Shown here: positions 1-46,098 of the stretch, one piece after another
How the letters are laid out: every line of letters begins with the position of its first letter
Numbering within the stretch: the stretch's first letter is position 1
From: an uncultured Nocardioidaceae bacterium
Lineage (GTDB): Bacteria > Actinomycetota > Actinomycetes > Propionibacteriales > Nocardioidaceae
Length of the DNA stretch: 46,098 nt
Direction of reading: 5' to 3'
Assembly: GCA_902805865.1 (NCBI GenBank)
Contig: CADCUK010000043.1
Span: 1-46,098 of the forward strand
Made by a program: the position numbers and the translations under genes
The notes under the pieces: model-generated
The model's database searches: none
What the model was told of the DNA's origin: nothing
What the model saw: the letters and a program-made list of their open reading frames with translations, nothing else

Positions 1-828
1 TCCGGCCCGATCCTCGCCCGCACGCGCCAGGAGCTCGAGGCCGGCCGCAAGGTGCTGCCCGGCCGGGTCGCCGTCGTCATGACGATGGGCGCGCTGCACG
101 AGGGCCACGCCCAGCTGCTGCGCGAGGCCCGGGAGCGGGCCGACAGCGTGGTGGTCACCATCTTCGTCAACCCGCTGCAGTTCGGGGCCGGCGAGGACCT
201 CGACCGCTACCCGCGCACGCTCGAGGACGACCTCGAGGTGTGCCGGCGCGAGGGCGTCGACCTGGTCTGGGCGCCGACCCCCGACGAGGTCTACCGCGGC
301 GAGCCGATGGTCACCGTCGGGGCCGGGCCGCTCGGCGAGGTCTTCGAGGGCGCCGTGCGACCGGGGCACTTCGACGGGGTGCTCACCGTCGTGCTCAAGC
401 TCCTGCACCTCGTGCGCCCGCACGTCGCGCTGTTCGGGCAGAAGGACGCGCAGCAGCTGGCCTGCATCCGGGCGATGGTCCACGACCTCGACGTGCCGGT
501 GGACGTCGTCGCGGTGCCGACCGTGCGCGAGGGCGACGGGCTGGCGCTGTCCAGCCGCAACCGCTACCTGTCCGCCGACGAGCGGCGCAGCGCGCTCGCG
601 CTGTCCCGCGCGCTGGCGACCGGCAGCGTGGAGGCCGGGCTCGCCGTCCTGGCCGCCGAGCCGGCCGTGGCCCTCGACTACCTGGAGCGGGTCCGCAGCC
701 TCGACTTCGGCGTCGACCCGGGCGGCGACCTGCTCGTCGTCGCGGCCCGGGTCGGCGGCACCCGCCTCATCGACAACGTCGTCCTGGACCGGGCGGCCGA
801 GCAGGTCCCGGACCGGAAGGCGGCGTGA
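1..828 (+). CDS. panC: pantoate--beta-alanine ligase, 5' partial
   Basis: Frame is open from base 1; [27 protein letters not shown] and SSRNRYLS motifs typical of PanC. Confidence 0.95.
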
Positions 829-2243
829 CCCGCCTGCTGGCCCCGCCGCCCGGCTGGACCGTCTCGGCCGACGTGGTGGTGGTCGGCAGCGGCGTCGCCG
901 GGCTGACGGCCGCGCTGCACGCGACCCGCGCCGGCTCCGTCCTGCTCGTCACCAAGGTGCTCGTCGACGACGGCTCCACCCGCTGGGCGCAGGGCGGCGT
1001 CGCCGCCGCGCTGGCGGCCGACGACAGCCCGGAGGACCACCTGCAGGACACGCTCGTCGCGGGCGTCGGGCTGTGCGACGTGGCCGCCGTCCGCGTGCTG
1101 TGCACCGAGGGGCCGGCCCGGCTGCGCGAGCTCGTCGAGCTGGGGGCGGCCTTCGACCGGGACGGCGCCGGCGCCTTCGCGCTGACCCGCGAGGGCGGCC
1201 ACTCCCGCGACCGCATCGTGCACGCCGGCGGCGACGCGACCGGCGCCGAGGTCCAGCGCGCGCTCGTCGCCGCGGTCCGTGCCCACCCCGGCATCCGCCT
1301 GGTGGAGCACGCGCTCGTCCTGGACCTGCTCACCGACGCGGACGGCCGCGCCGCCGGCGTGACCCTGCACGTGCTCGGCGAGGGCAGCCAGGACGGCGTC
1401 GGCGCCGCGCTGGCCCGGGCCGTCGTGCTCGCCACCGGCGGTCTGGGCCAGGTGTACGCCAGCACCACCAACCCGTCCGTCTCCACCGGTGACGGCGTGG
1501 CCCTCGCCCTGCGGGCCGGGGCGGAGGTCACCGACCTGGAGTTCGTGCAGTTCCACCCCACCTCGCTGTGGCTGGGCGCCGGGTCGGCCGGGCAGCAGCC
1601 CCTGGTGTCGGAGGCGGTCCGCGGTGAGGGCGCCTTCCTCGTCGACCTCGCCGGCGAGCGGGTCATCACGCCCGGCGACCACCCGCTGGCCGACCTCGCG
1701 CCCCGCGACGTCGTGGCCAAGGCGATCCACCGCCGGATGCTCGAGCGCGGCGACGACCAGTGGACGTCGTACGTCGATGACGGCAAGAACGCCGGAACAA
1801 CGGATGCGGCGTTGAGCGCGGACCCACCCACCACTGGATCAGGTCGGCGTCCGGGCGTCGCCGTCCGCGCCCGAGGCGCTCACGAGCCGGAGTCGCCGGC
1901 CCGCATCAGGATCATCGGCGGGGGTCCCACCAACGACGTCCCGGACTCCTACCAACGCCGGCTCTCGCACCTGCTGGGAGTCCTGGCCGCTCCCGAGGGT
2001 CAGGAGTGGTGGCTCGCCGCCGGCGTCAAGGAGCTCCAAGTCGCCTACTACTTCGAGCGCGCGACGCCACGAGTGAGGACTCGGCTGCACCGGAACGTGC
2101 TGGCCGCGGGGATCGAGCGCAACGGGCCGGGGCTCAACCACGTGCCCGATCCCGCGACGATCGCCGACCGTGACGTCGAGAACCTCGTCAGCGCGGTGCG
2201 CAAGAGGACCGGGCTAGGTCCCCACCCGTTGCTCCCCGGGTGA
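825..2243 (+). pseudogene. nadB: L-aspartate oxidase N-terminal part fused in frame at about 1760 to unrelated sequence
   Basis: GTG start overlaps panC stop (GTGA). FAD motif VVVGSGVAGLTAALHA, TRWAQGGVAAAL, EGGHSRDRIVHAGGDATG, FVQFHPTSL and RDVVAKAIHRRMLERGDDQ are NadB; the following residues (WTSYVDDGKNAGTTD...) do not resemble NadB. Confidence 0.8.
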
Positions 2244-2280
2244 GTCGGCGGCTTGATGCGCGGCCCCGCCGACGAAAGCG

Positions 2281-3963
2281 TCAGTCGCGGGTGAGCTTGC
2301 GGTGCGTGACCCGGTGCGGGCGGGCTGCCTCGACACCGAGCCGCTCGATCTTGTTCGCCTCGTAGGCCTCGAAGTTGCCCTCGAACCAGAACCACTTGCC
2401 GCTGTCCTCGCCGTCGCCCTCCCAGGCGAGGATGTGGGTCGCGGTGCGGTCGAGGAACCACCGGTCGTGAGAGGTGATCACGGCGCAGCCCGGGAACTCC
2501 AGCAGCGCGTCCTCCAGCGACTGGAGCGTCTCCACGTCCAGGTCGTTGGTCGGCTCGTCGAGGAGCAGCATGTTGCCGCCCTGCTTGAGGGTCAGCGCGA
2601 GGTTCAACCGGTTGCGCTCACCACCGGAGAGGACGCCGGCCTTCTTCTGCTGGTCCGGGCCCTTGAAGCCGAACGACGCGATGTAGGCGCGGGACGGCAT
2701 CTCGAAGTTCGCGACCTTGATGAAGTCGAGCCCGTCGGAGACGACCTCCCAGACGTTCTTGTTCGGGTCGATGCCGCCGCGGCTCTGGTCGACGTAGGAG
2801 ATCTTGACCGTCTGGCCGACCTTGAGCTCGCCCTCGTCGGGCTTCTCCTGGCCCACGATCATCCGGAACAGCGTCGTCTTGCCGACACCGTTGGGGCCGA
2901 TGACGCCGACGATCCCCGCACGCGGCAGCTTGAAGTCCAGGTCGTGCATGAGGACCCGCTCGTCGAACCCCTTCGTGAGGTCCTCGGCGTCGAGCACGAC
3001 GTCGCCCAGCCGGGGGCCTGCGGGGATGTTGATCTCGCTCGTGTCGATCTTGCGGTTGCGGTCGGCCTCGGCCGCCATCTCCTCGTAGCGGGCCAGACGC
3101 GACTTGCTCTTCGCCTGCCGGGCCTTCGGGTTCGACCGCACCCACTCGAGCTCGCGCTCGAGCATCTTGGCGCGCTTGGCGTCCTTGGCTCCCTCGACCT
3201 TGAGCCGACTCTGCTTGGTCTGGAGGTAGGTCGTGTAGTTGCCCTCGTAGGGGTGCGCCTTGCCGCGGTCGAGCTCGAGGATCCAGCTGGCGACGTTGTC
3301 GAGGAAGTACCGGTCGTGGGTGACGGCCAGGACGGCACCGGGGTACGACGCGAGGTGGCCCTCGAGCCACTGCACCGACTCGGCGTCCAGGTGGTTGGTG
3401 GGCTCGTCGAGGAGCAGCAGGTCGGGCTGCTGCAGGAGCAGCTTGCACAGCGCCACGCGACGACGCTCACCGCCGGAGAGGTTGTCGACGAGCACCTCCG
3501 GAGGCGGACAGCGCAGCGCGTCCATCGCCTGGTCGAGACGGCTGTCGAGGTCCCACGCGTTGGCGTGGTCGAGGTCGGTCTGCAGGTCGCCCATCTCGGT
3601 GAGCAGCTTGTCGTAGTCCGCGTCCGGGTTCGCCATCTCCTCGGAGATCGCGTTGAAGCGGTCGAGCTTGGCCTTGATCTCGCCGACGGCCTCCTCGACG
3701 TTCTCCTGGACCGTCCTGCCCTCGGTCAGCGGCGGCTCCTGCTGGAGCATGCCGACGGTCGCGTCGGGGTCGATGATCGCGTCGCCGTTGGAGGCGTGGT
3801 CGAGCCCCGCCATGATCTTCAACAGCGACGACTTGCCGGTGCCGTTCGGACCGACGACTCCGATCTTGGCGCCGTGGAGGAAGGACAGCGTGACGTTGTC
3901 GAGGACGACCTTGTCACCGTGTGCCTTGCGGACGTTGCGGAGCGTGAAGACGTATTCAGCCAT
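2281..3963 (-). CDS. ettA: energy-dependent translational throttle protein EttA (ABC-F ATPase)
   Basis: Two ABC domains with Walker A (GPNGTGKSSLLK, GPNGVGKTTLFR) and LSGGERRRVALC / LSGGERNRLNLA signatures; EttA-like overall. Confidence 0.95.
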   Translation of the reverse strand: MAEYVFTLRNVRKAHGDKVVLDNVTLSFLHGAKIGVVGPNGTGKSSLLKIMAGLDHASNGDAIIDPDATVGMLQQEPPLTEGRTVQENVEEAVGEIKAKLDRFNAISEEMANPDADYDKLLTEMGDLQTDLDHANAWDLDSRLDQAMDALRCPPPEVLVDNLSGGERRRVALCKLLLQQPDLLLLDEPTNHLDAESVQWLEGHLASYPGAVLAVTHDRYFLDNVASWILELDRGKAHPYEGNYTTYLQTKQSRLKVEGAKDAKRAKMLERELEWVRSNPKARQAKSKSRLARYEEMAAEADRNRKIDTSEINIPAGPRLGDVVLDAEDLTKGFDERVLMHDLDFKLPRAGIVGVIGPNGVGKTTLFRMIVGQEKPDEGELKVGQTVKISYVDQSRGGIDPNKNVWEVVSDGLDFIKVANFEMPSRAYIASFGFKGPDQQKKAGVLSGGERNRLNLALTLKQGGNMLLLDEPTNDLDVETLQSLEDALLEFPGCAVITSHDRWFLDRTATHILAWEGDGEDSGKWFWFEGNFEAYEANKIERLGVEAARPHRVTHRKLTRD

Positions 3964-4135
3964 GATCTTCCCAGCCTACGGTGCAGGCGGGGTGCGGCTG
4001 TAATCGGTGGCCGGCGCCGCACAGGGCAGGTCGGACCCGTCCGGACGGGGTCCGACCAGCCAGGGTCGTTCGGATCAGGCGCCAGGCGTGGACCTGGTGG
4101 GACTCAGCGTGGGGCGGCGTCGCCCAGGGCGACGC

Positions 4136-4588
4136 TCAGGCGGCGACCTCGGAGTCGATCGGGTCGGCCGCGTCGACACCAGCCGGGTCGGGCACGTCCT
4201 GGCTCGTGTCGTCGGTGTCGGTGGCCGGCCGCTCGATCCGCTGCTTGATGAAGTGGCTGATGCCCCGGGTGAGGTCGTGGCCGATGAGGCTGGCGTCCAC
4301 CTGGAGGGTGGTCGTGGAGCCTCCCTCCTCCGGCTCCCAGGTCTCCGTGCGCAGTCGGCCGTGCACGATGACCGGGTCGCCCTTGCGGACCGAGTCGCGG
4401 AGGTGGTCGGCGAGCGTGCGCCACGCGGTCACCGTGTACCACGCGGTCTCACCATCCACCCACTCCCCGTCCTTCTTCAGCCGCGGCGTCACGCCGACGC
4501 GGACGGTGGCGACGCTGACGTCCCTGGCGGTGCGGTGGCGGACGTCGCTCCCGGCCCAGCCGTGGAAGGTGACGTGCGTGTCGTTCAT
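4136..4588 (-). CDS. ssb: single-stranded DNA-binding protein
   Basis: OB-fold SSB pattern: VTFHGWAGSDVRHR...WYTVTAWRTLADHLRDSVRKGDPVIVHGRLRTETW. Confidence 0.85.
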   Translation of the reverse strand: MNDTHVTFHGWAGSDVRHRTARDVSVATVRVGVTPRLKKDGEWVDGETAWYTVTAWRTLADHLRDSVRKGDPVIVHGRLRTETWEPEEGGSTTTLQVDASLIGHDLTRGISHFIKQRIERPATDTDDTSQDVPDPAGVDAADPIDSEVAA

Positions 4589-4743
4589 GGCGTTCTCCTC
4601 AGTGGTTCGACTGACTGACCGGGCAACCTTCAGCCACCGAGGTGAGGACCAGTCGAGGAGAAACGTGAGCCGGGGACGCCGTACCGGATCCGAGTGCTGT
4701 GGACGGATCGGGGGGAAGAAGCCGAAGGTCGGGGCAGGCGACC

Positions 4744-5376
4744 TCAGCGGTAGACGCGGCGAGACAGTACGGGCTCGTTGGTGCCGTCCTTGAGCGGCCG
4801 GTCGAGCAGCGCATCGTCGATGAAGGGGACATCTTCGACCAGTCTCATCGCGAATGCCCGAAATCGCATCCAGCGCCCCCCGCCGATGCAGTCCTTCGGC
4901 AACGTGATGCGGACGACGTCATCGGCATAGTCGATGTCGTGCCGCCCGCACTCCACTCCCTCGCCGGACTCGGAGTCGACTACCGAAAGCTCCCCGGACC
5001 AGCCGCCCTCATCCGCGAGCAGCGTCGCTTGCCGCACCTCACCCTTGCTGGACGTGATCTCCAACCCCCACCTCAGTACGTCGGTCTTGCTGAGCCGAGC
5101 GAGCGTCAGCTCCGCCCCGACCTTGTCCGAGGTGTGGATCAGCTTCGTCGACGTGACGTCGTTCAGCCGCTGTCGGGGCGCAGCCTCGAAGTCACCTGTC
5201 GCGGGATCGACGAGCTTCGCCATGTCCTTGACGTCGTCGGTGTCGGTGACCGTCCGCGCTTGAGCTGCACCGGGCGCGGCCGCGACGAGTCCGGCACCCA
5301 TCGTCAGTGCCACGAGAAGACGCGCCGAGCGTCGCGGCCCGGACGCCGGCTGGTACGAGTTGGGGCGAAGGAACAT
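4744..5376 (-). CDS. secreted hypothetical protein
   Basis: 210-aa ORF with signal-peptide-like N-terminus (RRSARLLVALTMGAGLVAAAPGAAQA). Confidence 0.7.
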   Translation of the reverse strand: MFLRPNSYQPASGPRRSARLLVALTMGAGLVAAAPGAAQARTVTDTDDVKDMAKLVDPATGDFEAAPRQRLNDVTSTKLIHTSDKVGAELTLARLSKTDVLRWGLEITSSKGEVRQATLLADEGGWSGELSVVDSESGEGVECGRHDIDYADDVVRITLPKDCIGGGRWMRFRAFAMRLVEDVPFIDDALLDRPLKDGTNEPVLSRRVYR

Positions 5377-5505
5377 GGATTCTCCTGTGCTGGTCCGAGC
5401 GGGTCCCAGGCACCGTATGTCGCTTCCGCGTCATTTGATCCGGGACCTTCGGTCAGCGTCACGTGCCTTTTCCGCAGCCTCACGCTGCCCAGCGAGCGGC
5501 AGGAG

Positions 5506-7146
5506 TCAACGCAGCGCTGCAGCGAGTGCCCGACGCACCTCGGCGTACGCCGACAGCTCGGCGTCGATGGGCGCGAGCACGAGCTCGTCGGTGACGCCGG
5601 AGATCGCAGCCCGCAACCGTCGGTCCGCGGACCGGGCACGTGACTTCGCGACCAGCCCGTTGACGAAGCGGCCGATGAACGCGAGCGCCAGCCCGCCGAC
5701 GAGACCGAGCAGGAGCAGGAGCGTGGGCAGCGGGAGGCCGTACTCCTCGGGCGCGTCGGGGGTCGGCATCTGGAGGTAGCCGAGCACGGCCAGGGCGGCG
5801 AGCCAGAGCAGCCCGCCGAGCAGGCACAGGGCGAACAGCACCTGCAACAGCTTGGCGATCCGCCACCACAGCGGAGTCCGGGAGACGCCGAGGTCGGTGC
5901 CGACCACGGCTCGGTCGAGCGCGTCGTTGAGGTCGTCCAACCGGGACACCGAGGCTCGGCGTACTGCGTCGGCCCACGGCGGGGTCAGCTGCGAGCCGAT
6001 GCCGCCGGCGACCGAGCGCACCGCTCCGTCCACCCGCGCGCGCTGCACCCGGGTCGGCTCGGGCACCGACGCGCGGCCCAGCCCGGTGAGCTGCTTGCCC
6101 TCCTCACCCATGTCCAGGTGGAGCCGCCGCAGGGGGTCCGGCTTGAGCTTGGTCAGCCAGGAGGTGACCAGCCAGCCGGTGTGCTGCGAGCCGCGGCGGG
6201 CCACCGAGCGCTGGACGGCGCGGGTGACCGTAGGCACGCCCGCCGCGTCGGCGAAGGCATCGACGAGCTCGGCCTTGTCCGCACGCTGGACCTGCCCCGG
6301 GTCGACGGTCCCGTTCTCACGCTGCAGCTCCTGGGCGACCGAGGTGACGTCCGCAGCCAGCCGCGCGGCGACCGCCTTCTTCTCGCGGACCCGGCGGGTC
6401 ACCAGCGCCCGGAGCTCCGCTATGCCGTCACCGTGCTTGGCGGAGGTGGCCAGCACGGGGACTCCGGCAAGTCCGTCGTCGGCCAGGAGCTTCTCGAGGT
6501 CCTTGACCATCGGCCCGCGGTCGGCGGGCGCGACCTCGTCGATGTGGTTGAGGACGACGATCATCACGTCCTTGTGCGAGGCCAGCGGCCGCAGGTAGCG
6601 CTGGTGCAGGGCCGCGTCGGCGTACTTCTGCGGGTCCAGCACCCACACGAGCATGTCGACCAGCTGCACCAGGCGGTCCACCTCGAGGTGGTGAGCCACC
6701 TCGGTGGAGTCGTGGTCGGGCAGGTCGAGCAGGACGAGCCCGTCGAGGTCCGCAGCCTCGGGCGACGGTGGCACCTGGTGACGACGCTGCACGCCGAGCC
6801 AGTCGAGGACCTCCGCAGCGTCGTCCTCGCCCCAGGCGACGCCGGTCGTCGCCGACGTCGTCGGGCGGCGCACGCTCACCGCTGCGATGGGCACGCCGGA
6901 CAACGCGTTGAACGTCGAGGACTTGCCGGACCCGGTGGCCCCGGCCAGCGCGACGACCGTGTGGTCACCCGAGAGCGCCAGCCGCCCCGCTCCTCGGCGT
7001 ACGACGTTCTCGGCCCGGTCCACCACGTCGTCGTCGAGCCGCCCACGAGCGGTCGCAGCCGCCGTCTCCAGGGCGGTCAGCCGCTCGCCGACCGGGGAGC
7101 CACCGCGGCCCACCAGGCGCTTCGCGCCGTGCACCAGGGAGGTCAC
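5506..7146 (-). CDS. dynamin-family / YfjP-type GTPase with C-terminal membrane segments (second of pair)
   Basis: GTG start at 7146 (VTSLVHGAKRLVGRGG); P-loop GATGSGKSSTFNALSG; LLDLPDHDS; NHIDEV; two hydrophobic helices near C-terminus. Confidence 0.85.
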   Translation of the reverse strand: MTSLVHGAKRLVGRGGSPVGERLTALETAAATARGRLDDDVVDRAENVVRRGAGRLALSGDHTVVALAGATGSGKSSTFNALSGVPIAAVSVRRPTTSATTGVAWGEDDAAEVLDWLGVQRRHQVPPSPEAADLDGLVLLDLPDHDSTEVAHHLEVDRLVQLVDMLVWVLDPQKYADAALHQRYLRPLASHKDVMIVVLNHIDEVAPADRGPMVKDLEKLLADDGLAGVPVLATSAKHGDGIAELRALVTRRVREKKAVAARLAADVTSVAQELQRENGTVDPGQVQRADKAELVDAFADAAGVPTVTRAVQRSVARRGSQHTGWLVTSWLTKLKPDPLRRLHLDMGEEGKQLTGLGRASVPEPTRVQRARVDGAVRSVAGGIGSQLTPPWADAVRRASVSRLDDLNDALDRAVVGTDLGVSRTPLWWRIAKLLQVLFALCLLGGLLWLAALAVLGYLQMPTPDAPEEYGLPLPTLLLLLGLVGGLALAFIGRFVNGLVAKSRARSADRRLRAAISGVTDELVLAPIDAELSAYAEVRRALAAALR

Positions 7147-8852
7147 CGGGCCGTCCCCTCGGTCGTCGAGAGGGCAGCGACGCGCTGCACGGCGAATCGC
7201 AGCGACTCGGTGCCGGCCGGGTCGAGCCGGAGGCCGTCGAGCACGGCGAGGTAGCGCGCGCTCTCGGTCGCGTAGAGCGCCTCGACGCGCTGCTCGAGGT
7301 CCTCCCGGGCGTGCTCGGCGAGCCGCCGCACCGCCTGGTCGCCGAAGACCGCCTCGAGCAGCTTCTGCCCGAGCACGGCGCTGCCGCCCGCGATGCCGGC
7401 CTCCGCGCCGGTCACCCCGGCGGTGTGGGCGAAGACCACGACCATCAACGCGACCGAGAGTCCGTTGACGCCGAACGCCAGGAAACGTGCAGTGGTCCGC
7501 TTGTCGGCTCCCTCGGTGCGCACCATCTCCAGCACGCCCTGCTGCCAGTCGCGGACGGTCCGTTCGGCCTCTCGTCGGAAGTCTCGTGACGCGCGGCCGA
7601 GGTCGCGGTCGCCGGTCTCGAGGAGCCGCTTGCCGGCCTCCACCGACGACCAGGAGCGCCACGCCCGCTCCGCGGCCGCCTCCGCGTGCTCGATCAGCAG
7701 CGACTCGAGCCCGCTCTCGACCGCGACCGTGACGCGCTCGGCCTGCTGCGGCTTGCCCTTGAACCAGCCGCCGACCCGGTCCCGGACCCAGCCGACGCGC
7801 GTCTCCAGCGACCTCAGCAGCTCACCGGTGCCGACGAACTCCTGCCACCGGGCGAGCACCTCGCCGCGGAGCAGGCTGCCGTCGGCGGATGCCTCGGCCA
7901 CGTCGCGACGCGCCTCTGCGTAGGCACGCGTCACGTCGACCTCGAGCCGCTGGGTCATCTCGACCTGCCCGGCGTGCGCCGTCGCCACCTCCTCGGAGCG
8001 GCGCGCAACGGACCGGATCGCGCCGTCGAGCGTCTGCCGGACCACGGCCGCCCGGGCGTTCGCGTCCGCAGCCAGCCCCTCGAGCCAGGTGCGGATCCGC
8101 TCCACCGCGACGGCGGGGAGCAGTCCCGCGTCGTCGACCGGCCCTTCGGTGACCGCGAAGAGCGGGGATCGTTCGAGGCCACGCTGCTGCAGCATCTCCT
8201 GCAGGTGGGTGGCCACCTCGTCCTCGGCACCCGGGGGGATCCGGTCGAGGACGATGGCGACCGCGGCGCTGCGCTCGGCCGCGGCACGGAGGAAGTCCCA
8301 CGGCACCTGGTCTGCGTAGCGGGCCGCGGAGGTCACGAAGAGCCAGAGATCGGCTGCGGCCAGCAGCTGTGCGGCGAGCGTGCGGTTGCGGACCTCGACC
8401 GAGTCGATGTCCGGTGCGTCGAGGATCGCCAGGCCGGCAGGCACGGAGTCCACCGGGACCAGCTGCAGTGACCGCGGGTCGCTCGACGCGGCGCTGGTCC
8501 TGGCCAGGTCGGGCAGGATCCGGGCGTCGGTGAACCAGTCCGCGTCGGCGGGGTTGAACGCCAGCACCGGCGACCGCGTGGTGGGCCGCAGGACACCGGG
8601 CTGGGTCACCTTCTGACCGATCACCGAGTTGACCAACGTCGACTTGCCGGCGCCGGTCGAGCCGCCCACCACCGCGAGCAGCGGGGCCTCGATCTGGCGC
8701 AGCCGCGGGAGCACGTAGTCGTCGAGCTGTCCGAGGACCTCGTGCCGAGCGCCGCGCTGCTCCTCCGACCCGGGGACGACCAGCGGCAGCTCCACCGACG
8801 CCAACGCGACGCGGAGCTCCTCGAGGGCGGTGATCAGTGCCTGTGCGTTCAT
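7143..8852 (-). CDS. dynamin-family GTPase with C-terminal membrane segments (first of pair)
   Basis: ATG start MNAQALITALEELR; P-loop GGSTGAGKSTLVNSVIG; ILDAPDIDSVEV; 4-nt overlap with the downstream GTPase. Confidence 0.85.
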   Translation of the reverse strand: MNAQALITALEELRVALASVELPLVVPGSEEQRGARHEVLGQLDDYVLPRLRQIEAPLLAVVGGSTGAGKSTLVNSVIGQKVTQPGVLRPTTRSPVLAFNPADADWFTDARILPDLARTSAASSDPRSLQLVPVDSVPAGLAILDAPDIDSVEVRNRTLAAQLLAAADLWLFVTSAARYADQVPWDFLRAAAERSAAVAIVLDRIPPGAEDEVATHLQEMLQQRGLERSPLFAVTEGPVDDAGLLPAVAVERIRTWLEGLAADANARAAVVRQTLDGAIRSVARRSEEVATAHAGQVEMTQRLEVDVTRAYAEARRDVAEASADGSLLRGEVLARWQEFVGTGELLRSLETRVGWVRDRVGGWFKGKPQQAERVTVAVESGLESLLIEHAEAAAERAWRSWSSVEAGKRLLETGDRDLGRASRDFRREAERTVRDWQQGVLEMVRTEGADKRTTARFLAFGVNGLSVALMVVVFAHTAGVTGAEAGIAGGSAVLGQKLLEAVFGDQAVRRLAEHAREDLEQRVEALYATESARYLAVLDGLRLDPAGTESLRFAVQRVAALSTTEGTAR

Positions 8853-10069
8853 GCCCAGTCCCTGCGGTGACGCGGCCCGGACTGCGCCGCGTGCTGCGGC
8901 AGCATCAGATGAGCGCGCAGCGCGGCGAGGCGGTGGGCCATGAGTGCTCCCCTGTCGGCGAAGTCCTTGGGTGCGGTGCCCCGCAGGACGCGGTGGTGGA
9001 GGGCGGCGAACTCGATGGCCTGCTGCTGGTACTCCTTCATCAACCTCGCCGCCTCGGGTCCGCCGCGCATGGCGGCGTTGTTGCGCGCCGAGCGACGGGC
9101 GGGCAGCCGGGTCAGCCACGGCACCTCGTCGGGGTGCACGTAGCCGCGGCGGGCCAGATCGGTCATCGACCGCGAGAGGATGCCGCCTTCCCGGACGCGG
9201 AACCACAGGGCCAGCCCCACGAGGACCAGGAACCCCGGCACCATCGCGAACAGGTAGGTCAGCAGGAAGAACCGGCCGCCGTCGAGGAACGCCGATCCGT
9301 TCCACGCCGCGTGGAGCAGCACCGCGACGACGTACCCGACGATGGGCGCGAACACCTTGAGCGGGCGGCTGCGGGTGGAGACCATGATCCCCACGCCGAT
9401 GCCGATGGCGCTGGTGAACAGCGGGTGCGCGAACGGGCTGAAGATCCCGCGGAGCACGAACAACGTGGTCGCGGAGCCGATGCCCCCGGGACCCATGTCG
9501 GCGTCACCGCTGTAGGCACCGGCGAAGTAGAGGATGTTCTCGGTGAACGCGAAGCCGATGCCGACGAGGCCGGCGTACACCAGCCCGTCGAGGACGCCGT
9601 CGATGACGTGCCGTCGGGACCAGAGCAGCAGCAGGACGAAGATCCCCTTGCCGGCCTCCTCGGTGATCGGCGCCATCACCACGGCGGACCAGACCTCCGA
9701 GGAGGAGTTGATGATCGCGTCAGCGGTCTGGAGCAGGATGGCGGCACCGGTGGCGACCAACGCCCCCCAGGCGAACGCCAACAGCAGCAGGCGCACGGGT
9801 TCGGGCTCGTAGCGGTCCAGCCACAGGTAGCAGGCGACGAGCGGCCCGACCGGCAGGATCGCGAGCACGAGGCCGATGGCCACGGCTTCCGGACGCCCCA
9901 CCGCGATGAGCACGATGGCCATCACCACTGCCCCACCGACGAGCGAGGCGCCGACGATCAGGCTGAAGAGGACGCCACGCACGCCGTGCTTGCGCGTCGA
10001 GGCAGGCGGGATGGCAGGTGGCTGGAACCCCCAGGCGGGTCCAGGCCCGTCACCGGCGGTCCAGGTCAT
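8849..10069 (-). CDS. PrsW family intramembrane metalloprotease
   Basis: Multi-TM protein with APITEEAGKGIFVLLLL (EExxK) and later PFAHPLFTSAIG and VLLHAAWNGSAF His motifs of PrsW. Confidence 0.9.
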   Translation of the reverse strand: MTWTAGDGPGPAWGFQPPAIPPASTRKHGVRGVLFSLIVGASLVGGAVVMAIVLIAVGRPEAVAIGLVLAILPVGPLVACYLWLDRYEPEPVRLLLLAFAWGALVATGAAILLQTADAIINSSSEVWSAVVMAPITEEAGKGIFVLLLLWSRRHVIDGVLDGLVYAGLVGIGFAFTENILYFAGAYSGDADMGPGGIGSATTLFVLRGIFSPFAHPLFTSAIGIGVGIMVSTRSRPLKVFAPIVGYVVAVLLHAAWNGSAFLDGGRFFLLTYLFAMVPGFLVLVGLALWFRVREGGILSRSMTDLARRGYVHPDEVPWLTRLPARRSARNNAAMRGGPEAARLMKEYQQQAIEFAALHHRVLRGTAPKDFADRGALMAHRLAALRAHLMLPQHAAQSGPRHRRDWA

Positions 10070-10121
10070 GCGGTCAGGTTATCCACGGAGCATGGGGTCC
10101 AACCCGCCGTAGAGTGGCGGG

Positions 10122-11566
<1,445 letters not shown>

Positions 11567-11570
<4 letters not shown>

Positions 11571-11740
11571 CAGGCGATCGGGTCGTCGTGCCGGCCCGTC
11601 GCCTCGGCCATCAGCCGGTCGCGGAGGCCGTCGCGGAACTCGTGGCGAGGCCGGTTCGCACGCTCGTGGTCCAGCCCTAGGAGCCGGAGCTTGCGCACGA
11701 TCGTGCGTTCGTACCGGGAGTAGGTGGGCGCGAAGATCAT
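11567..11740 (-). CDS. small hypothetical protein (57 aa)
   Basis: MIFAPTYSRYERTIVRKLRLLGLDHERANRPRHEFRDGLRDRLMAEATGRHDDPIAC*, preceded by a strong SigF-like promoter at 11784-11811. Confidence 0.55.
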
Positions 11741-11783
11741 CGAGGAATTGCCTTTCAGCGTGCCGGGTGCGGGCAGTGAAGAC

Positions 11784-11811
11784 GTACCCCTCACGTGGCT
11801 GGGGGGAAACC
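11784..11811 (-). promoter_or_regulatory. SigF/SigB-type promoter candidate GGTTT-N17-GGGTAC
   Basis: Minus strand GGTTT (11807-11811), 17-nt spacer, GGGTAC (11784-11789), about 44 nt upstream of the 57-aa ORF. Confidence 0.6.
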
Positions 11812-11828
11812 GTGACTGCCGACACCTC

Positions 11829-11852
11829 GTTGACCTCAGGCACGGTGGGTAC
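11829..11852 (+). promoter_or_regulatory. SigF/SigB-type promoter candidate GTTG-N14-GGGTAC
   Basis: GTTG 11829-11832, GGGTAC 11847-11852, 9 nt before ATG 11862; divergent to the 11784-11811 site. Confidence 0.45.
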
Positions 11853-11861
11853 CTTCGAGTC

Positions 11862-12722
11862 ATGGATCTGCTCCTGCTTCTCCTGCTCATCGGCGGGATC
11901 TTCTGGCTGATCTCGTCGGCGTCGCGGCGTTCCGTCGGCACCGGGGCGCCGGCCCGCCGCGCGGTCTCCGCTGCCGACCTCGAAGCCCCTCGGCGGGCCG
12001 CCGAGGAGGACGTCACGCGCTTCGGCGAGGAGCTGCAGCGCCTCGACCTGGACGTGCAGATGGCCGGTGTGGACGAGGCGATGCTGCAGGACTGGCAGCG
12101 GGCGCTCGACTCCTACGAGTCCGCCAAGCGCTCGCTCGAGCTGGTTCAGATGCCGGAGGACGTGAGGCACGTGACCACGGCGCTCGAGGACGGACGGTAC
12201 GCCGTCGCGTGCGTCCGCGCCCGCCGCGACGGTCAGCCGCTGCCGGTCCGTCGGCCGCCGTGCTTCTTCAACCCCTCGCACGGCCCTTCGACGACTGATG
12301 TCGACTGGTCGCCCCCGGGTGGACAGGCTCGCCGGATCCCGGTCTGCGGTGCCGACGCCGATCGGCTGGCGCAGGGCGCGGAGCCCGACATCCGCACCGT
12401 GCCGCAGGGCGCGGGCCGCGTGCCGTACTGGAACGCCGGTCCCGCGTACTCCCCTTGGGCCATGGGCTACTTCTCCATGTACGCCGCGACCGGACTGCTG
12501 CCGGCCTTCATGTTGGGCAGCCTGCTCGCCACCGACTGGGACGGCGTACCGGCCGACGGCTTCGACACCGGGGGCGACGCCGGTGACGGCGGCTTCGACG
12601 GCGGGGACGGCGGCGGGGACGGTGGCGACTTCGGCGGCGGTGACGTCTCCGGTGGCGGCGACTTCGGCGCCGGCGGGTTCGGGGACGGCGGTTTCGGGGA
12701 CTTCGGCGACTTCGGGTTCTGA
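11862..12722 (+). CDS. membrane-anchored hypothetical protein with Gly/Asp-rich C-terminal tail
   Basis: MDLLLLLLLIGGIFWLISS N-terminal TM; tail GDAGDGGFDGGDGGGDGGDFGGGDVSGGGDFGAGGFGDGGFGDFGDFGF. Confidence 0.8.
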   Translation: MDLLLLLLLIGGIFWLISSASRRSVGTGAPARRAVSAADLEAPRRAAEEDVTRFGEELQRLDLDVQMAGVDEAMLQDWQRALDSYESAKRSLELVQMPEDVRHVTTALEDGRYAVACVRARRDGQPLPVRRPPCFFNPSHGPSTTDVDWSPPGGQARRIPVCGADADRLAQGAEPDIRTVPQGAGRVPYWNAGPAYSPWAMGYFSMYAATGLLPAFMLGSLLATDWDGVPADGFDTGGDAGDGGFDGGDGGGDGGDFGGGDVSGGGDFGAGGFGDGGFGDFGDFGF

Positions 12723-12746
12723 CCGCCGGGCTGCGTCAGGGTTGCG

Positions 12747-15278
12747 TCAGGACGACTGGCGGAGGCGTACCGCGACGAGGGCGACGTCGTCGTCGGGCCG
12801 TTCCGGGAGCATCTCCTGGATCACCAGCGCACAGAGCCGGTCCAGCGGCACGTCCATCGGGGCCAGCCGCTGCAGCGTGTCGCGGAGCAACCGAAGCCCG
12901 ACGTCGAGCGACTGGTCGCGACGCTCCACCAGCCCGTCGGTGTAGAGCAGCACGGTGGCGCCGTGGTCGAGCGTGACCACGGACTCGACGCGTCGAGCAT
13001 CGGGGTCCAGGCCGAGCAGGAGGTCGGACTCGACCGCACTCAGCTCGACGACGTCACCGTCGGGGTTGATCACCATCGGGGGTGGGTGGCCGGCATTGGA
13101 CCAGCGCAAGCGGGTCAGCGCACGCGACCTCTCGTCCTGGGTCTGCTCCAGACGGGCCACGACGGCGGTCGCCGTGGTGTCCGTGCCGAGGGTCTCCATC
13201 GCCCGGTCCACGCCACGGAGCACGTCCGCCGGACCGTCCCCGGTGTGCACGCCGATCGCGCGCAGCAGGCTGCGCACCTGCCCCATCGCGGCCGCGGCAG
13301 CGGTGTCGTGGCCGACGACGTCGCCGATGACGATCACCGTCGCGCCGTCGCGCTGGAGGAAGGAGTCGTACCAGTCCCCACCGACCTGGGCGACCTGCGC
13401 CGCGGGCTCGTAGCGCACCGCGACGTCGACGTTCTCCGGCTGGGGGGGCTCGGTGAGCAGCGCGCGTTGCAGCCCCTCCGCCAGGTCGCGCTGCTGCTCG
13501 AACAGCCGGGCGTTGTCGAGGGCCAGCCCGGCACGCGTCGCCACCTCGCCGATGAGGTCGAGGTCGGTCGGGGTGAACGGCGCGCGTTCGACTCCGCGAC
13601 ACGCGGTGAGCAACCCGACGATCCGTCCGCGTCCGCGGAGCGGCTGCACGCTCACCGCCCCGGGGTTCAGCTCCATGCAGAGGTCGCGGGCCTCGCCCGG
13701 CAGCAGCACCCCGGCCAGCACCTCCGCCGCGTCGTAGAGCGCGACGCCGGGCTCGCCGGTGCGCAACGTGTGCGCGAGCAGCGAGCTCTCGGTCAGCGCG
13801 GGCACCCTCGTCTCGGCGTACCGCTCGACGACCGACCTCAGCTCGGGATCCGCGTGCCAGCTGCCGACATCGCGGAGCCGGCGCCGCCAGTCGGGGTGCA
13901 CGTCGTCATCGACGAGCGTCACCACGCACCAGTCGGCTAGCTCGGGCACGACCATGGCCGCGAGCTTCCCGACTCCCTTGGAGGCGTCGAGGCTCGCGGT
14001 CAGCTCGGTCGTGAGCCGAGCGAGCAGTGCGCTGCGGGTGGCGGAGCGTTCCAGCTCCTCCTGCGCCTGCCGGCGTGCGGTGATGTCGACGAAGTAGACC
14101 GACAGCCCTTCGGGGCTGGGCCAGGCCCGCACCTCGTACCACCCGTTGAGCGGCGCGGGGTAGAAGGCGTCGAACGACACCGGGACACCGCTCTCGACCG
14201 CCCCGCGGAAGTGGGTCTCGAAGTCGCTGCCGACGGCAGCCGGGAACAGCTCCCACAGAGTGCCACCCACCAGCGCCTCCCGGTTGGTCGCCAGGAGTCG
14301 CTCCGCCTCGACGTTGACGTAGACGAACCGCCAGTCGCGGTCGACGCTGTAGAAGGCGGTCGGCATGGCCTCGAGGATGCGGGCGACCCGGGCCTCGCCG
14401 TCCTGCACTGCGGTGGAGTCGTACGCCGCCCCGATCAACCGGATCGCCACCCCGTTGTCGTCGCACATCGCCTGACCACGAGCGGCGATCCAGCGCAGCT
14501 GACCACCGGGGTGGAAGATGCGGTACTCCGCGGCGTACTCACCGCAGGTGTCCAGGGCGAACTGGATGGCCTGGTTCACCCGCGGCAGGTCGTCGGGGTG
14601 CACCGCCTCGTTGAAGGAGTCGATGCTGCCAGAGAACGTCTCGCGCTCGAACGCGAAGAGCTCGAGCAGCCGGTCGTCCCACCGCAGCTCCCCGGTGACG
14701 AGGTCCCAGTCGAAGGCACCCACGCCGGCGGCGTCGACAGCAAGCTGCCAGACCAGCCGGTTCGCGTCGTACTCGGCGCTCAGCGCGGCAAGCTCCAGCT
14801 CGGCCACCACCGGGGCTGCGAGCTGCTCGAGCAGCGTCACGTCCGCGTCCGACCAGCTCCGCTCCCGCGGGCCGTAGACGCAGAGGGCGCCGATGGCCTG
14901 TCCGTCGTCGGTGATCAGGGGTACGCCGAGGTAGGAGCCGACCTCGCCGGACCGCACGGGCGGGAGGTCACGGACCTGGACGTCTACCGGAGCGTCGGCG
15001 ACCGCCAGCGGCGCACGCGCCTCCACCGTGACCGTGCACAGCGAGTCCTCGAGCGGCCCCTCGAACCCGACCGACGCGGCCCCGGCCCCTGCCCCCGCGG
15101 CGACGATCTGCACCTCGGACAGCAGGGACACCTGGGCCGAAGCGGCGCCCAGCAACCGGGCGGCGAGCTCGGCGAGCCGGTTCAACGCCGGGTTGCCCGC
15201 CTCGCCGGGGGCCAGCCGCCGGGCGGCTGACACGCGCGCCTGAGCGCCACTACCCGAGAGGACCACGCCGTGCAGCAT
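12747..15278 (-). CDS. GAF/PAS/GAF-SpoIIE (RsbU-like) PP2C-type serine phosphatase
   Basis: PAS segments (AVDAAGVGAFDWDLVTGELRWDDRLLELF; FYSVDRDWRFVYVNVEAERLL), GAF segments, SpoIIE core AAQVAQVGGDWYDSFLQRDGATVIVIGDVVGHDTAAAAAMGQVRSLLRA. Confidence 0.9.
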   Translation of the reverse strand: MLHGVVLSGSGAQARVSAARRLAPGEAGNPALNRLAELAARLLGAASAQVSLLSEVQIVAAGAGAGAASVGFEGPLEDSLCTVTVEARAPLAVADAPVDVQVRDLPPVRSGEVGSYLGVPLITDDGQAIGALCVYGPRERSWSDADVTLLEQLAAPVVAELELAALSAEYDANRLVWQLAVDAAGVGAFDWDLVTGELRWDDRLLELFAFERETFSGSIDSFNEAVHPDDLPRVNQAIQFALDTCGEYAAEYRIFHPGGQLRWIAARGQAMCDDNGVAIRLIGAAYDSTAVQDGEARVARILEAMPTAFYSVDRDWRFVYVNVEAERLLATNREALVGGTLWELFPAAVGSDFETHFRGAVESGVPVSFDAFYPAPLNGWYEVRAWPSPEGLSVYFVDITARRQAQEELERSATRSALLARLTTELTASLDASKGVGKLAAMVVPELADWCVVTLVDDDVHPDWRRRLRDVGSWHADPELRSVVERYAETRVPALTESSLLAHTLRTGEPGVALYDAAEVLAGVLLPGEARDLCMELNPGAVSVQPLRGRGRIVGLLTACRGVERAPFTPTDLDLIGEVATRAGLALDNARLFEQQRDLAEGLQRALLTEPPQPENVDVAVRYEPAAQVAQVGGDWYDSFLQRDGATVIVIGDVVGHDTAAAAAMGQVRSLLRAIGVHTGDGPADVLRGVDRAMETLGTDTTATAVVARLEQTQDERSRALTRLRWSNAGHPPPMVINPDGDVVELSAVESDLLLGLDPDARRVESVVTLDHGATVLLYTDGLVERRDQSLDVGLRLLRDTLQRLAPMDVPLDRLCALVIQEMLPERPDDDVALVAVRLRQSS

Positions 15279-15317
15279 CCCATCTGCCGCAAACCGGCGC
15301 CAGATCGCGTCAGCCGC

Positions 15318-16247
15318 TCACCAGTCCAGCCGCAGGTGCAGGGCCAACGACGGTGCGGCGTGGTCGTCCGCGTCCACGGTGGCCAGCACCCGGGCGGACC
15401 TGCTCGACCGTTCGACGAGCGCGAGCCCCTCGACCTTGTTGACGCAGCCGTCGACGTCGGGCAGGGCGGCGCTCGCGACCACCCTGGAGCCCTCCAGGAC
15501 CACCAGCGCCGAGCCGACGACGGGGCCGTCGTCGCGGGGGTTCGGCGCGTCCTCCGCGGCTGCGGAGAGCAGCAACACCGGTGACGACGTCGAGCCCGAC
15601 AGCACCACGGCGTCCGTGGCGGCCAGGCCTACGCCGCCCACCTCTCCGAGGTCGTAGTGCAGCGCGTTGCCCGGAACCACCTCGGCGGGATCCAGCTCGC
15701 CGCGGATCGCCGCGACCAGGGCCTCCAGGTCCAGGTCGATGCTGCCGGTGGGCAGCCCGGCCGACGGCATGCCTCGGTGGAACCAGCGCACCATCTCGCC
15801 GATGACGCAGGCGCCCTCGAGGTTGAGCTCGTCGGCCGTGATGGAGAGGGCACCGGCCACCGCGGCGTACAACGGCGTGAGGTCGGCGAGCGTGACCTCG
15901 GGCTCGCCGCTCGACCAGCTCGTCAACGCCCCGCGCATCCGTGCCTCGCTCGATCCCGAACCGAGCATCAGCACCGACTCCTGATCGGCGACGAGCACCT
16001 CGCAAGCGGCCTCCAGGTCGGGCTTGAGGTGCTTGTTCCCCGACGACTCCTCGAAGACGTCGTGCCCCTCGATCGCCGGGAAGATCCGGACCGGCCGCAC
16101 CGAGTCACCGTGCCACCAGGCGGCGTGGGTGGCGTCGTCCTGGGCGACGAGCCAGCCCGGGCCGAGGCGTGCGATCGCAGACGCCGCCCGCACCGGCGCG
16201 CCGTCGTCGAACTCGAGCCGGGTCAGGTCCTCGACATCCACTCTCAT
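15318..16247 (-). CDS. hypothetical protein, DUF6929-like
   Basis: 309-aa ORF MRVDVEDLTRLEFDDGAPVRAASAIARLGPGWLVAQDD...; family call from memory. Confidence 0.6.
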   Translation of the reverse strand: MRVDVEDLTRLEFDDGAPVRAASAIARLGPGWLVAQDDATHAAWWHGDSVRPVRIFPAIEGHDVFEESSGNKHLKPDLEAACEVLVADQESVLMLGSGSSEARMRGALTSWSSGEPEVTLADLTPLYAAVAGALSITADELNLEGACVIGEMVRWFHRGMPSAGLPTGSIDLDLEALVAAIRGELDPAEVVPGNALHYDLGEVGGVGLAATDAVVLSGSTSSPVLLLSAAAEDAPNPRDDGPVVGSALVVLEGSRVVASAALPDVDGCVNKVEGLALVERSSRSARVLATVDADDHAAPSLALHLRLDW

Positions 16248-16303
16248 CGCCCCAGCCTGGCACGGCGCCGTCGGAGGGCTCTCGGTGAGAGACGCTGTGG
16301 CAG

Positions 16304-16741
16304 ATGGGTAAGGCTCAGCGCATGTGGCCACGCAACGAGACCGAGATCCTGCCGGAGCACTGGCTGACCACTGCTGTGGACACGATGGTGCGACTGGTCG
16401 AGGCCGCCGGGGCCGTCATCATCTTCGTCGGCGCGGTCATCGCCGCCTTCGGATTCCTGCGGGCGCTCCCTCGTCGGGACCCGGACTCCTTCGTGCCGGT
16501 GCGGTTGCGCTTCGGCCGGTTCCTCGTCCTGGGGCTGGAGTTCCAGCTCGCCAGCGACATCCTGCGCACCGCCATCGCCCCCAGCTACGAGGAGCTCGGG
16601 AAGCTGGCGGTGGTGGCAGCGATCCGGACCGCGTTGAACTACTTCCTCGCACGGGAGATCGAGGAGGAGAAGGCGATCCTGGTGGAGTACGACGAGCGGC
16701 GGAGCGCTGCCCGGGCGGCGAAGTCCGATCCCGCGCCGTGA
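16304..16741 (+). CDS. DUF1622 family membrane protein
   Basis: LVEAAGAVIIFVGAVIAAFGF...RLRFGRFLVLGLEFQLASDILRTAIAPSYEELGKLAVVAAIRTALNYFLAREIE; start may be 16322 instead. Confidence 0.85.
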   Translation: MGKAQRMWPRNETEILPEHWLTTAVDTMVRLVEAAGAVIIFVGAVIAAFGFLRALPRRDPDSFVPVRLRFGRFLVLGLEFQLASDILRTAIAPSYEELGKLAVVAAIRTALNYFLAREIEEEKAILVEYDERRSAARAAKSDPAP

Positions 16742-16941
16742 CCCGGACACGACGGGCAGCGTCGCTGCTGCTGCTGCGCGACCTGGCCACCGCGGCGGCG
16801 TTGCTGTGGATGACGTTGTCCGACGGCTGGCCGCCGATCGCTGTCGCTGCCGGACTCGTGCTGTCGCGCGTCCTCGTCGTCCCTCGTCTCTCTTCGCTGT
16901 CCGGTTCCAGGAAGGTGCATAGATCCCCCAGTTCCGGTTAA
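16738..16941 (+). CDS. small membrane hypothetical protein
   Basis: GTG start overlaps DUF1622 stop (GTGA); hydrophobic 67-aa ORF VTRTRRAASLLLLRDLATAAALLWMTLSDGWPPIAVAAGLVLSRVLVVPR. Confidence 0.6.
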   Translation: MTRTRRAASLLLLRDLATAAALLWMTLSDGWPPIAVAAGLVLSRVLVVPRLSSLSGSRKVHRSPSSG

Positions 16942-16950
16942 CCATCACGC

Positions 16951-17898
16951 ATGGTTGCCTCAGGCTCGCTCGCTGCGCCCGCGTGGCTGGATCGGACCCT
17001 CTTCCCGTTCGACAGCAGGTACGTCGACATCGACGGTCACCGCGTCCACTACGTCGACGAGGGCCGAGGTCCGACACTGCTCCTGCTGCACGGGAACCCG
17101 ACCTGGTCCTTCGCCTACCGGGACGTCATCAGGGAGCTGTCGTCGGAGTTCCGCTGCGTGGCGCTCGACTACCCCGGCTTCGGGCTGTCCGAAGCCGCGG
17201 ACGGGTACGGCTACCGACCCGCTGAGCATGCCGGGGTGACGGCACGGTTCATCGAGTCGCTCGACCTGGACGACGTCATCGTCATGCTCCATGACTGGGG
17301 CGGACCGATCGGCGTGGCCGCTGCAGCCTCCGCTCGGGAGCGCATCCGTGGCCTCGTCGTCGGCAACACCTGGGCCTGGCCGGTCAACGGCGACCTGCAC
17401 TTCGAGGTCTTCTCCCGCACCATGGGAGGAGCCGTCGGCCGCGAGCTGATCCGCCGGCTGAACCTCTTCGTCAACCTGACGATCCCTGCAGGCCATCGCC
17501 GGCGTCGCATCAGCGGCCACGAGCTCCAGCACTACCAACGGCCGATGGCAACCAGGGAGCGCCGCAACGCGACCGCGGTGCTGCCCCGAGCGATCATCGC
17601 CGATCGCGGCTTCCTGGAGTCGGTGGCCGCGGACCTCGAGCTGCTCCGGGACCTGCCGTCCCTCCTGCTGTGGGCTGATGGGGATCCGGCGTTCCGGGAC
17701 CGCGAACGGCGTCGCTGGCAGGACCTCCTGCCGAACCGCATCGACGTCACGATCGCCGGGGCCGGCCACTTCGTGCAGTCGGACGCCCCTCAGGACGTCG
17801 CTGACGCCATCCACGCCTGGTGGGCCACGGTTGAACCCATCGCGAAACGGCAACGATCAGTGGACACCCACGCACCGATCCAGGGAGAGAACGCATGA
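16951..17898 (+). CDS. alpha/beta hydrolase, haloalkane dehalogenase-like
   Basis: LLLHGNPTWSFAYR oxyanion region; nucleophile elbow VIVMLHDWGGPIG; LLWADGDPAFRD acid; GAGHFVQSDAPQDVADAI catalytic His. Confidence 0.85.
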   Translation: MVASGSLAAPAWLDRTLFPFDSRYVDIDGHRVHYVDEGRGPTLLLLHGNPTWSFAYRDVIRELSSEFRCVALDYPGFGLSEAADGYGYRPAEHAGVTARFIESLDLDDVIVMLHDWGGPIGVAAAASARERIRGLVVGNTWAWPVNGDLHFEVFSRTMGGAVGRELIRRLNLFVNLTIPAGHRRRRISGHELQHYQRPMATRERRNATAVLPRAIIADRGFLESVAADLELLRDLPSLLLWADGDPAFRDRERRRWQDLLPNRIDVTIAGAGHFVQSDAPQDVADAIHAWWATVEPIAKRQRSVDTHAPIQGENA

Positions 17899-18512
17899 CC
17901 GACGTCAATGTCTCAGTCATCTACTACTCGGCCAGCGGCACCACGCACGAGATGGCACAACGGCTGGCGCAGGCAGCCGAGAAGGCCGGCGCGGAGGTCC
18001 GGCTCCGGCATGTCGCGGAGCTGGCGCCCCAGGAGGTCATCGAGCAGAACGGTGACTGGGCACAGCATCGCCAGCTCGTCGGGGACGAGCCGGTCGCGAC
18101 GGCAGACGACGTGGTCTGGGCGGACGTGGTGCTGTTCGGCTCCCCCACCCGGTTCGGCAACATCGCTAGCCAGCTGAAGCAGTTCATCGACACCCTCGGC
18201 CCCCAGTGGGGCGAAGGGCTGCTCGCCGACAAGGTCTACGCCGGCTTCACCTCCACCCAGACCACCCACGGTGGCCAGGAGTCGACGCTTCTCGCCCTCT
18301 ACAACGTGATCTACCACTTCGGTGGCCTCATCGTGCCTCCGGGCTACACCGACCCGGTCAAGTTCGCCGACGGCAACCCGTACGGCGTCAGCAAGGTCAC
18401 CGGCCCGGACAACGACGCCCCGCTCGAGGACCAGGACATGCATGCGCTCGACCACATGGCCGAAAGATGCGTCGACGTCGCTCGGCGTTTCAAAGCGGGA
18501 AGCCAGGAGTAG
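17895..18512 (+). CDS. wrbA: NAD(P)H:quinone oxidoreductase, type IV (WrbA)
   Basis: Flavodoxin fold IYYSASGTTHEMAQRLAQAAEKAGAEVRLRHVAELAP; VLFGSPTRFGNIASQLKQFIDTLGPQW; FTSTQTTHGGQE. Confidence 0.93.
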   Translation: MTDVNVSVIYYSASGTTHEMAQRLAQAAEKAGAEVRLRHVAELAPQEVIEQNGDWAQHRQLVGDEPVATADDVVWADVVLFGSPTRFGNIASQLKQFIDTLGPQWGEGLLADKVYAGFTSTQTTHGGQESTLLALYNVIYHFGGLIVPPGYTDPVKFADGNPYGVSKVTGPDNDAPLEDQDMHALDHMAERCVDVARRFKAGSQE

Positions 18513-18527
18513 ATCGGTAGCGTGCTC

Positions 18528-18554
18528 GGTGTGACCTGAGTCACTCACGGGTAT
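18528..18554 (+). promoter_or_regulatory. SigF/SigB-type promoter candidate GGTGT-N16-GGGTAT
   Basis: GGTGT 18528-18532, spacer 16, GGGTAT 18549-18554; same layout as 19318-19344. Confidence 0.6.
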
Positions 18555-18570
18555 CAGTTCCGTCGAAGAA

Positions 18571-18632
18571 GCGCATCTGGAGGGATGCGCCGAAGCAGGA
18601 ACTGAAGTGCGGAAACCTGGGAGGGATCGCAC
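18571..18632 (+). promoter_or_regulatory. structured 5' leader, copy 1
   Basis: Hairpin GCGCATC-TGGAGG-GATGCGC (18571-18590), 16-nt linker, GTGCG...CGCAC stem (18607-18632) enclosing SD GGGAGGG; start ATG 18634. Confidence 0.6.
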
Positions 18633-18644
18633 CATGTTGCCGAC
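18606..18644 (+). repeat. direct repeat copy 1: AGTGCGGAAACCTGGGAGGGATCGCACCATGTTGCCGAC
   Basis: Near-identical to 19399-19436 (one substitution, one indel). Confidence 0.85.
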
Positions 18645-19302
18645 AATCGCTTGGCCGAAGGCCGACGAGATCAAGGACCACTGGGCCTGGCGGCCCGAGT
18701 GGACACCCCACCGGCCGAGGCTGCTGTGGTACCTCACGTTCGAAGGGGCCCCCGACGTACGCGCGGCTGCGGCCCCTCCGGGGGACGTCCTCCGGGCCGC
18801 AGGGGCCGATGTCGTACCACCGGAGTGGCTGCACCTCACGATGAACCATGTGGGGTTCGCCGACGAGCTCGACGAACGGGCCGTGCGAGCCTCGGCCGAC
18901 GAGGTCGGGCGCAGGCTCCGGGACGAGGAGCCGTTCGAGCTCACCCTCGGCCCCGTCCACCAGCTGTCCGACGCCGTTGTGCTCGAGGCCGGCCCCGCCG
19001 AGCCCTTGCAGAAGCTGCGCGGCACGGTGGTCGGGGCCATGGCCCACACCGGCATGGCCGAGCCGGACGACATCGACGAGGTCTTCTGGCCGCACGTGAG
19101 CCTCTGCTACCTGAACTCCCGGACCGATCGCGCGCGGGTCGGAGAGATGGTGCGGACCGCGGACCACAGCACGGTCAGCGTGCGCTGCGACCGGCTGTTC
19201 CAGGTCCTCGTCACCCGGACCGGCGCTCACTACCGCTGGCAGGTCCTGGAGGACGTCAAGCTCGGCACCGACCGGACCCGGAGCAAGTACGCCGACCGGT
19301 AG
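18634..19302 (+). CDS. 2'-5' RNA ligase family / 2H phosphoesterase
   Basis: Two HxS/T motifs: EWLHLTMNHVG and FWPHVSLCYLN; N-terminus MLPTIAWPKADEIKDHW matches the repeat element's MLPT. Confidence 0.8.
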   Translation: MLPTIAWPKADEIKDHWAWRPEWTPHRPRLLWYLTFEGAPDVRAAAAPPGDVLRAAGADVVPPEWLHLTMNHVGFADELDERAVRASADEVGRRLRDEEPFELTLGPVHQLSDAVVLEAGPAEPLQKLRGTVVGAMAHTGMAEPDDIDEVFWPHVSLCYLNSRTDRARVGEMVRTADHSTVSVRCDRLFQVLVTRTGAHYRWQVLEDVKLGTDRTRSKYADR

Positions 19303-19317
19303 CCGCCACGGTCGCCG

Positions 19318-19344
19318 GGTGTGACCCGGATCGCCCCTGGGTAG
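19318..19344 (+). promoter_or_regulatory. SigF/SigB-type promoter candidate GGTGT-N16-GGGTAG
   Basis: GGTGT 19318-19322, spacer 16, GGGTAG 19339-19344. Confidence 0.55.
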
Positions 19345-19362
19345 GCCTTCCAGGAGAGGACT

Positions 19363-19424
19363 CGCGCCCGAACCAGGGCGTGGAGGAGCAGTAGCACCGT
19401 GCGGACACCTGGGAGGGATCGCAC
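19363..19424 (+). promoter_or_regulatory. structured 5' leader, copy 2
   Basis: Hairpin CGCGCCC-GAACCA-GGGCGTG (19363-19382), 16-nt linker, GTGCG...CGCAC stem (19399-19424) enclosing SD GGGAGGG. Confidence 0.6.
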
Positions 19425-19436
19425 ATGTTGCCGACC
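19399..19436 (+). repeat. direct repeat copy 2: GTGCGGACACCTGGGAGGGATCGCACATGTTGCCGACC
   Basis: Near-identical to 18606-18644. Confidence 0.85.
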
Positions 19437-19496
19437 GCTGATTGGCCAGACCGCACCCCGGCACCAGTCGGACAGGAAGCTTGGCGTGCGCACTGA
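19425..19496 (+). CDS. putative upstream leader peptide MLPTADWPDRTPAPVGQEAWRAH
   Basis: ATG 7 nt after SD GGGAGGG; TGA 19494-19496 abuts the gpgS start region; N-terminus parallels MLPTIAWP of the 2H gene. Confidence 0.4.
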   Translation: MLPTADWPDRTPAPVGQEAWRAH

Positions 19497-20469
19497 CGTG
19501 GAGTGGTGGTTGGACACCCGGATGTCGGCAGGCGCGGTCTGGGACCGGGAGCGCCTCGTCGCCGCCAAGGGCCCTACGACCGTGAGCGTGGTCCTGCCTG
19601 CGCGCAACGAGGCAGCCACCGTGGGGGACATCGTCCGGGCTGTCCGGCGGGAGCTCATGGAGACGCTGCAGCTCGTCGACGAGGTTCTCGTCGTCGACTC
19701 GGGCTCGGCTGACGGGACGGCCCGCGAAGCCCTTCGTGCCGGTGCGAGGGTCGTCTCGCAGTCGGGCGTGCTGCCGCAGCTGGGCGACCGGCGCGGCAAG
19801 GGCGAAGCCCTGTGGAAGTCCCTCGACGCCACGACCGGTGACGTGGTCGCCTTCGTGGATGCAGACCTGCGCTGCTTCGATCCCCAGTTCGTGGTCGGGT
19901 TGCTCGGTCCGCTCCTGACCGAGCCCTCGGTGCACTTCGTCAAGGGGTTCTACGACCGGCCGCTCGACACCGGGGCCACTCTCCTGCCCGCCGGGGGTGG
20001 ACGGGTCACGGAGATGCTTGCTCGTCCGCTGCTGAACGTGCACTGGCCGGAGCTCGCCGGATTCGTCCAGCCGCTCGCCGGCGAGTACGCCGGACGCCGG
20101 AGCCTCCTGGAGAACATCCCCTTCGTCTCGGGATACGGGGTCGAGATCGCCATGCTGATCGACGTCCTGCAGACCGTCGGGCTCCAGGGCATGGCCCAGG
20201 TCGATCTCGGCAGCCGCCAGCACCGGAACTCCGGTGACCTCGAGCTCGGTCGGATGGCCACCCAGGTGTACCTCGCGCTGCTGTCCCGGTTGGAGCGCTA
20301 CGGCCGGTCCATGAGCGCCGCTGAGGCCAACTACAGCCTGGTGCAGTTCGTGCGCGAGGGTGCTGAGTTCCGCACGGTCGTCTCCGACGTACAGATGAGC
20401 GAACGACCCCCGATCAGCACCCTGCCGGAGTACCTCGCCCGCCGACGACTCGTGCCGGAGCAACGATGA
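19486..20469 (+). CDS. gpgS: glucosyl-3-phosphoglycerate synthase
   Basis: VVLPARNEAATVGDIV, DEVLVVDSGSADGT, RRGKGEALWKSL, VAFVDADLRCFDPQFVVGLLGPLL, VKGFYDRP, GGGRVTEMLARPLLN; start may be GTG 19498. Confidence 0.88.
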   Translation: MRTDVEWWLDTRMSAGAVWDRERLVAAKGPTTVSVVLPARNEAATVGDIVRAVRRELMETLQLVDEVLVVDSGSADGTAREALRAGARVVSQSGVLPQLGDRRGKGEALWKSLDATTGDVVAFVDADLRCFDPQFVVGLLGPLLTEPSVHFVKGFYDRPLDTGATLLPAGGGRVTEMLARPLLNVHWPELAGFVQPLAGEYAGRRSLLENIPFVSGYGVEIAMLIDVLQTVGLQGMAQVDLGSRQHRNSGDLELGRMATQVYLALLSRLERYGRSMSAAEANYSLVQFVREGAEFRTVVSDVQMSERPPISTLPEYLARRRLVPEQR

Positions 20470-21608
20470 GCCTGACCGTGCTGATGAACGCCGGGCCTTG
20501 GCTGCCGGTCCCGCCCCACGGGTACGGCGGCATCGAGAACGTCATCGCGACGCTGGTCCCCGAGCTCCGCCGACTCGGTGTGAAGGTCGTGCTGGCCACG
20601 GTCCCCCAGAGCAGTTTGACGGTCGACGGCCGCGTGCACACGGTGGAACGCCCGATGTTCGAGTCCGTGGCTGCGCCGTACAACCAGGTGTGCGGCGTGA
20701 CGCTTGCCCACATGCACACGCTGGTGCGCGCGCTCCAGGACGGATTGGAGGTGGACGTCGTCCATGATCACCTCGAGGTGGTCGGCCCCGCTGTGCTGGC
20801 AGCGATGGGCCACGACGCGCCTCCCTCCCTGCAGACGCTCCACTGGGACCTCGCCAAGCACGCGGACTTCTACTCCACGTTCGACGGCCGCGGCCGGGTG
20901 CGTTTCGCGGCGGTCTCCCAGTCCCAGCTCGACCGGGCACCCGCCAACCTGCGCCGACAGGCCGCCGGCGTGGTCCCTCTCGCGGTCCCGGCGCCGCCGG
21001 AGCTGGGCGCACCCCGAGGTGAACACGTCGTCTCCCTCGCCCGGATCACCGCCGACAAGGGGATCGACGTCGCGGCTCGTGTGTGCCGAAGGGCCGGCGT
21101 GCCGCTGGTCCTGGCGGGGCCGGTCGCGGGTGTGAACGACCCCGAAGAGCTCGAACGCCGGCTGACCGACGGCGACGAACGCCTCGTCGGGCACCCGGAC
21201 GTGCTGTTCTTCCAGCGCGAGGTGGCGCCTTGGGTCGATGGTGAGCTGGTCAGCTGGGTCGGAGGGGTGGAGGGCGAGGAGAAAGAGCTGCTGCTGCAGA
21301 CCGCACGCGCACTGGTCACCCCCATCCGGTGGGCGGAGCCGGGTGGCACAGCGGTCGTCGAGGCGTTGGTGCGTGGGGTCCCGGTCGTCGGCACCCCGCG
21401 GGGCTGCCTCCCCTCTCTCGTGCAGCACGGGGTCACGGGTTTCCTGGCCGACGAGGAGGACGAGCTGGTGCGCTGCCTCGGCAGGCTGGACGAGCTGGAC
21501 CCCGAGGCCTGCCGATCCGCAGCGGCGCCGTGGACGCCGCGGGCGATGGCGATGAGCTACCTGAACCTGTACGACCGGCTGCTCCACGGCGTAGGAGCAG
21601 CCGCGTGA
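20466..21608 (+). CDS. glycosyltransferase family 4
   Basis: GYGGIENVIATLVPELRRLGVKV and C-terminal TPIRWAEPGGTAVVEALVRGVPVVGTPRG; ATGA overlap with gpgS. Confidence 0.85.
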   Translation: MSLTVLMNAGPWLPVPPHGYGGIENVIATLVPELRRLGVKVVLATVPQSSLTVDGRVHTVERPMFESVAAPYNQVCGVTLAHMHTLVRALQDGLEVDVVHDHLEVVGPAVLAAMGHDAPPSLQTLHWDLAKHADFYSTFDGRGRVRFAAVSQSQLDRAPANLRRQAAGVVPLAVPAPPELGAPRGEHVVSLARITADKGIDVAARVCRRAGVPLVLAGPVAGVNDPEELERRLTDGDERLVGHPDVLFFQREVAPWVDGELVSWVGGVEGEEKELLLQTARALVTPIRWAEPGGTAVVEALVRGVPVVGTPRGCLPSLVQHGVTGFLADEEDELVRCLGRLDELDPEACRSAAAPWTPRAMAMSYLNLYDRLLHGVGAAA

Positions 21609-22582
21609 CGCGCGTGCTCATGGTCGGGGCCGGTGGGGTCGCCCAACGACACATCCGCGTGCTCACGGAGCTCGGGGCCACGGTGTCGGGCGTGATCGAC
21701 CCAGTGGAGGCCGCCGCCAACGCCGTCGCCACCGAGTGGGACATCCCTTGCTTCACCGAGCTCGAGCGCGCGCTCGACGCGGTGGAGCCCGAGGTCGTCT
21801 ACATCTGTGTCCCGCCCTTCGCGCACGGCCCTCCCGAGCGCGCGGTGCTCGAGCGCGGGCTGCCCTTCTTCGTGGAGAAGCCACTCGGGGTCGGACTGGA
21901 GGTCGCCGCGGACATCGCGCGTGAGGTCGAGGAGTCGGGTGCGGTCACCGCCACCGGCTACCACTGGCGCTGCTTGGACACCGTCCAGCGGGCGCAGGGC
22001 ATCGCCGCCGACATCGGTCCCCAGCTCGTCAACGGAGCCTGGCTCGGCAAGCGTCCTCCCGTCGCGTGGTGGGCCGACGTCGACAGGTCCGGAGGTCAGG
22101 TCGTCGAACAGATGACGCACGTGCTCGATCTGGCACGGGTGCTCGTAGGTGAGCCCGTGGAGGTGCACGCGGCTGGGGTTCGCGATCCGGGAGCCGCCGG
22201 TGACCGGGGCACCGTGGACGACGCCACAGCCGCCGTGGTGCGCTTCGAGAACGGCGCGGTGGGCACGTTCGCGGCGACGTCGCTGCTGAGCGCCCAGCAC
22301 CTGGCGTCGCTCGACCTCTTCGGCACCGGGACAGTGCTGCAGCTCCGCGAGACGGAGCTGGTCGTCGACGACGGCACGTCGCGGGTCACCCACGAGCCGG
22401 CGGAGGACCCCCGGACCGTCGTGGACCGCGAATTCCTCGAAGTCCTCCGCGGCAAGCGCGATGCGAGCCGCGCACCGTACGCAGAGGCGCTGCGCACGCA
22501 CCGGTTCGGTTGCGCCATCGCCACCGCCGCACGCGAGCGGCGCACGGTCGTCCTCGACCCGAGCACCGGGCGCCTGACGTGA
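21605..22582 (+). CDS. Gfo/Idh/MocA family oxidoreductase
   Basis: GTG start VTRVLMVGAGGVAQRHIRVLTELG; EVVYICVPPFAHGP; FFVEKPLG. Confidence 0.88.
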   Translation: MTRVLMVGAGGVAQRHIRVLTELGATVSGVIDPVEAAANAVATEWDIPCFTELERALDAVEPEVVYICVPPFAHGPPERAVLERGLPFFVEKPLGVGLEVAADIAREVEESGAVTATGYHWRCLDTVQRAQGIAADIGPQLVNGAWLGKRPPVAWWADVDRSGGQVVEQMTHVLDLARVLVGEPVEVHAAGVRDPGAAGDRGTVDDATAAVVRFENGAVGTFAATSLLSAQHLASLDLFGTGTVLQLRETELVVDDGTSRVTHEPAEDPRTVVDREFLEVLRGKRDASRAPYAEALRTHRFGCAIATAARERRTVVLDPSTGRLT

Positions 22583-23658
22583 AACGCCGGAACCTCGTCG
22601 TGCACGCACCTGGCGACCTGTCCCTCGTCGAGGAGGAACTGCCCGCCGTACCCGAGGGCGGCCTGCTCCTGGAGACCGTGGCGACGGGGCTGTCGGCCGG
22701 CACGGAGCTCACCTTCGTCAAGGGGGACAACCCGGCGCTCGAGCGTCGCCACGACCCCGAGCTCGGCCTCTTCGTGGCGGGACGCGAGACGCCGGCCTAT
22801 CCCGTGACGAGGCTCGGCTACATGGAGGTCGCAACCGTGACCGAGTCCCGAACCCCGGCGTTCGCCGAGGGTGACACCGTCGCGACCGCCTACGGTCACG
22901 CCACCGCCCATGTCGCCGACCCGCTCACGGAGCATCTGGTGCCGCTCCCCCAGGACCTGGATCCCGTGCTGGCGACGTACGTCGCACACCTCGGCCCGAT
23001 CTGCGCGAACGGACTCCTGCACGCGGCGGCCGACGCGGTCGGCCCGACTGTCTCGAAGCTCGGCCAAGGGGTGGAGGGACGCCGCGTCGTGGTGACCGGG
23101 GCCGGGCTGGTCGGTCTCGTCACCGCGCTGTTCGCAGACGAGCTCGGCGCTGAGGTGGTCGTCGTAGATCCTGACGAACGCCGACGTGGCGCAGCGCAGG
23201 CCCTCGGTCTCGAGGCGCTCGACGACGACGACGTCGCGGTGGCCTTGAAGACCAGATGGCGGCACGGTGCAGCTGACCACGGGGCTGACGTGGTCTTCCA
23301 GTGCCGGGGGCGCCCGTACGCCCTTGCCACGGCGCTCCGAACGGTCCGCCCCCAAGGCACGGTCATCGATCTCGCGTTCTACACCGAGGGTGCAGATGCC
23401 GTGCGGCTGGGCGAGGAGTTCCACCACAACGGGCTGAGCCTGCGGTGCGCCCAGATCGGTCGCACGCCGCGGGGGACCTCCGGTCAGTGGGATCGCGCGC
23501 GACTGTCCGCAGAGACCATCGCACTGCTCCACGCGCGAGGGGGCGACATCCGAGAACACCTCATCACCGACGTGCTGCCACTCGAGGAGGCGCCTCGGCT
23601 GATGCTCGACATCGCCGCCAGGAGACGGGCGGCGCTGTCCGCAGTGTTCACCTGCTGA
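22579..23658 (+). CDS. zinc-binding alcohol dehydrogenase-like (MDR) oxidoreductase
   Basis: GTG start VKRRNLVVHAPGDLSLVEEELP; Rossmann GRRVVVTGAGLVGLVTALFADELGAEVVVVDPDERR. Confidence 0.82.
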   Translation: MKRRNLVVHAPGDLSLVEEELPAVPEGGLLLETVATGLSAGTELTFVKGDNPALERRHDPELGLFVAGRETPAYPVTRLGYMEVATVTESRTPAFAEGDTVATAYGHATAHVADPLTEHLVPLPQDLDPVLATYVAHLGPICANGLLHAAADAVGPTVSKLGQGVEGRRVVVTGAGLVGLVTALFADELGAEVVVVDPDERRRGAAQALGLEALDDDDVAVALKTRWRHGAADHGADVVFQCRGRPYALATALRTVRPQGTVIDLAFYTEGADAVRLGEEFHHNGLSLRCAQIGRTPRGTSGQWDRARLSAETIALLHARGGDIREHLITDVLPLEEAPRLMLDIAARRRAALSAVFTC

Positions 23659-24523
23659 GCTGGCGCGCTGCGTCCTCGAGCAGCTCGACGACCCGGACGA
23701 CGAGACGCAGGTCGGCCGGGTGCGGTTCGCCGGTCGTTGCGCTGCTGACCAGGGCCTGCGCTGCGCGAGCGAGCGCGGTGACCGATCCCCCGGGCTCCCT
23801 GTCGGGCATCCGGCTCGTCCCTGCCTCGCCCCATACCAGGACCTCGTGGTCCTCCGCTGCGTGCGGCGCGAAGAGGCTCAACGTTGCGGTGCTGGTCGCT
23901 CCTGAGCGGTGACGCAGGACGAGGTGCACGAGGTCGTGGCGTCCGCCCACGCAGGTGATCTCCTCGACCGGCCCGAGCGCAGCGGTCAACGTGGACACAG
24001 CATGCGGACCGATGTCCCACAGTGCGCCCTTCTCATGACGCCACGGGGACGCCGGGGCCGGGTTGTCGACGTCGTCGAGAAAGGCCAGCCAGCGCACCGA
24101 ACCCCCGAGCGGCGCAGCCGCAGTGAGGCCGTCGAACCAGCCCGCCGCTTCGGCCGAGAAGCGGTCGGTGAAGAACACCACCGAGGCGACCCCGTGCTCG
24201 TCAGCGGTGTCGGCCAGCTGTCGGGCGGACGATGCCGACGTGGCGACGGGCTTGTCCAGCAACAAGTGCCGGCCGGCCACCGCGGCCTGGATCGCGAGCG
24301 TGACCTGCGCGTCGGGCGGCACTGCGAAGGCAACCGCATCGACGTCGTCGACCAACGCCTCGAACGTCGGTGCGGCGGGGACACCCAGCCGCTCCCCCGC
24401 GTCGGCTGCCTTCGCCGGGTCGCGGCCCCACACGCCGACGAGGTCGACGCCGTCCGCGGCCAGCAGTCCGGGGCCGTGCGCGCTCGTCGCCCACGGGCCG
24501 GTGCCGACCAGGCCGAAGCGCAT
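23648..24523 (-). CDS. Gfo/Idh/MocA family oxidoreductase
   Basis: MRFGLVGTGPWATSAHGPGLLAADGVDLVGVWGRDPAKA; LLLDKPVATS. Confidence 0.88.
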   Translation of the reverse strand: MRFGLVGTGPWATSAHGPGLLAADGVDLVGVWGRDPAKAADAGERLGVPAAPTFEALVDDVDAVAFAVPPDAQVTLAIQAAVAGRHLLLDKPVATSASSARQLADTADEHGVASVVFFTDRFSAEAAGWFDGLTAAAPLGGSVRWLAFLDDVDNPAPASPWRHEKGALWDIGPHAVSTLTAALGPVEEITCVGGRHDLVHLVLRHRSGATSTATLSLFAPHAAEDHEVLVWGEAGTSRMPDREPGGSVTALARAAQALVSSATTGEPHPADLRLVVRVVELLEDAARQLSR

Positions 24524-24616
24524 CTCAGCCCGCTCGCTGGTCTCGCGTCACCGAGCCATCCTGCCCACCACGTCCTTGCGGCATACTTGCCGCGGGTCGG
24601 CGGGGTCCGGTCCCGG

Positions 24617-24690
24617 GCCCCCGTAGCTCAGCTGGATAGAGCGACGGACTTCTAATCCGTTGGTCGCAGGTTCGAGTCCTGCCGGGGGCG
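24617..24690 (+). tRNA. tRNA-Arg (anticodon TCT)
   Basis: Cloverleaf GCCCCCGTAGCTCAGCTGGATAGAGCGACGGACTTCTAATCCGTTGGTCGCAGGTTCGAGTCCTGCCGGGGGCG; 7-bp acceptor stem. Confidence 0.97.
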
Positions 24691-25515
24691 CTCGTCCGCC
24701 GCGACTCGCTCCCAGTGGGTCCCGACGCGCCGTACGAGACCGCGCCGTTCGAACTCCTCCAGCCACCCGGTCATCGGCCAACGCCCCCACCGAGCGTCGA
24801 AGAGCCTGCCGTTGCGCATGATGTCGTCGACGTGCTGGACCGGCGGATCGTGCGACTCGTGGTGCTGGTGGAAGGCCCGCGCGGACCCGGTCCAGCCGAG
24901 CTCGAGCCCGGCGGCCACGATGGTCTGCCCGAAGTCGGTGTCCTCGCCGCCGTACCCGACGTAGTCCTCGCAGAAGCCGCCCGTCGCGACCCACGCGTCC
25001 CGGTGCAGCGCGAACGACAGCGACCAGAAGAGATCGGGGTCCGCGCCCACCTGTTGCTCGCCGGGCTCGGGAGCAGGACGCGCGGGGTGCGGGTCGTCCA
25101 TGCGCGCCAGCGCGCCCAGGTCGTAGCCCGCAGTCCCCGGTGGGGGCAGGTAGGTGACCGGCCCCGACCACACGACAGCGGGCGACTCGTCGACGGCTCG
25201 GGCGTAGCCGGCGACGAGCTCGGCGCCGGCGAGGCCGTCGACGTCGAGGCAGATCACCGTGTCGGCGCCACCCTCCAGCGCGCGGGCGACTCCTGCGTTG
25301 CGTGCAGCAGCGAGCGGCAGGCCTAGTGGTGTCCCGGGCACAGCCAGGAGCACGGGCGTCAGCGGTCCGTCCGGACGCCATCCGAGGAGGTCGGTGTCGT
25401 CCATCGCGACCACGACGTACTCGTCGGGCAGCCGGGTACCGGCGGCGAGGCTGCGGTGCTGCGCGGCGAGATGGTCATGACGTCCGTGGACGATGGTGAC
25501 GACGGCCGTGCTCAT
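24652..25515 (-). CDS. glycosyltransferase family 2 (galactosyltransferase-like C-terminal domain)
   Basis: MSTAVVTIVHGRHDHLAAQHRSLAAG; VICLDVDG; GGFCEDYVGYGGEDTDFGQTI; last codons run antisense into tRNA-Arg. Confidence 0.8.
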   Translation of the reverse strand: MSTAVVTIVHGRHDHLAAQHRSLAAGTRLPDEYVVVAMDDTDLLGWRPDGPLTPVLLAVPGTPLGLPLAAARNAGVARALEGGADTVICLDVDGLAGAELVAGYARAVDESPAVVWSGPVTYLPPPGTAGYDLGALARMDDPHPARPAPEPGEQQVGADPDLFWSLSFALHRDAWVATGGFCEDYVGYGGEDTDFGQTIVAAGLELGWTGSARAFHQHHESHDPPVQHVDDIMRNGRLFDARWGRWPMTGWLEEFERRGLVRRVGTHWERVAADERPRQDSNLRPTD

Positions 25516-26507
25516 GGCGCGTGTGTGGTTGCGACTCCGTCGAGCACGTCGACGATCCGTCGGGCGGCCTTGCCGTCGCACCATCCGGACCAACGGGCAC
25601 CGTCGAGGCAGTGCGCAGCGACGAGCCGTTCCGCCCAGCCGGACAAGGGGAACGTCGGCTCCACGACCACCGGCCACGGCCCCTCGGTCAGCACCCCGGC
25701 GGTGGTGCGCTGCTCGTCGTGGGGCCGGTCGGCCGGGACCACGATCGCGGGCTTGCGGCAGGCAGCGACCTCCGCGAGGGCGTTCTCCCCTGCCTGGGTC
25801 ACGACGACATCCGCACCCGCCAGCACATCCCGTACGTCATCGGCCCACTGGTGACCCGGTCCCAGCACCGTCCAGTGCCAATCCGGGGTCTGCGCTCGCG
25901 CGGAGTCGATTGCCTGCGGCGAGGGGTGACCCCCTCCGCGCCCGAGCAGCACAACCACGCGTCGAGGGGTCGCCTGCGAGGGCTCGGGATCCGAGACCGG
26001 AATTCGCGACAGTCCTCCGACGCACGTGATCCTCGAGCGCAGCTCGTCCGGCAGCCCGGGCGTCATGCCGTCCAGACCCGCCGGCCAGCACGCCACGAGT
26101 GCGTCCGAGACCTCGTAGCCCAGCAGGTGCGCGGGATCGGTCCGGTCACCGGGCAGGACGAAGGACGCCACTGGTACGCCGTGCAGCCGGGCGAGCAGGG
26201 CCACCTCGACCGACACGTCGCTGACCAGGACGTCCGGACGTGCCCGAGCCACCCAGCCGGCGATCGTTGCCATCCGGTCCCGCAGACCGGGGTCCTGCCT
26301 CGGGACCCAGTGCAGCCGACCCCCGGCCGTCACGTCGCGAGGGGTCGGAGACTGGTCGTCGCGCGACAGCTCGACCCACTCCCCCGGCCAGTCCTCCGGC
26401 CGTGGGAGCGTCGAGAGACCGGTGACGGGCCGTCGGCTCACCGCCGCGACGGCGCGGGCCCGGTGCAGATGCCCGCTTCCTACGTGGTGGACGTAGTAGC
26501 CGATCAC
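25512..26507 (-). CDS. glycosyltransferase, MurG-like GT-B fold
   Basis: MIGYYVHHVGSGHLHRARAVAAVSR; DVVVTQAGENALAEVAACRKPAIVVPADRPHDEQ. Confidence 0.8.
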   Translation of the reverse strand: MIGYYVHHVGSGHLHRARAVAAVSRRPVTGLSTLPRPEDWPGEWVELSRDDQSPTPRDVTAGGRLHWVPRQDPGLRDRMATIAGWVARARPDVLVSDVSVEVALLARLHGVPVASFVLPGDRTDPAHLLGYEVSDALVACWPAGLDGMTPGLPDELRSRITCVGGLSRIPVSDPEPSQATPRRVVVLLGRGGGHPSPQAIDSARAQTPDWHWTVLGPGHQWADDVRDVLAGADVVVTQAGENALAEVAACRKPAIVVPADRPHDEQRTTAGVLTEGPWPVVVEPTFPLSGWAERLVAAHCLDGARWSGWCDGKAARRIVDVLDGVATTHAP

Positions 26508-27571
26508 CCGGCGACCAGGTCCAGGTAGAGCTGTTCGTAGTCGTCCACCATGCGGTGCTTGCCGAACCGCAGCTCCGCAGTCCGCCGTACGACGTCGCGG
26601 TCCAGGCGGGACGCCGTACTGATGGCGCCGGCCAAGCTGGCTACGTCCCCCGGCGTAGCCAGGCGACCCGTGTCCTCGTCGACCAGCTCGGGCAGGGCTC
26701 CCCGGGCGTAGGCCGCGACCGGGGTCCCGCAGGCCATCGCCTCGGCGGCGACGAGGCCGTAGGGCTCATCCCACTCCGGAGTCACCACGGCGACGTCCGC
26801 GGCGCCGACGACATCATTGAGCTCAGCCTGTGACAGGTGCCCGAGGTACTCCGCGTCCGGTCCCAGCCGGGGCTCGACCTCAGCGGCGAAGTAGCTGCTG
26901 TCCATGATCGGACCCGCCAGGACGATCGGGACACCGGCGGCTCGCGCGGCGTCGATGGCACGGTGCGGTGCCTTCTCGGGCACGAGCCGGCCAGTCCAGA
27001 CTGCGCCCGATCCCCCCGGCCCCCGGTGCCAGAGATCGGTGTCCACCCCGTTGAGGATCGTGCTCGACACGACGGCGTGCTCCCAGGCACGGGCCGTGCA
27101 CTCGCTCACCGCGGCGAACCTGCTGTCCGCAGGCGCGAAGCAGGCCGCAGACTCCAGCCACGGGATCGGTGGCGTGTGCAGCGTCGTCACCATCGGCACC
27201 GCAACGGAGGACGCCATCGCCACTGGCAGGTGGTGGAGCGTGTTGTTGTGGATCACGTCGAAGCGGTCCGCGCCTGTTCGTGCCAGCTCGAGCATCAGCC
27301 CGAGGTAGGCATGATGCTCCGCCATCCACTGCTGTGGCGGTGCCGCGACGTCCGCACGTGCGGTGGCGCTGCACTCAAAGGCCTCGACAGGCAGGACTGT
27401 GACCGGAAGTGCCGGGTCCGAGCCCACGCCCGCGAAGAGGGACACCTCGTGCCCACGGCGCACCAGCTCGCTGGCCAGCACGTGCGTGTGTGCCTCCAGA
27501 CCACCGGCGAACGGTTCGCGAACGGGGAACCGGCTCGAGGCGATGAGACAGATGCGCAGGGCCCGCCTCAT
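26504..27571 (-). CDS. glycosyltransferase family 4
   Basis: RICLIASSRFPVREPFAGGLEAHTHVLASELVRRGHEVSLFA; TPEWDEPYGLVAAEAMACGTPVAAYARGALPELV. Confidence 0.9.
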   Translation of the reverse strand: MRRALRICLIASSRFPVREPFAGGLEAHTHVLASELVRRGHEVSLFAGVGSDPALPVTVLPVEAFECSATARADVAAPPQQWMAEHHAYLGLMLELARTGADRFDVIHNNTLHHLPVAMASSVAVPMVTTLHTPPIPWLESAACFAPADSRFAAVSECTARAWEHAVVSSTILNGVDTDLWHRGPGGSGAVWTGRLVPEKAPHRAIDAARAAGVPIVLAGPIMDSSYFAAEVEPRLGPDAEYLGHLSQAELNDVVGAADVAVVTPEWDEPYGLVAAEAMACGTPVAAYARGALPELVDEDTGRLATPGDVASLAGAISTASRLDRDVVRRTAELRFGKHRMVDDYEQLYLDLVAG

Positions 27572-28659
27572 CGCAGCAGCCTTCGGTACAAGAGCTCGTG
27601 CTGGGCCGCGATCCACGCCCGCTGTTCGCGACGTTCCTCGACCGAGACTGCCCCGAGCCCGCGATTCTCGTAGGCGTTCTTGACCGCGACCTGCAGGCTC
27701 TCTGGGCTGAAGGACGTCTCGTCCAGCTCGTAGCTCAGCACGGGCGCCTGGTCGGCGAAGTAGCCGCACGTGGGCGCCACGACCGTCGTGCCGAGGTCAC
27801 GGCACGCCTCGAGCCAGCCGGAGTGGGTGCCGAACTGGTACGGCAGCACGGAGACGTCGAGGGAGTGGAAGTAGTCCCACAGCTCGGCGTCTGAGAAGAA
27901 CGGGTGGACCCGGAGATCGATCTCCCCGCGCTCGGCGGACGCGCGGAGCGCCGCGGACACCTCCGGGTTGTAGCACCGTCCGTCCGGCTCGAGGAGCTCG
28001 TCGTGACCGTTGACCTGCAGGACTGCATCGGGCAGGTCGCGAACAGCGTCCATGAGCGCAGGCAGGATGCGCAGCGGGTCCATGCTGGCGCGCAGGCTCT
28101 TCACGTGCAGACCGACGCGGAACGTGTCCCGCGGCTCGCGTTCCCGCAGGCGCTCCATCGTCGGGAAGTCGACGACGTGCGGGTGTGGCAGCACGACCGG
28201 GTCGCGGCCCCACCGGCGACGGATCTCGGCCGCTGCGCCCCTCGTCAGGGTGATGACCTCGTCGGCGCCCGGGATCAGGATGTCGAGATGGCTGTCGTGC
28301 AACGCCGTGTCCGTGTGGTGCGGGTTGCGCAGGTCGTGGACCGTGTAGACCAACGGCTTTCCGCGCTCCCGCAGGACGTCCACGATCTCCTGGAGCTGCT
28401 CGGGCGTGCAGGCGTCGAAGCCGAAGTTGACGTGGAAGACGTCGAACTCGTTGTCCCGGACCCAGTCGGGCCGGAGCATCACCGGGGGCCACCAGCCCTG
28501 CTGGTCCGCGCGCAGCGACTCGTCCGGCAGCGGGTCCGGCAGCCGCCGCACGGTCTCGCCCTGCTCTCGCGACAGGTGCCACACGTACACGTGGGACTCC
28601 GGCACCGAGGCGACTACGACGGGTGGGCTCGAAGCAATCGAGGAAGCATCAGTATTCAT
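27568..28659 (-). CDS. glycosyltransferase (GT-B, family 1/4-like)
   Basis: FDVFHVNFGFDACTPEQLQEIVDVLRERGKPLVYTVHDLRNPH; DVSVLPYQFGTHSGWLEACRDLGTTVVAP. Confidence 0.75.
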   Translation of the reverse strand: MNTDASSIASSPPVVVASVPESHVYVWHLSREQGETVRRLPDPLPDESLRADQQGWWPPVMLRPDWVRDNEFDVFHVNFGFDACTPEQLQEIVDVLRERGKPLVYTVHDLRNPHHTDTALHDSHLDILIPGADEVITLTRGAAAEIRRRWGRDPVVLPHPHVVDFPTMERLREREPRDTFRVGLHVKSLRASMDPLRILPALMDAVRDLPDAVLQVNGHDELLEPDGRCYNPEVSAALRASAERGEIDLRVHPFFSDAELWDYFHSLDVSVLPYQFGTHSGWLEACRDLGTTVVAPTCGYFADQAPVLSYELDETSFSPESLQVAVKNAYENRGLGAVSVEERREQRAWIAAQHELLYRRLLR

Positions 28660-28733
28660 GTGGCAGACCTCCCGAGAGTCAGCGGCAACAGGTCCCCCGC
28701 GACGCGCCGTCTCCTCCTGACGACGCTTAGGAC

Positions 28734-28758
28734 CTACCCGAGCAAGGTCCCGTCAAAC
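28734..28758 (-). promoter_or_regulatory. SigF/SigB-type promoter candidate GTTT-N15-GGGTAG
   Basis: Minus strand GTTT (28755-28758), spacer 15, GGGTAG (28734-28739), about 75 nt upstream of ATG 28659. Confidence 0.5.
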
Positions 28759-29763
28759 GGACGCGACGTGCTCGCTAATGTCCCTGATCAGCCCCTCTTT
28801 GGCCGTGTCGGACATGTACGACGCACGCACGGCGTTCTTCGCCAGCTCCCCGACACCGGCCTCGTCGAGGTCCAGCAGGTCGGCGGCGATCAGGTACTCC
28901 TTGTTGAGCGTGGTGCCGAACATCGGCGGGTCGTCGCTGTTGATCGTGACGAGCGCGCCGGCGGCGTACATCTCCTTGATCGGGTGCTCCGTCAGGTCCG
29001 GTACGGCGCGTGTGGCGATGTTCGAGGTCGGGCACACCTCCAACGGCACCTGGTGCTCGACGAGGTGCGCCAGGAGCTCGGGGTCCTGGGTCGACGACGT
29101 GCCGTGGCCGATCCGCTCCGCGCCGAGCAGCCGCAGCGCGTCCCACACGGTCTCGGGACCGGTCGTCTCTCCGGCGTGCGGGATCGAGTGGAGCCCGCGC
29201 GCCCGGGCCTGGTCGAAGGACGGCTTGAACTGGGGCCGGGGCACCCCCACCTCGGGACCGCCGAGACCGAAGCCGATCAGGCTCGGCGGGGCGTGGTCGA
29301 GGTAGGAGACGGTCGCCTCCGCCGCGGCCACCCCGAACTCCCCTGGCACGTCCCAGATCCACTGCAGCCGGACGCCGTGGTCCCGCTGGGCGGCTGTCCG
29401 CGCGTCCTCGACCGCCTCGACGAAGGCCTCGATCGGCACGCCCGCCCGCACGTTGGTGAACGGGGTGCAGGTCAGCTCGGCGTACCTGATGTTCTGCGCG
29501 GCCATGTCGGCTGCGATCTCGTAGGTGAGCATGCGCACGTCCTCGGCGTCGCGCACGAGGTCGACGACCGAGAGGTACACCTCGATGAAGTGGCCGAAGT
29601 CGCGGAACGTGTAGAACTCGCGCAGCTCGTCAGGGTCCGACGGGACCGTGCCGGGATGACGCTCGGCCAGCGCCGAGACGATGCGCGGCGAGGCAGAACC
29701 GACGTGGTGGACGTGCAGCTCAGCCTTCGGCAGTCCGGCGACGAAGCTCTCGGAGACGCTCAT
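28753..29763 (-). CDS. add: adenosine deaminase family protein
   Basis: LPKAELHVHHVGSASP, HAGETTGPETVWDAL, RIGHGTSS, LEVCPTSNIAT, TINSDDPPMFGTTL. Confidence 0.88.
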   Translation of the reverse strand: MSVSESFVAGLPKAELHVHHVGSASPRIVSALAERHPGTVPSDPDELREFYTFRDFGHFIEVYLSVVDLVRDAEDVRMLTYEIAADMAAQNIRYAELTCTPFTNVRAGVPIEAFVEAVEDARTAAQRDHGVRLQWIWDVPGEFGVAAAEATVSYLDHAPPSLIGFGLGGPEVGVPRPQFKPSFDQARARGLHSIPHAGETTGPETVWDALRLLGAERIGHGTSSTQDPELLAHLVEHQVPLEVCPTSNIATRAVPDLTEHPIKEMYAAGALVTINSDDPPMFGTTLNKEYLIAADLLDLDEAGVGELAKNAVRASYMSDTAKEGLIRDISEHVASV

Positions 29764-29814
29764 CGGGCCAATGTAGGACCGACCTCGTCCGGCCTCTTGA
29801 GTAGGGTTGACCGG

Positions 29815-30456
29815 GTGAATGACCGACTTGTGTGGATCGACTGCGAGATGACCGGGTTGAACCTCGAGAGCGACGCGCTGATCGAGGTCGCGGCGCTCGT
29901 CACCGACTTCGAGCTCAACGTGCTCGGCGAGGGCGTCGACGTGATCATCAAGCCACCCGCCGAGTCCCTCGAGCAGATGGACCCGTTCGTCCGGGACATG
30001 CACACCGCCTCGGGGTTGCTCGCCGAGCTGGACAGCGGCGTCACCCTGGCCGAGGCCGAGCAGCGGGTCCTCGACCACATCAAGGAGCACTGCCCCGACG
30101 GGAGCCGGCCCCCGTTGGCGGGCAACACGATCGGCACCGACCGGATGTTCCTCGCTCGTGACATGCACGAGCTGGAGAGCTTCTTGCACTACCGGGTCGT
30201 CGACGTCTCCTCGATCAAGGAGCTCGCTCGGCGTTGGTACCCCCGTGCGTACTTCAACGCCCCGGCCAAGCGCGGCAACCACCGTGCGCTCGCCGACATC
30301 CAGGAGAGCATCGAGGAGCTCCGCTACTACCGGGCTGCGGTCTTCGTCCCCGCCCCCGGCCCCGGTTCGGCCGACGCCAAGGAGCTGGCAGCCCAGCACG
30401 AGGGGTCGCTGACCGGGCTGGGCAACGTGCCGGGGGCGGAGCAGAGCACCAGCTGA
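29815..30456 (+). CDS. orn: oligoribonuclease
   Basis: LVWIDCEMTGLNLESDALIEVAALVTD DEDDh exonuclease motif; YRVVDVSSIKELARRWYP; KRGNHRALADIQESIEELRYYR. Confidence 0.96.
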   Translation: MNDRLVWIDCEMTGLNLESDALIEVAALVTDFELNVLGEGVDVIIKPPAESLEQMDPFVRDMHTASGLLAELDSGVTLAEAEQRVLDHIKEHCPDGSRPPLAGNTIGTDRMFLARDMHELESFLHYRVVDVSSIKELARRWYPRAYFNAPAKRGNHRALADIQESIEELRYYRAAVFVPAPGPGSADAKELAAQHEGSLTGLGNVPGAEQSTS

Positions 30457-30508
30457 CAGCAGGTATGCTTTTCGCTGCTCCCGGATAGCTGTGGCGACCG
30501 GGGGCCTT

Positions 30509-30585
30509 GGTGGGTGTAGCTCAGCTGGTAGAGCACCTGGTTGTGGTCCCGGATGTCGCGGGTTCAAGTCCCGTCACTCACCCCA
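30509..30585 (+). tRNA. tRNA-His (anticodon GTG)
   Basis: G(-1) plus GTGGGTGTAGCTCAGCTGGTAGAGCACCTGGTTGTGGTCCCGGATGTCGCGGGTTCAAGTCCCGTCACTCACCCCA, CCA encoded. Confidence 0.96.
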
Positions 30586-30634
30586 GCACGATCGAGCCCC
30601 TGGTTGCGGAGACGCGGCCGGGGGCTCGATCCGT

Positions 30635-31006
30635 TCAGCGGCAGGCGCCGATGGTGCGGGCCCCCGCCGGCACCGAGCCGAGCGGGCGCTGCCCGTCGAG
30701 CGAGACCTTGTCGACGCTGCCGTCCGCGCGCTTGGTGAGCACGGCGACCGGGTGCTCGTCGGCGGGCCACAGGATGCTCGGGACGCAACCCGGGTAGCGC
30801 TCGGAGTAGGCAGCCTTCCAGTCCGTCGAGCTCTGCCGCCCCGGCCCGTCCCCCGGGGCACTGCCGTCGACCGAACCCAGGCTCGAGACCACCGGGACAG
30901 CGAGCACCGCGAGAACACCTGCCGAGCGGAACAGCATCCCGGCAAGGATGCCCGGGAGCGTGCGCAGCACCGGCGTGGCCGGAGACCGGGCCTCGGTGCT
31001 GTTCAT
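30635..31006 (-). CDS. membrane-anchored/secreted hypothetical protein
   Basis: MNSTEARSPATPVLRTLPGILAGMLFRSAGVLAVLAVPVVSSLG...; 123 aa. Confidence 0.65.
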   Translation of the reverse strand: MNSTEARSPATPVLRTLPGILAGMLFRSAGVLAVLAVPVVSSLGSVDGSAPGDGPGRQSSTDWKAAYSERYPGCVPSILWPADEHPVAVLTKRADGSVDKVSLDGQRPLGSVPAGARTIGACR

Positions 31007-31090
31007 GGTGCGCTCCTGCCGTGGGTGACGTCGGTCCAACGACCTCCTGCTGGGAGGGTTATGCGCACCACACGCTCTGCCCACACCGGG

Positions 31091-32038
31091 TCAGCCGAGC
31101 GGGACCCCCATGCGGCCCTTCTCGAAGTCCTCGAACGCCTGCAGCACCTCGGTCCGGTCGTTCATCACGAAGGGCCCGCCCCAGGCGACGGGTTCGCGGA
31201 TCGGCCGGCCACCCATCACGACGACCTCCATCGCCGGGTGCCGGGACTCCTGGCGCTCGTCCGCGTCGACCCGGATGAAGTCCCCACGTCCGAGGACGGC
31301 GAGCTGGCCGCTGCCCAGCGGACGCCGCTCCGGACCGACGGTCCCATCACCGGACAGCACGTAGACCAGCGCGTTGTGCTCGACCTCCCAGGGCAGCTCG
31401 AGGACCGCGCCGGGGGCCACGGTCGCGTGCACCATCGCCATCGGCGTGTACGTCGTGCCCGGGCCGGACCGGCCACCCACCTCCCCGGCGATGACCCGCA
31501 CGAGAGCCCCGGCGTCGGCGGTCGTGGTCAGACCGAGCTCGGAGGAGCGCAGGTCCTGGTAACGCGGCTGGACCCACTTCTGGTCCCTCGGCAGGTTCAC
31601 CCACAGCTGGAGGCCGTGGAAGAGCCCACCCTTCGTCACCAGCCACTCGGGCGGCGCCTCGATGTGCAGCAGCCCCGAGCCGGCGGTCATCCACTGCGTG
31701 TCGCCGTTCGTGATCGTGCCGCCGCCACCCTGGCTGTCCTGGTGGTCCATGACGCCGTCGATGATGTAGGTGACGGTCTCGAACCCACGGTGGGGGTGCC
31801 AGGGCGTGCCCTTCGGCTCGCCGGGCGCGTACTCCACCTCCCCGATCTGGTCGAGGTGGATGAAGGGATCGAGCAGTCGGAGGTCGACCCCGGCGAACGC
31901 ACGGCGGACGGGGAAGCCCTCGCCCTCGTAGCCGGTGGGTGCCGTCGTCACCGAGACGACCGGGCGGACGACGTCGCCGAGCCCGGGTCCGTGGAGACGA
32001 GGCAGGACGGTCAGGTCATCGACGGTGACGGCTGGCAT
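31091..32038 (-). CDS. pirin family protein
   Basis: DPFIHLDQIGEVEYAPGEPKGTPWHPHRGFETVTYIIDGVMDHQDSQGGGGTITNGDTQWMTAGSGLLHIEAPPE. Confidence 0.95.
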   Translation of the reverse strand: MPAVTVDDLTVLPRLHGPGLGDVVRPVVSVTTAPTGYEGEGFPVRRAFAGVDLRLLDPFIHLDQIGEVEYAPGEPKGTPWHPHRGFETVTYIIDGVMDHQDSQGGGGTITNGDTQWMTAGSGLLHIEAPPEWLVTKGGLFHGLQLWVNLPRDQKWVQPRYQDLRSSELGLTTTADAGALVRVIAGEVGGRSGPGTTYTPMAMVHATVAPGAVLELPWEVEHNALVYVLSGDGTVGPERRPLGSGQLAVLGRGDFIRVDADERQESRHPAMEVVVMGGRPIREPVAWGGPFVMNDRTEVLQAFEDFEKGRMGVPLG

Positions 32039-32096
32039 GGCGTTTCTCCCTCTGCTCTGGTGCGTCAACAATCGAGACGGTGATTTCATTTCGGCC

Positions 32097-32639
32097 ATGA
32101 GCACACGACAGCCCTTGCTGGACCAGGTCCACGCCGCGACCGCGGGCACGCCGTACGTCGTCAAGGAGACCCCCCACGGCTTCGACATGGAGATCGACAT
32201 CGTCGACGCCCAGTGGTTCAACCTCATGCGGCTCAACGGGCTGAAGCGGGTCTTCACCTACGAGGTGAAGCTCGACGAGGAGCAGCAGAAGTTCTCGATC
32301 ACCGACGTGGCCCACAGCGTGAGCTGGGACGCGGGCGCCGGGTCCGACGGGCCGCCGACCCTCCACCGCGAGCAGAGCACCGAACGAGGCCGCGTCTACT
32401 CGAAGTCGTTCCACATCGAGACCGGCGTCGACGCCAGGACCGGCGAGGTCGGGACGCCGGTCGACTACCGGTTCGACTCGAACGAGGGACGCGACATCAT
32501 CCGTGGCGTCCTCAAGGAGAACGGGTGGAGCGAGCAGATGGGCACCGAGCAGAGGATCGGGCTCCTCGTCGCCGGTCTCACCGTCGTCGCCCTGGTCGTG
32601 GTCGGCATCGTCGCCCTCGTGATGGCGCTGCTCGGCTGA
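32097..32639 (+). CDS. hypothetical protein with C-terminal TM helix
   Basis: MSTRQPLLDQVHAATAGTPYVVKETPHGFDMEIDIVDAQWFN...; IGLLVAGLTVVALVVVGIVALVMALLG. Confidence 0.75.
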   Translation: MSTRQPLLDQVHAATAGTPYVVKETPHGFDMEIDIVDAQWFNLMRLNGLKRVFTYEVKLDEEQQKFSITDVAHSVSWDAGAGSDGPPTLHREQSTERGRVYSKSFHIETGVDARTGEVGTPVDYRFDSNEGRDIIRGVLKENGWSEQMGTEQRIGLLVAGLTVVALVVVGIVALVMALLG

Positions 32640-32745
32640 CCCACAGCGACCCGACGACGAGCCGGACAACGACCCGGACAACGACCCAGCAGCGGTTGGT
32701 TGAGTTGCCTCGGCGGCGGCTGCGTCCGGGGTACGTTGACGCACG

Positions 32746-34335
32746 ATGAGCGGACCGAGCAAGCAGCGCTACGACGTCGTGGTGGTCGGTGGGGGCCACA
32801 ACGGGCTCGTCTCGGCTGCCTACCTCGCGCGCGCCGGACTGTCGGTCCTGGTGCTGGAACGGCTCCGCAACGTCGGCGGCGCTGCTGTCTCGCAGGAGTC
32901 GTTCCCCGGTCTGCCGGCCAGGATCTCGCCGTACGCCCACCTGGTGGGGCTGCTCCCCGACCGGATCGTCGCGGACCTCGGGCTGGACCTCCAGCTGCGA
33001 CCGCGGCGCACCGCCTCCTTCACGCCGGTCATCCGCTCAGGCCGCCACAGCGGGCTGATGATCGAGCGGAACCCCACCGACCTGACCGCGGAGTCGTTCC
33101 GCGAGCTGACCGGCGACGACCGTGAGTACGACGCCTGGCGCTCGTTCCAGGGTCGGCTGTCGGAGCTCGCGCAGGTGGTGGCGCCGACCTTCCTCCAGCC
33201 CCTGCGGTCCCGGTCGGAGGTGCAGCGGCTGGTCGACCCCGAGACCTGGCGGCTGCTGGTCGAGGAGCCGGTCGGCGCGGCGATCGAGAAGCAGTTCGAG
33301 GACGACGTGGTCCGCGGTGTGGTGGCCACCGACGCGCTCATCGGCACCTTTGCCGACCTGCACAGCCCTCAGCTCGAGCAGAACCGGTGCTTCCTCTACC
33401 ACGTCGTGGGCAACGGCTCGCGCGAGTGGCAGGTGCCGCTGGGCGGCATGGGTGCTCTGGCGACCGGGCTCGAGCGGGTCGTCCGGCGCGACGGCGGCGA
33501 GCTCCTCACCGGTGCGTTCGTGAACCGGGTGGAGAGCGACGGCCGGTCCGCCCAGGTGTCCTACCAGACCGCGGACGGCAACCACACGGTCGATTGCTCG
33601 TGGGTGCTGGGCAACGTCGCCCCCTGGGTGGTGAGGGTCCTGCTCGGCGAGAACCCCGGTCCCAGGCCCGAGGGGTCGCAGGTCAAGGTCAACATGGTGC
33701 TGGACCGGCTGCCGCGCTTCCGGGCGGCTGTCTCCCCCCCGGTCGCGTTCGCCGGCGCCGTGCACTTCGGGAAGAGCTACGAGCAGCTGCAGCAGTCCTA
33801 CCGCGAGGCCAGGGAAGGTCAGCTGCCGGAGATGCCGCCCGGCGAGCTGCACTGCCACAGCCTCACCGACCCCTCGGTGCTGGGCGCCCTGGCGATGGAG
33901 GGCAAGCACGTCTTCACCTACGCCGGCCTCCACACCCCCGCGCGCTTGTTCTCGGGTCAGCGCGAGGAGCAGCGCGACGAGGTGGTGCTCCGCGTCCTCG
34001 ACACGATCAACCTCTATCTCGAGGAGCCGATCGAGACCCTGCTGGCGCTGGACGGGAACGGCACTCCCTGCCTCCAGGCGAAGTCGCCGCAGGACGTGGA
34101 GGCAGCGTTGGCGATGCCCGGCGGGCACATGTTCCACGGTCCCCTGGCCTGGCCGTGGGCGCCGGACACCGCGGTCTTCGACACCCCCGCCCGCCGTTGG
34201 GGCGTCCAGACGCCCGTCCCGAACGTGCTGCTGTGCGGGGCAGGCGCGGTCCGCGGCGGAGCGGTCTCAGGGATCGGCGGGCACAACGCCGCGATGGCCG
34301 TGCTCGAGGCCACCGGCAGGCGCGTCAGCTCCTGA
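32746..34335 (+). CDS. NAD(P)/FAD-dependent oxidoreductase (phytoene desaturase-like)
   Basis: YDVVVVGGGHNGLVSAAYLARAGLSVLVLERLRNVGGAA; C-terminal VLLCGAGAVRGGAVSGIGGHNAAMAVL. Confidence 0.9.
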   Translation: MSGPSKQRYDVVVVGGGHNGLVSAAYLARAGLSVLVLERLRNVGGAAVSQESFPGLPARISPYAHLVGLLPDRIVADLGLDLQLRPRRTASFTPVIRSGRHSGLMIERNPTDLTAESFRELTGDDREYDAWRSFQGRLSELAQVVAPTFLQPLRSRSEVQRLVDPETWRLLVEEPVGAAIEKQFEDDVVRGVVATDALIGTFADLHSPQLEQNRCFLYHVVGNGSREWQVPLGGMGALATGLERVVRRDGGELLTGAFVNRVESDGRSAQVSYQTADGNHTVDCSWVLGNVAPWVVRVLLGENPGPRPEGSQVKVNMVLDRLPRFRAAVSPPVAFAGAVHFGKSYEQLQQSYREAREGQLPEMPPGELHCHSLTDPSVLGALAMEGKHVFTYAGLHTPARLFSGQREEQRDEVVLRVLDTINLYLEEPIETLLALDGNGTPCLQAKSPQDVEAALAMPGGHMFHGPLAWPWAPDTAVFDTPARRWGVQTPVPNVLLCGAGAVRGGAVSGIGGHNAAMAVLEATGRRVSS

Positions 34336-35095
34336 GCACCTCGTAGGGGTCGACCTGGACGATCGGCTCGGTCGTCGGCTGCTCCGAACCTCCGGCCGGC
34401 TCGACGGTGAGCGCCACCTGGGTCTCCTCGTCGGGCATCCCCATCGCGGCACCGATCTCGGGGTCGCTCAGGATTGCCGCACTCACCATCTCGTCGCCGT
34501 GCACCGACCAGACCTGGTAGACGTGGTTCTCGTCGAGCGCCGGGAGCTCCCGGGTGTCGACCGCCATCTCCTTCCGACCGGCCGAGACAGCGACGGTGAG
34601 CTGACCGCCCTCGGTGGTCTCGACGGTGGCGGTGTGGGCGTCCTGCGCCTCGAAGACGCGGGTCGCCGCCAGGCTGAGGGGCGGTTCGTCGTCGAGCATC
34701 GCCTGCACGCCGTACGCGCCGCCGCCGGCGACGACCAGCGTCGCGGCGGCTGCAGCGAGCCAGGTGACCCAACGCGGCCTGCCATGCTCGCCGGCTGCAG
34801 TCGAGCTGGTGCCGGCGCTGCGGATCGGTGTCGGCTCGCTGGTGCCGGCGGTGACGGGACCGGCCGGCGGCTCCTGGCGGGTGCGGTCGGCGGCGGCAAG
34901 GATCCGAGCCTTCAGGTCCGGCGGCGGCGCGACGGCCTCGGCGGCACCCATGCGTGCGACCGCGGTCTGCAGCTCACGGACCTCCTCGCGGCACGCCTGG
35001 CAGCCGTCCAGGTGGCGGCGGAACTCCGCAGCCTCCTCAGGGCCCAGCGCGTTGAGGGCGTAGGCGCCGGACAAGGTGTGGACGTCGGTGCTCAT
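34325..35095 (-). CDS. rskA: anti-sigma-K factor
   Basis: Zinc-binding anti-sigma motif HLDGCQACREEV, single TM, RskA-type C-terminal domain (AVDTRELPALDENHVYQVWSVHGDEMVSAAIL). Confidence 0.9.
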   Translation of the reverse strand: MSTDVHTLSGAYALNALGPEEAAEFRRHLDGCQACREEVRELQTAVARMGAAEAVAPPPDLKARILAAADRTRQEPPAGPVTAGTSEPTPIRSAGTSSTAAGEHGRPRWVTWLAAAAATLVVAGGGAYGVQAMLDDEPPLSLAATRVFEAQDAHTATVETTEGGQLTVAVSAGRKEMAVDTRELPALDENHVYQVWSVHGDEMVSAAILSDPEIGAAMGMPDEETQVALTVEPAGGSEQPTTEPIVQVDPYEVLRS

Positions 35096-35673
35096 CGGGC
35101 AGTCTCCAAGCAGTCACGAAGGCGAATAAGACCGTCGCGCATGCGCGTCTTGATCGTCGGAAGGGGTTTGTCGAGAAGGGTGGCCACCTCTGCGTAGGTG
35201 TACCCGTTGAAGTACGCCAGGCGCACGGACTCCATCTGGAGCTCGGTCAGCGTCTCGAGGCAGGTGCGGACGGCGCCGTGCTCCTCCTGCTGGATGACCC
35301 GCTCCACGGGCTCGTCGTGCTGCACCTCCTCGGGCATCGCCTGACCGTCGTACTTCTTCTGCGACTCGTTGCGTCGTACGGCGTCGACGGCACGACGGTG
35401 GGCGATGGTCATGATCCAGGTCTTCGCGGAGCCCCGGGCGTCGTCGAAGCTCGGCGCCTTGCGCCACACCTCGAGGAAGACGTCCTGTGCCACGTCCTCG
35501 GCGCGGTTGGGGTCGCGGATGACTCTCCGGGCCACCCCGAACACAGCCGGTCCCAGCGCGTCGTAGAGGCCCTCGAACGCGGCCGAGTCCCCTCGAGCCA
35601 CCTTGCTGACCAGTTCGTTGACGTCGGCAGGATCGCGCGAGTGCACGAGCCGCAAGCCGGGTTCGGAACCCAT
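35092..35673 (-). CDS. sigK: ECF RNA polymerase sigma factor SigK
   Basis: Region 2 (DVAQDVFLEVWRKAPSFD...AKTWIMTIAHRRAVDAVRR) and region 4 (LTELQMESVRLAYFNGYTYAEVATLLDKPLPTIKTRMRDGLIRLRD); ATGA overlap with rskA. Confidence 0.92.
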   Translation of the reverse strand: MGSEPGLRLVHSRDPADVNELVSKVARGDSAAFEGLYDALGPAVFGVARRVIRDPNRAEDVAQDVFLEVWRKAPSFDDARGSAKTWIMTIAHRRAVDAVRRNESQKKYDGQAMPEEVQHDEPVERVIQQEEHGAVRTCLETLTELQMESVRLAYFNGYTYAEVATLLDKPLPTIKTRMRDGLIRLRDCLETAR

Positions 35674-35726
35674 GCGCAGACCTCCTCGACGTCCAGGGCC
35701 TCGAACTAAGGGCCCTGCTATGACCT

Positions 35727-35754
35727 TATTCGCTGCGGACACGTCGATGGATTG
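35727..35754 (-). promoter_or_regulatory. candidate SigK autoregulatory promoter CAATCC-N16-CGAATA
   Basis: Minus strand CAATCC (35749-35754), spacer 16, CGAATA (35727-35732), about 55 nt upstream of sigK; same architecture upstream of DUF4331 gene. Confidence 0.6.
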
Positions 35755-35872
35755 CTCTGGACACGACGAGCTTCACCGACGGTGGACGCAGGTCACCAAG
35801 CTGGACGACTTTTGCCGTCTGAGCCGATTTCAGGTGGGGCGAGGACCGCTGGTAACGTGGTCCTCGCTCCAG

Positions 35873-35948
<76 letters not shown>

Positions 35949-36056
35949 CCAGCTCGACCGGTTTCTCTACGGGCCGTCCGGATCGGTCCCGATCCTCCTT
36001 CGCGCGCGTACCTCCGCGCTGCTGCGGGTAGTTCTCCTGCACCACCTGAGGAGGGG

Positions 36057-36266
36057 ATGAAAATGGCTGGACTGATGAACACCGTCTCGCGACTGGCCGG
36101 GACTGCAGGAAGCGTCTCCCGACGTCGCGGCACAGGCACACCTGCGGCGGGCGGCATGGGCAGGCGCCGTACCGGCATGGGTGCCGGGATGGGCAGCCCG
36201 ACGACGCGCGGCTCTGCTGCCGGCGCAGCCGGTGGGCTGCTCAGCAGGTTCATGAAGCGTCGCTGA
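36057..36266 (+). CDS. small basic Gly/Met/Arg-rich protein
   Basis: SD GAGGAGGGG; MKMAGLMNTVSRLAGTAGSVSRRRGTGTPAAGGMGRRRTGMGAGMGSPTTRGSAAGAAGGLLSRFMKRR; start may be 36063. Confidence 0.6.
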   Translation: MKMAGLMNTVSRLAGTAGSVSRRRGTGTPAAGGMGRRRTGMGAGMGSPTTRGSAAGAAGGLLSRFMKRR

Positions 36267-36296
36267 GCGGCCACGAACCGCAGCACCACCAAAAGA

Positions 36297-36331
36297 CTTC
36301 GCCCCCTCGAGCAGTGCTCGAGGGGGCGAAG
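36297..36331. terminator. Rho-independent terminator, 17-nt perfect inverted repeat
   Basis: CTTCGCCCCCTCGAGCA-G-TGCTCGAGGGGGCGAAG; minus-strand T-rich tail TCTTTTGG; lies between convergent genes. Confidence 0.88.
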
Positions 36332-36347
36332 TATTCGTACCGGTCGG

Positions 36348-36983
36348 TCAGAGCCTGAGGATCGCGAGGATCGAGTTCAAGATCTGACGGATCTGCGTCA
36401 GCACACCGCTGTTGTCGAGCAGACCGGCCACCGCGCAGAGCAGGTTGCCCAGCAGGTTGCCCGGCCCCGGCTCGGCGTCGATGTTGAGCACGACACGGTT
36501 GAGCTGCACGCGCAGGCCGAGGATGTCCAGGTCGAGCGGACCGAGCACCAGGCTGAGGATGTCGCAGGCGGCAGCCCTCTCGGCTGTCCTGGCCAGCGAC
36601 GTGCCCTGTCCGGACTTGACCGGCAGCCTGACGCGCATCGAGTCGGTGCCCACGACCTTGCCGTTGGCCCTGGTGAGCGTCGCGGTCAATGTGCCGATCG
36701 CCATCAGCCGGCCGTTGTCCTGGACGAACCGTGACGGCTTGAAGGTGCCGGTGACGACACCGTTCTTGCCGAACGTGCCCTTGATGTTCGACCGCATGGT
36801 GCCGAACTCGTTGCTCAGGACTGGTCCAGCGGTGGCACCGGTCGTCACCACCGCGGTGGTGGCGCCTCCGGTGTTGCCTGGCTGCACGGCAGATGCCGTG
36901 CCGGCCGTGAAGGTGAGCATCGATGTCGCCACCAAGCCACCCAGGAGCGGAGCCACACGGCCCCGCATCATCTTGTTGTTCAT
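36348..36983 (-). CDS. secreted hypothetical protein
   Basis: Signal peptide MNNKMMRGRVAPLLGGLVATSMLTFTAGTASA; 211 aa. Confidence 0.8.
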   Translation of the reverse strand: MNNKMMRGRVAPLLGGLVATSMLTFTAGTASAVQPGNTGGATTAVVTTGATAGPVLSNEFGTMRSNIKGTFGKNGVVTGTFKPSRFVQDNGRLMAIGTLTATLTRANGKVVGTDSMRVRLPVKSGQGTSLARTAERAAACDILSLVLGPLDLDILGLRVQLNRVVLNIDAEPGPGNLLGNLLCAVAGLLDNSGVLTQIRQILNSILAILRL

Positions 36984-37121
36984 ATCTCCCTCTCCGCAGC
37001 GGCCCTCCACCGCTGTCAGCGACCTCCTGCCCGCCGCAAAATGACCCAAACCACACCCCCCGGTAGGGAGCAGACCACTCCTGGACACGGTCGCCTCTGC
37101 TCGTGAGGGGACAATGGGTGG

Positions 37122-38165
37122 GTGAGCTCCCCGCAGAAGCTGCCTGCTGATCTGCCCCCGGAATGGTCGGCCAAGACTCCTGACACCGCCGACGTCGAGC
37201 CGCTTCGCGAGCTCGTCGCAGCGCATCAGCAGGCGGTGCGAGGACGGTCCTCCGTGGACCCGGAGGCGGTGGCCGCCTCGGTGATCGGCACCGGCTCCTG
37301 GACCAGGCGCCAGGTGGTGCTCCGGTCCCCCGACGACCGGGTTGCCGCGTGGATCGCAGTGCACGACCGGGCAGGCGGCAGGACCTCGGTCGACCTGACC
37401 GTCGCCCCCGACTGCGCCGACGGCGACCGGGTCGCCGGTGCGCTGCTCGGCTGGGCCCGGGAGGCAGCCGTCGAGACCGCGCGGTTGCGCCAGCTCGACG
37501 AGACCCAACTCGACGCGATGGTGTACGCCGACGACGACCGGCAGCAGCGTTGGTTCGCCGCTGCGGGCTACGACCGGACCCGGACCTGGCTCGAGCTCAC
37601 CCGTGCCGTCGACGACGCAGAGATGCTCCCCCAGCCGCAGCCAGGGGTGGCCGTCCGCCGGGTCGCCAAGCACGAGAACGATCTCCCGGTCGCAAGCGAC
37701 ATCCAGGTGGTGCACCAGATGCTCGAGGAGTCCTTCGCCGACCACTTCAACTCCTACCGGGAGAGCTTCCCCGAGTTCCTGCAGCGGCTGCGGGAGGATC
37801 CTGGTCATCGCTGGGACCACTGGTGGATCGCCGAGGTCGACACCGAGGACGGCCCGCTGCCTGGTGGTGCGCTGGTGAGCTCGGTGCTGACCGCCGACGC
37901 CGACGGTGTGCTGGGCAGCTACGTCGACTACATCGGGGTGCACCGCCGCGCGCGCGGACGCGGTGTCGCCAAGGCTCTGCTGCACACCGTGATCAGAGAT
38001 GCGCGACGGCGCGGCCGCAACCGGGTCGACCTCGAGGTCGACGCCGAGTCCCCTACGCACGCCGACCGCCTGTACGCCTCGATGGGCTGGACGACGAAGT
38101 ACTCCACCGAGTCCTGGCACGCGCTGGTCACGGTTGGCGCTCGCGACCGCTGGGTATCCCTCTGA
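37122..38165 (+). CDS. GNAT family N-acetyltransferase (two-domain)
   Basis: GSYVDYIGVHRRARGRGVAKALLHTVIRDARRRGRNRVDLEVDAESPTHADRLYASMGW. Confidence 0.87.
   Translation: MSSPQKLPADLPPEWSAKTPDTADVEPLRELVAAHQQAVRGRSSVDPEAVAASVIGTGSWTRRQVVLRSPDDRVAAWIAVHDRAGGRTSVDLTVAPDCADGDRVAGALLGWAREAAVETARLRQLDETQLDAMVYADDDRQQRWFAAAGYDRTRTWLELTRAVDDAEMLPQPQPGVAVRRVAKHENDLPVASDIQVVHQMLEESFADHFNSYRESFPEFLQRLREDPGHRWDHWWIAEVDTEDGPLPGGALVSSVLTADADGVLGSYVDYIGVHRRARGRGVAKALLHTVIRDARRRGRNRVDLEVDAESPTHADRLYASMGWTTKYSTESWHALVTVGARDRWVSL
38132..38157 (+). promoter_or_regulatory. SigF/SigB-type promoter candidate GGTTG-N15-GGGTAT
   Basis: GGTTG 38132-38136, GGGTAT 38152-38157, 9 nt before ATG 38167. Confidence 0.5.
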
Positions 38166-38166
38166 C

Positions 38167-38310
38167 ATGAAGCTCATGCGAACCGCAGCCATGGCCGGCG
38201 TTGCCAAGAAGGTCTACGACGAGGCCCGCAAGCCGCACAACCAGCAGAAGATCCGCGACGCCGTCGCGTCGGTGAAGGCACGCCGCTCCAGCGGCACCAA
38301 GCGGCCCTGA
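38167..38310 (+). CDS. small basic hypothetical protein (47 aa)
   Basis: MKLMRTAAMAGVAKKVYDEARKPHNQQKIRDAVASVKARRSSGTKRP*. Confidence 0.6.
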   Translation: MKLMRTAAMAGVAKKVYDEARKPHNQQKIRDAVASVKARRSSGTKRP

Positions 38311-38349
38311 TCGGCGCCGGTGCGGGTCAGCGACTGACCCGCACGGCGC

Positions 38350-40844
<2,495 letters not shown>

Positions 40845-40858
40845 GCGAAGATGGGTGC

Positions 40859-41332
40859 ATGACGAACGCGATCACCCTGCACCCACGGCTCCGCCGTACC
40901 TTCGTCGCACTCACCGCCACCACCGCGCTCGCCCTCAGCGGGTGCGGCGGCGACGAGCCCGAGACGCAGAGCACCCCGAGTGCCTCGCCGACCGCGTCCG
41001 ACACCCCGAGCCCCTCGAAGTCGAAGAAGGCGGAGCCGGCCGACGAGACGTCGGCGCCGGCGTCGGTCGACGAGGTGGTCGTGGACGTCACGATCGCCGG
41101 CGACGACGTCACCCCCGTGGCGCAGTCCGTCGAGCTCGCCGTCGGGGAGACGCTGCTGCTCGAGGTCAACTCGGACCGCGCCGGGGAGCTGCACGTGCAC
41201 TCGTCGCCCGAGCAGTTCGCCGACTTCGCGGCCGGCGCCTCGCAGCTGGACTTCACGTTCGACAAGCCGGGCAGCGTCGACATCGAGGAGCACGACAGCG
41301 GGGAGCTCATCGTCCGCGTGCTGGTCCAGTGA
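40859..41332 (+). CDS. putative lipoprotein
   Basis: Lipobox LALSGC, Ser/Thr/Pro-rich linker, C-terminal cupredoxin-like segment. Confidence 0.75.
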   Translation: MTNAITLHPRLRRTFVALTATTALALSGCGGDEPETQSTPSASPTASDTPSPSKSKKAEPADETSAPASVDEVVVDVTIAGDDVTPVAQSVELAVGETLLLEVNSDRAGELHVHSSPEQFADFAAGASQLDFTFDKPGSVDIEEHDSGELIVRVLVQ

Positions 41333-42312
41333 CCGACATGCGCTACCGCCCGCTCGTTGACAGTGGGCTGGTGGTGTCCGTGGTGGGGCTCGGCTGCAAC
41401 GCCTTCGGCAGCCGGGTCGACCCCGAGGGCGTGCGGGCCATCGTGGACGCGGCGTTCGACGTCGGGGTCAACTTCTTCGACACCTCCGACACCTACGGTC
41501 TCGGTGCCAGCGAGGAGCTCCTCGGCGAGGCGCTGCGTGGGCGCCGGCACGACGTCGTCGTCGCCACGAAGTTCGGGATGGACATGCACGGCCACAACGG
41601 TCCCGACCACGGTGCGCGGGCGTCCCGGCGCTACGTGCGGCGGGCGGTGGAGGGATCGCTGCGGCGGCTCGGCACCGACCACATCGACCTGTACCAGATG
41701 CACCAGCCGGACCTCGTGACACCGGTCGAGGAGACGCTGGCGGCGTTGAACGAGCTCGTCGACGAGGGCAAGGTCCGCTACGTCGGCTGCTCGAACTTCG
41801 CGGCCTGGGAGGTGACCGAGGCGCACTGGACCGCGCGGGCGCGCGACCTCCAGGGGTTCATCACCGCGCAGAACGAGTACTCGCTCTACAACCGGGTCGC
41901 CGAGGAGGAGCTGGTGCCGGCGTGTCTCAGCGCGGGAGTGGGCCTCCTCCCCTACTTCCCGCTCGCCTACGGGCTGCTCACCGGCAAGTACTCCGCGGGC
42001 TCCGCGCCCGAGGGGAGCCGGCTCAGTGCCGAGTCCCAGCGACGCAGGCTCGAGGGTGCGGACTTCTCGCGGATCGACGCGCTCCAGTCGTACGCCGACG
42101 CCCGGGGACTGGACCTGCTCACCGTGGCGATCTCGGGCCTCGCGGCGCAACCGGCCGTCGGCAGCGTGATCGCCGGTGTGAGCCGGGCCGAGCAGGTGCA
42201 CACGAATGCCGCGGCCGGTCGGTGGGAGCCGTCCGCCTCGGACCTGGCCGAGCTGGCCGGCATCAACCGGACGCCGCTGCCGGGCATGACGTCCCGGTCG
42301 TTCGTCCGCTAG
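41329..42312 (+). CDS. aldo/keto reductase
   Basis: VSVVGLGCNAFGSRVD; FFDTSDTYGLGASEELLGEAL; VVVATKFG; HIDLYQMHQPD; RYVGCSNFAAW; alternative ATG 41338. Confidence 0.92.
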   Translation: MTDMRYRPLVDSGLVVSVVGLGCNAFGSRVDPEGVRAIVDAAFDVGVNFFDTSDTYGLGASEELLGEALRGRRHDVVVATKFGMDMHGHNGPDHGARASRRYVRRAVEGSLRRLGTDHIDLYQMHQPDLVTPVEETLAALNELVDEGKVRYVGCSNFAAWEVTEAHWTARARDLQGFITAQNEYSLYNRVAEEELVPACLSAGVGLLPYFPLAYGLLTGKYSAGSAPEGSRLSAESQRRRLEGADFSRIDALQSYADARGLDLLTVAISGLAAQPAVGSVIAGVSRAEQVHTNAAAGRWEPSASDLAELAGINRTPLPGMTSRSFVR

Positions 42313-42334
42313 CCCCACCCCGGCCGAGCCGGCG

Positions 42335-42655
42335 TCAGAGGTAGAGGCCGGTCTCGCTGTCGTCGAGCCGCTCGGCGGCGACCGCGTGGACGTCGCGCTC
42401 GCGGAGCAGGACGTAGCTCTCGCCGTTGACCTCGACCTCTGCCTTGTCGTCGGGGTCGAACAGGACGCGGTCGCCGATCTCCACCACCCGGGCGTTCGGG
42501 CCGACCGCCGCGACCTTGGCCCAGCCGAGGCGGCGGTTCCCCAGCGCGGCGGTCGCAGGGATCACGATGCCGCCGGTGGACCGGCGCTCACCCGACTCGT
42601 CGATCTGGACGAGCACGCGGTCGTGCAGCATCCGGATCGGGGTCTTGTCGGACAT
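42335..42655 (-). CDS. GroES family co-chaperonin-like protein
   Basis: IRMLHDRVLVQIDESGERRSTGGIVIPATA...GDRVLFDPDDKAEVEVNGESYVLLRERDVHAV. Confidence 0.87.
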   Translation of the reverse strand: MSDKTPIRMLHDRVLVQIDESGERRSTGGIVIPATAALGNRRLGWAKVAAVGPNARVVEIGDRVLFDPDDKAEVEVNGESYVLLRERDVHAVAAERLDDSETGLYL

Positions 42656-42671
42656 GACGCGGGAAGGCTGC

Positions 42672-42932
42672 TCAGCTGGTGACGCGGCGGATGACCACGA
42701 TCACCGCGACGAAGCCGGCGAACCCACCGGCCACCTTGAGGATGTTCTCGGTGCGGGGGTTGCCTGCGGGGTCGACGAAGAAGCCCTTCACGGTCGCGAC
42801 CTCGCGCCGGACGATGGTCTTCGGGCTGGTGCGGTAGATGAGGTCGTCGATCGTCGACGCGAGCCGGTCGCGCGTCTGCTCCATCTCGCGCTCGATGGAG
42901 TCGGTGCTATCGACGTCCTTGCTGTCGGCCAC
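42672..42932 (-). CDS. DUF3618 family protein
   Basis: IEREMEQTRDRLASTIDDLIYRTSPKTIVRR plus C-terminal TM; GTG start. Confidence 0.85.
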   Translation of the reverse strand: MADSKDVDSTDSIEREMEQTRDRLASTIDDLIYRTSPKTIVRREVATVKGFFVDPAGNPRTENILKVAGGFAGFVAVIVVIRRVTS

Positions 42933-43018
42933 GGTCTGCTCCTCGTCGACGTGCGGGCGGCGCCCCACTCCTCGCGGGGCCACCGGGCGGCTCCCCCGGG
43001 GGCTACCAGGGAGAGAGG

Positions 43019-43771
43019 CTACCCGCCCTCGGGCACCGGGACGTTCCGGGGATCGAATCCGAACGGCAGCTCCAGGCGGTGCGCCCGCATCAGCTCCTCG
43101 TCGGTCAGCAACGCCCGGGTGGGGCCGTCGGCGACCATGACCCCGCCGGACAGGACCACCGAGCGAGGGCACAGCTCGAGCGCGTACGGCAGGTCGTGGG
43201 TCACCATCAGGACCGTGACGTCGAGGCTGCGCAGGATGTCGGCGAGCTCGCGGCGCGAGGCCGGGTCGAGGTTCGACGACGGCTCGTCGAGCACGAGGAT
43301 CTCCGGCCGCATCGCGAGCACGGTGGCCACCGCGACCCTGCGCCGCTGGCCGAACGAGAGGTGGTGCGGCGGGCGGTCGACGTACTCCACCATGCCGACC
43401 TGGTCGAGCGCCTCGAGGACGCGGCGGTCCAGCTCGGCGCCTCGCACCCCGAGGTTGCGCGGACCGAACGCCACGTCGTCGCGCACGGTGGGCATGAACA
43501 GCTGGTCGTCCGGGTCCTGGAAGACGATCCCCACGCGGCGGCGTACCTCCTGCAGGTTGGGCTTCGTCACCGGCATCCCCGACACCGTCACCGAACCCGC
43601 CGCCGGCAGCAGGATGCCGTTGAGGTGCAGGACCAGCGTGGTCTTCCCCGCCCCGTTGGGGCCGAGGAGCGCCACCCGCTCGCCGCTGTCGACGTGCAGG
43701 TCCACGCCGTACAGCGCCTGGTGGCCGTCGGGATAGACGTGCGCCAGCCCCGCGACATCGAGCACTCTCAT
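43019..43771 (-). CDS. cbiO: energy-coupling factor ABC transporter ATP-binding protein (CbiO-type)
   Basis: Walker A LLGPNGAGKTTLVLHLNG; LSFGQRRRVAVATVLAMRPEILVLDEPSSNLDP. Confidence 0.9.
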   Translation of the reverse strand: MRVLDVAGLAHVYPDGHQALYGVDLHVDSGERVALLGPNGAGKTTLVLHLNGILLPAAGSVTVSGMPVTKPNLQEVRRRVGIVFQDPDDQLFMPTVRDDVAFGPRNLGVRGAELDRRVLEALDQVGMVEYVDRPPHHLSFGQRRRVAVATVLAMRPEILVLDEPSSNLDPASRRELADILRSLDVTVLMVTHDLPYALELCPRSVVLSGGVMVADGPTRALLTDEELMRAHRLELPFGFDPRNVPVPEGG

Positions 43772-44436
43772 GCGCGTTCTCCCGGCGCGTGGCCCCGCGA
43801 GAGCATTGCCAGGTGCACGCGCTCGCCGCGCTCGTAGGACCGGATGAACAGCGCACCGGCCGACCGCGCGATGACCGGCCAGTGGCGCGGGTTGCGGGCG
43901 GTGAACCCCCGTGACGCCAGCGCGGTCCGCATCCGTCCCATCTCGTCGCCGACCACGTCGAGGTACCGCACCATGAACGACAGGATCTGCACCAGCGGCG
44001 CGGGCATCCGCAACCGCTCGAGGCCGCGTACGACGTCATGGGGCTCGGTGGTCGCGGCCAGCAGCAGGCTCGCAAGCACGCCGAGGGTGCCCTTCATGAG
44101 CAACGCTCCGGCCGCGACGAGACCGGGCTCGCTGACCGTGACACCCCAGACCTCGGTCTGCGGACCCCGGGAGACGAACGGGACGATCAGCGCGAAGACG
44201 ACGAACGGAAGCTCGACGACCGTGCGCTTGAGCAGGTAGCTCGGCGGCACGCCCGACCGGGCGACCACCGCGGCCAGGACGGCGAGGTAGCCGGCGAAGA
44301 ACGGGTAGGCGTCGCCCGGCGTCGCAACCACCAGCAGGACGAACCCCACCAGCGCGAGGAGCTTGTGGTGCGGCTCGGCCCGGTGGACGGGCGAGTGCCC
44401 GTGGTAGTGGAGCCGGTGTCCGTGACCGGCGCCCAT
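43768..44436 (-). CDS. cbiQ: ECF transporter T component (CbiQ-type)
   Basis: HKLLALVGFVLLVVATP; ALASRGFTARNPRHW; His-rich N-terminus MGAGHGHRLHYHGHSPVHRAEPHH. Confidence 0.87.
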   Translation of the reverse strand: MGAGHGHRLHYHGHSPVHRAEPHHKLLALVGFVLLVVATPGDAYPFFAGYLAVLAAVVARSGVPPSYLLKRTVVELPFVVFALIVPFVSRGPQTEVWGVTVSEPGLVAAGALLMKGTLGVLASLLLAATTEPHDVVRGLERLRMPAPLVQILSFMVRYLDVVGDEMGRMRTALASRGFTARNPRHWPVIARSAGALFIRSYERGERVHLAMLSRGHAPGERA

Positions 44437-44437
44437 G

Positions 44438-44743
44438 TCAGTCCTGACCCCTCCGGCGCAGGGCGTAGGCACCGCCGGTCGCCACGGCCAGCACCACGAC
44501 GACACCGACCACGCCTGCGACGCCGGTGCCCCCACCGTCGCCGAGCTCATAGTCCGCGAAGGGCCCCTCGGCGCCCGGGTGCTCCTCGGCCTTGTCCGCG
44601 AAGCCGGTGTCCTCCGCGACGCGCTCGAGGCCGTCGGGCGCCCCGGACGCGTAGACGCTCACGACGCCGGCGAGCAGCAGCGCGACGAGCAGCCCGACGA
44701 CGAGCACCGCACGGGTGGACGGGCGGGTCGACGGGCGGCTCAT
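44438..44743 (-). CDS. PDGLE domain protein (CbiN-like accessory)
   Basis: SVYASGAPDGLERVAEDTGFADKAEEHPGAEGPFADYEL flanked by two TM helices. Confidence 0.88.
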   Translation of the reverse strand: MSRPSTRPSTRAVLVVGLLVALLLAGVVSVYASGAPDGLERVAEDTGFADKAEEHPGAEGPFADYELGDGGGTGVAGVVGVVVVLAVATGGAYALRRRGQD

Positions 44744-45438
44744 GCCGATGTCCTCGCCACGGGCGTGCGGATCTCCACGACCCGATCGGCCAGGACCCGT
44801 CGGGCGCCGTGCACGAGGTCCGGCCGCACGGTCACGATGCTCGCGACCACCAGGCCGGTGATGGCGGCCTCGCCGAGGCCGATCACGAGGTGCCAGCCGA
44901 GCATGGCGGTAGTGAGGGTGTCGAGCGGGATGGGTGCGGTCCCCCCGACGGCGTACAGGCCGACGAAGGCGAGCGCGGTGATCGGGACCGACAGGTAGGC
45001 CGCCACCGCGGCGAGCGGGGCGACCAGTGCCTGCTTCTTGGGCAGCACCGCCTGCAACGCTCGGAAGACGAGCCACCCGGCAAGCACCCCGACCACGCCC
45101 ATGAGCACCACGTTCGTGCCGAGCGCGGTCACGCCGCCGTCGGCGAACAGCAGGCTCTGGACGAGCAGCACGACGCTGAGGCAGAGCATCGCGGTCCATG
45201 GACCGACGAGCACCGCAGCGAGGGCTCCGCCGAGCAGGTGGCCGCTGGTGCCGGCACCGACCGGGAAGTTCAGCATCTGCGCGGCGAAGACGAAGGTCGC
45301 GACCAGTCCCGCCATCGGCGCTGCCTTGTCGTCGAGCTCACGGCGGGCGCCACGGAGCGCGACACCGATGGCAGCGACCGCCACCGCGCCGGTCGCGATC
45401 GACGTGGGAGCGTCCAGGAAGCCATCGGGAACGTGCAC
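44740..45438 (-). CDS. cbiM: energy-coupling factor ABC transporter permease (CbiM-type)
   Basis: VHVPDGFLDAPTSIATGAVAV mature His-start motif; VGAGTSGHLLGGALAAVLVGPW. Confidence 0.93.
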   Translation of the reverse strand: MHVPDGFLDAPTSIATGAVAVAAIGVALRGARRELDDKAAPMAGLVATFVFAAQMLNFPVGAGTSGHLLGGALAAVLVGPWTAMLCLSVVLLVQSLLFADGGVTALGTNVVLMGVVGVLAGWLVFRALQAVLPKKQALVAPLAAVAAYLSVPITALAFVGLYAVGGTAPIPLDTLTTAMLGWHLVIGLGEAAITGLVVASIVTVRPDLVHGARRVLADRVVEIRTPVARTSA

Positions 45439-45481
45439 AGGGGCCTCCGTCGACTTGGGATTCCGGGCTGGTTGTGGGGTC

Positions 45482-45509
45482 AGCCTACCCACTTGCACAT
45501 CGTTCGCAA
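45482..45509 (-). promoter_or_regulatory. CbiM operon promoter with overlapping Nur-box-like operator
   Basis: Minus strand TTGCGA-N16-TAGGCT; palindrome TTGCGAACGATGTGCAA (45493-45509) covers the -35 and spacer. Confidence 0.6.
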
Positions 45510-45560
45510 TAACCAGGAGACAGCAACAAGCGACTGGTCCGAACCGCCTGGACACCTGAC

Positions 45561-45588
45561 CAATCCGCAGGACTCCAGTCTTCGAATG
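45561..45588 (+). promoter_or_regulatory. candidate SigK-type promoter CAATCC-N16-CGAATG
   Basis: CAATCC 45561-45566, spacer 16, CGAATG 45583-45588, upstream of the DUF4331 gene. Confidence 0.6.
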
Positions 45589-45721
45589 GCCTATGGCGCA
45601 CGTCACATCCAGCGTCGGAACGCTGCTCTCCAGCCTGAATCAGTCGACTCGTGCGCCGGTCGACCAGTGGTGGCGATCGGCTCTCCGCCGCATCGCTTCA
45701 TTCCTTCCAGGAAGGCTCTTC

Positions 45722-46098
45722 ATGAGCATTGCAAAGCGTCTCCCCCGTGGCCTCACGTCACGGCGTTCGGCGGTGGCCCTCATGGCCTCCGGCGGACTGA
45801 TGGCCGGTGTGGGCCTCGCCGGCCTCGGGCCGGTCGGGGCTTCGGCCTCCAGCCACCGCGAAGCCCCGCTGATCGCGGGGTTGCCCCAGTACGACACCAC
45901 CGACGTCTATGCGTTCCGCAGTCCCGAGCGCACCGACACTGTGACGCTCGCGGCGAACTGGATTCCTTTCGAGGAGCCGGCGGGTGGTCCGAACTTCTAC
46001 GCGTTCGCCACCGACGCGCGCTACAACATCAAGGTCGACAACGACGGTGACACCAAGCCCGACATCACCTACCGGTGGACTTTCAAGGACCACTACCG
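45722..46098 (+). CDS. DUF4331 family secreted protein, 3' partial
   Basis: Signal-like N-terminus then ASSHREAPLIAGLPQYDTTDVYAFRSPERTDTVTLAANWIPFEEPAGGPNFYAFA typical of DUF4331; open to window end. Confidence 0.92.
   Translation, partial: MSIAKRLPRGLTSRRSAVALMASGGLMAGVGLAGLGPVGASASSHREAPLIAGLPQYDTTDVYAFRSPERTDTVTLAANWIPFEEPAGGPNFYAFATDARYNIKVDNDGDTKPDITYRWTFKDHY

Follow-up and report, generated by a model that had tools for sequence, protein, structure and literature searches.

The start region of a 2H phosphoesterase gene, made up of a composite promoter of sigma-B and CRP type, a leader with a hairpin and a module of Shine-Dalgarno (SD) sequence and start codon, appears to have an old, diverged duplicate between this gene and gpgS. 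Judging from the sequence, we give this reading a probability of about 0.6. Duplication of a composite stress promoter together with its initiation region accounts for most of what was noticed at these two sites of the window, by which we mean the whole stretch of 46,098 nucleotides analysed. The data beneath it are the sequence itself, the homology of the copies, the conservation of palindrome and promoter across genomes, and the positions of the starts. The features concerned are these:

18529..18554, + strand: copy 1 promoter, with -35-like GTGTGA (18529-18534), a 14-nt spacer and -10-like GGGTAT (18549-18554); fits the sigma-B-type consensus
18530..18545, no strand: CRP-family-like palindrome of copy 1, TGTGACCTGAGTCACT, 9/10, with a counterpart before 2H in loci L118 and L006
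18571..18590, + strand: leader hairpin of copy 1 (GCGCATC/GATGCGC), 7 bp, 6-nt loop
18607..18645, + strand: translation-initiation core of copy 1, an inverted repeat GTGCGG..CGCAC around the SD GGGAGGG (18619-18625), with the 2H start codon
18634..19302, + strand: 2H phosphoesterase gene (2_5_RNA_ligase2, PF13563)
19319..19344, + strand: copy 2 promoter, with GTGTGA (19319-19324), a 14-nt spacer and GGGTAG (19339-19344)
19320..19335, no strand: degenerate CRP-family-like palindrome of copy 2, TGTGACCCGGATCGCC, 8/10, with a weak right half-site
19363..19382, + strand: leader hairpin of copy 2 (CGCGCCC/GGGCGTG, one G-U), 7 bp, 6-nt loop
19399..19436, + strand: translation-initiation core of copy 2, with SD GGGAGGG (19411-19417) and ATG at 19425
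19425..19496, + strand: upstream ORF (uORF) of 23 codons (MLPTADWPDRTPAPVGQEAWRAH), opened by the ATG of copy 2, its stop overlapping the gpgS start
19486..20469, + strand: gpgS, glucosyl-3-phosphoglycerate synthase (NF010496, 423.9 bits against a cut-off of 262), GTG start at 19486
20466..21608, + strand: GT4-family glycosyltransferase gene, its start overlapping the gpgS stop

The gene-start module is present twice on the + strand, about 790 bp apart (790-792). In copy 1 the module extends from GGTGTGACC (18528) as far as ATGTTGCCGAC (18644), with the start of the 2H gene at its end; copy 2, whose GGTGTGACC is at 19318, runs to 19435 and lies upstream of gpgS. GGGTA is found at 18549 and 19339. 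Both copies have the extended -35 region GGTGTGACCYG, followed by the core after 79 and 81 nt, respectively, and this shared block with its near-equal spacing argues for homology of the whole module. In the core, 25 of 26 nucleotides are identical (18607-18632 versus 19399-19424) before (C)ATGTTGCCGAC follows; the full 39 nt differ by one internal substitution and one indel. Even with as many as 3 mismatches permitted, none of 100 shuffles gave a match to the core. Between the -10 element and the core the two leaders resemble each other at chance level (p=0.14 versus shuffles), hence the conserved blocks stand out, and copies that keep -35, -10, core and start in such surroundings are either old or fast-diverging. 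Past the start codon, similarity between the uORF and 2H is also at chance level (p=0.18), so the end of the duplicate can be traced only to about 12-24 nt. The description in the earlier note of two homologous promoter-leader elements 790 bp apart holds in sequence, coordinates and spacings, including the 7-bp hairpins with 6-nt loops placed exactly 16 nt before the core at both copies. Absent from that account were the palindrome TGTGA-N6-TCACA, the conservation of the promoter before 2H genes of other genomes and the short ORF of copy 2.

A near-identical core beside saturated flanks, in copies only 792 nt apart, could also result if the 39 nt had recently passed from one promoter to the other, by a short duplication or by gene conversion, the core itself being unselected. 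We think this unlikely, though it deserves some weight. The identity of GGTGTGACCYG and the spacing of 79/81 nt speak against it as signs of homology along the module, and what is conserved falls on functional elements, those of the promoter, the SD and the start. Still, the near-identity of the core, which extends to bases beyond SD and start codon, exceeds what an SD needs and may be due to gene conversion or to selection acting on RNA.

The promoter elements point to a general-stress sigma factor. The sigma-B-type consensus of Streptomyces coelicolor is GTTTAA-N12-14-GGG(A/T)A(A/T) (PMC8346170), and both copies have a GNNT-like -35 and a GGGTA-like -10 at a spacing within 12-14 nt. The genome encodes a sigma factor of the sigma-B/F/G family (TIGR02980, 299.9 bits; curated cut-off 234.35), and sigma-B-type promoters also stand upstream of gpgS in four other loci (L014, L015, L016, L114). 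Scans for sigma-70 promoters and for intrinsic terminators found none. The suggestion that the two neighbouring genes have a stress-type promoter in common is supported by the fit of GTGTGA-N14-GGGTA to the consensus, from which we infer that the promoter of the module is of sigma-B type.

A CRP-type palindrome, TGTGA-N6-TCACA, overlaps the promoter, its left half lying in the -35 hexamer. Among 26 distinct 2H genes, three have upstream a palindrome matching at no fewer than 9 of 10 positions: those of the window (copy 1, 9/10), L118 (9/10) and L006 (10/10). Relative to the start codon it is at -104 in the window, -105 in L118 and -100 in L006, and in all three GGGTA or GGGTGA follows after 2-3 nt. 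The chance of at least three such palindromes among 26 upstream regions is about 3e-4, with position left out of the count. Since the 2H proteins of L118 and L006 are only 36-39% identical to that of the window, the site seems to be conserved across long distances. In 1.04 Mb of loci, sites that match at 8 or more of the 10 positions and have GGGTA no more than 5 nt away were found only at the two window copies and upstream of 2H in L118. The site in L006 (genome G058) is the perfect CRP consensus TGTGAGCGGGATCACA. A different palindrome, CTGTGA-N4-TCACAG, lies about 96 nt upstream of gpgS in two Actinoplanes-group genomes (L023, L024). Two points count against a composite promoter: the palindrome is present in only 3 of the 26 2H genes, and the right half of copy 2 is weak (8/10 overall). 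In Mycobacterium tuberculosis, sites of CRP (Rv3676) near the transcript start are associated with repression (PMC4117774). By its sequence, the palindrome may be bound by a putative CRP-type protein, which would act as a repressor.

Regarding the starts, the ATG of copy 1 is the genuine start of 2H: the protein of L018 aligns with it from residue 1 and has an equal codon count to the conserved HW. For copy 2 we differ from the earlier note, which assigned its start to gpgS. The ATG at 19425 lies 61 nt upstream of the gpgS GTG (19486), with which the ATG of homologues aligns, and instead opens the out-of-frame uORF of 23 codons. The TGA of the uORF (19494-19496) is inside gpgS, giving an overlap of 11 nt with the gpgS start. 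The stretch 19411-19496 therefore has what a coupled uORF has in sequence terms, an SD of its own and a stop overlapping the downstream start, and the uORF may couple translation to gpgS. GC3 of the uORF is 0.61 against 0.88-0.92 for the genes, and so its peptide is probably not selected. An AGGA 8 nt upstream of the GTG is a possible SD of gpgS itself. We also considered whether the uORF is a remnant of 2H; the first codons are similar (MLPT..WP), yet the alignment beyond the start does not exceed chance. Directly upstream of copy 1, the window has genes for a haloalkane-dehalogenase-like hydrolase and a WrbA-type quinone oxidoreductase (16951-18512), the latter ending 15 nt before the module. 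A second gpgS-like gene, 53% identical, is found elsewhere in the genome (G000:C170:12531-13334).

Where did the copy before gpgS come from? The order 2H-gpgS-GT4 also occurs in L018 and L118, where 2H ends at or near the gpgS start, and no second promoter was found between the two genes in either locus. Most likely, therefore, the copy before gpgS arose by duplication from the promoter and start of 2H. In G058 the palindrome-promoter stands upstream of 2H, yet without a close gpgS (best match 1.8e-5), which suggests that the promoter travels with 2H. Gene order and promoter position taken together, we infer that the module most likely belongs to 2H and was duplicated before gpgS in the lineage of the window; a duplication in the reverse direction, from gpgS to 2H, is possible. 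Selective retention of -35, -10, SD and start would then have kept gpgS under similar control.

The following scheme can be proposed. A general-stress sigma factor would transcribe 2H and, by way of copy 2, gpgS and the GT4 gene, with transcripts expected to start about 7 nt past GGGTA. A CRP-type dimer on the palindrome, centred at about -23 relative to this expected start, would compete with the sigma factor and block it; repressed in this way, the genes would stay low until the signal changes. Copy 2 would supply gpgS-GT4 with an output of its own of the 2H-like kind. Because the right half-site of copy 2 is poor, CRP control of gpgS is perhaps weaker, and because the uORF ends in the gpgS start region, gpgS is probably translated by termination-reinitiation plus its own AGGA. 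If correct, the window would present a promoter whose stress -35 element is at the same time half of a CRP-type palindrome, an uncharacterised 2H phosphoesterase linked to glucosylglycerate synthesis, and an example of an operon-internal gene that possibly gained its own copy of the promoter of its neighbour. The GT4 gene adjoins gpgS, the glucosylglycerate-synthesis gene, in the related loci examined.

A different reading makes the two leaders a cis-regulatory RNA, in which the translation of both genes is controlled by the 5' hairpin together with a GTGCG/CGCAC stem around the SD and an outer stem that contains the start codon, in response to temperature, a protein or a ligand. We regard this as unlikely. 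The core with its single substitution and indel stands amid saturated flanks, and the leader hairpins agree in geometry. When the copy-2 leader is shuffled by dinucleotides, a 7-bp hairpin lies at that distance in 0.1% of the shuffles. Along the window, 0.4% of positions are the end of a hairpin of this kind, or 0.06% if the loop must have exactly 6 nt. The match therefore exceeds chance at p of about 0.001-0.004, a post hoc value for features picked after inspection; pure chance is unlikely. All 7 pairs are kept with 6 of them changed, in a comparison of two copies only. The core stem is predicted to form with a probability above 0.9 in both leaders, leaving the SD only half accessible and the AUG partly paired, and a strong hairpin (CGAGGGACCT..AGGTCCCTCG) is seen in the 2H leader of L006 too. 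Against this, the two copies have the same core stem, which therefore gives no covariation, the folding energy of the core equals that of shuffled sequence (z -0.06 and -0.20), and hairpins vary among the leaders of other 2H and gpgS genes, with no structure or geometry in common. Should the core work at the RNA level, it would represent a new translational regulator of small size.

The searches for relatives of the module weigh against the RNA reading as well. Searched with a covariance model, 345 other genomes of the family and 394 other genomes of the class (partly overlapping sets) yielded no homologue, and the core pattern with 3 mismatches gave nothing new in the own genome, which is 82% complete, and 298 relatives. 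Viral contigs and plasmids gave no match. Rfam, at gathering and permissive thresholds, returned only tRNAs and chance matches, in agreement with the earlier opinion that no established riboswitch consensus is present. Several candidates were rejected: family matches of the covariance model at E 0.004-0.008 (G167, G132) are antisense within a response-regulator gene, one in G007 looks like chance, and a family-wide regulon defined by GGGTA plus CTGGGAGGG yielded about 22 matches against about 14 in a reversed control, with no coherent set. The SD context CTGGGAGGG recurs upstream of the starts of gpgS in L016, 2H in L118 and both window copies. The earlier idea of more genomic copies thus finds no counterpart in these genomes; of a cis-regulatory RNA or dispersed cassette, the duplicated stress promoter finds support, and a dispersed regulatory RNA finds none beyond these two copies.

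A narrower proposal is that the 39-nt SD-enclosing RNA core and the 5' hairpin form a lineage-specific duplicated element of translational control, possibly recognised by a protein or RNA, which would co-regulate 2H and gpgS on top of the CRP/sigma-B promoter; we find this quite unlikely. Very improbable is a DNA operator, GTGCG-N16-CGCAC, acting as a roadblock downstream of the promoter for a putative regulator: the 5-bp inverted repeat is perfect in both copies, but searches of the genome and the family gave no further instance of the core, and its overlap with SD and start already accounts for part of its conservation.

The proposed duplicated composite promoter has parallels in known systems. 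For the uORF, the closest is uPPE2/PPE2 of M. tuberculosis, a documented case of termination-reinitiation (PMC11260477). There too a short out-of-frame ORF with an SD has a stop overlapping the start of the main gene. The window differs in an 11-nt overlap instead of AUGA and in the possible SD of gpgS itself, and no riboswitch was seen. The palindrome TGTGA-N6-TCACA (GTGnnAnnnnnCACA) is that of CRP (Rv3676) sites in M. tuberculosis (PMC4117774, PMC4005916), whereas the window sites are predicted and copy 2 has a degenerate right half. With the sigma-B-type promoters of S. coelicolor (PMC8346170) the window shares the -35 and -10 hexamers, the 14-nt spacer and a place upstream of genes that are likely stress-related; unlike them, its predicted -35 is embedded in a CRP-like palindrome.
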